Assembly (NCBI GenBank): GCA_024195265.1
Contig: JAJLRJ010000013.1
Span: 12,241,822 to 12,305,821 of the forward strand
Source of the DNA: Dendrophyllia cribrosa
Lineage: Eukaryota; Cnidaria; Anthozoa; Scleractinia; Dendrophylliidae
DNA: 64,000 nt
Direction of reading: 5' to 3'
A program made the translations under genes and the position numbers. Position 1 is the first letter of the stretch. Each line of letters starts with the position of its first letter. Of the stretch, positions 1 to 64,000 are shown in pieces. Under the pieces are notes generated by a model. The model was not told where the DNA came from and made no database searches. It worked only from the letters and a program-made list of their open reading frames with translations.

Positions 1-3000
1 GCTGTCCTGTGGACATATCGAGTTTTTAATAGGAATAAAACCCATGATCTTTCCTGTTAACGGCGACCCTACCGGGATCTACCAAAAGTTGTAAAGGGCA
101 AACAGTATTCGCATTCAAAACCTTGGTCCCTACACAACAATTCTGAAGTTCCTCTTCCAACAGTTTGGTTTTAAACAAACAAAGCAGAGGAGGAAAATGT
201 GAGACTTTAGTTGCATTCAAACCGTTTGATATATCGGTGAGGCTACTGAGAAAAGAGACTCTGATCAACACATAGGTAAACTGTGGCTTGCATTATAACT
301 TCCTTGTTCTTGAGAAGACTGTTTATACAGGTCAGGAAGTTCCAGGTGTCATAACAGCCAAAGAAGTCGCTTCCTGTGACATCGTATGGAGATTTGCTCA
401 AGGCTGTCCTGCAAGAGGTAAGTGACTGTATAAGCATAAAAGAAAAATCGATTTCCTTCGCTGAAATTGTTGACATATCCAGTCTTTAAATGGAATGAAA
501 CCCATGATCTTTGCTTTAACGGTGCACCTACTGGTCTCTATCAAAAGTTGAAATTTGTAATTGTATTCAAAACCATGGAACCTTTTCAACAATTCTGAAG
601 TTGCTCTTCAAATATTGTAGTTTGCAAACAAACAAAGCACAGGAGGAAAATGTGAGACTTTAGTTGCATTCAAACCGTTTGCTATATCGGTGAAGCTACT
701 GAGAAAAGAGACTCTGATCAACACATAGGTAAACTGTGGCTTGCATTATAACTTCCTTGTTCTTGAGAAGACTGTTTATACAGGTCAGGAAGTTCCAGGT
801 GTCATAACAGCCAAACAAGAGTCTTCCTGTGACATCGTATAGAGATTTTGTAGAGGCTGTCCTGGATTAGGTAAGTGACTGTATAAGCATAAACGAAAAA
901 TCGATTTCCTTCGCTATAATTGTTGACATATCCAGTCTTTAATTGGAATGAAACCCATGATCTTTGCTTTAACGGTGCACCTACTGGTCTCTATCAAAAG
1001 TTGAAATTTGTAATGGTATTGAAAACCATGGAACCTTTTCAACAATTCTGAAGTTGCTCTTCAAACATTATAGTTTGCAAACAAACAAAGCACAGGAGGA
1101 AAATGTGAGACTTTAGTTGAATTCAAACGGTTTGCTATATCGGTGAAGCTACTGAGAAAAGAGACACTGATCAACACATAGGTAAACTGTGGCTTGCATT
1201 ATAACTTCCTTGTTCATGAGAAGACTGTTTATACAGGTCAGGAAGTTCCAGGTGTCGTAACAGCCAATGAAGACGCTTCCTGTGACATCGTATGGAGATT
1301 TGCCTGAGTCTGTCCTGCAAGAGGTAGGTGACTGTCTAACCATAAAAGAAAAATCGATTTCCTTCGTTATAATTGTGGAAATATCCAGTCTTTAATTGGA
1401 ATGAAACCCATGATCTTTGCTTTAACGGTTCACCTACTGGTCTCTATCAAAAGTTGTAATTTGTAATGGTATTCAAAACCATGGAATTTTTTCAACAATT
1501 CTGAAGTTGCTCTTCAAACATTGTAGTTTGCAAACAAACAAAGCACAGGAGGAAAATGTGAGACTTTAGTTGAATTCAAACCGTTTGCTATAGCGGTGAA
1601 GCTACTGAGAAAAGAGACTCTGATCAACACATAGGTAAACTGTGGCTTCCATTATAACTTCCTTGTTCTTGAGAAGACTGTTTAAACAGGTCAGGAAGTT
1701 CCAGGTGTCGTAACAGCCAATGAAGACGCTTCCTGTGACATCGTATGGAGATTTGCCTGAGGCTGTCCTCCAAGAGGTAGGTGACTGTTTAACCATAAAA
1801 GAAAAATCGATGTCCTTCGCCATAATTGTGGACATATCCAGTCTTTAATTGGAATGAAACCCATGATCTTTGCTTTAACGGTTCACCTACTGGTCTCTAT
1901 CAAAAGTTGAAATTTGTAATTGTATTCAAAACCATGGAACCTTTTCAACAATTCTGAAGTTGCTCTTCAAACATTGTAGTTTGCAAACAAACAAATCACA
2001 GGAGGAAAATGAGAGACTTTAGTTGCATTCAAACCGTTTGCTATATCGGTGAAGCTACTGCGAAAAGAGACTCTGATCAACACATAGGTAAACTGTGGCT
2101 TGCATTATAACTTCAACAATACTGAAGCTGCTCTTCAAACATTGTAGTTTGCAAACAAACAAAGCACAGGAGGAAAATGTGAGACTTTAGTTGAATTCAA
2201 ACCGTTTGCTATATCGGTGAAGCTACTGAGAAAAGATACTCTGATCAACACATAGGTAAACTGTGGCTTGCATTATAACTTCCTTGTTCTTGAGAAGACT
2301 GTTTATACAGGTCAGGAAGTTCCTGGTGTCATAACAGCCAAAGAAGACGCTTTCTGTGGCATCGTATGGATATTTGCTCAAGGCTGTCCTGCAAGAGGTA
2401 AGTGACTGTATAAGCAGAAAAGAAAAATCGATTTCCTTCGCTATAATTGTGGACATATGGAGTCTTTAATGGGAATCAAACCCATGATGATTGCTGTTAA
2501 CGGTGACCGTACCGTGATCAACCAAAAGTTGTAAAGGACGAACAGTAAATCTGAGGTTGCATTGAAGTTCAAACCCATGGTCTTTACTTTAATGGTGGAC
2601 CTATTGGGCTCTACTAAAACTTGATAGTTTTAATGGCATTCAAAACCACGGTCCTAGCTCAACAATTCTCAAGTTACTCTTTAAACAATGTACTTTGCAA
2701 ACAAACAAAATACAGGAGGAAAATGTGAGACCATAGTTGCATTCAAACCGTTTCCTATATCGGTGAAGATACTGAGAAAACAGACGCTCATCACAACATA
2801 GGTAGATTCTGACTTGCATTATAACTTCCTTGTTCTTGAGAAGACTGTTTACACAGGTCAGGAAGTTCCAGGTGTCATAACAGCCAAAGAAGACGCTTCC
2901 TGTGACATCGTATGGAGATTTGCCCAAGCTGTCCTGCAAGAGATAAGTGACTGTATAAGCATAAAAGAAAAATCGATTTCCTTCGCTATAATTGGGACAT

Positions 3001-3926
3001 ATCCAGTCTTTAATGGGAATGAAACCCATGATCTTTGCTTTAACGGTGCACCTACTGGTCTCTATCAAAAGTTGCAATTTGTAATGGAATTCAAAACCAT
3101 GGAACCTCCTCAACAATTCTGAAGTTGCTCTTCAAACGTTGTGGTTTGTAAACAAACAAAGCACAGGAGGAAAATGTGAGACTTTAGTTCAATTCAAACC
3201 GTTTGCTATATCGGTGAAGCTACTGAGAAAAGACTCCCTGATCAACACATAGGTAATCTGTGGCTTGCATTATAACTTCCTTGCTCTTGAGAACACTGTT
3301 TATACAGGTCAGGAAGTCCCAGGTGTCGTGACAGCCAAAGAAGACGCTTCCTGTGACATCGTATGGAGATTTGCCTGAGGCTGTCCTGCAAGAGGTAAGT
3401 GACTGTATAAGCATAAAAGAAAAATCGATTTCCTTCGCTATAATTGTGGACATATCGAGTCTTTAATAGGAATAAAACCCATGATCTTTCCTGTTAACGG
3501 CGACCCTACCGGGATCTACCAAAAGTTGTAAAGGGCAAACAGTATTCGCATTCAAAGCCTTGGTCCCTACACAACAATTCTGAAGTTCCTCTTCCAACAG
3601 TTTGGTTTTAAACAAACAAAGCAGTGGAGGAAAATGTGAGACTTTAGTTGCATTCAAACCGTTTGATATATCGGTGAGGCTACTGAGAAAAGAGACTCTG
3701 ATCAACACATAGGTAAACTGTGGCTTGCATTATAACTTCCTTGTTCTTGAGAAGACTGTTTATACAGGTCAGGAAGTTCCAGGTGTCATAACAGCCAAAG
3801 AAGTCGCTTCCTGTGACATCGTATGGAGATTTGCTCAAGGCTGTCCTGCAAGAGGTAAGTGACTGTATAAGCATAAAAGAAAAATCGATTTTCTTCGCTA
3901 TGATTGTGGACATATGGAGTCTTTAA
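1..3926 (+). repeat. Complex satellite array, left block
   Basis: Tandem copies of a ~453-bp unit. Constant landmarks are a Cla I-like ATCGATTTCCTTCGC segment, a GACATATCCAGTCTTTAAT segment, CAAACAAACAAAGCACAGGA, and a TATATCGGTGAAGCTACTGAG segment. Some units carry an extra ~168-bp copy of the part from the CAACAATTCTGAAG landmark to TGCATTATAACTTC (for example near 2100-2280). Units differ mainly in a variable segment after the AAACCCATGATC landmark, which falls into at least three sequence classes. The block is cut at a TTAA by the transposon that follows, and the same unit resumes at 7969. No promoter, tRNA or rRNA signal was seen. Small ORFs repeat with the unit and are not taken as genes. 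Confidence 0.93.
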
Positions 3927-4960
3927 GAGCGCCGGTCTGTAAAAATCAAACATATCCCGGCAAGTGATAAAATTGGATTCTTTTAATATTTTAACGTTAG
4001 ATAGGTTAAGGTATAACAAAAATCACTGGATAACTTTTTCGGCCAAATATCTTTTTATTTTAAAGAAAAATGCATAAAACGAAATTCCGTTAAAATCGCC
4101 ATTTAAGGCGGAAAATTATTGCACAACTTTGACAGTCTCGCTTGAAAAATCAAGTAACGCTACAGCATTTAAAACATGAAAATCGTATTCTGCAATCTTT
4201 AAATATCTAGAAGAGTGATTTAGGGAATTACTTTCTTGTTCTTTGCTTGCAAAATAATTTTATTTCGAAGACATACATTCTACTTCTTTAAAAGTACCTC
4301 GTAAACAAACGATTTTTCACCATGTGCTAAACCTTCAAACGGATTAAGTTTCTGTTGGTTAATTTTTATAAAGATGATCTCAAGGTTGCCGTAAAAATTT
4401 CTTTGGGAAAATGATTCAGAGCGACGCGAGAGCGTTTCAAAGTTCGTTAAAATTAGAGTTATTTGACCCTACGAGGTCAACAATTAATTTGCGGGTCACA
4501 CAAATATTCCAACTTCTGCTTCTGTGTTAACCCATTACGAAATTAAAATAGCCACATTGAAAAACATTGGAATTTCCTTACCTCATTTGCGGTAGAAAAC
4601 AGATTCAGAGACCATTTTTGTGTATAAATCCCTTCCGTGTTCATCGTATTTTAGTGTTGTTCATTTATAACGTCCGATGCACGCCGGCCGCAGACTGCCA
4701 TGCAAGGTCGCACGCAAACCTCTGTTAAACTTTCGACACATTTCAGCATTATGGCATCTTATTTAAAGGCTATAGCATTTGTTGAATGTTCTTCAGTTTG
4801 AAGTTAACGGATAGATAAATCTAATCACTGCTTGAGAAGTACTCATGAACAAACATGTCGGGCCGTTTAAGCCGTGATCGTGACAGCAGTTATTTGTGTC
4901 GTCACGCAATGCAGCCGTTCGTCGGCATTTTAGCGGGTAGGGGTAGGGCTAAAGAGCTTG
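3927..4960 (+). repeat. Left inverted repeat of TTAA element 1
   Basis: This pairs, as reverse complement, with about 6975-7968. Similarity is highest in the outer ~580 bases (to about 4510). It then continues as patches, including a shared TTAAACTTTCGACAC segment near 4725 and a shared GGGTAGGGGT segment near 4937. The inner limit is approximate. Confidence 0.75.
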
Positions 4961-5512
4961 AAAACACCGAATCTATGTCTAAAACTCTTGCAGCGGATAA
5001 AAAAAAAACACAAAGACTTTTCCGTTACGTTAGCACATTCAAGCGCCTTCATTCTCTACTGTTCTACCCCGGAAAGATAATGTATTCGCCGTTGCACAGA
5101 AAGTAAAAACGAAATGTGTGAAATGCAAATGGCATCACTAGCTTTTTACCTAATTAAGATCACTGTGGTATTTAGCTATTTCTGTCCTTTTTCGTATTGT
5201 TTTTCTTTTTTTCTCTTTTTATCAGAAGGATACTGTCTTCATGAAACATTATGCGAAAAAGGGAAAATCAGTCTAAAATTCGCCACATGCACGGCCCCTC
5301 AAAAGATATCAATTTGTACTGATGCAACTAGTTACGTAAACGTTTGTCAAACCGTTACACTGACCGCAACTGATGTTTTCTTTGTCTCTTAATTGACCGA
5401 GAGGGAGCCTCAAAAGAGCACTTGGATGTTTCTACTTGTCAATAATCCTACTGTGAGTTTGGGTTACCTGTGGTTCGTGCGACCATTTACCTCGCTCGTG
5501 AATTTTCCGTTT

Positions 5513-5889
<377 letters not shown>

Positions 5890-6974
5890 CTTACTCCAAA
5901 ATTCATGTCATGCCTTAATTCAGAACCATTTGTTGCATTTTCTTTCATTTAAAATTTGACTCAATGGGACTAATATTTGGCTAATCCATTGTCGGTGTTA
6001 CAAACTAAGTAAACCTAAGTATTTTTTTTGGCAGTAGCAAAATAATTAGAAACCCGCTCAGATTTTAAAGTTGATAACGAGAGAATATCTAAAAATTGAA
6101 GAACTTACTAAGTCAAATACAGTAATCGCCAATTGTCGAGAAGAAAAAGAACTGTTGTTTAAATAATGCAGTTGACAAAAAAGTAAACACTACCTGGTTG
6201 TGCTAATTACCTTGCGCTTTTGTTTACTTGAAGGCGGCGCTAAAGTGCATGTTTTTGTACATCAAAGATTCGAGTTCAGTTACAGGTATTACACAAAAAT
6301 GGAAGGCACTTGTTCGTTTTGTCCTTTGTTGGTGGAATTTGTGGTTATGACATTTCTTGCACAAAGGACATCTCTAATCACAAGTCTGTCTTGAAATTTA
6401 CCCGGACCTGAAGATGAGATCGAACTTATTTTATGTCGAACAGCGTTGTTTACTAGAAATGTAAAGGAAGTACAACACCTGTAAACTAAAGTTGTCGAAT
6501 TAAGTTCAGTGGCGGATCTAGGGAAGCGGCCCTTTTCCATCCCTTTTTTGGTGAAGAAAAAGGCTCGAGGGACCGAACTTTTTTCAGAACCATTTTTACT
6601 CCCCCTTCCACCCCACTCTCCTTATGAGCAAGCTCGAAATTTATAGTGAAAAGGAGATCGCATGCATGATGCTATCCACAAGAAGCCCTGGTATACCCAT
6701 CTTTCAGGGGCAGCTCCATTAATAGACGGCACCTCGACTCGTATGGTAAGAAGGTAAATTTAGGAAACGACAATAAACCATCCAATATGGATATTGAATA
6801 TGGAAAGCAAGACTGGGGAGAGGAGTTAATAATCGTTGCTCACAAAAGGCTATTGCTACCAATTTAATAATATATTTTAGAACATATTACTAACGAAGAA
6901 AATTAAATGGTGCTGAAATATATTTCTCAACAGTTATTTTGTTTACTTGCAAAAGTGTTTCAATTTAATTGCCT

Positions 6975-7968
6975 TATCCGCACCCCTACCCCCTTAAATG
7001 CAAACAAAACTGCATTGCGTGACATAACTGAAAAAACGTCCGACATGTTTTGTTTGTACTTCAAAGTAACATTTCAAATCGTTTAGCGCACTAGAAAACC
7101 AAGGAACGCTCCAAAACGTACATAGTCCTTTGCATAGATGCCGTGATACTGAAAAGTGTCGAAAGTTTAACAAAGATTGGCTGACCCGACTGTTTAATAT
7201 TACGTTGTTGTCGTCCGACGTTTATCGGACGTTGTAAACAAGATGAACGGTGAAAAAATGCAAGAAAATGATCTCTGGCTAAGTCTGCTACAACAAATAA
7301 GGTAAGAAAATTTCAAAACCTTTTTTCTACGGGCTACTTTAACCATATTTGTGTTAAGACATGTGGTGGAAAGTGAAATGTTTGTGTGACCCTCAAATTG
7401 ATAGTTGACCTCGTAAGGTCAAATAAATCTACTTTAACGAAGTTTGAAATGCTCCAGCGTCGCTCTGAATCATTTGCCCAAAGAAATTTTTACGGCGATC
7501 TTGAGATCATCTTTATTAAAATTAACCAACAGAAACTTAATCCGTTTGAAGGTTTAGCACATGGTTAAAAATTGTTTTGTTTACGAGGTACTTTTAAAGA
7601 AGTAAAATGTATGTCTTCGAAATAAAATTATTTTGCAAGCAAAGAACAAGAAAGTAATTCCCTTAATCACTCTTCTAGATATTTAAAGATTGCAAAATAT
7701 GATTTTCATGTTTTAAATGCTGTAGCGTTACTTGTTTTTGCAAGCGAGACTGTCAAAGTTGTGCAATAATTTTCCACCTCAAATGGCGATTTTAACGGAC
7801 TTTCGTTTTTTGAATTTTTCTTTTAAATAAAAAGATATTTGGCCGAAAAAAGTATCAAGTGATTTTTGTTATACCTTAATCTATTTAACTTTAAAATATG
7901 AAAGAAATCGAATTTTTATTAGTTGCCAAAAAATTTCAAATTTGTCTGATTTTTACGGACAGGCGCTC
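6975..7968 (-). repeat. Right inverted repeat of TTAA element 1
   Basis: Reverse complement of the left arm, with visible substitutions and indels. The outer part from about 7380 to 7968 is the best conserved. It ends GGCGCTC immediately before the TTAA at 7969. Confidence 0.75.
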
Positions 7969-10900
7969 TTAATGGCAATCAAACCCATGATGATTGCTGT
8001 TAACGGTGACCGTACCGTGATCAACCAAAAGTTGTAAAGGACGAACAGTAAATCTGAGGTTGCATTGAAGTTCAAACCCATGGTCTTTACTTTAACGGTG
8101 GACATATTGGGCTCTACTAAAACATGAAAGTTTTAATGGCATTCAAAACCACGGTCCTAGCTCAACAATTCTCAAGTTACTCTTTAAACAATGTACTTTG
8201 CAAACAAACAAAATACAGGAGGAAAATGTGAGACCATAGTTGCATTCAAACCGATTCCTATATCGGTGAAGATACTGAGAAAACAGACGCTCATCACAAC
8301 ATAGGTAGATTCTGACTTGCATTATAACTTCCTTGTTCTTGAGAAGACTGTTTACACAGGTCAGGAAGTTCCAGGTGTCATAACAGCCAAAGAAGACGCT
8401 TCCTGTGACATCGTATGGAGATTTGCCCAAGGCTGTCCTGCAAGAGATAAGTGACTGTATAAGCATAAAAGAAAAATCGATTTCCTTCGCTATAATTGGG
8501 ACATATCCAGTCTTTAATGGGAATGAAACCCATGATCTTTGCTTTAACGGTGCACCTACTGGTCTCTATCAAAAGTTGCAATTTGTAATGGCATTCAAAA
8601 CCATGGAACCTCCTCAACAATTCTGAAGTTGCTCTTCAAACATTGTAGTTTGCAAACAAACAAAGCACAGGAGAAAAATGTGAGACTTTAGTTGCATTCA
8701 AACCGTTTGCTATATCGGTGAAGCTACTGAGAAAAGAGACTCTGATCAACACATAGGTAAGCTGTGGCTTGCATTATAACTTCCTTGTTCTTGAGAAGAC
8801 TGTTTATACAGGTCAGGAAGGTCCAGGTGTCATAACAGCCAAAGAAGACGCTTCCTGGGACGTCGTATAGAGATTTGCTAGACGCTATCCTAAATTAGTT
8901 AAGTGACTGTATAAGCATAAATGAAAAATCGATTTCCTTCGCTATAATTGTTGACATATCCAGTCTTTAATTGGAATAAAACTCATGATCTTTCCTGTTG
9001 ACGGCGACCCTACCGGGATCTACCAAAAGTTGTAAAGGGCAAACAGTATTCGCATTCAAAACCTTGGTCCCTACACAACAATTCTGAAGTTCCTCTTCCA
9101 ACATGGAGTTTTCAAACAAACAAAGCAGAGGAGGAAAATGTGAGACTTTAGTTGCATTCACACCGTTTGCTATATCGGTGAGGCTACTGAGAAAAGAGAC
9201 TCTGATCAACACATAGGTAAACTGTGGCTTGCATTATAACTTCCATGTTCTTGAGAAGACTTTTCATACAGGTCAGGAAGTTCCAGGTATCATAACAGCC
9301 AATGAAGACGCTTCCTGTGACATCGTATGGAGATTTGCCTGAGGCTGTCCTGCAAGAGGTAAGTGACTGTATAACCATAAAAGAAAAATCGATTTCCTTC
9401 GCTATAATTGTGGACATATCCAGTCTTTAATTGGAATGAAACCCATGATCTTTGCTTTAACGGTGCACCTACTGGTCTCTATCAAAAGTTTAAATTTGTA
9501 ATTGTATTCAAAACCATGGAACCTTTTCAACAATTCTGAAGTTGTTCTTCAAACATTGTAGTTTGCAAACAAACAAAGCACAGGAGGAAAATGTGAGACT
9601 TTAGTTGCATTCAAACCGTTTGCTATATCGGTGAAGCTACTGAGAAAAGAGACTCTGATCAACACATAGGTAAACTATGGCTTGCATTATAACTTCAACA
9701 ATTCTGAAGTTGCTCTTCAAACATTGTAGTTTGCAAACAAACAAAGCACAGGAGGAAAATGTGAGACTTTAGTTGCATTCAAACCGTTTGCTATATCGGT
9801 GAGGCTACTGAGAAAAGAGACTCTGATCAACACATAGGTAAACTGTGGCTTGCATTATAACTTCCTTGTTCTTGAGAAGACTGTTTATACAGGTCAGGAA
9901 GTTCCAGGTGTCATAACAGCCAAAGAAGACGCTTCCTGTGACATCGTATGGAGATTTGCTCAAGGCTGTCCTGCAAGAGGTAAGTGACTGTATAAGCATA
10001 AAAGAAAAAACGATTTTCTTCGCTATAATTGTGGACATATGGAGTCTTTAATAGGAATCAAACCCATGATGATTGCTGTTAACGGTGATCGTACCGTGAT
10101 CAACCAAAAGTTGTAAAGGACGAACAATAAATCTGAGGTTGCATTGAAGTTCAAACCCATGGTCTTTACTTTAACGGTGGACATATTGGGCTCTACTAAA
10201 ACTTGAAAGTTTTAATGGCATTCAAAACCACGGTCCTAGCTCAACAATTCTCAAGTTACTCTTTAAACAATGTACTTTGCAAACAAACAAAATACAGGAG
10301 GAAAATGTGAGACCATAGTTGCATTCAAACCGTTTCCTATATCGGTGAAGATACTGAGAAAACAGACGCTCATCACAACATAGGTAGATTCTGACTTGCA
10401 TTATAACTTTCTTGTTCTTGAGAAGACTGTTTACACAGGTCAGGAAGTTCCAGGTGTCATAACAGCCAAGGAAGACGCTTCCTGTGACATCTTATAGAGA
10501 TTTGCCTGAGGCTGTCCTGCAAGAGGTAAGTGACTGTATAACCATAAAAGGAAAATCGATTTCCTTCGCTATAATTGTTGACATATCCAGTCTTTAATTG
10601 GAATGAAACCCATGATCTTTGCTTTAACGGTCCACCTACTGGTCTCTATCAAAAGTTGCAATTTGTAATGGAATTCAAAACCATGGAACCTCCTTAACAA
10701 TTCTGAAGTTGCTCTTCAAACATTGTAGTTTGCAAACAAACAAAGCACAGGAGAAAAATGTGGGACTTTAGTTGCATTCAAACCGTTTGCTATATCGGTG
10801 AAGCTACTGAGAAAGGAGACTCTGATCAACACATAGGTAAGCTGTGGCTTGCATTATAACTTCCTTGTTCTTGAGAAGACTGTTTACACAGGTCAGGAAG

Positions 10901-13900
10901 TTCCAGGTGTCATAACAGCCAAAGACGACGCTTCCTGGGACATCGTATAGAGATTTGCTAGACGCTATCCTGGATTAGTTAAGTGACTGTATAAGCATAA
11001 ATGAAAAATCGATTTCCTTCGCTATAATTGTTGACATATCCAGTCTTTAATTGGAATGAAACCCATGATCTTTGCTTTAACGGTGCACCTACAGGTCTCT
11101 ATCAAAAGTTGCAATTTGTAATGGAATTCAAAACCATGGAACCTCCTCAACAATTCTGAACTTGCTCTTCAAACGTTGTGGTTTGTAAACAAACAAAGCA
11201 CAGGAGGAAAATGTGAGACTTTAGTTGAATTCAAACAGTTTGCTATATCGGTGAAGCTACTGAGAAAAGACTCCCTGATCAACACATAGTTAAACTGTGG
11301 CTTGCATTATAACTTCCTTGTTCTTGAGAAGACTGTTCATACAGGTCAGGAAGTCCCAGGTGTCGTGACAGCCAAAGAAGACGCTTCCTGTGACATCGTA
11401 TGGAGATTTGCCTGAGGCTGTCCTGCAAGAGGTAAGTGACTGTATAAGCATAAAAGAAAAATCGATTTCCTTCGCTATAATTGTGGACATATCGAGTCTT
11501 TAATAGGAATAAAACCCATGATCTTTCCTGTTAACGGCGACCCTACCGGGATCTACCAAAAGTTGTAAAGGGCAAACAGTATTCGCATTCAAAACCTTGG
11601 TCCCTACACAACAATTCTGAAGTTCCTCTTCCAACAGTGTAGTTTTCAAACAAACAAAGCAGAGGAGGAAAATGTGAGACTTTAGTTGCATTCAAACCGT
11701 TTGCTATATCGGTGAGGCTACTGAGAAAAGAGACTCTGATCAACACATAGGTAAACTGTGGCTAGCATAAAAACTTCCTTGTTCTTGAGAAGACTGTTTA
11801 TACAGGTCAGGAAGTTCCAGGTGTCGTAACAGCCAATGAAGACGCTTCCTGTGACATCGTATGGAGATTTGCCTGATGCTGTCCTGTGGACATATCGAGT
11901 TTTTAATAGGAATAAAACCCATGATCTTTCCTGTTAATGGCGACCCTACCGGGATCTACCAAAAGTTGTAAAGGGCAAACAATATTCGCATTCAAAACCT
12001 TGGTCCCTACACAACAATTCTGAAGTTCCTCTTCCAACAGTTTGGTTTTAAACAAACAAAGCAGAGGAGTAAAATGTGAGACTTTAGTTGCATTCAAACC
12101 GTTTGCTATATCGGCGAGGCTACTGAGAAAAGAGACTCTCATCAACACATAGGTAAACTGTGGCTTGCATTATAACTTCCTTGTTCTTGAGAAGACTGTT
12201 CATACAGGTCAGGAAGTTCCAGGTATCATAACAGCCAATGAAGACGCTTCCTGTGACATCGTATGGAGATTTGTCTGAGGCTGTCCTGCAAGAGGTAAGT
12301 GACTGTATAACCATAAAAGAAAAATCGATTTCCTTCGCTATAATTGTGGACATATCCAGTCTTTAATTGGAATGAAACCCATGATCTTTGCTTTAACGGT
12401 GCACCTACTGGTCTCTATCAAAAGTTGAAATTTGTAATTGTATTCAAAACCATGGAACTTTTTCAACAATTCTGAAGTTGCTCTTCAAACATTGTAGTTT
12501 GCAAACAAACAAAACACAGGAGGAAAATGTGAGACTTTAGTTGCATTCAAACCGTTTGCTATATCGGTGAAGCTACTGAGAAAAGAGACTGATCAACACA
12601 TAGGTAAACTGTGGCTTGCATTATAACTTCAACAATTCTGAAGTTGCTCTTCAAACATTGCAGTTTGCAAACAAACAAAGCACAGGAGGAAAATGTGAGA
12701 CTTTAGTTGCATTCAAACCGTTTGCTATATCGGTGAAGCTACTGAGAAAAGAGACTGATCAACACATAGGTAAACTGTGGATTGCATTATAACTTCAACA
12801 ATTCTGAAGTTGCTCTTCAAACATTGTAGTTTGCAAACAAACAAAGCACAGGAGGAAAATGTGAGACTTTAGTTGAATTCAAACCGTTTGCTATATCGGT
12901 GAAGCCATTGAGAAAAGAGACTGATCAACACATAGGTAAACTGTGGCTTGCATTATAACTTCCTTGTTCTTAAGAAGACTGTTTATACAGGTCAGGAAGT
13001 TCCAGGTGTCGTAACAGCCAATGAAGACGCTTCCTGTGACATCGTATGGAGATTTGCCTGAGCCTGTCCTGCAAGAGGTAGGTCCCTGGTTAACCATAAA
13101 AGAAAAATCGATTTCCTTCGCTATAATTGTGGACATATCCAGTCTTTAATTGGAATGAAACCCATGATCTTTGCTTTAACGGTTCATCTACTGGTCTCTA
13201 TCAAAAGTTGTAATTTGTAATGGTATTCAAAACCATGGAACCTTTTCAACAATTCTGAACTTGCTCTTCAAACATTGTAGTTTGCAAACAAACAAAACGC
13301 AGGAGTAAAATGTGAGACTTTAGTTGCATTCAAACCGTTTGCTATATCGGTGAAGCTACTGAGAAAAGAGACTGTGATCAATACATAGATAAACTGTGGC
13401 TTGCATTATAACTTCAACAATTCTGAAGTTGCTCTTCAAACATTGTAGTTTGCAAACAAACAAAGCACAGGAGGAAAATGTGAGACTTTAGTTGAATTCA
13501 AACCGTTTGCTAAATCTTTGAAGCTACTGACAAAAGAGACTCTGATCAACACATAGGTAAACTGTGGCTTGCATTATAACTTCCTTGTTCTTGAGAAGAC
13601 TGTTCATACAGGTCAGGAAGTTTCAGGTATCATAACAGCCAATGAAGACGCTTCCAGTGACTTCGTATGGAGATTAACCTGAGGCTGTCCTGCAAGAGGT
13701 AGGTGACTGTATAACCATAAAAGAAAAATCGATTTCCTTCGCTATAATTGTTGACATATCCAGTCTTTAATTGGAATGAAACCCATGATCTTTGCTTTAA
13801 CGGTGCACCTACTGGTCTCTATCAAAAGTTGAAATTTGTAATTGTATTCACAACCATGGAACCTTTTCAACAATTCTGAAGTTGCTCTTCAAACATTGTA

Positions 13901-16900
13901 GTTTGCAAACAAACAAAGCACAGGAGGAAAATGTGAGACTTTAGTTGCATTCAAACCGTTTGCTATATCGGTGAAGCTACTGAGAAAACAGACGCTCATC
14001 ACAACATAGGTAGATTCTGACTTGCATTATAACTTCCTTGTTCTTGAGAAGACTGTTTACACAGGTCAGGAAGTTCCAGGTGTCATAACAGCCAAAGAAG
14101 ACGCTTCCTGGGACATCGTATAGAGATTTGCTAGACGCTATCCTGGATTAGTTAAGTGACTGTATAAGCATAAATGAAAAATCGATTTCCTTCGCTATAA
14201 TTGTTGACATATCCAGTCTTTCATTGGAATGAAACCCATGATGTTTGCTTTAACGGTGCACCTACAGGTCTCTATCAAAAGTTGCAATTTGTAATGGCAT
14301 TCAAAACCATGGAACCTCCTCAACAATTCTGAAGTTGCTCTTCAAACGTTGTGGTTTGTAAACAAACAAAGCACAGGAGTAAAATGTGAGACTTTAGTTG
14401 AATTCAAACCGTTTGCTATATCGGTGAAGCTACTGAGAAAAGACTCCCTGATCAACACATAGGTAAACTGTGGCTTGCATTATAACTTCCTTGTTCTTGA
14501 GAAGACTGTTTATACAGGTCGGGAAGTCCCAGGTGTCGTGACAGCCAAAGAAGACGCTTCCTGTGACATCGTATGGAGATTTGCCTGAGGCTGTCCTGCA
14601 AGAGGTAAGTGACTGTATAAGCATAAAACAAAAATCGATTTCCTTCGCTATAATTGTGGACATATCGAGTCTTTAATAGGAATAAAACCCATGATCTTTC
14701 CTGTTAACGGCGACCCTACCAGGATCTACCAAAAGTTGTAAAGGGCAAACAGTATTCGCATTCAAAACCTTGGTCCCTACACAACAATTCTGAAGTTCCT
14801 CTTCTAACAGTGTAGTTTTCAAACAAACAAAGCAGAGGAGGAAAATGTGAGACTTTAGTTGCATTCAAACCGTTTGCTATATCGGTGAGGCTACTGAGAA
14901 AAGAGACTCTGATCAACACATAGGTAAACTGTGGCTTGCATTATAACTTCCTTGTTCTTGAAAAGACTGTTTATACAGGTCAGGAAGTACCAGGTGTCGT
15001 AACAGCCAATGAAGACGCTTCCTGTGACATCGTATGGAGATTTACTTGATGCTGTCCTGTGGACATATCGAGTTTTTAATAGGAATAAAACCCATGATCT
15101 TTCCTGTTAACGGCGACCCTACCGGGATCTACCAAAAGTTGTAAAAAGCAAACAGTATTCGCATTCAAAACCTTGGTCCCTACACAGCAATTCTGAAGTT
15201 CCTCTTCCAACAGTGTAGTTTTCAAACAAACAAAGCAGAGGAGGAAAATGTGAGACTTTAGTTGAATTCAAACCGTTTGCTATATCGGTGAAGCTACTGA
15301 GAAAAGAGACTCTGATCAACACATAGGTAAACTGTGGCTTGCATTATAACTTCAACAATTCTGAAGTTGCTCTTCAAACATTGTAGTTTGCAAACAAACA
15401 AAGCACAGGAGGAAAATGTGAGACTTCAGTTGAATTCAAACCGTTTGCTATATCGGTGAAGCTACTGAGAAAAGAGACTCTGATCAACACATAGGTAAAC
15501 TGTGGCTTGCATTATAACTTCCTTGTTCCTGAGAAGACTGTTCATACAGGTCAGGAAGTTCCAATGAAGACGCTTCCTGTGACATCGTATGGAGATTTGC
15601 CTGAGGCTGTCCTGCAAGAGGTAAGTGACTGTATAACCATAAAAGAAAAATCGATTTCCTTCGCTATAATTGTTGACATATCCAGTCTTTAATTGGTATG
15701 AAACCCATGATCTTAGCTTTAACGGTGCACCTACTGGTCTCTATCAAAAGTTGAAATTTGTAATTGTATTCAAAACCATGGAACTTTTTCAACAATTCTG
15801 AAGTTGCTCTTCAAACATTGTAGTTTGCAAACAAACAAAACACAGGATGAAAATGTGAGACTTTAGTTGCATTCAAACCGTTTGCTATATCGGTGAAGCT
15901 ACTGAGAAAAGAGACTGATCAACACATAGGTAAACTGTGGCTTCCATTATAACTTCAACAATTCTGAAGTTGCTCTTCAAACATTGCAGTTTGCAAACAA
16001 ACAAAGCACAGGAGGAAAATGTGAGACTTTAGTTGAATTCAAACCGTTTGCTATATCGGTGAAGCTACTGAGAAAAGAGACTCTGATCAACACATAGGTA
16101 AACTGTGGCTTGCATTATAACTTCCTTGTTCTTGAGAAGACTGTTTATACAGGTCAGGAAGTTCCACGTGTCGTAACAGCCAATGAAGACGCTTCCTGTG
16201 ACATCGTATGGAGATTTGCCCAAGGCTGTCCTGCAAGAGATAAGTGACTGTATAAGCATAAAAGAAAAATCGATTTCCTTCGCTATAATTGGGACATATC
16301 CAGTCTTTAATGGGAATGAAACCCATGATCTTTGCTTTAACGGTGCACCTACTGGTCTCTATCAAAAGTTGCAATTTGTAATGGCATTCAAAACCATGGA
16401 ACCTCCTCAACAATTCTGAAGTTGCTCTTCAAACATTGTAGTTTGCAAACAAACAAAACACAGGAGGAAAATGTGAGACTTTAGTTGAAATCAAACCGTT
16501 TGCTATATCGGTGAAGCTACTGAGAAAAGACTCCCTGATCAACACATAGGTAAACTGTGCCTTGCATTATAACTTCCTTGTTCTTGAGAAGACTGTTTAT
16601 ACAGGTCAGGAAGTCCCAGGTGTCGTGACAGCCAAAGAAGACGCTTCCTGTGACATCGTATGGAGATTTGCCTGAGGCTGTCCTGCACGAGGTAAGTGAC
16701 TGTATAGCATAAAAGAAAAATCGATTTCCTTCCCTATAATTGTGGACATATCGAGTCTTTAATTGGAATAAAACTCATGATCTTTCCTGTTAACGGCGAC
16801 CCTACCGGGATCTACCAAAAGTTGTAAAGGGCAAACAGTATTCGCATTCAAAACCTTGGTCGGTACACAACAATTCTGAAGTTCCTCTTCCAACAGTGTA

Positions 16901-19900
16901 GTTTTCAAACAAAGCAGAGGAGGAAAATGTGAAACTTTAGTTGCATTCAAACCGTTTGCTATATCGGTGAGGCTACTGAGAAAAGAGACTCTGATCAACA
17001 CATAGGTAAACTGTGGCTTGCATTATAACTTCCTTGTTCTTGAGAAGACTGTTCATACAGGTCAGGAAGTTTCAGGTATCATAACAGCCAATGAAGACGC
17101 TTCCTGTGACTTTGTATGGAGATTTGCTAGAGGCTGTCCTGGATTAGGTAAGTGACTGTATAAGCATAAACGAAAAATCGATTTCCTTCGCTATAATTGT
17201 TGACATATCCAGTCTTTAATTGGAATGAAACCCATGATCTTTGCTTTAACGGTGCACCTACTGGTCTCTATCAAAAGTTGAAATTTGTAATGGTATTGAA
17301 AACCATGGAACCTTTTCAACAATTCTGAAGTTGCTCTTCAAACATTGTAGTTTGCAAACAAACAAAGCACAGGAGGAAAATGTGAGACTTTAGTTGCATT
17401 CAAACCGTTTGCTATATCGGTGAAGCTACTGAGAAAAGAGACTCTGATCAACACATAGGTAAACTGTGGTTTGCATTATAACTTCCTTGTTCTTGAGAAG
17501 ACTGTTTATACAGGTCAGGAAGTTCCAGGTGTCATAACAGCCAAACAAGAGTCTTCCTGTGACATCGTATAGAGATTTTGTAGAGGCTGTCCTGGATTAG
17601 GTAAGTGACTGTATAAGCATAAACGAAAAATCGATTTCCTTCGCTATAATTGTTGACATATCCAGTCTTTAATTGGAATGAAACCCATGATCTTTGCTTT
17701 AACGGTGCACCTACTGGTCTCTATCAAAAGTTGTAATTTGTAATGGTATTCAAAACCATGGAACCTTTTCAACAATTCTGAAGTTGCTCTTCAAACATTG
17801 TAGTTTGCAAACAAACAAAACACAGGAGGAAAATGTGAGACTTTAGTTGCATTCAAACCGTTTGCTATATCGGTGAAGCTACTGAGAAAAGAGACTCTTA
17901 TCAACACATAGGTAAACTGTGGCTTGCATTATAACTTCAACAATTCTGAAGTTGCTCTTCAAACATTGTAGTTTGCAAACAAACAAAGCACAGGAGGAAA
18001 ATGTGAGACTTTAGTTGAAATCAAACCGTTTGCTATATCGGTAAAGCTACTGAGAAAAGAGACTCTGATCAACACATAGGTAAACTGTGGCTTGCATTAT
18101 AACTTCCTTGTTCTTGAGAAGACTGTTTATACAAGTCAGGAAGTTCCAGGTGTCGTAACAGCCAATGAAGACGCTTCCTGTGACATCGTATAGAGATTTG
18201 CCTGAGGCTGTCCTGCAAGAGGTAGGTGACTGTTTAACCATAAAAGAAAAATCGATTTCCTTCGCTATAATTGTGGACATATCCAGTCTTTAATTGGAAT
18301 GAAACCCATGATCTTTGCTTTAACGGTTCACCTACTGGTCTCTATCAAAAGTTGAAATTTGTAATGGTATTGAAAACCATGGAACCTTTTCAACAATTCT
18401 GCAGTTGCTCTTTAAACGTTGTAGTTTGCAAACAATCAAAGCACAGGAGGAAAATGTGAGACTTTAGTTGCATTCAAACCGTTTGCTATATCAGTGAAGC
18501 TACTGAGAAAAGAGACTCTGATCAACACATAGGTAAACTGTGGCTTGCATTATAACTTCCTTGTTCTTGAGAAGACTGTTTATACAGGTCAGGAAGTTCC
18601 AGGTGTCGTAAAAGCCAATGAACACGCTTCCTGTGACATCGTATGGAGATTTGCCTGAGGCCGTCCTGCAAGAGGTAGGTGACTGTTTAACCATAAAAGA
18701 AAAATCGATTTCCTTCGCTATAATTGTGGACATATCCAGTCTTTAATTGGAATGAAACCCATGATCTTTGCTCTAACGGTTCACCTACTAGTCTCTATCA
18801 AAAGTTGTAATTTGTAATGGTATTCAAAACCATGGAACCTTTTCAACAATTCTGAAGTTGCTCTTCAAACATTGTAGTTTGCACACAAACAAAACACAGG
18901 AGGAAAATGTGAGATTTTAGTTGCATTCAAACCGTTTGCTATATCGGTGAAGCTACTGAGAAAAGAGACTCTGATCAACACATAGGTAAACTGTGGCTTG
19001 CATTATAACTTCAACAATTCTGAAGTTGCTCTTCAAACATTGTAGTTTGCAAACAAAAAAGGAACAGGAGGAAAATGTGAGACTTTAGTTGAATTCAAAC
19101 CGTTTGCTATATCGGTGAAGCTACTGACAAAAGAGACTCTGATCCACACATAGGTAAACTGTGGCTTGCATTATAACTTCCTTGTTCTTGAGAAGACTGT
19201 TTATACAGGTCAGGAAGCCCCAGGTGTCGTGACAGCCAAAGAAGACGCTTCCTGTGACATCGTATGGAGATTTGCCTGAGGCTGTCCTGCAAGAGGTTAG
19301 GTGACTGTTAAACCATAAAAGAAAAATCGATTTCCTTCGCTATAATTGTGGACATATCCAGTCTTTAATTGGAATGAAACCCATGATCTTAGCTTTGACG
19401 GTTCACCTACTGGTCTCTATCAAAAGTTGTAATTTGTAATGGTATTGAAAACCATGGAACCTTTTCAACAATTCTGAAGTTGCTCTTCAAACATTGTAGT
19501 TTGCAAACAAACAAAGCACAGGAGGAAAATGAGAGACTTTAGTTGAATTCAAACCGTTTGCTATATCGGTGAAGCTACTGAGAAAAGAGACTCTGATCAA
19601 CACATAGGTAAACTGTGGCTTGCATTATAACTTCCTTGTTCTTGAGAAGACTGTTTATACAGGTCAGGAAGTCCCAGGTGTCGTGACAGCCAAAGAAGAC
19701 GCTTCCTGTGACATCGTATAGAGATTTGCCTGAGGCTGTCCTGCAAGAGGTAAGTGACCGTATAACCATAAAAGAAGAATCGATTTCCTTCGCTATAATT
19801 GTGGACATATCCAGTCTTTAATTGGAATGAAACCCATGATCTTTGCTTTAACGGTGCACCTACTTGTCTCTATCAAAAGTTGAAATTTGTAATGGTATTC

Positions 19901-20195
19901 CAAACCATGGAACCTTTTCAACAATTCTGAAGTTGCTTTTCAAACATTGTAGTTTGCAAACAAACAAAGCACAGGAGGAAAATGTGAGACTTTAGTTGCA
20001 TTCAAACCGTTTGCTATATCGGTGAAGCTACTGAGAAAAGAGACTCTGATCAACACATAGGTAAACTGTGGTTTGCATTATAACTTCAACAATTCTGAAG
20101 TTGCTCTTCAAACATTGTAGTTTGCAAACAAACAAAGCACAGGAGGAAAATGTGAGACTTTAGTTGAATTCAAACTGTTTGCTATATCGGTGAAG

Positions 20196-20992
20196 CTACT
20201 GAGAAAAGAGTCCCTGATCAACACATAGGTAAACTTTGGCTTGCATTATAACTTCCTTGTTCTTGAGAAGACTGTTTATACAGGTCAGGAAGTCCCAGGT
20301 GTTGTGACAGCCAAAAAAGATGCTTCCTGTGACATCGTATGGAGATTTGCCTGAAGCTGTCCTGCAAGAGGTAAGTGACTGTATAAGCATAAAAGAAAAA
20401 TCGATTTCCTTCGCTATAATTGTGGACATATCGAGTCTTTAATAGGAATAAAACCCATGATCTTTCCTTTTAACGGCGACCCTACCGGGATCTACCAAAA
20501 GTTGTAAAGGGCAAACAGTATTCGCATTCAAAACCTTGGTCCCTACACAACAATTCTCAAGTTCCTCTTCCAACAGTATAGTTTTCAAACAAACAAAGCA
20601 GAGGAGGAAAATGTGAGACTTTAGTTGCATTCAAACCGTTTGCTATATCGGTGAGGCTACTGAGAAAAAAGACTGTGATCAACACATAGGCAAACTGTGG
20701 CTTGCATTATAACTTCCTTGTTCTTGAGAAGACTGTTTATACAGGTCAGGAAGTTCCAGGTGTCGTAACAGCCAATGAAGACGCTTCCTGTGACATCGTA
20801 TGGAGATTTGCCTGAGGCTGTCCTGTGGACATATCGAGTCTTTAATACGAATAAAAACCCATGATCTTTCCTGTCAACGGCGACCCTACCGGGATCTACC
20901 AAAAGTTGTAATGGGCAAACAGTATTCGCATTCAAAACCTTGGTCCCTACACAACAATTCTGAAGTTCCTCTTCCAACAGTGTAGTTTTCAA
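20196..20992 (+). repeat. Higher-order block, copy 1
   Basis: A set of diagnostic variants (for example CCAGGTGTTGTGACAGCC followed by AAAAAAGATGC) is shared with 25701-26497, exactly 5505 bp downstream, and largely with 38605-39401, a further 12904 bp on. These look like segmental duplications inside the array rather than independent units. Confidence 0.8.
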
Positions 20993-23159
20993 ACAAACAA
21001 AGCACAGGAGGAAAATGTGAGACTTTAGTTGAATTCAAACCGTTTGCAATATCGGTGAAGCTACTGAGAAAAGAGACTCTGATCAACACATAGGTAAACT
21101 GTGGCTTGCATTATAACTTCCTTGTTCTTGAGAAGACTGTTCATACAGGTCAGGAAGTTCCAGGTATCATAACAGCCAATGAAGACGCTTCCTGTGACAT
21201 CGTATGGAGATTTGCCTGAGGCTGTCCTGCAAGAGGTAAGTGACTATATAACCATAAAAGAAATATCGATTTCCTTCGCTATAATTGTTGACATATCCAG
21301 TCTTTAATTGGAATGAAACCCATGATCTTTGCTTTAACGGTGCACCTACTGGTCTCTATCAAAAGTTGAAATTTGTAATGGTATTCAAAACCATGGAACC
21401 TTTTCAACAATTCTGAAGTTGCTCTTCAAACATTGTAGTTTGCAAACAAACAAAGCACAGGAGGAAAATGTGAGACTTTAGTTGAATTCAAACTGTTTGG
21501 TATATCGGTGAAGCTACTGAGAAAAGAGTCCCTGATCAACACATAGGTAAACTTTGGCTTGCATTATAACTTCCTTGTTCTTGAGAAGACTGTTTATACA
21601 GGTCAGGAAGTCCCAGGTGTTGTGACAGCCAAAAAAGATGCTTCCTGTGACATCGTATGGAGATTTGCCTGAAGCTGTCCTGCAAGAGGTAAGTGACTGT
21701 ATAAGCATAAAAGAAAAATCGATTTCCTTCGCTATAATTGTGGACATATCGAGTCTTTAATAGGAATAAAACCCATGATCTTTCCTTTTAACGGCGACCC
21801 TACCGGGATCTACCAAAAGTTGTAAAGGGCAAACAGTATTCGCATTCAAAACCTTGGTCCCTACCCAACAATTCTCAAGTTCCTCTTCCAACAGTGTAGT
21901 TTTCAAACAAACAAAGCAGAGGAGGAAAATGTGAGACTTTAGTTGCATTCAAACCGTTTGCTATATCGGTGAAGCTACTGAGAGAAGAGACTCTGATCAA
22001 CACATAGGTAAACTGTGGTTCGTATTATAACTTTCTTGTTCTTGAGAAGACTGTTTATACAGGTCAGGAAGTTCCAGGTGTCATAACAGCCAAACAAGAG
22101 TCTTCCTGTGACATCGTATAGAGATTTGCTAGAGGCTGTCCTGCATTAGGTAAGTGACCGTATAAGCATAAACGAAAAATCGATTTCCTTCGCTATAATT
22201 GTTGACATATCCAGTCTTTTATTGGAATGAAACCCATGATCTTTGCTTTAACGGTGCACCTACTGGTCTCTATCAAAAGTTGAAATTTGTAATGGTATTG
22301 AAAACCATGGAACCTTTTCAACAATTCTGAAGTTGCTCTTCAAACATTGTAGTTTGCAAACAAACAAAGCACAGGAGGAAAATGTGAGACTTTAGTTGCA
22401 TTCAAACCGTTTGCTATATCGGTGAAGCTACTGAGAAAAGAGACTCTGATCAACACATAGGTAAACTGTGGCTTGCATTATAACTTCAACAATTCTGAAG
22501 TTGCTCTTCAAACATTGTAGTTTGCAAACAAACAAAGCACAGGAGGAAAATGTGAGACTTTACTTGAATTCAAACCGTTTGCTATATCGGTGAAGCTACT
22601 GAGGGAAGAGACTCTGATCAACACATAGGTAAACTGTGGTTTTTATTATAACTTCATTGTTCTTGAGAAGACTGTTTATACAGGTCAGGAAGTTCCAGGT
22701 GTCATAACAGCCAAACAAGAGTCTTCCTGTGACATCGTATAGAGATTTGCTAGAGGCTGTCCTGGATTAGGTAAGTGACTGTATAAGCATAAACGAAAAA
22801 TCGATTTCCTTCGCTATAATTGTTGACATATAAAGTCTTTAATTGGAATGAAACCCATGATCTGTGCTTTAACGGTTCACCTACTCGTCTCTATCAAAAG
22901 TTGTAATTTGTAATGGTATTCAAAACCATGGAACCTTTTCAACAATTGTGAAGTTGCTCTTCAAACATTGTAGTTTGCAAACAAACAAAGCACAGGAGGA
23001 AAATGTGAGACTTTAGTTGCATTCAAACCGTTTGCTATATCGGTGAAGCTACTGAGAAAAGAGACTCTGATCAACACATAGGTAAACTGTGGCTTGCATT
23101 ATAACTTCAACAATTTTGAAGTTGCTCTTCAAACATTGTAGTTTGCAAACAAACAAAGC

Positions 23160-24401
23160 ACAGGAGGAAAATGTGAGACTTTACTTGAATTCAAACCGTT
23201 TGCTATATCGGTGAAGCTACTGAGGGAAGAGATTCTGATCAACACATAGGTAAACTGTGGTTTGTATTATAACTTCCTTGTTCTTGAGAAGACTGTTTAT
23301 ACAGGTCAGGAAGTTCCAGGTGTCATAACAGCCAAACAAGAGTCTTCCTGTGACATCGTATAGAGATTTGCAAGAGGCTGTCCTGGATTAGGTAAGTGAC
23401 TGTATAAGCATAAACGAAAAATCGATTTCCTTCGCTATAATTGTTGACATATAAAGTCTTTAATTGGAATGAAACCCATGATCTGTGCTTTAACGGTTCA
23501 CCTACTCGTCTCTATCAAAAGTTGTAATTTGTAATGGTATTCAAAACCATGGAACCTTTTCAACAATTGTGAAGTTGCTCTTCAAACATTGTAGTTTGCA
23601 AACAAACAAAACACAGGAGGAAAATGTGAGACTTTAGTTGCATTCAAACCTTTTGCTATATCGGTGAAGCTACTGAGAAAAGAGACTCTGATCAACACAT
23701 AGGTAAACTGTGGCTTGCATTATAACTTCAACAATTCTGAAGTTGCTCTTCAAACATTGTAGTTTGCAAACAAACAAAGCACAGGAGGAAAATGTGAGAC
23801 TTTACTTGAATTCAAACCGTTTGCTATATCGGTGAAGCTACTGAGAAAAGAGACTCTGATCAACACATAGGTAAACTGTGGCTTGCATTATAACTTCCTT
23901 GTTCTTGAGAAGACTGTTTATACAGGTCAGGAAGTTCCAGGTGTCGTAACAGCCAATGAGGACGCTTCCTGTGACATCGTATGGAGATTTGCCTCAGGCT
24001 GTCCTGCAAGAGGTAGGTGACTGTTTAACCATAAAAGAAAAATCGATTTCCTTCGCTATAATTGTTGACATATCCAGTCTTTAATTGGAATGAAACCCAT
24101 GATCTTTGCTTTAACGGTGCACCTACTTGTCTCTATCAAAAGTTGAAATTTGTAATGGTATTCCAAACCATGGAACCTTTTCAACAATTCTGAAGTTGCT
24201 TTTCAAACATTGTAGTTTGCAAACAAACAAAGCACAGGAGGAAAATGTGAGACTTTAGTTGCATTCAAACCGTTTGCTATATCGGTGAAGCTACTGAGAA
24301 AAGAGACTCTGATCAACACATAGGTAAACTGTGGTTTGCATTATAACTTCAACAATTCTGAAGTTCCTCTTCAAACATTGTAGTTTGCAAACAAACAAAG
24401 C
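23160..24401 (+). repeat. 1242-bp higher-order repeat, copy 1
   Basis: Nearly identical by eye to the next 1242 bases (24402-25643). The shared rare variants include GAGGGAAGAGATTCTG, an ACTTGAATTC form and GCCAATGAGGACGC. The length equals two 621-bp units. High identity implies a recent duplication. Confidence 0.75.
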
Positions 24402-25643
24402 ACAGGAGGAAAATGTGAGACTTTACTTGAATTCAAACCGTTTGCTATATCGGTGAAGCTACTGAGGGAAGAGATTCTGATCAACACATAGGTAAACTGT
24501 GGTTTGTATTATAACTTCCTTGTTCTTGAGAAGACTGTTTATACAGGTCAGGAAGTTCCAGGTGTCATAACAGCCAAACAAGAGTCTTCCTGTGACATCG
24601 TATAGAGATTTGCAAGAGGCTGTCCTGGATTAGGTAAGTGACTGTATAAGCATAAACGAAAAATCGATTTCCTTCGCTATAATTGTTGACATATAAAGTC
24701 TTTAATTGGAATGAAACCCATGATCTGTGCTTTAACGGTTCACCTACTCGTCTCTATCAAAAGTTGTAATTTGTAATGGTATTCAAAACCATGGAACCTT
24801 TTCAACAATTGTGAAGTTGCTCTTCAAACATTGTAGTTTGCAAACAAACAAAACACAGGAGGAAAATGTGAGACTTTAGTTGCATTCAAACCTTTTGCTA
24901 TATCGGTGAAGCTACTGAGAAAAGAGACTCTGATCAACACATAGGTAAACTGTGGCTTGCATTATAACTTCAACAATTCTGAAGTTGCTCTTCAAACATT
25001 GTAGTTTGCAAACAAACAAAGCACAGGAGGAAAATGTGAGACTTTACTTGAATTCAAACCGTTTGCTATATCGGTGAAGCTACTGAGAAAAGAGACTCTG
25101 ATCAACACATAGGTAAACTGTGGCTTGCATTATAACTTCCTTGTTCTTGAGAAGACTGTTTATACAGGTCAGGAAGTTCCAGGTGTCGTAACAGCCAATG
25201 AGGACGCTTCCTGTGACATCGTATGGAGATTTGCCTCAGGCTGTCCTGCAAGAGGTAGGTGACTGTTTAACCATAAAAGAAAAATCGATTTCCTTCGCTA
25301 TAATTGTTGACATATCCAGTCTTTAATTGGAATGAAACCCATGATCTTTGCTTTAACGGTGCACCTACTTGTCTCTATCAAAAGTTGAAATTTGTAATGG
25401 TATTCCAAACCATGGAACCTTTTCAACAATTCTGAAGTTGCTTTTCAAACATTGTAGTTTGCAAACAAACAAAGCACAGGAGGAAAATGTGAGACTTTAG
25501 TTGCATTCAAACCGTTTGCTATATCGGTGAAGCTACTGAGAAAAGAGACTCTGATCAACACATAGGTAAACTGTGGTTTGCATTATAACTTCAACAATTC
25601 TGAAGTTCCTCTTCAAACATTGTAGTTTGCAAACAAACAAAGC
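24402..25643 (+). repeat. 1242-bp higher-order repeat, copy 2
   Basis: Direct tandem copy of 23160-24401. After about 25643 the sequence switches to the variant set of the 5505-bp duplication, which marks an array breakpoint. Confidence 0.75.
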
Positions 25644-25700
25644 ACAGGAGGAAAATGTGAGACTTTAGTTGAATTCAAACTGTTTGCTATATCGGTGAAG

Positions 25701-26497
25701 CTACTGAGAAAAGAGTCCCTGATCAACACATAGGTAAACTTTGGCTTGCATTATAACTTCCTTGTTCTTGAGAAGACTGTTTATACAGGTCAGGAAGTCC
25801 CAGGTGTTGTGACAGCCAAAAAAGATGCTTCCTGTGACATCGTATGGAGATTTGCCTGAAGCTGTCCTGCAAGAGGTAAGTGACTGTATAAGCATAAAAG
25901 AAAAATCGATTTCCTTCGCTATAATTGTGGACATATCGAGTCTTTAATAGGAATAAAACCCATGATCTTTCCTTTTAACGGCGACCCTACCGGGATCTAC
26001 CAAAAGTTGTAAAAGGCAAACAGTATTCGCATTCAAAACCTTGGTCCCTACACAACAATTCTCAAGTTCCTCTTCCAACAGTGTAGTTTTCAAACAAACA
26101 AAGCAGAGGAGGAAAATGTGAGACTTTAGTTGCATTCAAACCGTTTGCTATATCGGTGAGGCTACTGAGAAAAAAGACTGTGATCAACACATAGGCAAAC
26201 TGTGGCTTGCATTATAACTTCCTTGTTCTTGAGAAGACTGTTTATACAGGTCAGGAAGTTCCAGGTGTCGTACCAGCCAATGAAGACGCTTCCTGTGACA
26301 TCGTATGGAGATTTGCCTGAGGCTGTCCTGTGGACATATCGAGTCTTTAATACGAATAAAAACCCATGATCTTTCCTGTCAACGGCGACCCTACCGGGAT
26401 CTACCAAAAGTTGTAATGGGCAAACAGTATTCGCATTCAAAACCTTGGTCCCTACACAACAATTCTGAAGTTCCTCTTCCAACAGTGTAGTTTTCAA
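25701..26497 (+). repeat. Higher-order block, copy 2
   Basis: Matches 20196-20992 at a spacing of 5505 bp and 38605-39401 at 12904 bp, with only scattered differences. Confidence 0.8.
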
Positions 26498-29348
26498 ACA
26501 AACAAAGCACAGGAGGAAAATGTGAGACTTTAGTTGAATTCAAACCATTTGCAATATCGGTGAAGCTACTGAGAAAAGAGACTCTGATCAACACATAGGT
26601 AAACTGTGGCTTGCATTATAACTTCCTTGTTCTTGAGAAGACTGTTTATACAGGTCAGGAAGTTCCAGGTATCATAACAGGCAATGAAGACGCTTCCTGT
26701 GACATCGTATGGAGATTTGCCTGAGGCTGTCCTGCAAGAGGTAAGTGACTATATAACCATAAAAGAAATATCGATTTCCTTCGCTATAATTGTTGACATA
26801 TCCAGTCTTTAATTGGAATGAAACCCATGATCTTTGCTTTAACGGTGCACCTACTGGTCTCTATCAAAAGTTGAAATTTGTAATGGTATTCAAAACCATG
26901 GAACCTTTTCAACAATTCTGAAGTTGCTCTTCAAACATTGTATTTTGCAAACAAACAAACCACAGGAGGAAAATGTGAGACTTTAGTTGCATTCAAACCG
27001 TTTGCTATATCGGTGAAGCTACTGAGAGAAGAGACTCTGATCAACACATAGGTAAACTGTGGTTTGTATTATAACTTTCTTGTTCTTGAGAAGACTGTTT
27101 ATACAGGTCAGGAAGTTCCAGGTGTCATAACAGCCAAACAAGAGTCTTCCTGTGACATCGTATAGAGATTTGCTAGAGGCTGTCCTGGATTAGGTAAGTG
27201 ACCGTATAAGCATAAACGAAAAATCGATTTCCTTCGCTATAATTGTTGACATATCCAGTCTTTTATTGGAATGAAACCCATGATCTTTGCTTTAACGGTG
27301 CACCTACTGGTCTCTATCAAAAGTTGAAATTTGTAATGGTATTGAAAACCATGGAACCTTTTCAACAATTCTGAAGTTGCTCTTCAAACATTGTAGTTTG
27401 CAAACAAACAAAGCACAGGAGGAAAATGTGAGACTTTAGTTGCATTCAAACCGTTTGCTATATCGGTGAAGCTACTGAGAAAAGAGACTCTGATCAACAC
27501 ATAGGTAAACTGTGGCTTGCATTATAACTTCAACAATTCTGAAGTTGCTCTTCAAACATTGTAGTTTGCAAACAAACAAAGCACAGGAGGAAAATGTGAG
27601 ACTTTACTTTAATTCAAACCGTTTGCTATATCGGTGAAGCTACTGAGAAAAGAGACTCTGATCAACACATAGGTAAACTGTGGCTTGCATTATAACTTCC
27701 TTGTTCTTGAGAAGAGTGTTTATACAGGTCAGGAAGTTCCAGGTGTCATAACAGCCAAACAAGAGTCTTCCTGTGACATCGTATAGAGATTTGCTAGAGG
27801 CTGTCCTGGATTAGGTAAGTGACTGTATAAGCATAAACGAAAAATCGATTTCCTTCGCTATAATTGTTGACATATAAATTCTTTAATTGGAATGAAACCC
27901 ATGATCTGTGCTTTAACGGTTCGCCTACTCGTCTCCTACAAAAGTTGTAATTTGTAATGGTATTCAAAACCATGGAACCTTTTCAACAAATCTGAAGTTG
28001 CTCTTCAAACATTGTAGTTTGCAAACAAACAAAACACAGGAGGAAAATGTGAGACTTTAGTTGTATTCAAACCATTTGCTATATCGGTGAAGCTACTGAG
28101 AAAAGAGACTCTGATCAACACATAGGTAAACTGTGGCTTGCATTATAACTTCAACAATTCTGAAGTTGCTCTTCAAACATTGTAGTTTGCAAACAAACAA
28201 AGCACAGGAGGAAAATGTGAGACTTTACTTGAATTCAAACCGTTTGCTATATCGGTGAAGCTACTGAGGGAAGAGACTCTGATCAACACATAGGTAAACT
28301 GTGGTTTGTATTATAACTTCCTTGTTCTTGAGAAGACTGTTTATACAGGTCAGGAAGTTCCAGGTGTCATAACAGCCAAACAAGAGTCTTCCTGTGACAT
28401 CGTATAGAGATTTGCTAGAGGCTGTCCTGGATTAGGTAAGTGACTGTATAAGCATAAACGAAAAATCGATTTCCTTCGCTATAATTGTTGACATATAAAG
28501 TCTTTAATTGGAATGAAACCCATGATCTGTGCTTTAACGGTTCACCTACTCGTCTCTATCAAAAGTTGTAATTTGTAATGGTATTCAAAACCATGGAACC
28601 TTTTCAACAATTGTGAAGTTGCTCTTCAAACATTGTAGTTTGCAAACAAACAAAGCACAGGAGGAAAATGTGAGACTTTACTTGAATTCAAACCGTTTGC
28701 TATATCGGTGAAGCTACTGAGAAAAGAGACTCTGATCAACACATAGGTAAACTGTGGCTTGCATTATAACTTCCTTGTTCTTGAGAAGACTGTTTATACA
28801 GGTCAGGAAGTTCCAGGTGTCGTAACAGCCAATGAAGACGCTTCCTGTGACATCGTATTGAGATTTGCCTGAGGCTGTCCTGCAAGAGGTAGGTGACTAT
28901 TTAACCATAAAAGAAAAATCGATTTCCTTCGCTATAATTGTGGACATATCCAGTCTTTAATTGGAATGAAACCCATGATCTTTGCTTTAACTGTTCACCT
29001 ACTGGTCTCTATCAAACGTTGTAATTTGTAATGGTATTCAAAGCCATGGAACCTTTTCAACAATTCTGAAGTTGCTCTTCAAACATTGTAGTTTGCAAAC
29101 AAACAAAACACTGGAGGAAAATGTGAGACTTTAGTTGCATTCAAACCGTTTGTTATATCGGTGAAGCTACTGAGAAAACAGACTCTGATCAACACATAGG
29201 TAAACTGTGGCTTGCATTATAACTTCAACAATTCTGAAGTTGCTCTTCAAACATTAAAGTTTGCAAACAAACAAAGCACAGGAATAAAATGTGAGACTTT
29301 AGTTGAATTCAAACCGTTTGCTGTATCGGTGAAGCTACTGAGAAAAGA

Positions 29349-32066
29349 GTCCCTGATCAACACATAGGTAAACTGTGGTTTGCATTATACCTTCCTTGTT
29401 CTTGAGAAGACTGTTTATACAGGTCAGGAAGTTCCAGGTGTCATAACAGCCAAACAAGAAAATTCCTGTGACATCGTATAGAGATTTGCTAGAGGCTGTC
29501 CTGGATTAGGTAAGTGACTGTATAAGCATAAACGAAAAATCGATTTCCTTCGCTATAATTGTTGACATATCCAGTCTTTAATTGGAATGAAACCCATGAT
29601 CTTTGCTTTAACGGTGCACCTACTGGTCTCTATCAAAAGTTTAAATTTGTAATGGTTTTGAAAACCATGGAACCTTTTCAAGAATTCTGAAGTTGCTCTT
29701 CAAACATTGTAGTTTGCAATCAAACAAAGCACAGGAGGAAATTGTGAGACTTTAGTTGAATTCAAACCGTTTGCTATATCGGTGAAGCTACTGAGAAAAG
29801 AGACGCTGAACAACACATAGGTAAATTGTGGTTTGCATTATAACTTCCTTGTTCTTGAGAAGACTGTTTATACAGGTCAGGAAGTTCCAGGTGTCGTAAC
29901 AGCCAATGAAGACGCTTCCTGTGACATCGTATGGAGATTTGCCTGGGGCTGTCCTGCAAGAGGTAGGTGACTGTTTAACCATAAAAGAAAAATCGATTTC
30001 CTTCGCTATAATTGTGGACATATCCAGTCTTTAATTGGAATGAAACCCATGATCTTTGCTTTAACGGTTCACCTACTGGTCTCTATCAAAAGTTGTTATT
30101 TGTAATGGTATTCAAAACCATGGAACCTTTTCAACAATTCTGAAGTTGCTCTTCAAACATTGTAGTTAGCAAACAAACAAAGCACAGGAGGAAAATGTGA
30201 GACTTTAGTTGAATTCTTACCGCTTGCTATATCACTGAAGCTACTGAGAAAAGAGACTCTGATCAACACATAGGTAAACTGTGGCTTGCATTATAACTTC
30301 CTTGTTCTTGAGAAGACTGTTTATACAGGTCAGGAAGTTCCAGGTGTCGTAACAGCCAATGAACACGCTTCCTGTGACATCGTATGGAGATTTGCCTGAG
30401 GCTGTCCTGGATTAGGTAAGTGACTGTTTAACCATAAAAGAAAAATCGATTTTCTTCGCTATAATTGTGGACATATCCAGTCTTTAATTGCAATGAAACC
30501 CATGATCTTTGCTTTAACGGTTCACCTACTGGTCTCTATCAAAAGTTGTTATTTGTAATGGTATTCAAAACCATGGAACCTTTTCAACAATTCTGAAGTT
30601 GCTCTTCAAACATTGTAGTTTGCAAACAAACAAAGCACAGGAGGAAAATGTGAGACTTTAGTTGAATTCAAACCGTTTGCTATATCGGTGAAGCTACTGA
30701 GAAAAGAGTCCCTGATCAACACATAGGTAAACTGTGGCTTACATTATAACTTCCTTGTTCTTGAGAAGACTGTTTATACAGGTCAGGAAGTTCCAGGTGT
30801 CATAACAGCCAAACAAGAAAATTCCTGTGACATCGTATAGAGATTTGCTAGAGGCTGTCCTGGATTAGGTAAGTGACTGTATAAGCATAAACGAAAAATC
30901 GATTTCCTTCGCTATAATTGTTGACATATCCAGTCTTTAATTGGAATGAAACCCATGATCTTTGCTTTAACGGTGCACCTACTGGTCTCTATCAAAAGTT
31001 TAAAGTTGTAATGGTTTTGAAAACCATGGAACCTTTTCAACAATTCTGACGTTGCTCTTCAAACATTGTAGTTTGCAATCAAACAAAGCACAGGAGGAAA
31101 TTGTGAGACTTTAGTTGAATTCAAACCGTTTGCTATATCGGTGAAGCTACTGAGAAAAGAGACGCTGAACAACACATAGGTAAATTGTGGTTTGCATTAT
31201 AACTTCCTTGTTCTTGAGAAGACTGTTTATACAGGTCAGGAAGTTCCAGGTGTCGTAACAGCCAATGAAGAAGCTTCCTGTGACATCGTATGGAGATTTG
31301 CCTGGGGCTGTCCTGCAAGAGGTAGGTGACTGTTTAACCATAAAAGAAAAATCGATTTCCTTTGCTATAATTGTGGACATATCCAGTCTTTAATTGGAAT
31401 GAAACCCATGATCTTTGCTTTAACGGTTCACCTACTGGTCTCTATCAAAAGTTGTTATTTGTAATGGTATTCAAAACCATGGAACCTTTTCAACAATTCT
31501 GAAGTTGCTCTTCAAACATTGTAGTTTGCAAACAAACAAAGCACAGGAGGAAAATGTGAGACTTTGGTTGCATTCAAACCGTTTGCTATATCGGTGTAGC
31601 TACTGACAAAAGAGACTCTGATCAACACATAGGTAAACTGTGGCTTGCATTATAACTTCCTTGTTCTTGAGAAGACTGTTTATACAGGTCAGGAAGTTCC
31701 AGGTGTCGTAACAGCCAATGAACACGCTTCCTGTGACATCGTATGGAGATTTGCCTGAGGCTGTCCTGGATTAGGTAAGTGACTGTTTAACCATAAAAGA
31801 AAAATCGATTTTCTTCGCTATAATTGTGGACATATCCAGTCTTTAATTGCAATGAAACCCATGATCTTTGCTTTAACGGTTCACCTACTGGTCTCTATCA
31901 AAAGTTGTTATTTGTAATGGTATTCAAAACCATGGAACCTTTTCAACAATTCTGAAGTTGCTCTTCAAACATTGTAGTTTGCAAACAAACAAAGCACAGG
32001 AGGAAAATGTGAGACTTTAGTTGAATTCAAACCGTTTGCTATATCGGTGAAGCTACTGAGAAAAGA
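29349..32066 (+). repeat. Two copies of a 1359-bp higher-order repeat
   Basis: The AGTCCCTGATCAACACATAG variant recurs at about 29348, 30707 and 32066, a period of 1359 bp (3 x 453). The two copies share unusual variants such as AAACAAGAAAATTCCTG and GACGCTGAACAACAC. The third occurrence begins a different downstream context. Confidence 0.7.
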
Positions 32067-35000
32067 GTCCCTGATCAACACATAGGTAAACTGTGGCTTG
32101 CATTATAACTTCCTTGTTCTTGAGAAGACTGTTTATACAGGTCAGGAAGTCCTGGGTGTCGTGACAGCCAAAGAAGACGCTTCCTGTGACATCGTATGGA
32201 GATTTCCCTGAGGCCGTCCTGCAAGATGTAAGTGACTGTATAAGCATAAAAGAAAAATCGATTTCCTTCGCTATAATTCTGGACATATCGAGTCTTTAAT
32301 AGGAATAAAACCTATGATCTTTCCTGTTAACGGCGACCCTACCGGGATCTACCAAAAGTTGTAAAGGGCAAACAGTATTCGCATTCAAAACCTTGGTCCC
32401 TACACAACAATTCTGAAGTTCCTCTTCCAACAGTGTAGTTTTCAAACAAACAAAGCAGAGGAGGAAAATTTGAGACTTTAGTTTCATTCAAACCGTTTGC
32501 TATATCGGTGAGGCTACTGAGAAAAGAGACTCTGATCAACACATAGGTAAACTGTGGCTTGCATTATAACTTCCTTGTTCTTGAGAAGACTGTTTATACA
32601 GGTCAGGAAGTTCCAGCTGTCGTAACAGCCAATGAAGACGCTTCCTGTGACATCGTATGGAGATTTGCCTGAGGCTGTCCTGTGGACATATCGAGTCTTT
32701 AATAGGAATAAAACCCATGATCTTTCCTGTTAACGGCGACCCTACCGGGATCTACCAAAAGTTGTAAAGGGCAAACAGTATTCGCATTCAAATCCTTGGT
32801 CCCTATACAACAATTCTGAAGTTCCTCTTCCAACAGTGTAGTTTTCAAACAAACAAAGCAGAGGAGGAAAATGTGAGACTTTAGTTGCATTCAAACCGTT
32901 TGCTATATCGGTGAAGCTACTGAAGAGACTCTGATAAACACATAGGTAAGCTGTGGCTTTCATTATAACTTCCTTGTTCTTGAGAAGACTGTTTATACAG
33001 GTCAGGAAGTTCCAGGTGTCGTAACAGCCAATGAAGACGCTTCCAATGACATCGTATGGAGATTTGCCTGAGGCTGTCCTGCAAGAGGTAAGTGACTGTA
33101 TAACCATAAAAGAAAAATCGATTTCCTTCGCTATAATTGTTGACATATTCAGTCTTTAATTGGAATGAAACCCATGATCTTTGCTTTAACGGTGCACCTA
33201 CTGGTCTCTATCAAAAGTTTAAATTTGTAATGGTATTCAAAACCATGGAACCTTTTCAACAATTCTGAAGTTGCTCTTCAAACATTGTAGTTTGCAAACA
33301 AAGAAAGCACAGGAGGAAAATGTGAGACTTCGGTTGCATTCAAATCGTTTGCTATATCGGTGAAGCTACTGAGAAAAGAAACTCTGATCAACACATAGGT
33401 AAACTGTGGTTTGCATTATAACTTCCTTGTTCTTGAGAAGAAGACTGTTTATACAGGTCGGGAAGTTCCAGGTGTCATAACAGCCAAACAAGAGTCTTCC
33501 TGTGACATCGTATAGAGATTTGCTAGAGGCTGTCCTGGATTAGGTAAGTGACTGTATAAGCATAAACGAAAAATCGATTTTCTTCGCTATAATTGTTGAC
33601 ATATCCAGTCTTTAATTGGAATGAAACCCATGATCTTTGCTTTAACGATGCACCTACTGGTCTCTATCAAAAGTTGAAATTTGTAATGGTATTCAAAACC
33701 ATGGAACCTTTTCAACAATTCTGAAGTTGCTCTTCAAACATCGTAGTCTGCAAACAAACAAAACACAGGAGGAAAATGTGAGACTTTAGTTGCATTCAAA
33801 CCGTTTGCTATATCGGTGAAGCTACTGAGAAAAGAGACTCTGATCAACACATAGGTAAACTGTGGCTTGCATTATAACTTCATTGTTCTTGAGAAGACTG
33901 TTTATACAGGTCAGGAAGTCCTAGGTGTCGTGACAGCCAAAGAAGACGCTTCCTGTGACATCGTATGGAGATTTGCCTGAGGCCGTCCTGCAAGAGGTAA
34001 GTGACTGTATAAGCATAAAAGAAAAATCGATTTCCTTCGCTATAATTGTGGACATATCGAGTCTTTAATAGGAATAAAACCCTTGATCTTTCCTGTTAAC
34101 GGCGACCCTACCGGGATGTACCAAAAGTTGTAAAGGGCAAACAGTATTCGCATTCAAAACCTTGGTCCCTACACAACAATTCTGAAGTTCCTCTTCCAAC
34201 AGTGTAGTTTTCAAACAAACAAAGCAGAGGAGGAAAATGTGAGACTTTAGTTGCATTCAAACCGTTTGCTATATCGGTGAGGCTACTGAGAAAAGAGACT
34301 CTGATCAACACATAGGTAAACTGTGGCTTGCATTATAACTTCCTTGTTCTTGAGAAGACTGTTCATACAGGTCAGGAAGTTCCAGGTATCATAACAGCCA
34401 ATGAAGACGCTTCCTGTGACATCGTATGCAGATTTGCCTGAGGCTGTCCTGCAAGAGGTAAGTGACTGTATAACCATAAAAGAAAAATCGATTTCCTTCG
34501 CTATAAATGTTGACATATCCAGTCTTTAATTGGAATGAAACCCATGATCTTTGCTTTAACGGTGCACCTACTGGTCACTATCAAAAGTTGAAATTTGTAA
34601 TGGTATTGAAAACCATGGAACCTTTTCAACAATTCTGAAGTTGCTCTTCAAACATTGTAGTTTACAAACAAACAAAGCACAGGAGGAAAATGTGAGAATT
34701 TAGTTGAAATCAAACCGTTTGCTATATCGGTGAAGCTACTGAGAAATGAGATTCTGATCAACACATAGGTAAACTGTGGCTTGCATTATAACTTCCTTGT
34801 TCTTGAGAATACTGTTTATACAGGTCAGGAAGTTCCAGGTGTCGTAACAGCCAATGAAGACGCTTCCTGTGACATCGTATGGAGATTTGCCTGAGGCTGT
34901 CCTGCAAGAGGTAGGTGACTGTTTAACCATAAAAGAAAAATAGATTTCCTTCGCTATAATTGTGGACATATCCAGTCTTTAATTGGAATGAAACCCATGA

Positions 35001-38000
35001 TCTTTGCTTTAACGGTTCACCTACTGGTCTCTATCAAAAGTTGTAATTTGTAAAGGTATTCAAAACCATGGAACCTTTTCAACAATTCTGAAGTTGCTCT
35101 TCAAACATTGTAGTTTGCAAACAAAGAAAACCCAGGAGAAAAATGTGAGACTTTAGTTGCATTCAAACCGTTTGCTATATCGGTGAAGCTACTGAGAAAA
35201 GAGACTCTGATCAACACATAGGTAAACTGTGGCTTGCATTATAACGTTAACAATTCTGAAGTTGCTCTTCAAACATTGTAGTTTGCAAACAAACAAAGCA
35301 CAGGTGGAAAATGTGAGACTTTAGTTGAATTCAAACCGTTTGCTATATCGGTGAAGCTACTGAGAAAAGAGACTCTGATCAACACATAGGTAAACTGTGC
35401 TTGCATTATAACTTCCTTGTTCTTGAGAAGACTGTTTTTACAGGTCAGGAAGTTCCAGGTGTCGTAACAGCCAATGAAGACGCTTCCTGTGACATCGTAT
35501 GGAGATTTGCCTGAGGCTGTCCTACAAGAGGTAGGTGACTGTTTAACCATAAAAGAAAAATCGATTTCCTTCGTTATAATTGTGGACATATCCAGTCTTT
35601 AATTGGAATGAAACCCATGATCTTTGCTTTAACGGTTCACCTACTGGTCTCTATCAAAAGTTGTAATTTGTAATGGTATTCAAAACCATGGCACCTTTTC
35701 AACAATTCTGAAGTTGCTCTTCAAACATTGTAGTTTGCAAACAAACAAAGCACAGGAGGAAAATGTGAGACATATTGGGCTCTACTAAAACTTGAAAGTT
35801 TTAATGGCATTCAAAACCACGGTCGTAGCTCAACAATTCTCAAGTTACTCTTTAAACAATGTACTTTGCAAACAAACAAAATACGGGAGGAAAATGTGAG
35901 ACCATAGTTGCATTCAAACCGTTTCCTATATCGGTGAAGATACTGAGAAAACAGACGCTCATCACAACATAGGTAGATTCTGACTTGCATTATAACTTCC
36001 TTGTTCTTGAGAAGACTGTTTACACAGGTCAGGAAGTTCCAGGTGTCATAACAGCCAAAGAAGACGCTTCCTGTGACATCGTATGGAGATTTGCCCAAGG
36101 CTGTCCTGCAAGAGATAAGTGACTGTATAAGCATAAAAGAAAAATCGATTTCCTTCGCTATAATTGGGACATATCCAGTCTTTAATGGGAATGAAATCCA
36201 TGATCTTTGATTTAACGGTGCACCTACTGGTCTCTATCAAAAGTTGCAATTTGTAATGGCATTCAAACCATGGAATCTCCTCAACAATTCTGAAGTTGCT
36301 CTTCAAACATTGTAGTTTGCAAACAAACAAAACACAGGAGGAAAATGTGAGACTTTAGTTGCATTCAAACCGTTTGCTATATCGGTGAAGCTACTGAGAA
36401 AAGTGACTCTGATCAACACATAGGTAAACTGTGGTTTGCATTATAACTTCATTGTTCTTGAGAAGACTGTTTATACTGGTCAGGAAGTTCCAAGTGTCAT
36501 AACAACCAAACAAGAGTCTTTCTGTGACATCGTTTAGAGATTTTCTAGAGGCTCTCCTGGATTAGGTAAGTGACTGTATAAGCATAAAGGAAAAATCGAT
36601 TTCCTTCGCTATAATTGTTTACTTATCCAGTCTTTAATTGGAATGAAACCCATGATCTTTGCTTTAACGGTGCACTTACTGGTCTCTATCAAAAGTTGAA
36701 ATTTGTAATGGTATTCAAAACCATGGAACCTTTTCAACAATTCTGAAGTTGCTCTTCAAACATTGTAGTTTGCAAACAAACAAAGCACAGGAGGAAAATG
36801 AGAGACTTTAGTTGAATTCAAACCGTTTGCTATATCGGTGAAGCTACTGACAAAAGAGACTCTGATCCACACATAGGTAAACTGTGGCTTGCATTATAAC
36901 TTCCTTGTTCTTGAGAAGACTGTTTATACAGGTCAGGAAGTTCCAGGTGTCGTAACAGCCAATGAAGACGCTTCCTGTGACATCGTATGGAGATTTGCCT
37001 GATGCTGTCCTGTGGACATATCGAGTCTTTAATAGGAATAAAACCCATGATCTTTCCTGTTGACGGCGACACGACCGGGATCCACCAAAAGTTGTAAAGG
37101 GCAAACAGTATTCGCATTCAAAACCTTGGTCCCTACACAACAATTCTGAAGTTCCTCTTCCAACAGTGTAATTTTCAAACAAACAAAGCAGAGGAGGAAA
37201 ATGTGAGACTTTAGTTGCATTCAAACCGTTTGCTATATCGGTGAGGCTACTGAGAAAAGAGACTCTGATCAACACATAGGTAAACTGTGGCTTGCATTAT
37301 AACTTCCTTGTCCTTGAGAAGACTGTTCATACAGGTCAGGAAGTTCTAGGTATCATAACAGCCAATGAAGACGCTTCCTGTGACATCGTATGGAGATTTG
37401 CCTGAGGCTGTCCTGCAAGAAGTAAGTGACGGTATAACCATAAAAGAAAAATCGATTTCCTTCGCTATAATTGTGGACATATCCAGTCTTTAATTGGAAT
37501 GAAACCCATGATCTTTGCTTTAACGGTGCACCTACTGGTCTCTATCAAAAGTTGTAATTTGTAATGGTATTCAAAACCATGGCACCTTTTCAACAATTCT
37601 GAAGTTGCTCTTCAAACATTGTAGTTTGCAAACAAACAAAACACAGGAGGAAAATGTGAGACTTTAGTTGCATTCAAGCCGTTTGCTATGTCGTGAAGCT
37701 ACTGATAAAAGAGACCCTGATCAACACATAGGTAAACTGTGGCTTGCATTATAACTTCCTTGTTCTTGAGAAGACTGTTTATACAGGTCAGGAACTTCCA
37801 GGTGTCGTAACAGCCAATGAGGACGCTTCCTGTGACATCGTATGGAGATTTGCCTGAGGCTGTCCTGCAAGAGGTAGGTCACTGTTTAACCATAAAAGCA
37901 AAATCGCTTTCGTCCGCTATAATTGTGGACATATCCAGTCTTTAATTGGAATGAAACCCATGATCTTTGCTTTAACGGTTCACCTACTGGTCTTCATCAA

Positions 38001-38604
38001 AAGTTGTAATTTGTAATGGTATTCAAAACCATGGAACCTTTTCAACAATTCTGAAGTTGCTCTTCAAACATTGTAGTTTGCAAACGAACAAAGCACAGGA
38101 GAAAAATGTGAGACTTTAGTTGCATTCAAACCGTTTGCCATATCGGTGAAGCTGCTGAGAAAGGAGACTCTGATCAACACATAGGTAAGCTGTGGCTTGC
38201 ATTATAACTTCCTTGTTCTTGAGAAGACTGTTTATACAGGTCAGGAAGTTCCAGGTGTCGTGACAGCCAAAGAAGACGCTTCCTGGGACATCGTATAGAG
38301 ATTTGCTAGACGCTATCCTGGATTAGTTAAGTGACTGTATAAGCATAAATGAAAAATCGATTTCCTTCGCTATAGTTGTTGACATATCCAGTCTTTAATT
38401 GGAATGAAACCCATGATCTTTGCTTTAACGGTGCACCTACAGGTCTCTATCAAAAGTTGCAATTTGTAATGGAATTCAAAACCATGGAACCTCCTCAACA
38501 ATTCTGAAGTTGCTCTTCAAACGTTGTGGTTTGTAAACAAACAAAGCACAGGAGGAAAATGTGAGACTTTAGTTGAATTCAAACCGTTTGCTATATCGGT
38601 GAAG

Positions 38605-39401
38605 CTACTGAGAAAAGACTCCCTGATCAACACATAGGTAAACAGTGGCTTGCATTATAACTTCCTTGTTCTTGAGAAGACTGTTTATACAGGTCAGGAA
38701 GTCCCAGGTGTCGTGACAGCCAAAGAAGACGCTTCCTGTGACATCGTATAGAGATTTGCCTGAGGCCGTCCTGCAAGAGGTAAGTGACTGTATAAGCATA
38801 AAAGAAAAATCGATTTCCTTCGCTATAATTGTGGACATATCGAGTCTTTAATAGGAATAAAACCCATGATCTTTCCTGTTAACGGTGACCCTACCGGGAT
38901 CTACCAAAAGTTGTAAAGGGCAAACAGTATTCGCATTCAAAACCTTGGTCCCTACACAACAATTCTCAAGTTCCTCTTCCAACAGTGTAGTTTTCAAACA
39001 AACAAAGCAGAGGAGGAAAATGTGAGACTTTAGTTGCATTCAAACCGTTTGCTATATCGGTGAGGTTACTGAGAAAAAAGACTGTGATCAACACATAGGC
39101 AAACTGTGGCTTGCATTATAACTTCCTTGTTCTTGAGAAGACTGTTTATACAGGTCAGGAAGTTCCAGTTATCATAACAGCCAATGAAGACGCTTCCTGT
39201 GACATCGTATGGAGATTTGCCTGAGGCTGTCCTGTGGACATATCGAGTCTTTAATACGAATAAAAACCCATGATCTTTCCTGTCAACGGCGACCCTACCG
39301 GGATCTACCAAAAGTTGTAATGGGCAAACAGTATTCGCATTCAAAACCTTGGTCCCTACACAACAATTCTGAAGTTCCTCTTCCAACAGTGTAGTTTTCA
39401 A
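38605..39401 (+). repeat. Higher-order block, copy 3
   Basis: Shares most diagnostic variants with 25701-26497 (12904 bp upstream) but is more diverged than copies 1 and 2 are from each other. Confidence 0.7.
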
Positions 39402-42400
39402 AGAAACAAAGCACAGGAGGAAAATGTGAGACTTTAGTTGAATTCAAACCGTTTGCAATATCGGTGAAGCTACTGAGAAAAGAGACTCTGATCAACACAT
39501 AGGTAAACTGTGGCTTGCATTATAACCTCCTTGTTCTTGAGAAGACTGTTCATACAGGTCAGGAAGTTCCAGGTATCATAACAGCCAATGAAGACGCTTC
39601 CTGTGACATCGTATGGAGATTTGCCTGAGGCTGTCCTGCAAGAGGTAAGTGACTATATAACCATAAAAGAAAAATCGATTTCCTTCGCTATAATTGTTGA
39701 CATATCCAGTCTTTAATTGGAATGAAACCCATGATCTTTGCTTTAACGGTGCACCTACTGGTCTCTATCAAAAGTTAAAATTTGTAATGGTATTCAAAAC
39801 CATGGAACCTTTTCAACAATTCTGAAGTTGCTCTTCAAACATTGTAGTTTGCAAACAAACAAAGCACAGGAGGAAAATGTGAGACTTTAGTTGCATTCAA
39901 ACCGTTTGCTATGTCGGTGAAGCTACTGAGAGAAGAGACGCTGATCAACACATAGGTAAACTGTGGTTTGTATTATAACTTCCTTGTTCTTGAGAAGACT
40001 GTTTATACAGGTCAGGAAGTTCCAGGTGTCATAACAGCCAAACAAGAGTCTGCCTGTGACATCGTATAGAGATTTGCTAGAGGCTGTCCTGGATTAGGTA
40101 AGTGACCGTATAAGCATAAACGAAAAGTCGATTTCCTTCGCTATAATTGTTGACATATCCAGTCTTTAATTGGAATGAAACCCATGATCTTTGCTTTAAC
40201 GGTTCACCTACCGGTCTCTATCAAAAGTTGTAATTTGTAATGGTATTCAAAACGATGGAACCTTTTCAACAATTCTGAAGTTGTTCTTCAAACATTGTAG
40301 TTTGCAAACAAACAAAACACAGGAGGAAAATGTGAGACTTTAGTTGCATTCAAACCGTTTGCTATATCGGTGAAGCTACTGAGAAAAGTGACTCTGATCA
40401 ACACATAGGTAAACTGTGGTTTGCATTATAACTTCATTGTTCTTGAGAAGACTGTTTATACAGGTCAGGAAGTTCCAAGTGTCATAACAGCCAAACAAGA
40501 GTCTTTCTGTGACATCGTTTAGAGATTTTCTACAGGCTCTCCTGGATTAGGTAAGTGATTGTATAAGCATAAAGGAAAAATCGATTTCCTTCGCTATAAT
40601 TGTTTACATATCCAGTCTTTAATTGGAATGAAACCCATGATCTTTGCTTTAACGGTGCACTTACTGGTCTCTATCAAAAGTTGAAATTTGTAATGGTATT
40701 CAAAACCATGGAACCTTTTCAACAATTCTGAAGTTGCTCTTCAAACATTGTAGTTTGCAAACGAACAAAGCACAGGAGGAAAATGGGAGACTTTAGTTGA
40801 ATTCAAACCGTTTGCTATATCGGTGAAGCTACTGACAAAAGAGACTCTGATCCACACATAGGTAAACTGTGGCTTGCATTATAACTTCCTTGTTCTTGAG
40901 AAGACTGTTTATACAGGTCAGAAAGTTCCAGGTGTCGTAACAGCCAATGAAGACGCTTCCTGTGACATCGTATGGAGATTTGCCTGAGGCTGTCCTGCAA
41001 GAGGTAGGTGACTGTTTAACCATAAAAGAAAAATCGATTTCCTTCGCTATAATTCTGGACATATCCAGTCTTTAATTGGAATGAAACCCATGATCTTAGC
41101 TTTAACGGTTCACCTACTGGTCTCTATCAAAAGTTGTAATTTGTAATGGTATTCAAAACCATGGAACCTTTTCAACAATTCTGAAGTTGCTCTTCAAACA
41201 TTGTAGTTTGCAAACAAACAAAACACAGGAGGAAAATGTGAGACTTTAGTTCAATTCAAACCGTTTGCTATATCGGTGAAGCTACTGAGAAAAGACTCCC
41301 TGATCAACACATAGGTAAACTGTGGCTTGCATTATAACTTCCTTGTTCTTGAGAAGACTGTTTATACAGGTCAGGAAGTCCCAGGTGTCGTGAGAGCCAA
41401 TGAAGACCCTTCCTGTGACATCGTATGGAGGTTTGCCTGAGGCTGTCCGTCAAGAGGTAAGTGACTGTATAAGCATAAAAGAAAAATCGATTTCCTTCGC
41501 TATAATTGTGGACATATCGAGTCTTTAATAGGAATAAAACCCATGATCTTTCCTGTTAACGGCGACCCTACCGGGATGTACCAAAAGTTGTAAAGGGCAA
41601 ACAGTATTCGCATTCAAAACCTTGGTCCCTACACAACAATTCTGAAGTTCCTCTTCCAACAGTGTAGTTTTCAAACAAACAAAGCAGAGGAGGAAAATGT
41701 GAGACTTTAGTTGCATTCAAACCGTTTGCTATATCGGTGAGGCTACTGAGAAAAGAGACTCTGATCAACACATAGGTAAACTGTGGCTTGCATTATAACT
41801 TCTTTGTTCTTGTAAAGACTGTTTATACAGGTCAGGAAGTTCCAGGTGTCGTAACAGCCAATGAAGACGCTTCCTGTGACATCGTATGGAGATTTGCCTG
41901 AGGCTGTCCTGCAAGAGGTAGGTGACTGTTTAACCATAAAAGAAAAATCGCTTTGCTTCGCTATAATTGTGGACATATCCAGTCTTTAATTGGAATGAAA
42001 TTCATGATCTTTGCTTTAACGGTGCACCTACTTGTCTCTATCAAAAGTTGAAATTTGTAATGGTATTCAAAACCGTGGAACCTTTTCAACAATTCTGAAG
42101 TTGCTCTTCAAACATTGTAGTTTGCAAACAAACAAAGCACAGGAGGAAAATGTGAGACTTTAGTTGAATTCAAACCGTTTGCTATATCGGTGAAGCTACT
42201 GAGAAAAGAGACTCTGATCAACACATAGGTAAACTGTGGCTTGCATTATAACTTCCTTGTTCTTGAGAAGACTGTTTATACAGGTCAGGAAGTCCCAGGT
42301 GTCGTGACAGCTAAAGAAGACGCTTCCTGTGACATGGTATGGAGATTAGCCTGAGGCTGTCCTGCAAGAGGTAAGTGACTGTATAAGCATAAAAGAAAAA

Positions 42401-45400
42401 TCGATTTCCTTCGCTATAATTGTGGACATATCCAGTCTTTAATTGGAATAAAACCCATTTTCTTTGCTTGAACGATTCACCTACTGATCTTTATCAAAAG
42501 TTGTAATTTGTTATGGTATTCAATACCATGGAACCTTTTCAACAATTCTGAAGTTGCTCTTCAAGCATTGTATTTTGCAAACAAACAAAGCATAGGAGGA
42601 AAATGTGAGACTTTAGTTGCATTCAAACCATTTGCTATATCGGTGAAGCTTCTGAGAAAAGAGTCCCTGATCAACACATAGGTAAACTGTGGCTTGCATT
42701 ATAACTTCCTTGTTCTTGAGAAGACTGTTTATACAGGTCAGGAAGTTCCAGGTGTCGTGACAGCCAAAGAAGACGCTTCCTGTGACATCGTATGGAGATT
42801 TGCCTGAGGCTGTCCTGCAAGAGGTAAGTGACTTTATAACCATAAAAGAAAAAAATCGATTTCCTTCGCTACAATTGTGGACATATCGAGTCTTCAATGG
42901 GAATGAAATCCATGATCTTTGCTTTAACGGTGGACTTACAGGTCTCTATAAAAAGTTGCAATTTGTAATGTATTCAAAACCATGGTCCCTACTCAACAAT
43001 TCTGAAGTTGCTCTTCAAGCATTGTATTTTGCAAACAAACAAAGCACAGCAGGAAAATGTGAGACTTAAGTTGCATTCAAACCGTTTGCTATATCGGTGA
43101 AGCTACAGAGAAAAGAGACTCTGATCAACACATAGGTAAACTGTGGCTTGCATTATAACTTCCTTGTTCTTGAGAAGACTGTTTATACAGGTCAGGAAGG
43201 TCCAGGTGTCATAACAGCCAAAGAAGACGCTTCCTGGGACGTCGTATAGAGATTTGCTAGACGCTATCCTGGATTAGTTAAGTGACTGTATAAGCATAAA
43301 TGAAAAATCGATTTCCTTCGCTACAATTGTTGACATATCCAGTCTTTAATTGGAATAAAACCCATGATCTTTCCTGTTAACGGCGACCCTACCGGGATCT
43401 ACCAAAAGTTGTAAAGGGCAAACAGTATTCGCATTCAAAACCTTGGTCCCTACACAACAATTCTGAAGTTCCTCTTCCAACAGTGTAGTTTTCAAACAAA
43501 CAAAGCAGAGGAGGAAAATGTGAGACTTTAGTTGCATTCAAACCGTTTGCTATATCGGTGAGGCTACTGAGAAAAGAGACTCTGATCAACACATAGTAAA
43601 CTGTGGCTTGCATTATAACTTCCTTGTTCTTGAGAAGACTGTTCATACAGGTCAGGAAGTTCCAATGAAGACGCTTCCTGTGACATCGTATGGAGATTTG
43701 CCTGAGGCTGTCCTGCAAGAGGTAAGTGACTGTATAACCATAAAAGAAAAATCGATTTCCTTCGCTATAATTGTGGACATATCCAGTCTTTAATTGGAAT
43801 GAAACCCATGATCTTTGCTTTATCGGTGCACCTACTGGTCTCTATCAAAAGTTTAAATTTGTAATTGTATTCAAAACCATGGAACCTTTTCAACAATTCT
43901 GAAGTTGTTCTTCAAACATTGTAGTTTGCAAACAAACAAAGCACAGGAGGAAAACGTGAGACTTAAGTTGCATTCAAACCGTTTGCTATATCGGTGAAGC
44001 TACTGAGAAAAGAGACTCTGATCAACACATAGGTAAACTGTGGCTTGCATTATAACTTCCTTGTTCTTGAGAAGACTGTTTATACAGGTCAGGAAGTTCC
44101 AGGTGTCATCACAGCCAAACAAGAGTCTTCCTGTGACATCGTATAGAGATTTTCTAGAGGCTGTCCTGGATTAGGTAGGTGACTGTATAAGCATAAACGA
44201 AAAATCGATTTCCTTCGCTATAATTGTTGACATATCCAGTCTTTAATTGGAATGAAACCCATGGTCTTTGCTTTAACGGTGCACCTACTGGTCTCTATCA
44301 AAAGTTGAAATTTGAAATGGTATTGAAAACCATGGAACCTTCTCAACAATTCTGAAGTTGCTCTTCAAACATTGTAGTTTGCAAACAAACAAAGCACAGG
44401 AGGAAAATGTGAGACTTTAGTTGAATTCAAACCGTTTGCTATATCGGTGAAGCTACTGAGAAAAGAGACTCTGATCAACACATAGGTAAACTGTGGCTTG
44501 CATTATAACTTCCTTGTTCTTGAGAAGACTGTTTATACAGGTCAGGAAGTTCCAGGTGTCGTAACAGCCAATGAAGACGCTTCCTGTGATATCGTATGGA
44601 GATTTGCCTGAGGCTGTCCTGCAAGAGGTAGGTGACTGTTTAACCATAAAAGAAAAATCGATTTCCTTCGTTATAATTGTGGACATATCCAGTCTTTAAT
44701 TGGAATGAAACCCATGATCTTTGCTTTAACGGTTCACCTACTGGTCTCTATCAAAAGTTGTAATTTGTAATGGTATTCAAAACCATGGAACCTTTTCAAC
44801 AATTCTGAAGTTGCTCTTCAAACATGGTAGTTTGCAAGCAAACAAAACACAGGAGGAAAATGTGAGACATTAGTTGCATTCAAACCGTTTGCTATATCGG
44901 TGAAGCTACTGAGAAAAGAGACTCTGATCAACACATAGGTAAACTGTGGCTTGCATTATAACTTCCTTGTTCTTGAGAAGACTGTTTATACAGGTCAGGA
45001 AGTTCCAGGTGTCGTAACAGCCAATGAAGACGCTTCCTGTGACATCGTATGGAGATTTGCCTGAGGCTGTCCTGTGGACATATCGAGTCTTTAATAGGAA
45101 TAAAACCCATGATCTTTCCTGTTAACGGCGACCCTACCGGGATCTACCAAAAGTTGTAAAGGGCAAACAGTATTCGCATTCAAAACCTTGGTCCCTACAC
45201 AACAATTCTTAAGTTCCTCTTCCAACAGTGTAGTTTTCAAACAAACAAAGCGGAGGAGGAAAATGTGAGACTTAAGTTGAATTGAAACCGTTTGCTATAT
45301 CGGTGAAGCTACTGGGAAAAGAGACTCTGATCAACACATAGGTAAACTGAGGCTTGCATTATAACTTCCTTGTTCTTGAGAAGACTGTTCCTACAGGTCA

Positions 45401-47837
45401 GGAAGTTCCAGGTATCATAACAGCCAATGAAGACGCTTCCTGTGACATCGTATGGAGATTTGTCATAGGCTGTCCTGCAAGAGGTAAGTGACTATGTAAC
45501 CATAAAAGAAAAATCGATTTCCTTCGCTATAATTGTGGACATATCGAGTCTTTAATAGGAATAAAACCCATGATCTTTCCTGTTAACGGCGACCCTACCG
45601 GGATCTACCAAAAGTTGTAAGGGGCAAACAGTATTCCCATTCAAAACCTTGGTCCCTACACAACAATTCTGGAGTTCCTCTTCCAACAGTGTCGTTTTCA
45701 AACAAACAAAGCAGAGGAGAAAAATGTGAGACTTTAGTTGCATTTAAACAGTTTGCTATATCGGTTTGCCTACTGAGAAAAGAGACTCTGATCAACACAT
45801 AGGGAAACTGTGGCTTGCATTATAACTTCCTTGTTCTTGAGAAGACTGTTTATACAGGTCAGTAAGTTCCAGGTGTCGTAACAGCCAATAAAGACGCTTC
45901 CTGTGACATCGTATGGAGATTTGCTAGAGGTTGTCCTGGGTTAGGTAAGTGACTGTATAAGCATAAACGAAAAATCGATTTCCTTCGCTATAATTGTTGA
46001 CATATCCAGTCTTTAATTGGAATGAAACCCATGATCTTTGCTTCAACGGTGCACCTACTGGTCTCTATCAAAAGTTGAAATGTGTAATGGTATTTAAAAC
46101 CATGGAACCTTTTCAACAATTCTGAAGTTGCTCTTCAAACATTGTAGTTTGCAAACAAACAAAGCACAGGAGGAAAATGTGAGCTTTAGTTGCATTCAAA
46201 TCGTTTGCTATATCGGTGAAGCTACTGAGAAAAGAGTCCCTGATCAACACATAGGTAAACTGTGGCTTGCATTATAACTTCCTTGTTCTTGAGAAGACTG
46301 TTTATACAGGTCACGAAGTCCCAGGTGTCGTGACAGCCAAAGAAGACGCTTCCTGTGACATCGTATGGAGATTTGCCTGAGGCTGTCCTGCAAGAGGTAA
46401 GTGACTGTATAAGCATAAAAGAAAAATCGATTTCCTTCGCTATAATTGTGGACATATCGAGTCTTTAATAGGAATAAAACCCATGATCTTTCCTGTTAAC
46501 GGCGACCCTACCGGAATCTACCAAAAGTTGTAAAGGGCAAACAGTATTCGCATTCAAAACCTTGGTCCCTACACAACAATTCTGAAGTTCCTCTTCAAAC
46601 AGTGTAGTTTTCAAACAAACAAAGCAGAGGAGGAAAATTTGAGACTTTAGTTGCATTCAAACCGTTTGCTATATCGGTGAGGCTACTGAGAAAAGAGACT
46701 CTGATCAACACATAGGTAAACTGTGGCTTGCATTATAACTTCCTTGTTCTTGAGAAGACTGTGTATACAGGTCAGGAAGTTCCAGGTATCATAACAGCCA
46801 AAGAAGAGGCCTCCCGTGACATCGTATGGAGATTTGCCCGAGGCTGTCCTGTAAGAGGTAAGTGACTGTATAAGCATAAACGAAAAATCGATTTCCTTCG
46901 CTATAATTTTAATGGCAATAAAACCCATGATCTTTGCTTTAACGGTGCACCTACTGGTCTCTATGAAACGTTGCAATTTGTAATGGTATTGAAAAACATG
47001 GTCCTTGCTCAACAATTCTGAAGTTACTCTTTCATTAATGTAGTTTTCAAACAAATAAAGCACATGAGGAAAATGTGAGACTATAGTTATCAAACCGTTT
47101 GCTATATCGGTGAAGCTACTGAGAAAAAAGACTCTGATGAACACATAGGTAAACTGTGGCTTGCATTATAACTTCCTTGTTCTTGAGATAACAATACGAT
47201 TTCTGTGACATCGTATAGAGAGTTGCCAGAGGCTGTCCTGCAAGAGGTAAGTGACGGTATAAGCATAAAAAGAAATATCGAATTCCTTCGCTATAATTGT
47301 GGACATATCAAGTCTTTAATGGGAATGAAACCCATGATCTTTGCTTTAACGGTGCACCTACTAGTATCTATCAAAAGTTGCAGTTTGTAATGGTATTCAA
47401 AACCATGGTCCTTGCTCAACAATTCTGAAGTTGCTCTTTCAACAATGTAGTTTTCAAACAAATAAAGCACATGAGGAAAATGTGAGACTATAGTTGTTAT
47501 CAAACCGTTTGCTATATAGGTGAAGCTACTGAGAAAAAAGACTCTGATGAACACATAGGCAAACTGTGGCTTGCATTATAACTTCCTTGTTCTTGAGAAG
47601 ACTGTTTATACAGATCAGGAAGTTCCAGGTGTCATAACTGCCAAAGAAGACGCTTCCTGTGACTGTGACATCGCATGGAGATTTGCCCGAGGCTGTCCTG
47701 CAAAAGGTAAATGACTGTATAAGCATAAAAGAAAAATCGATTTCCTTCGCTATAATTGTGTACATATCCAGTCTTTAATGGGAATCAAACCCATGATCTT
47801 TGCTTTAACGGTGCACCTACTGGTCTCTATAAATAGT

Positions 47838-48872
47838 TGCAAAGATCATGGGTTTGATTCCCATTAAAGACTCGAAATGTCCACAATTATCGCGAAGGAA
47901 ATCGATTTTTCTTTTATGCTTATACAGTCACTTACTTCTTGCAGGACAGCCTGGGCAAATCTCCATACGATGTCACAGGAAGCGTCTTTTTTGGCTGTTA
48001 TGACACCTGGAAGTTCCTGACCTGTATAAATATTCTTCTCAAGAACAAGGAAGTTATAATGCAAGCCACAGTTTACCTATGTTTTGATCAGAGTCTCTTT
48101 TCTCAGTAGCTTCACCGATATAGGAAACGGTTTGAATGCAACTAAAGTCTCAAATTTTCCTCCTGTGCTTCGTTTGTTTGCAAACTACAATGTTTCAAGT
48201 GCAACTTCACAATTGTTAAGCAGGGACCATGGTTTTCAATAGCATAACAAATTGCAACTTTTTATAGAGACCTGTAAGTCCACCGTTAAAGAAAAGATCA
48301 TGGGTTCATTCCCATTGAAGACTCGATATGTCCACAATTGTAACGAAGCAAATCGATTTCTCTTTTATGCTTATACAGTCACTTACCTCTTGTAGGACGG
48401 CCTCTGGCTAATCTCTATACAATGTCAGAGAAATCGTCTTGTTTCGCTGTTATGACACCTGGAACTTCCTGACCTAAATAAACAGTCTTCTCAAGAACAA
48501 GGAAAAGAGTTTAGCTATGTTTTGAAGAGCGTCTCTTTGTCGCAGTAGCTTCACCGATATAGCAAACGGTTTGATTGCAACTAAAGTCTCACATTATCCT
48601 CCTGTGCTTTGTTTGTTTGGAAATTACACTGTTGGAAGAGTAACTTCAGAATTGTTGAGCAGGGACCATGGTTTTGAATGCGATTACTGTTCGTCATTTA
48701 CAACTTTTGGTAGATCCCGGTAGGGTCACCGTTAACAGCAAAGATCATGGGTTTGATTCCCATTAAAGACACGATATGTCCACAATAATAGCGAAGCAAT
48801 TCAATTTTTCTTTTATGCTTATACAGTCACTTGCCTCTTGTAGGACAGCCTCGTGCAAATTTCCATGCAATG
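47838..48872 (-). repeat. Inverted satellite segment
   Basis: From about 47838 the satellite appears as its reverse complement: GGGTTTGATTCCCATTAAAG, then AAATCGATTTTTC, then TGTTTGCAAACTACAATG. Orientation returns to plus at about 48873, where GCAATGTC joins GATTTCCTTCGC. Roughly two diverged units are inverted. Both junctions fall inside units. Confidence 0.85.
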
Positions 48873-49830
48873 TCGATTTCCTTCGCTATAATTGTGGACA
48901 TATCCAGTCTTTGATGGGAATGAAACCCATGATCTTTGCTTTAACGGTGCACCTACTGATCTCTATCAAAAGTTGCGATTTGTAATGGTATTCAAAACCA
49001 TGGTCCCCCGCTTAACAATTCTGAAGTTGCTCTTGAAACATTGTAGTTTGCAAACAAACAAAAGCACAGAAGGAAAATGTGAGACTTTAGTTGCATTCAA
49101 ACCGTTTGCTATATCGGTGAAGCTACTGGGAAAAGAGGTTGTGATCAACACAAAGGTAAATTGTGGCTTGCATTCTAACTTCCTTGTTCTTGCGAAGACT
49201 GTTAATACAGGTCAGGAAGTTCCAGGTGTCATAACAGCCAAAGAAGACGCTTCCTGTGACATCGGATGGAGATTTGCCCAAGGCTGTCCTGCAAGAGGTA
49301 AGTGACTGTAGAAGCATAAAATAAAAATCGATCTCCTTCGCTATAATTGTGGACATATCCAGTCTTTAATGGGAATTAAACCCATGATCTTTGCTGTTAA
49401 CGGTGACCCTACCGGGATTTACCAAAAGTTGTAAAGGACGAACAGTAATCGCATTCAAAACCATGGTCGCTGCTTAACAATTATGAAGTTACTCTTCCAA
49501 CAGTGTAGTTTTCAAAGAAACAATGCTCAGGAGGAAAATGTGAGACTTTAGTTGCATTCAAACCGTTTCCTATATCGGTGAATCTACTGCGACAAAGAGA
49601 CGCTCTTCAAAGCATAGCTAAACTCTTTTTTGCATTCTAACTTCTTTGTTCTTGAGAAGACTGTTTATTAAGGTCAGGAAGTTCCAGGTGTCATAACGGC
49701 CAAACAAGACGTTTTCTGTGATATCGTATTGAGATTTGCCAGAGGCTGTCCTACAATAGGTAAGTGACTATATAAGCATTAAAGAAAAATCGATTTCCAA
49801 CGCTACAATTGTGGACATATCAAGTCTTAA
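48873..49830 (+). repeat. Satellite array, right terminal block
   Basis: Diverged plus-orientation units after the inverted segment. The array ends at AGTCTTAA (49824-49830), where TTAA element 2 is inserted. The sequence right of that element (from 52197) is not satellite, so this is the array border in this window. Confidence 0.85.
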
Positions 49831-50384
49831 GAGCGTGTCCGTGTAAGAACCGACCATTCAAATTTGTGTCAAAATATATTTCCTTCATTTTTGCTGCACA
49901 AGACAAGCAACATATACAATGAATCAATATGGTCTTTATTTGGGCTAATTCGCCTTTTTACTTTTTTTACGTAATTTTTTTGATAGACAGCCGAAACCCG
50001 CACAAAAAAGAAACTTGAAACCCAAGATTTTGGTGTTACTCGAGCGTTGCTTAAAAATCGCACATTCAATGAAACAATCTAAAACCTGCAGAATTACTAG
50101 CTAATTCTTTCTTCTTTTAGTATTTTTCAAAATCATTTCTCTACTTTTAAAACAAGCAGAGTTAAAACAATTTCCCGCATCTTTTAAAACACGCGGCCAT
50201 CGTTTATGCTAATACAGCCTTCAGTAAACTGGTTTTTTTCTGGAAAGTGGGACTTAAGCTGGAATGCTACCTATCGCTAACCTTTAGTACTAAGATCAAT
50301 CTACATGTATCAAAAATAAAAGTTGTGGGCACTCGTTATTTTGAAGTGCAAAAAAATCGAAAAAGGTTGTTACAAATTCAACAT
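49831..50384 (+). repeat. Left inverted repeat of TTAA element 2
   Basis: Pairs with 51637-52192. The inner end is sharp: both arms read TACAAATTCAACAT and then diverge. Confidence 0.88.
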
Positions 50385-50739
50385 GCTTTCCCGCAACGCT
50401 TGCAGCTTTTCCTGTATGGCCAGGATACTGACACGACTTTGGTGGTCGCCAAAACCTTCCCAAGGAGTGTCTATGTTTTGGACAAACTGATATTTTTTCA
50501 ACTTGTATTTCACTCAGAGAGAAAAGACCAACTCTCGCCAAAATTAGATCTTTCTCGGTCAAACTTTCTTTTGACAGGTGGCAACTGGCAAGGTGCGTGC
50601 TAGCATCATCATTGCAGTCCTTGAGAAGAAATATGTCCTCAATACCTCGACTTGCTCCACAATCACTTTTTACTTTGCTGTTCAGGGAACACAATTTCGA
50701 AGACATTTCGATATGCGTGTTCAACTTTTTCTCTAACAC
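50385..50739 (-). pseudogene. Possible captured coding fragment inside TTAA element 2
   Basis: A minus-strand frame is open from 50739 down into the inverted repeat, with its stop at 50296. The part outside the arm has a protein-like composition and a possible zinc-binding pattern: a CPKHR segment, then GRFWRPPKSCQYPGH (spaced Cys/His residues and two conserved-looking prolines). From memory this resembles a motif in uncharacterised cnidarian proteins, but I cannot verify that. The frame runs into the inverted repeat exactly at the arm's inner border, as expected if the element picked up a host exon. No promoter is visible and expression is doubtful. It could also be a chance frame. Confidence 0.35.
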
Positions 50740-51636
50740 TACAAGATACAGCGCTACCTTTTTATAAACGCGAAAACTTAATTAAGTAACGTAATTAAAT
50801 TATGCGATGGGAAGCTTGCGAAAACACAGTCAAACATTCCACCTTGCTTTCTCGCAGTTTGTTTTTGTTTCTTTCATAATTATTTGTAAACGAGATGTTG
50901 ATCATTTTGAAATTAAATTGTCATAACACTGTTAAAAAGATGAACATATCCAGTATATCCAAATTATTAAAGCAAAGAAGACTTTACAGCTGAATTGTCT
51001 GAATTGTGTAAACAATGGGAAACCAAATGTAATATGTTTTCGATAATTGAATTACTAATGTTTTGATAAAGTTACCTCCAAATGATCACGTCTAAACCTA
51101 GCACTAACAAAATATGAAAGTTTGAGAATAAAATAGGCCTCGTTTTCTTTTAATGTTTGCTATCCTTTGGCTCTTTGGGGTAATTTGAAAATCTGTCGTA
51201 CGGAAAAACACATTCAGTTAATTTTAAACAGATATTGACATTGACCCGGTAACGAACGAATCTTTGATTCTAGTTTAAAAATTCATTGAAAATTGAAAAG
51301 ATTAACCCAGTGTATCCGATTTAAAATACTTTTAAAACGAGGCGGTGGGAGAAAGTTAAAGTTATAGGTCAGCTCCGTGCTTTTAGACCGTTTGAGACTC
51401 TGTACATATTAAATGCAAAGAATGTGTGATGCGTGACAACAGTGGTACGGACGGCTTGCATATACATATCAAGCATGCATACGGCGGAGATTTCGCCATA
51501 TTTTGGTACAAAAATCAAGAATGATCAAGTTCAACGCTTTGCAATTTACTTTATTAGAATTCCAATGATCAAATAAGTTAATAAATGGAATTTGAGCAGG
51601 TCAGTTAAACAGTCAATTTCTTGATTTCTACACGAA
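50740..51636. other. Interior of TTAA element 2, no gene seen
   Basis: AT-rich sequence without a convincing reading frame, repeat or RNA gene. It lies between the possible captured fragment and the right arm. Confidence 0.6.
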
Positions 51637-52192
51637 ATGTTGAATTTGTAACAACCCTTTTCGATTTTTTTACACTTCAAAATAACGAGTGCCCACAACT
51701 TTTATTTTTGATACATGTAGATTGATCTTAGTATTAAAGGTTAGCGATAGGTAGCATTCCCGCTTAAGTCCCACTTTCCAGAAAAAAAAACAGTTTACTG
51801 AAGGCTGTATTAGCATAAACGATGGCCGCGTGTTTTAAAAGATGCGGGAAATTGTTTTAACTCTGCTTGTTTTAAAAGTAGAGAAATGATTTTGAAATAT
51901 ACTAAAAGAAGAAAGAATTAGCTAGTAATTCTGCAAGTTTTAGATTGTTTCATTGAATGTGTGATTTTTAAGCAACGCTCGAGTAACACCAAAATCTTAG
52001 GTTTCAATTTTCTTTTTTGTGCGGTTTTCGGCTGTCTATCAAAAAAATTACGTAAAAAAAGTAAAAAGGCGAATTAGCCCAAATAAAGACCATTTTGATT
52101 CATAGTATATGTTGCTTGTCTTGTGCAGCAAAAATGAAGGAAATCTATTTTGCACCCAAATTTGAGTGGTCGGTTCTTACACGGACACGCTC
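51637..52192 (-). repeat. Right inverted repeat of TTAA element 2
   Basis: Reverse complement of 49831-50384 with few mismatches. It ends CGGACACGCTC directly before TTAA. Confidence 0.88.
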
Positions 52193-52353
52193 TTAATCTC
52201 CCACAAAATGAATATGGTTAACATTGTTTTTCATAGATGATTTTATAGGATGAGTGCACCCCAAAGAAAAACCCACCGTAATTATGTTTTACAGAGAGAG
52301 TCTAATTTACTTAGCGACTGAATGGACTACGCGAAAAACTCCCTTTGTTTTCA

Positions 52354-52444
52354 CAGAGCAACTCAGAGCAACTCAGAGCAACTCAGAGCAACTCAGAGAA
52401 ACTCAGAGCAACTCAGAGTTACTCAGAGCAACTCAGAGCAACTC
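52354..52444 (+). repeat. 10-bp minisatellite (CAGAGCAACT)
   Basis: About nine tandem copies of CAGAGCAACT, with single changes in two copies (GAGAAACT and GAGTTACT). The frame across it is low-complexity and is not called a gene. The flanks 52197-52353 and 52445-52640 show nothing recognisable. Confidence 0.9.
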
Positions 52445-52639
52445 ACGCAACCATGTTATAGGGTCAATAACAGATGCTCCTTGTCGATCAGTGTCTAGTC
52501 AGTTTGACATAAGACCAATCACAATAGAGGTCAAAAACTGAATGACATTTATTATTGACAATTGCAAAATAATCGTTACAGAAAATCCACTCGCATTCTA
52601 ATTCATTTTCCAAAGAATTGATCACATTGTATAAAAACT

Positions 52640-53225
52640 ATAAAAACGTCACTCACTCAATATGTCGCTTATTTTGGTAATGCCAGCGTTGTACCAATTG
52701 TTGTAAAAAACAGGTTTGTTTTCTATCAGGATTTTTCTGTTGTTCCACAATGATTCGTTTCTAGGATGCGTTCCGCAGTCGTGTTCCGTTGCGATTTTGA
52801 ACTCATGCCAATATTTTAGCATTATGTTAAAAAGACAAGATTTCCGTGTTTGTGCAAAAGATGATTAGGGATTATTTTCCTGGAAGCTTGTGAATCATCC
52901 TGAATTCTGCTTATCCAAGCTAGCTTCAGTGCCTTTTCCATGATTTTGAAATCACACATTTTCAAGCCGCCATCTTTTTTTCTCCGATTAAGGTATTTCT
53001 TTTGATTTTAGGGGGCTTTCCGGACCAAATAAAGTTGAAGATTAATTTGTTGATTTCTTGGATATAGTGATCTGGAACAGGCAGTACAGAAGCAGAATAA
53101 ACTAATTTAGAAATCCCAAGAGTCTTGACAATGTTAAGTTTTCCATAAAGAGTTAAATTTCTTCGTTTCCAAGTGTTCAACAATTTCTCCAGGAGCAGCA
53201 TAGAGCGTTGGTGATTCGGGATCAC
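52640..53225 (-). pseudogene. Non-LTR retrotransposon (LINE) reverse-transcriptase remnant, frameshifted
   Basis: The minus strand encodes a stretch typical of the region after the reverse-transcriptase core of LINE ORF2 proteins: WKRRNLTLYGKLNIVKT, then SVLPVPDHYIQEINKLIFNF and WSGKPPKIKRNTLIGEKK. At a run of seven A (about 52976-52982 on the plus strand as T) the frame shifts. The continuation, GLKMCDFKIMEKALKLAW, lies in another frame and leads on to weaker similarity down to about 52640. There is a stop after the shift, and the 5' part of the element is missing. L1/Tx1-like affiliation is from memory. Its 5'-truncated side forms the left arm of the hairpin at 53.2 kb. Confidence 0.8.
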
Positions 53226-53361
53226 CTAAAATAAGGCCCCAAATGCCCGAGTTAAGCCCTCACACGAGTCATTGTCATTCCTCGTGTGAGGGCTTAACTC
53301 GGGCATTTGGGGCCTTATTTTAGGTGATCCCGAATGCACCAACGCTCTAAGCTGCTCACTG
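53188..53361. repeat. Long near-perfect inverted repeat (hairpin) at the element border
   Basis: Arm 53201-53268 is the reverse complement of 53281-53349 except for one extra G in the right arm. A weaker match continues outward on both sides (GCTGCTC with one mismatch and one indel) to about 53188 and 53361. The loop is 12 bases (53269-53280). The outer part of the left arm is LINE coding sequence; the right arm leads into the viral element. This could be a terminal inverted repeat in fold-back form, a rearrangement scar or an assembly fold-back. Confidence 0.85.
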
Positions 53362-53372
53362 GTTAATGCTGC

Positions 53373-53533
53373 TCCGGTACGAGATCACCTCCACAGTTGC
53401 TTGTGAATGCTGATCCGGCACGAGATCACCAATTGAAGAAACCCCACCCCTGTACATACCAACCCACATGGTAATGGCACAGAGACCCGGCACGAGATCA
53501 CCAATTGAAGAAAATAAAACCCCTGTATATAAC
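53373..53533 (+). repeat. Tandem leader repeats upstream of the DNA polymerase
   Basis: CCGGCACGAGATCACCAATT starts at 53415 and again at 53487, each followed by GAAGAAA and then CCCCTGTAYATA. A shorter version (CCGGTACGAGATCACC) lies at 53373. Each long copy ends with the promoter-like AT motif: TGTACATACC at 53451-53460 and TGTATATAAC at 53524-53533. The second directly precedes the ATG chosen for the polymerase, so the leader or promoter seems to have been duplicated. Confidence 0.8.
53521..53533 (+). promoter_or_regulatory. Promoter-like motif before the DNA polymerase
   Basis: CCTGTATATAAC ends directly before the ATG at 53534. It is the plus-strand counterpart of the TATACC motif placed just before ATGs elsewhere in the element, which favours 53534 over the upstream ATG at 53468 as the start. 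Confidence 0.55.
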
Positions 53534-56500
53534 ATGGCGGTTCAACGTCTTGACTTCAATCCAAGGAACCACGATTACTTCGGTAATTGGTTGCATGGTT
53601 ATAAGATGAACGTCCCTGATGGCTACCAAATCAAGGACCTAAATTCATTTTTCATAACTAATCGGGCTGCTTTTCTCCAGAAAATTGCACGCGAAGTCAC
53701 AGAGCTTGGAGGGGTGAAGGTCACTTTGTCATTCGATGTTCGCTTTTCAATGGAAGGCGAGGACAATCGAAAAATTACTCACTTCTTTTGGAACGTCAAT
53801 CCACTGATTGTTACAAATCTATATCAGCTTCGAGAGGAGGGCATCCTGGAAGACATTGTGAATGGCTTTGAGGAAGAGATTGCCAGATGGCAGCATTTGG
53901 GTTCTGGTTGGGTGATTGAGAACATCAAAACTGTTTACCTTGAGTTCGGGGCATACCATCCTCTACGAGGCGGCACATTTATCCCAACACCATCAAAACT
54001 CAGGCCAAAGCAGGCCATCATCAATGTGAAGAACAGAGATAACCAGTGTCTGCGCTGGGCACTGAGATCTGCATTGTTTCCTGTAAATGTTAACACAAAC
54101 AGAACAGGCAGTTATCCCACTGATGATGGTCTAAACTTCACTGGAATAGATTTTCCAACACCATTGAGTCAGATATCCAAGGTTGTGCGTCAAAACAACC
54201 TTACAATCAACATCTATGGATACAAGAACAATAAGGTGGTTGTGATCAGAGTCAGTGAGCTAGAGAATCCCAATCTGCGAAGGATTAAACTGATGATGCT
54301 CACAGACACACATACATCACATTATTGTTACATTAAGAGCATGAGCAGGCTTCTACACAGCGAGTTCAACGCTGGTCGCCGCATGCATCACTGTGACAAG
54401 TGTCTCCAAGCCTTTTCTTCAGAACGGGTTCTCACCGATCATCTATTCTATTGCAGAGGAGTCAAAGGCAGGCCGATGCGAACTGAAATGCCAAAAGAAG
54501 GCGAAAACTTCCTCCACTTCAAGAACTTCCAGAACCAGATGAAGAAGCCTTGGGTCATCTATGCTGACTTTGAAAGCATTGTCGAAAAAGTCCACGGCTG
54601 CATACCAGATCCCGAACAGAGCAGCACCACTGCAACATCCGTACATAAACCCTGCGGGTTCTGCATGCTAGCTGTTCGCTCTGATGGAGAGACAAAGGGG
54701 CCTTATCTATACAGAGGAGAGGATTCGGTGCCAGTCTTTCTCGACAGCCTTCAACAGCTGGAAGGAGTGATCAGAGACGAGCTGCAATACAAGGTACCAC
54801 TCTCCATGACAAGAACAGAGTGGACAGAATTCGACCGTGCAACAGATTGCCACATCTGTGACAAGTCTCTCGTCAAGGAGAACCACAGGGACGCCGTTGC
54901 GGCCTATGATCCAAACACCGGGGAACACGTGGGCTTCATTCATCGTCACACTAACAAATGTTATCAAAAGACATTCAAAACTTACATCCAGGACGATGAT
55001 GGTAAACTGGGTGAGTTCCCATTTATTGGGCCAAGAAACAAAAGGCAAGCCATCACAGACAAAATATTCGAGCAGGTCGACTGTCTGTTCTGTGGGGAGT
55101 CTCTAATCCAAGACTCTGTTCGAGAAGCAGTCAAAGATCATTGCCACATCACAGGCAAATATCGGGGTGCGGCTCACCATTCTTGCAACATCAACCATTT
55201 CCGAACCAACCCGAAAATGGAAATAATCCCGGTAATCTTTCACAACTTGAAGGGTTATGATGCACACCACATCATGAGTGGTATTGCAAACGCGCATTCT
55301 GATTTGAAATGCATCCCAAACAACATGGAGAAATACATCTCTTTCTCCCTCGGCAAGCTGAGATTCATTGACAGCTTGCAGTTCATGCAGTCAAGCTTAA
55401 GTGCCCTGGTTGATGCAAACAAGCCAGAGTCCTTCACAATCACGGCAAGCCACGAGAAGAACCAAGCCAGACGCAGCCTTCTCATGCAAAAAGGGATTTA
55501 CCCTTACGAATACATGGACTCTTGGACTCGATTCGATGAGGTCTCTCTCCCGCCGAAGGATGCCTTCTACAGCGAGCTCAAGAAGGAAGGCATCTCAGAT
55601 AAAGAATACGCCCACGCGCAAAAAGTGTGGGAGGTATTTGAATGCAAGACGCTTGGAGAGTACCACGACCTCTACCTTGAGACAGATGTGCTTCTTCTGG
55701 CCGATGTTTTCGAGAACTTCAGAAAAACATGCCTGCAACATTACAAGCTTGACCCGGCATATTATTATACAAGCCCTGGTCTCTCATGGGACGCTCTTCT
55801 TAGGTATACGAAAATCAACCTGGAGCTTCTCACAGACGTCAACATGCACCTCTTTGTCGAAAGAGGCTTGCGAGGCGGCATATCCATGGAGAGCAGGCGG
55901 CACTGCAAGGCCAACAACCCCTATCTTCGTGACCACAACCCTGACGAAGAGTCAAGTTATATCATGTATCTCGACGCGAACAATCTCTATGGATGGGCCA
56001 TGAGTCAGCCTCTCCCAGTTGGCAACTTCGCATGGTGCCCTGTCTTTCCAACACAACAACAGATAAGGAGATGGAGGCCAAACAGAAAGATTGGTTACAT
56101 TCTCGAGGTTGATCTTGAGTACCCCGAGGAGCTGCATGATGAGCACAACGCTTATCCTCTTGCCCCAGAAAGGCAGGTCGTTCCAAAGGAATGGATGTCA
56201 CCATACCAAAGGGTCTTGGCAGAGGGACAGCCAGAAGACAAGACGCAGAAGCTGCTCCTTACACTGCGCAACAAATCCAGGTACGTGTTGCATTACAGGG
56301 CACTCCAGCAGTACCTGGATCTTGGAATGAAGTTGACGAAAATCCATAAAATGCTCAAGTTTGAGCAGAGGGCGTGGATGGAGCCATACATCTCCCTAAA
56401 CACCGAGCTCAGAAAGAAGGCCACTTAAGACTTCGAGAAGAACTTCTTCAAGCTCATGAACAACTCCGTCTTCGGTAAGACAATGGAGAACCTCAGAAAT

Positions 56501-57238
56501 CGAATCGACATGAAGCTTGTACGGGCGCACGAGCAAGACAAGATTAGAAAGCTTATCGCAAGCCCTCTGTTCACTAGAGCAACGGTCTTTGGAAACAATC
56601 TGGCGGGGATACAGATGCACAGGGTGAACATCCTCTTCAACCGCCCAGTTTACACAGGCATGTGCATCCTTGATCTATCCAAAACACTGATGTATGACTT
56701 TTATTACAAGCATCTCAAGCTGAAGTACGGTACGCGAGTAGATCTACTCTACACAGACACAGACTCCCTACTCCTCGAGATCAAGACGGAGGATGTCTAC
56801 AAAGACATGGAGAACCTTCGGGACGAACTATACGACACAAGCGATTATCCCAAGGACCATCCACTCCACAGCCAGCTTAACAAGAAGGTCATCGGCAAGA
56901 TGAAGGACGAGTGCGCGGGTAAGCCGATCTCGGAGGTTGTGTGTCTTCGCTCGAAGATGTACTCCATCCTTCTGGATGACGACAGAAACATCAAGAAAGC
57001 AAAGGGCACCACCAAGGTTGTCACAAAGAAAGAGATCACCCACCAGAATTACAAGGACGCCCTCTTCGACCGGCGAACCTTCAAGCACGGGATGGACAGG
57101 CTTAGAAGCAAAGGCCACCAAATCTTCGGCGAGCACATCACCAAGACAACGCTCTCTCCCTTTGACTCTAAGCGCTGGATCAAGGATGATGGCATCCACA
57201 CGCTGGCATATGGTCACAAAGATATCGGTGGCAACTGA
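53534..57238 (+). pseudogene. polB: Protein-primed family B DNA polymerase (Polinton/adintovirus pPolB), interrupted by one in-frame TAA
   Basis: It would copy the element's linear DNA by protein priming. The frame spans 1234 codons and is intact except for TAA at 56426-56428 (codon 965). Residue numbers are from the ATG at 53534; an upstream in-frame ATG at 53468 would add 22 residues. Visible parts: a Cys2/His-Cys finger near 286-307, a CHIC cluster near 438, an endonuclease VII-like DHCH...AHHSCN segment near 535-552, exonuclease motifs DFES (345), FHNLKGYD (569) and YHDLYLETD (710), polymerase motif A LDANNLYGW (814), motif B NSVFGKT (~977), and motif C YTDTDS (~1073-1078). The stop lies between motifs A and B, so the first product of 964 residues would lack the catalytic core. 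A 260-residue frame could start at ATG 56456. Its 3' end overlaps the convergent integrase by 25 bases. Either a single inactivating mutation or a sequence error; all other motifs look functional. Confidence 0.92.
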
Positions 57239-58203
57239 GTGCCAGGCGGCACAACCATCAGCTCTTCACGAACGAAGCCTCTCTTAGGGCCATCGTAGAG
57301 ACAATAAACTACTGGCCCATTCGGCTTGGTTACAATCCTTTGTATTTGGTAGACCTTCAAAGACCAGATCGGATCGGTCGCACGCCTCCCACCCCCTTCC
57401 AGCTCGCCAGGTTGATACAAATATCTCACACTCACCCGTGGTGGGAGCTTCTTCTCATTCACCCCCACAGGCCTAGCATATGGAGTCGCGGGCTTGGTAG
57501 AAAAGGCTTTCTCTTTGATTGCATCCTTTGGCTTCTTGCTAGTTAGTCTTGTTACTTCATTGTTCAAGGCCGAGACAACATCTGGCAGTCTTTTGACCCA
57601 AGCAGTCGACCGGCCAGAGGGCATATTCATTTCAACGGCATACTGATAACCAAACAGCCTTTCAGCCAGGGTTCGGTTGAATCTCTCCACAATTGCTTGG
57701 TCTCTGTGGATATCAACCCGTCCGCGACGAATGGTCGTTTTGTTGTTTTCCATTGTCTTAGTCACAGCACCCATAAACTCTTTCCCAGGGTCAACTTGCA
57801 AGAGTTGCGGCCATTTCAAAGGACCACGTCTGTAAATCCGCGCAAATGCCCTTGAGACTTCTTCAGACTCTTTTGAAGTTAGAGGTTCTGCTGCTTTGAA
57901 ACGGCTAGCCACATCCACAAGGGTTAATGCGTATTTGTAAATCTTTCTCCCGTGTGGAAGTTTGTCGTGGGGCAGGAAGAGAAGATCTGCTTGATGCACT
58001 GCATTGGGTGATGAGACATCAAACTTGGGTCGAGGGATATGGCGAGGCGCTGGGAGGTAAACTTGCCAAAGAGCTTGTTTGACCAGCCATTTCTTTGCGA
58101 CATCATCAGAGACCTTGGCCGCTGCAGCTAGCTTTTTGACAACGGCAAGCCCTTTCCAATATCCTTTCGGGCTATAACAGATCTTAGAGAGTTTCGACTC
58201 CAT
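57214..58203 (-). CDS. int: Retroviral-type DDE integrase (rve), Polinton family
   Basis: 329 residues, intact. It would insert the element's DNA into the host genome by strand transfer. The RNase H-fold core shows the catalytic triad: Asp in VHQADLLFLP (about 73), Asp in VDPGKEFMG (about 138) and Glu in IVERFNRTLAERLF (about 173), with near-canonical D-x(34/35)-E spacing. LVDVASRF (95-102) is typical of rve domains. A C-terminal SH3/chromo-like part (roughly 240-325, ending FVREELMVVPPG) resembles that of Polinton integrases. It is convergent with the polymerase, with overlapping stops. The ATG at 58203 follows the AT motif by 12 bases. Confidence 0.9.
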   Translation of the reverse strand: MESKLSKICYSPKGYWKGLAVVKKLAAAAKVSDDVAKKWLVKQALWQVYLPAPRHIPRPKFDVSSPNAVHQADLLFLPHDKLPHGRKIYKYALTLVDVASRFKAAEPLTSKESEEVSRAFARIYRRGPLKWPQLLQVDPGKEFMGAVTKTMENNKTTIRRGRVDIHRDQAIVERFNRTLAERLFGYQYAVEMNMPSGRSTAWVKRLPDVVSALNNEVTRLTSKKPKDAIKEKAFSTKPATPYARPVGVNEKKLPPRVSVRYLYQPGELEGGGRRATDPIWSLKVYQIQRIVTKPNGPVVYCLYDGPKRGFVREELMVVPPGTQLPPISL

Positions 58204-58215
58204 AGGGGTGCGCGT

Positions 58216-58231
58216 GGTATACTTATGTATT
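58216..58231 (-). promoter_or_regulatory. Promoter-like motif before the integrase
   Basis: In gene orientation ATACATAAGTATACC, ending 12 bases before the ATG. It lies in the short space after the stop of the 145-aa gene (58245). Confidence 0.6.
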
Positions 58232-58244
58232 GTGTTGTTTGTGT

Positions 58245-58682
58245 TTAAAGAAAGCGATAAGCCACATACCCACCCGCAAGCAGGGTGCCTCCAATGAATG
58301 CAAGTTCGCCATTCTGCTGTTGTGGACTGGGCTTATAGAAGTCCGAGAACTGGGCCTCTTTGTAGTCTTTGATTTGTTTATCTGGTTGCGTTTGGTGCAT
58401 CTGGTTATACAAGGCCAGGGCTTGGTCAGTGGTTTGGAAGTTTTTGCTAGCTTGGTGTTCCTTCCGATCGTTGGCTGCAATCCAGTCGAGGAGTTTGGTG
58501 CGGTCCTTCTGGTATTTGGCGTAAGCCGCTTGGTATTGTTCCAGGGCGTGGTCATGTCGGATTTTCTCATCCATTGCTGCCTTGCCGTTATCACCAGACA
58601 GATATTTTGCGAGATAATTGCCGCCCGTGAAAGCGGCCGCATTGAGAACAGCGCCAAGGGCCATTATTGCAATCGAGGCCAT
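58245..58682 (-). CDS. 145-aa protein with hydrophobic ends
   Basis: Function unknown. The N-terminus (about 1-25, ALGAVLNAAAFTGG) is hydrophobic and Ala/Gly-rich. The middle (about 30-115) is charged and Gln-rich and probably helical, and the last ~20 residues (LAFIGGTLLAGGYVAYRF) form a clear membrane segment. From memory, similar proteins occur beside capsid genes in Polinton-like elements of cnidarians. A membrane-linked or internal virion protein is possible. The upstream neighbour's stop is only 16 bases away. Confidence 0.75.
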   Translation of the reverse strand: MASIAIMALGAVLNAAAFTGGNYLAKYLSGDNGKAAMDEKIRHDHALEQYQAAYAKYQKDRTKLLDWIAANDRKEHQASKNFQTTDQALALYNQMHQTQPDKQIKDYKEAQFSDFYKPSPQQQNGELAFIGGTLLAGGYVAYRFL

Positions 58683-58698
58683 TGTGTATACATATGGT
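58683..58698 (-). promoter_or_regulatory. Promoter-like motif before the 145-aa gene
   Basis: ACCATATGTATACACA in gene orientation fills the whole 16-base gap between the preceding stop and the ATG. Confidence 0.65.
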
Positions 58699-58920
58699 TT
58701 ACAAGTTGTCTGGGAGGATTTTCTGGTCCTCGAGATATTTCTTCAGCGCGATGGTGCCAGCCATGACGGTTGTGAACTTGACGTAATTCATCAAGCTTGC
58801 ACTGGGGTCAGCGGTTAAGTTCTCTTTGATTGTCTTTTTACCAATCCAACCAATACCGGCGACAAGACCAGTGATTGTTGCGGCGTCGAGGATAGACTTC
58901 ACAAGCTTGTTGTCAGACAT
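58699..58920 (-). CDS. 73-aa small membrane protein
   Basis: Short intact frame with one or two hydrophobic helices: ATITGLVAGIGWIG at about 14-27 and YVKFTTVMAGTIAL at about 46-59. The C-terminus is charged. I do not recognise the family. Reality is supported by the promoter-like motif before it, by 16-base spacing to the next gene, and by its place in a run of similar small genes. It may be a membrane-active virion component. Confidence 0.7.
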   Translation of the reverse strand: MSDNKLVKSILDAATITGLVAGIGWIGKKTIKENLTADPSASLMNYVKFTTVMAGTIALKKYLEDQKILPDNL

Positions 58921-58930
58921 GGTTTGTGTC

Positions 58931-58952
58931 CAGTATACATATGATTTTTTAT
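58931..58952 (-). promoter_or_regulatory. Promoter-like motif before the 73-aa gene
   Basis: An A/T tract followed by CATATGTATACTG in gene orientation, ending about 10 bases before the ATG. Confidence 0.6.
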
Positions 58953-58961
58953 TTTTCTGAC

Positions 58962-59210
58962 TCAGACCCGACCTCGGTCTCTGCCTCGACCTCGGGTTCG
59001 GACTCGGGACTCCTCGACTCGGACTCGGGGCTCCTCGACCTCGTCCTCAGACTCAGACTCAGACTCGGGCTCGGGCCTGGGTTCGGGTCTGTTATGCTTA
59101 TTCATGGCTATACCGTAAACTGTATCAAAGGCGACCGTAGTAAATCCAAACCAAAGAAGAACCACACCACTGATTGCAGCAGAATTAATCAAAGCTTGGA
59201 AAGGATTCAT
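58962..59210 (-). CDS. 82-aa protein: membrane segment plus acidic and arginine-rich tail
   Basis: Residues about 10-33 (AISGVVLLWFGFTTVAF) form a membrane helix. It is followed by an acidic Glu-Ser repeat (PEPESESESEDEVEE) and a basic Arg-rich end (RTRGRGRDRGRV). The tail is encoded by a GAGTCT-like simple repeat, so its length may vary. No family is recognised. The basic tail could bind DNA, but that is a guess. Promoter motif and tight packing support it as a gene. Confidence 0.65.
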   Translation of the reverse strand: MNPFQALINSAAISGVVLLWFGFTTVAFDTVYGIAMNKHNRPEPRPEPESESESEDEVEEPRVRVEESRVRTRGRGRDRGRV

Positions 59211-59215
59211 GGTGT

Positions 59216-59241
59216 CAGTATATATATATATGTTTTTTATT
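59216..59241 (-). promoter_or_regulatory. Promoter-like motif before the 82-aa gene
   Basis: An A/T tract, then an extended CATATATATATATACTG in gene orientation, ending about 5 bases before the ATG. It overlaps the stop codon of the 163-aa gene at 59237-59239. Confidence 0.65.
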
Positions 59242-59728
59242 CCATTTTTTTAATTCCTTGTCTTACCGGAATTCGAGATGGGGGTGTCGCTGGTGGTGTT
59301 GCAGTGGGGGCTGGCGTGGGGGTGTTTGCTGGTGGTGTGTTAGATTTACGTCCAAGCCTTTGCATTATGGCTTCGCGTTGGTAATAAACACCAGCAGCAG
59401 AGACAATCAACCCTGCAACCCCCAGAATATAAATGATTGAGTTGTTATTGCTGTCACTTGGTGTGTCACTTGTTGCACCCCCAGTTGTGTCACTTGTTGC
59501 CCCACTTGTTGCCCCACTTGTTGAGGGTGCAGGCTTTTGTGCTTCGGCCTTTTTCTTTGCTTCCCGGGCCATGCGGTTGCGCTCTGCTAGCCTTTTGCCA
59601 GAAGCAACGCGGCCGGGGTTCTTTTCTGTTGCAGGCTTTGTTTTCGGGGCCTCAGAGGTAACACGGGCAGGTGTTGGTGTTGGAGTTGGAGTTTCTTCAG
59701 GGATCGTCTCGAGTGGTGTGGCCATCAT
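59237..59728 (-). CDS. 163-aa Pro/Thr-rich protein with a central membrane segment
   Basis: Two adjacent ATGs (59728 and 59725). The N-terminal half is rich in Pro, Thr, Lys and Ala with a basic stretch (GKRLAERNRMAREAKKKAEA) near 43-62, then a Thr/Ser/Gly repeat near 72-93. A hydrophobic helix, IIYILGVAGLIVSAAGVYY, follows near 98-116, and the end is Pro/Thr-rich (TPPANTPTPAPT...). The layout suggests a single-pass membrane or mucin-like protein. Family not recognised. Confidence 0.68.
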   Translation of the reverse strand: MMATPLETIPEETPTPTPTPARVTSEAPKTKPATEKNPGRVASGKRLAERNRMAREAKKKAEAQKPAPSTSGATSGATSDTTGGATSDTPSDSNNNSIIYILGVAGLIVSAAGVYYQREAIMQRLGRKSNTPPANTPTPAPTATPPATPPSRIPVRQGIKKME

Positions 59729-59752
59729 GTATATATGTGAATTTTTAATTTA
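59729..59752 (-). promoter_or_regulatory. Promoter-like motif before the 163-aa gene
   Basis: An A/T-rich run followed by TTCACATATATAC in gene orientation, directly before the first ATG. Confidence 0.65.
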
Positions 59753-59812
59753 TCTTGTACCAGGTTGCTGCCAGGTTGCTGCCAGGTTTCTTCAAGGTTG
59801 CTGCGAGGTCTC
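59753..59812 (-). repeat. Short degenerate tandem repeat after the 207-aa gene
   Basis: Plus-strand GGTTGCTGCCA occurs twice in a row near 59763-59784. Degenerate copies follow up to about 59812 and reach into the last codons of the 207-aa gene. It makes this spacer (63 bases) the longest in the minus-strand series. Confidence 0.6.
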
Positions 59813-60415
59813 TCCAGGTCCCAGCCCAACTTCATCAAGTCCATCAAGTGGATAACCTTCACTGTCTCTGGTTGGATGTGTGGGTGGTGGTTCCAATTCT
59901 ATCAAATCAGGGTTGTGATCAGGCTCTCGTTCAAACTTGATGTGTTTTGTTGTGATGAGAGCAGCATTGGCAAGCGCCAGCCATCGTCCGCATCGCACGG
60001 CAATAGCCCCAGCAAGATTTGACAGCTCCTGGTTGATGATGTAGTCGTTCTTGAGTTCTTTCTGCAATTCCACCACATCCTCAACCGGGGCCACCATGCC
60101 AACGCCTTTGGATATGAGCATGATGGCTGAATCAACAAGGGATTCGGTTGTCTTGTTGCCGATGTATGCCTCGTACCGTTTGCAGTACTTGTCAACGTCC
60201 TTGTCTGACAACCGCTTGACATGATCGTGTGTGAGCTGCACGCCGATGGCTTCTTTAGCCTTGCCAGTTGAAACAAGGATTGCAAGCTTCTCACGTTTGG
60301 CAGTAATGTCATTGTCTCCAACTAGCCCTGTTGGAGGTGCGGCACCAGGGGTGGCCTCCAGCATCGACATTACTTCGTTAAAGTCGAACTGGTCTTCAGC
60401 TGCTTCTGCCATCAT
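59792..60415 (-). CDS. 207-aa protein of unknown function
   Basis: Intact frame with adjacent ATGs at 60415 and 60412. The acidic N-terminus (EDQFDFNEVMSMLE) is followed by a mostly helical, charged middle (KLAILVSTGKAKEAIGVQLT; KRLSDKDVDKYCKRYEAYIG), a mildly hydrophobic stretch near 145-165 (NLAGAIAVRCGRWLALANAA) and a Pro-rich acidic tail. I do not recognise it. Length and place between membrane proteins and the ATPase would allow a structural protein, but I see no jelly-roll signature and do not call it the penton. Confidence 0.75.
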   Translation of the reverse strand: MMAEAAEDQFDFNEVMSMLEATPGAAPPTGLVGDNDITAKREKLAILVSTGKAKEAIGVQLTHDHVKRLSDKDVDKYCKRYEAYIGNKTTESLVDSAIMLISKGVGMVAPVEDVVELQKELKNDYIINQELSNLAGAIAVRCGRWLALANAALITTKHIKFEREPDHNPDLIELEPPPTHPTRDSEGYPLDGLDEVGLGPGETSQQP

Positions 60416-60420
60416 CAGGG

Positions 60421-60441
60421 GTATACATATGTTTTTTTATT
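60421..60441 (-). promoter_or_regulatory. Promoter-like motif before the 207-aa gene
   Basis: AATAAAAAAACATATGTATACC in part, in gene orientation. It overlaps the preceding stop codon (60437-60439) and ends five bases before the ATG. Confidence 0.65.
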
Positions 60442-60676
60442 TTTCAATAATTCTCTTGATGTCTGGCAAAAGGGTTTCAAGCTCTCGTATAAGCCCTGCC
60501 ATGGTGTCTGGCATAGAATTCAACCGCAATGGATATCTGGCCAGAAGCATGAGGCGCAGATCTTCCTCACCAGCGGCTTTGATAATTTTGTTTTGCACCT
60601 CAAGTGTGTGTTTGTGCAATTCATCCAAAAGCTGTGAAAGCACAGTGAGCTTGTGTAGACTTGTTGGCGCATTCAT
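60437..60676 (-). CDS. 79-aa helical protein of unknown function
   Basis: Small intact frame. It looks all-helical with a leucine-rich amphipathic pattern (LTVLSQLLDELHKHTLEVQN; LIRELETLLPDIKRIIEK), suited to a coiled coil or a scaffold-like partner. No membrane segment. It starts 15 bases after the ATPase stop and is preceded by a strong copy of the promoter-like motif, which argues that it is a real gene. Confidence 0.7.
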   Translation of the reverse strand: MNAPTSLHKLTVLSQLLDELHKHTLEVQNKIIKAAGEEDLRLMLLARYPLRLNSMPDTMAGLIRELETLLPDIKRIIEK

Positions 60677-60696
60677 GGTATATATGTGTGTTTAAA
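60677..60696 (-). promoter_or_regulatory. Promoter-like motif before the 79-aa gene
   Basis: TTTAAACACACATATATACC in gene orientation, directly abutting the ATG and overlapping the ATPase stop codon. Confidence 0.7.
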
Positions 60697-61291
60697 TCTT
60701 GTACTCAATTCCATACGGGTGTCTAAGAGAGAAAACCAGGTGGGAGAACTTGCGGGATTTGAGCCTTGCATTTAACTGTTTGTACTCCTCGTGGGAGAGC
60801 TCGCAGGCATAATCTTCGAATATGGCTTTGGTTGTCTTGCTGGAGGGCGTGTAAAAGAGCACAACCACTGCAATGTTATCACGATATGGCTTGGCAATGC
60901 TTGTGATCTGCTGGTTCAAGACCCACAGGGATATGCCGTCATGCCTTGCACTGAACCCCAGATTGACCAGCTGGCCCGTGCGGCCTTTGACATCTTTGGA
61001 GGCGGCGCAGTCATCGAGAATGAATAAAGTGTTGGTGCATGTGAAAAAGAAGCTTGCCAGTCTCAACCAGTCTTCGATTTCATGCTGTTGGCAGACAATC
61101 ACGAAGATGTTCGGATCGCGATCCACGAAGCCATCGTATGTCTTGTTCTTAACAAATGTGGGACAGAATAAAACGATGTAATCAAAACAACCCCTAAAAG
61201 GGCCTCGCAGTTGGGAGAGAATATACTGTGTCTTGCCAGAGTTAGTGGGGCCCACGGTTAGTGCATTGAATGGCAGCTTTCTTGGGTCCAT
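60692..61291 (-). CDS. Genome-packaging ATPase (A32/FtsK-HerA type)
   Basis: 199 residues from the ATG at 61291. The frame is open three codons further, but only to a GTG, so the ATG is preferred. It would pump the element's DNA into capsids using ATP. Walker A is GPTNSGKT (14-21) after LPFNALTV, Walker B is NTLFILDDCA (about 87-96), and VLNQQITSIAK near 130 fits the sensor/Gln region. The end (FSHLVFSLRHPYGIEYKI) is complete. Its 5' end overlaps the 64-aa frame by 50 bases in another frame. It lacks a good copy of the promoter-like motif (only AATATAGG nearby), so it may be expressed from the same transcript as the 64-aa frame. Confidence 0.9.
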   Translation of the reverse strand: MDPRKLPFNALTVGPTNSGKTQYILSQLRGPFRGCFDYIVLFCPTFVKNKTYDGFVDRDPNIFVIVCQQHEIEDWLRLASFFFTCTNTLFILDDCAASKDVKGRTGQLVNLGFSARHDGISLWVLNQQITSIAKPYRDNIAVVVLFYTPSSKTTKAIFEDYACELSHEEYKQLNARLKSRKFSHLVFSLRHPYGIEYKI

Positions 61292-61436
61292 GACCAACAC
61301 CTATATTAGTTGGTTTGTTAACTGGCGGGGAGGGGGCCTTTGCCAGAAGTCTTTGTATTTCATTGTGTGGCAGATATCCTGTGGATGGCAGAGGAGCCGG
61401 CTTGGCATAGAAGTTGATCTTGTTTCTTGTGGCCAT
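61242..61436 (-). CDS. 64-aa protein overlapping the start of the ATPase gene
   Basis: A short frame, basic and Pro-rich (KPAPLPSTGYLPHNEI; AKAPSPPVNKPTNIG), with no membrane helix. The ATG at 61436 lies 15 bases after the capsid gene's stop and directly after a good copy of the promoter-like motif, in a good start context (ACCATGG). Its last 17 codons overlap the ATPase start in a different frame. It may be a real small virion or regulatory protein, or merely an upstream frame on the ATPase mRNA. Confidence 0.55.
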   Translation of the reverse strand: MATRNKINFYAKPAPLPSTGYLPHNEIQRLLAKAPSPPVNKPTNIGVGHGPKKAAIQCTNRGPH

Positions 61437-61454
61437 GGTATATTTATGCGTTTA
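61437..61454 (-). promoter_or_regulatory. Promoter-like motif before the 64-aa gene / ATPase
   Basis: TAAACGCATAAATATACC in gene orientation, overlapping the capsid gene's stop codon and abutting the ATG. It probably also serves the ATPase. Confidence 0.65.
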
Positions 61455-62702
61455 GTACTGTACAGATTCCAGCTGCCCGCCCAAGATGTTCATCTGTGAG
61501 TCTGAGATGGTGAAGATGTGGCAGAGTGCGTTTCCCGAGCCTTTGCCATCTCGTTCAATCTCGAGTTGCACGCCATCCTGTGTGTTGACGAGCCTTTGGC
61601 CGCTGCCGTGCAGGGTTTTGTCGGCCATGGATCGCAGGTCAATCCAGAGACCAAACTTGTTGCCTGTTAGATATTTTGTCAAGTTCATGTTAGGCCTGCC
61701 TCGCGTGTGTGGGGTAAAATGCCGGGTTATCTCTCTCCACATGTCTGTATCACTGATGCCCTCGTCGTAAAGCCTGTTTGGAACACCGTTGACTGTGACC
61801 TTCACTTTGGTGATGTCTGGGTTGAAATAGTTCTCGGAGTCCCTTGCACCAGCCGTGTAGGGGTTGATGAACAGCAAGAGGATGCCCTTGAGAGACCGGC
61901 GCTGTGGGTTAACCCGAAGATTCAGCCGAGTGTCACCACTTTTTGAGAAGGGATGCACCCGATCTCGCATCACGTGGTCATAGGCGAACTCCTTGCCACT
62001 GGTGTAAGTGCTTGTTGCCTCATCGGCCAGCTCCTTACTTCTGATCGTCTCATACTCCAGCTGGATGTTTTCCAACTTGTACACGAGCTTGCTTGTGTCT
62101 GAGCCTCGGACAACTTGATTTGTGGGAGCTAGGGTTAGTTCAAAGACCAGATCGTTATACAGTGCTTGAGGGTATATAACACCGTGATCAGTTAAGATTT
62201 GGTGATCCAGCTTGATGCGATACTTATTCTTGTATATTGTCTCTAGCTTGTTCTCTGCATCCACGCCTGAGGTCTTCTTGTCGCCAGCACCAGAGCGGAT
62301 CTTGCACAAATCCACACTCTGGATGCCCTCCATAAGCATATTTTCCCGCTCATCGATCGATTTGAATAAGTCTTCGAAGATCTTGTAGATGTCGTACCCA
62401 ACTGTGTCCTGGACTGTGGTGGCTGCAAACTTTACAACGAATCTGTCCACCAGGGCCCGAGAAACATTTTGTACGAGAAAGTTGTTTGCATGGCCGCCGG
62501 AGAGATTGATGTTAAACACCAGGGCAAGTGAGCCGGACACAATAACATCGTCAGTGCCTAGCTTGGGCACAGAGACGTACAGTGTCTCACCGGGATTGGC
62601 CTCAGATGGGTTGAATGTGATGCGCTTGACGGTTCGCTCTGCTTTCATGGCTTTCAGTGTCTTTTCACTGTGAGATGGAAGTAAATTCGGTTGCACAGCC
62701 AT
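61452..62702 (-). CDS. Major capsid protein, double jelly-roll (Polinton/adintovirus hexon)
   Basis: 416 residues, intact. It would form the icosahedral shell as pseudo-hexameric trimers. Recognised by the FNPSEANPGETLYVSVPKL stretch near 30-48, then VIVSGSLALVFNINLSGG, VDRFVVKFAATTVQDTVGYD with a following IYKIFEDLF near 87-115, and a second-barrel-like part with LLLFINPYTAGARDSENYF and VTVNGVPNRLYDEGI. From memory these match Polinton capsid proteins. No signal peptide. ATG 62702 directly follows the promoter-like motif in an ACCATGG context. It is divergent from the coiled-coil gene across a 42-base spacer. Confidence 0.85.
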   Translation of the reverse strand: MAVQPNLLPSHSEKTLKAMKAERTVKRITFNPSEANPGETLYVSVPKLGTDDVIVSGSLALVFNINLSGGHANNFLVQNVSRALVDRFVVKFAATTVQDTVGYDIYKIFEDLFKSIDERENMLMEGIQSVDLCKIRSGAGDKKTSGVDAENKLETIYKNKYRIKLDHQILTDHGVIYPQALYNDLVFELTLAPTNQVVRGSDTSKLVYKLENIQLEYETIRSKELADEATSTYTSGKEFAYDHVMRDRVHPFSKSGDTRLNLRVNPQRRSLKGILLLFINPYTAGARDSENYFNPDITKVKVTVNGVPNRLYDEGISDTDMWREITRHFTPHTRGRPNMNLTKYLTGNKFGLWIDLRSMADKTLHGSGQRLVNTQDGVQLEIERDGKGSGNALCHIFTISDSQMNILGGQLESVQY

Positions 62703-62724
62703 GGTATATATTTGTGTTTTTAAA
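62703..62724 (-). promoter_or_regulatory. Promoter-like motif before the major capsid gene
   Basis: TTAAAAACACAAATATATACC in part, in gene orientation, abutting the ATG. It forms one half of a 42-base divergent promoter region. Confidence 0.7.
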
Positions 62725-62744
62725 ATTCATATTTATATATCATC
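62722..62744 (+). promoter_or_regulatory. Promoter-like motif before the coiled-coil gene
   Basis: AAAATTCATATTTATATATC on the plus strand, ending three bases before the ATG at 62745. It is back to back with the capsid motif. Confidence 0.65.
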
Positions 62745-64000
62745 ATGGCTGAAGGCGGTTTTGATCCAGGAGATATGCCCGATAATCCTTGGGTTGACTG
62801 GGGAATAGACCACGATGATGACGACGATGACGAACAAGAAGTTGACACAACAACACCCTTTCAACCAGGCGGCACATCCACCCCATATCATGGCGGCGCG
62901 CAGCATGAAATGCATACAATGCCTCACGAACAAAGTGGGCTGCCAGGTGACCCTGAAACCGTCCCTCTTCTTAGTGACTTCTCAGACGCAACTGATAAAG
63001 CAGAGATGGTCGATAAAGCCATGGACTGGATCAAAAAGAAGTTTCCAAAAGTAAACATCCCTAAATTAGGCCCAATTGGTTTCGGTAAAAAACCAGCAAA
63101 TTCTGACAAAATAGTTTCCTTTGGACCAAAAGGCGGGGAAACTCTCATTTTCAAGCAAGATGGGAGTTTTCTTAAATCGTTCACAGACAAGTTCAAAACA
63201 TCCCTTGGCCCAAGCGCTGAAGTGCTTGTCTCTGAAGCAAATGCCTCAATAAGGGAAGAAAGACAAAGATTGAAGGAGGCAGAAAAACAACTGAAGGAAA
63301 ATGAAAGGATTGCTGTGGAACAACAACAAGCAACAAATGAGGTGCAAAACCTCAGAGACAGAATTGGACAAACTCAAGCGATGATTGACAATCTGGAGCA
63401 GGAACACGGTTCAAGCGTTGAAAATCAAGCCGAGATAGACCGCCTAAAACAGGTGAAAAAGAATCTTCAACGAGATCTTGAAAACCAGAAAAAAGAAGTA
63501 GGGGCACTGCAAAAAATACAAAAACAACGAGACCAAGAACAGGCAAAGGTTGACAAACTCAGAACACGCCTTTCTGCCAAAGAGAAGGAAAGAAATGAAG
63601 TTGAAGCAAGGCTAAACTCAACTAAACCTCTTGATGAGTTAAACGAAAGAGAAACCGAGCTTAAACGACAGAACGAGGAGGATAAACGCGTCATAGAGGA
63701 TGAGAACACGTCTCCCTTTGAAAGAGAAGCCGCGGAGGCCCGGGTTGCTGAGCGAGAAGAAGAGCTGGCAAGGCTCCGACCACAGGTTGAGGTGCGTGAA
63801 CAAGCCCTGTCTTTTAGAGAGAGGGTCAGAGAAATCTTCAAGAAATACGGATGGACCCTGCAAGCGATTGTTCTGGCAGCTGGCATCACCATCAGCGCTG
63901 TTGTGCTCGCCACCTTGAACGGCCTGGCAAAGGCCACCAAGGCTATTGGCAATGGGCTTAAAGAGCTTGGCAAAAAAGCAGCCAGCGCACTGCCTGGCCT
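62745..64000 (+). CDS. Long coiled-coil protein with hydrophobic C-terminal region, partial (open at window end)
   Basis: 418 codons without a stop, running off the window. The N-terminus is acidic (NPWVDWG, then an Asp run with DDDEQE, about 14-32), followed by a Gly/Pro-rich linker and a lysine-rich patch (DWIKKKFPKVNIPKLG, about 90-105). Residues about 163-360 are a strongly charged Glu/Lys/Arg/Gln heptad-like coiled coil. Then come IFKKYGWTLQ and a hydrophobic helix (AIVLAAGITISAVVLATL, about 374-391), and an Ala/Gly/Lys-rich amphipathic part. From memory the FKKYG...NGL..LGKK pattern recurs in predicted cnidarian proteins near Polinton-like genes. Probable internal or membrane-interacting virion protein; function not established. 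Confidence 0.8.
   Translation, partial: MAEGGFDPGDMPDNPWVDWGIDHDDDDDDEQEVDTTTPFQPGGTSTPYHGGAQHEMHTMPHEQSGLPGDPETVPLLSDFSDATDKAEMVDKAMDWIKKKFPKVNIPKLGPIGFGKKPANSDKIVSFGPKGGETLIFKQDGSFLKSFTDKFKTSLGPSAEVLVSEANASIREERQRLKEAEKQLKENERIAVEQQQATNEVQNLRDRIGQTQAMIDNLEQEHGSSVENQAEIDRLKQVKKNLQRDLENQKKEVGALQKIQKQRDQEQAKVDKLRTRLSAKEKERNEVEARLNSTKPLDELNERETELKRQNEEDKRVIEDENTSPFEREAAEARVAEREEELARLRPQVEVREQALSFRERVREIFKKYGWTLQAIVLAAGITISAVVLATLNGLAKATKAIGNGLKELGKKAASALPG

What the first reader, a model, noticed from the sequence alone, without database searches (positions are those of the whole stretch)
53521..62744. A shared AT-rich motif sits 0-25 bases before almost every ATG of the viral element
In gene orientation, ten of the eleven intact or broken genes are preceded by a variant of CATAWRTATACC. 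For the 79-aa, 64-aa and capsid genes it directly abuts the ATG (TATACCATG). In several cases it overlaps the upstream stop codon, so the whole 15-25 base gap is promoter. A host TATA box would need more room for a 5' leader, so this looks like an element-specific promoter giving very short leaders, comparable in principle to late promoters of large DNA viruses and virophages. It may imply an element-encoded or cytoplasmic-type transcription programme, or a regulon controlling particle production.
Basis: partly seen in the sequence, partly recalled or inferred. Interest (0 to 1): 0.78.

Follow-up and report, generated by a model that had tools for sequence, protein, structure and literature searches.

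The report
Polinton early and late promoter signatures
A virus-like mobile element carries one short DNA signal right before the start of its particle genes, a different one before its replication genes, and a gene resembling a core transcription-start factor, which suggests that it runs its own early and late gene programme, much as giant viruses do.

Summary
The core of the motif is CATATRTATAC; the trailing "CC" is kept mainly where it abuts the ATG. In the window all 10 near-perfect cores lie in the Polinton-like element, before 9 gene starts; none lies in 53 kb of flank. Genome-wide, motif+ATG occurs 365 times against 17 for the reversed pattern. Across copies, 237 of 267 distinct upstreams carry the core (about 10 expected), 0-23 nt (mostly 0-13) before the ATG. 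Selection on the first codons shows that this ATG is used, so the motif cannot be a -30 TATA box for these genes.
Beyond the finding: replication-type genes carry a second signal, CCAATTGAA, about 32 nt before the ATG; none of 264 core-class upstreams has it. One such gene encodes a zinc-ribbon plus helical-domain protein whose best, though weak, structural matches are TFIIB and giant-virus VLTF3/TFIIB proteins. N-termini of proteins from sister genomes spell both signals.
Best reading: early and late promoters with very short leaders, read with the help of an element-encoded TFIIB-like factor. No RNA evidence; polymerase and host unidentified.

The parts
62704..62714 (-). late-class core CAAATATATAC, 1 nt before the ATG of the capsid-like gene
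   Evidence: ACAAATATATACC before the ATG in 30 of 30 capsid loci, the window's own copy included
61438..61448 (-). late-class core CATAAATATAC, 1 nt before the ATG of the 64-aa ORF
60678..60688 (-). late-class core CACATATATAC, 1 nt before the ATG of the 79-aa gene
60421..60431 (-). late-class core CATATGTATAC, 5 nt before the ATG of the 207-aa gene
59729..59739 (-). late-class core CACATATATAC directly abutting the ATG of the 163-aa gene
59218..59232 (-). late-class core (two overlapping matches) before the 82-aa gene
58933..58943 (-). late-class core CATATGTATAC, 12 nt before the ATG of the 73-aa gene
58686..58696 (-). late-class core CATATGTATAC, 3 nt before the ATG of the 145-aa gene
58217..58227 (-). 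late-class core CATAAGTATAC, 13 nt before the ATG of the integrase gene
62730..62741 (+). weaker variant TATTTATATATC, 3 nt before the ATG of the divergent coiled-coil gene; the two divergent ATGs are 42 nt apart
53501..53509 (+). early-class element CCAATTGAA; its CAATTG lies 32 nt before PolB ATG 53534
   Evidence: CCAATTG at the same place in 18 of 20 other copies
53524..53533 (+). degenerate initiator-like TGTATATAAC abutting PolB ATG 53534
53429..53437 (+). second CCAATTGAA in a repeat at the TIR; its CAATTG lies 38 nt before the alternative PolB ATG 53468
53534..57238 (+). PolB gene, broken (ORFs 53534-56428 and 56456-57238)
   Evidence: first ORF: PF03175 2.7e-15; second ORF: no Pfam match
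57214..58203 (-). integrase gene (329 aa)
   Evidence: rve 2.4e-6, below cut-off
60692..61300 (-). packaging ATPase ORF, without a core of its own
   Evidence: Pox_A32 1.1e-11
53192..53476 (.). left terminal inverted repeat, 285 bp, 98.9% to the right one

Best explanation
The motif is the core promoter (initiator-type) of the element's late class: virion-type genes, small ORFs and integrase. Transcription is inferred to start in or just upstream of CATATRTATAC, giving mostly monocistronic mRNAs with leaders of roughly 0-25 nt. Replication-type genes (PolB, YqaJ exonuclease, a TFIIB/VLTF3-like factor) use a second, early promoter: CCAATTGAA about 32 nt before the ATG plus a weak initiator. The early factor is inferred to take part in switching on the late class, by redirecting host Pol II or, less likely, a helper virus polymerase. 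Shown: motif, position, conservation, two exclusive classes, use of the adjacent ATG, presence of the factor gene. Inferred: start sites, timing, the factor's function, the factor-promoter link, the polymerase.
For: Core at 9 of 11 starts and nowhere in the flank; 365 vs 17 genome-wide for the CATAWRTATACC+ATG form; 168 of 174 perfect cores in the loci then held precede an ORF start; 237 of 267 upstreams vs about 10 expected. The motif stays with the downstream gene when the upstream gene differs (INT slot), and tandem copies of the penton-like gene each have one. Adjacent ATG under selection. Two divergent starts only 42 nt apart. Early element at 18 of 20 PolB starts picked by protein, at the 4 zinc-ribbon genes found by protein and with a Met and 5 more found by the motif itself, and at YqaJ of this copy; absent from positions -60 to -21 of 264 core-class upstreams. 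Sister genomes: 9 of 12 N-extended capsid proteins read [ILM]YT before the start Met; 4 factor proteins with an extension of at least 11 residues all read PIE 11 codons upstream. Factor fold. ASFV shows a similar layout with measured starts (PMC7163114, passages).
Against: No transcript data. Copies share ancestry, so copy counts are not independent. L001-L008 and L010-L028 were picked by motif hits. The core is weaker in some families: at least 9 of 11 letters in 25 of 33 (64-aa), 8 of 13 (coil), 12 of 17 (608), 16 of 23 (222). CCAATTGAA of PolB, p151 and perhaps YqaJ may stem from one TIR duplication. Factor matches are weak: no Foldseek E at or below 1e-3, TM-scores low, no Pfam cut-off met, and unrelated Pfam families score as well (DUF2535 0.0024). 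Nothing ties the factor to the late motif except co-occurrence. The ATPase lacks the motif.
Confidence: 0.7

Rival explanations
1. Virophage-like reading: both motifs are promoters of a helper large DNA virus, whose RNA polymerase and factors transcribe the element, as proposed for mavirus with CroV.
For: One shared promoter motif before many genes is the virophage pattern (PMC8547959 and PMC10945749, passages); CCAATTGAA shares AATTGA with the NCLDV early motif AAAATTGA (PMC5294985, passages); no polymerase gene seen in the ORFs scanned.
Against: The element carries its own TFIIB/VLTF3-like gene, which the virophage passages seen do not mention; AATAAA/ATTAAA at 6 of 17 gene ends. Whether the genome holds large-virus genes was not learned (PF04947 searches unanswered).
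Confidence: 0.2
2. Translation signal: genes are read from long mRNAs and the A/T-rich stretch plus ACC helps ribosomes start at the ATG.
For: Position hugs the ATG; CC before the ATG fits a Kozak context; the ATPase start overlaps the 64-aa ORF, as in coupled translation.
Against: Spacing varies, mostly 0-13 nt, without a fixed distance; the core stays when the CC is lost; genes split by type into two motif classes; divergent starts 42 nt apart.
Confidence: 0.07
3. Ordinary host TATA box with transcripts starting about 30 nt downstream.
For: TATATA in the core; in the capsid/coil spacer a TATATAAA lies about 25 nt upstream of the capsid gene's core, so one gene's motif could serve the divergent one.
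Against: Transcripts started this way would lack the adjacent ATG, yet its first codons are under selection (pN/pS 0.11-0.51).
Confidence: 0.02
4. 3'-end signal of the upstream gene rather than a promoter.
For: AATAAA or ATTAAA lies close before the core at several junctions.
Against: The capsid gene has no same-strand gene directly upstream, yet carries the motif; the motif stays with the downstream gene when the upstream one changes.
Confidence: 0.02

Closest known systems
African swine fever virus early and late promoters (EPM, LPM, TATA initiator)
   Same: Early motif upstream and a TATA-type initiator for late genes; late leaders very short (median 9 nt); late promoters proposed to use virus-encoded TBP and TFIIB (PMC7163114, PMC7458399, passages)
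   Different: ASFV encodes its own polymerase; the present core stands before nearly all late-class genes, whereas the LPM was found upstream of 17 of 55 late genes; CCAATTGAA was not compared with the EPM letter by letter; no measured start sites here
Mavirus/EMALE and other virophage promoters
   Same: AT-rich motif before genes of a small integrated element (PMC8547959, passages)
   Different: Motif letters differ (TCTA in mavirus); two classes here; own TFIIB-like gene here
Yeast cytoplasmic virus-like elements (pGKL): UCS ATNTGA plus initiator
   Same: Element-specific upstream motif 20-40 nt before each start codon and an initiator (PMC6211774, passages)
   Different: pGKL elements encode their own polymerase and capping enzyme and stay in the cytoplasm
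NCLDV VLTF3 and TFIIB
   Same: Zinc ribbon followed by a helical, cyclin-like domain; best structural matches
   Different: Sequence similarity below cut-offs; [quoted passage not shown]

Membership tests
Polinton/adintovirus-type element | PolB gene | tested here: met
   PF03175 E 2.7e-15
Polinton/adintovirus-type element | retroviral-type integrase | tested here: inconclusive
   rve E 2.4e-6 but 28.1 bits against cut-off 32.6
Polinton/adintovirus-type element | A32/FtsK-type packaging ATPase | tested here: met
   PF04665 E 1.1e-11
Polinton/adintovirus-type element | terminal inverted repeats | tested here: met
   285 bp at 98.9%
Polinton/adintovirus-type element | double jelly-roll major capsid protein | not tested
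   no Pfam or PDB sequence match and no PHROG below E 0.1; 1865 homologues; not folded
Late promoter of NCLDV kind | AT-rich motif at the start of virion genes, close to the ATG | tested here: met
   (virion role of the genes partly inferred)
Late promoter of NCLDV kind | transcription start at the motif, late timing | not testable with these tools
   no RNA data
TFIIB/VLTF3 factor | zinc ribbon CxxC...CxxCG | tested here: met
   invariant or nearly invariant columns in A2 and A3
TFIIB/VLTF3 factor | cyclin-like domain after the ribbon | tested here: inconclusive
TFIIB/VLTF3 factor | Pfam cut-off for PF04947 or PF08271 | tested here: not met
   PF04947 best E 0.082 in 5 of 8 members of A2 and not among the 25 of 33 families shown for A3; PF08271 best 0.0033 in 14 of 42 members of A3, no cut-off reached in the rows shown

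The most novel reading that the evidence does not exclude
Polintons of this family encode their own TFIIB/VLTF3-type initiation factor, made from an early promoter, that pulls host RNA polymerase II onto a private late initiator right at the ATG. The two-stage transcription programme and VLTF3-type factor thought typical of giant viruses would then exist in Polintons, and perhaps predate the giant viruses.
Probability: 0.45. Interest if true: 0.88.

Novelty: new variant of a known kind. Interest (0 to 1): 0.78.

Why it matters
How Polintons and adintoviruses are transcribed is, as far as these searches show, open: three papers on them hold no mention of 'promoter' in the main text (PMC11071296, PMC8363768, PMC11071308). 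A two-class promoter code plus a TFIIB-like gene turns the question into testable parts: a motif that finds and orders genes in any copy, a candidate regulator, and a possible link between Polinton and giant-virus transcription. With over a thousand candidate places in one genome, 100-150 of them scored per search, it also offers a way to ask which copies are switched on and by what.

Tried and rejected
Relatives in viral contigs, prokaryote genome contigs and phages: none found (one search gave only an endonuclease VII match). A query from a sister genome (P0069) against the own genome gave the same family among the 100 scored places, no second one. Single-sequence search with the 221-aa protein found nothing; the alignment A2 found 165. 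Sequence searches of the factor profiles against the PDB gave nothing convincing (a TFIIB ribbon at E 0.31). Trans-splicing was set aside because the core holds no AG acceptor (read from the sequence). Genome-wide counts of the bare core and of CCAATTGAA+ATG, a family search with PF04947, and a search for YqaJ copies were asked and never answered (calls below). Host identity was not established.

Biases and dropped rows: L001-L008 and L010-L028 were chosen by perfect motif hits; L029-L058 by capsid protein (L029 is the window's own copy) and L059-L078 by distance from capsid genes. Five of the nine zinc-ribbon genes came to notice through CCAATTG itself. Rows without a Met at the expected place were left out; one search shows how many in the loci then held (INT 1 of 15, p145 1 of 17, p163 1 of 11, p79 2 of 50, 64-aa 5 of 45, MCP 1 of 34), for seven families (p222 1 of 30, p221 5 of 9, the others 0). 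Starts less than 60 nt from a locus end were skipped. One search dropped starts differing from the commonest peptide at more than 4 places or with a stop.
Full report
What was checked. The window ends inside a Polinton-like element that begins with a terminal inverted repeat at about 53192 and continues about 6.2 kb past the window; the stretch fetched there ends 3 bases after the matched repeat, so the right end is approximate. Genes in the window: PolB on the + strand (broken), then on the - strand integrase, ORFs of 145, 73, 82, 163, 207 and 79 aa, the packaging ATPase, a 64-aa ORF and a 416-aa capsid-like gene, and a divergent coiled-coil gene. Beyond the window lie a 608-aa gene, a 222-aa gene (called penton-like from memory), a 152-aa gene, a 221-aa zinc-ribbon gene and a YqaJ exonuclease.

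The motif. Written as CATAWRTATACC it is present with at most 2 mismatches in the 40 nt before 8 of 11 starts, and none of 5000 random sets reached this, although as a loose pattern its number in the whole window is not unusual. The better core is CATATRTATAC: 10 sites with at least 10 of 11 letters, all before 9 gene starts, none in 53.2 kb of flank. Genome-wide, CATAWRTATACCATG occurs 365 times, the reversed control 17 times; the first 8 of these, fetched with flanks, all head ORFs of such elements. In 14 gene families from fetched copies, 237 of 267 distinct upstreams have at least 9 of 11 core letters (sum of shuffled expectations about 9.7) and 257 at least 8 (about 56 expected); the distance from core to ATG is 0-23 nt, mostly 0-13. 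The weakest core-class families are the 64-aa ORF (25 of 33), coil (8 of 13), 608 (12 of 17) and 222 (16 of 23); the early-class 221-aa gene has 0 of 3 at this level. Of 174 perfect cores in the loci then held, 168 lie within 25 nt before an ATG opening at least 40 codons or running to the locus end. Leaders between core and ATG are short, often rich in A and C.

Is it at the start of real genes? In the first 12 to 20 codons of ten families, non-synonymous variants are depleted (pN/pS 0.11 to 0.51, from 7 to 28 distinct starts per family, not corrected for shared ancestry). So the protein is translated from the ATG next to the motif and the transcript must contain it. A host TATA box acting 25-30 nt upstream of its start site is thereby excluded for the adjacent gene. 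The capsid-like gene and the coiled-coil gene start 42 nt apart in opposite directions, and 30 of 30 capsid loci (the window's own copy among them) keep ACAAATATATACC before the ATG, while sequence further upstream differs in several of them.

Does the motif go with the downstream gene? In the integrase slot the sequence upstream differs between copies but the motif stays; tandem penton-like genes each carry one.

A second class. PolB, YqaJ and the zinc-ribbon gene lack a good core but share CCAATTGAA. In 20 PolB copies picked by protein, 18 have CCAATTG with CAATTG 32-33 nt before the ATG; one has a point change and one another arrangement. It lies 31-32 nt before the ATG of the zinc-ribbon genes in two versions (230 aa: L099-L101 intact, L102 truncated; 221 aa: L103-L106 and L009), which are only 36% alike in protein, and 32 nt before YqaJ of this copy. 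Of these nine zinc-ribbon genes, the 230-aa ones and L064/L104 were noticed through the motif itself, the other four through protein matches. CCAATTGG?AA occurs 0 times in 53.2 kb of flank; in 280,299 bases of other loci CCAATTG-type sites were found only at eight zinc-ribbon gene starts. None of 264 upstreams in 13 core-class families has 8 of 9 letters of it at -60 to -21. PolB, p151 and YqaJ may owe it to one duplication in the TIR, so the independent support comes mainly from PolB and the two diverged zinc-ribbon genes.

Sister genomes. No DNA relatives could be fetched, but predicted proteins that happen to be extended upstream spell the motif. Of 120 listed capsid homologues, 98 start at the homologous Met, 10 did not fit my search pattern, and 12 are extended: 9 read [I/L/M]YT directly before the homologous Met (fits TATACC), one IYM, one MYTHT, one is uninformative. 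Those that begin at the motif's own ATG (three MYT, one MYTHT) are selected by it; six of the nine are not, though four of these six are near-identical. Among 120 listed zinc-ribbon homologues, four have an extension of at least 11 residues before a Met that I read as homologous to the start here; all four read PIE exactly 11 codons before it, which fits CCAATTGAA at the same spacing. Many others begin with a longer, different N-terminus and cannot be compared.

How it most likely works. Early genes are transcribed first, by an unknown polymerase, most simply host Pol II; the TFIIB-like factor is among them; it then helps to start late transcription at the core motif. ASFV has a similar layout with mapped starts: an early motif about 10 bp upstream of the start, late TATA initiators, late leaders with a median of 9 nt, and a proposal that viral TBP and TFIIB read late promoters in a geometry unlike the cellular one (PMC7163114 and PMC7458399, passages). 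Yeast virus-like elements and virophages are further parallels (PMC6211774, PMC8547959, PMC10945749, passages). AATAAA or ATTAAA at 6 of 17 gene ends, against 21 of 516 background windows, would fit nuclear processing, but it overlaps A-rich spacers.

Limits. There is no RNA evidence, no named host, and the copies are related. Literature searched; of papers only listings or passages were seen. In them I saw no report of a Polinton promoter pair or of a TFIIB-like Polinton gene; none of the eight papers that hold both 'polinton' and 'TFIIB' was opened.

Noticed in passing
window 53189-53362; right end in L009: The outermost about 170 bp of each terminal repeat are themselves a 92% palindrome, like a hairpin end.
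   Followed up: partly
window 61242-61436 and 60692-61300: The 64-aa ORF overlaps the start of the packaging ATPase in another frame; many copies show the same ATPase start (MDPRKLPFNA) without a core before it, suggesting coupled or leaky translation.
   Followed up: partly
L059-L078, 152-aa gene leader: 6 of 18 distinct copies have an extra ATG inside the short leader (CCCATGCC or CCCATGTC before the ATG), which would harm normal scanning unless the cap is very near.
   Followed up: no
own genome: 1536-1545 capsid-like and 2050 PolB N-terminal candidate places in the first look; 85 of the 100 scored capsid copies have no stop inside, by my count of the table.
   Followed up: no
L009:6267-6722: The right terminal repeat region holds a 151-aa ORF that starts like PolB and carries a C2H2-like finger by eye.
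   Followed up: no
L002, L006, L008: Other copies carry different small genes (MASPFSEED, MAVPFSKED, MATPYSKEA), each with the core; two of the three upstreams end like the 145-aa gene's end here, so this seems to be the slot after it.
   Followed up: no
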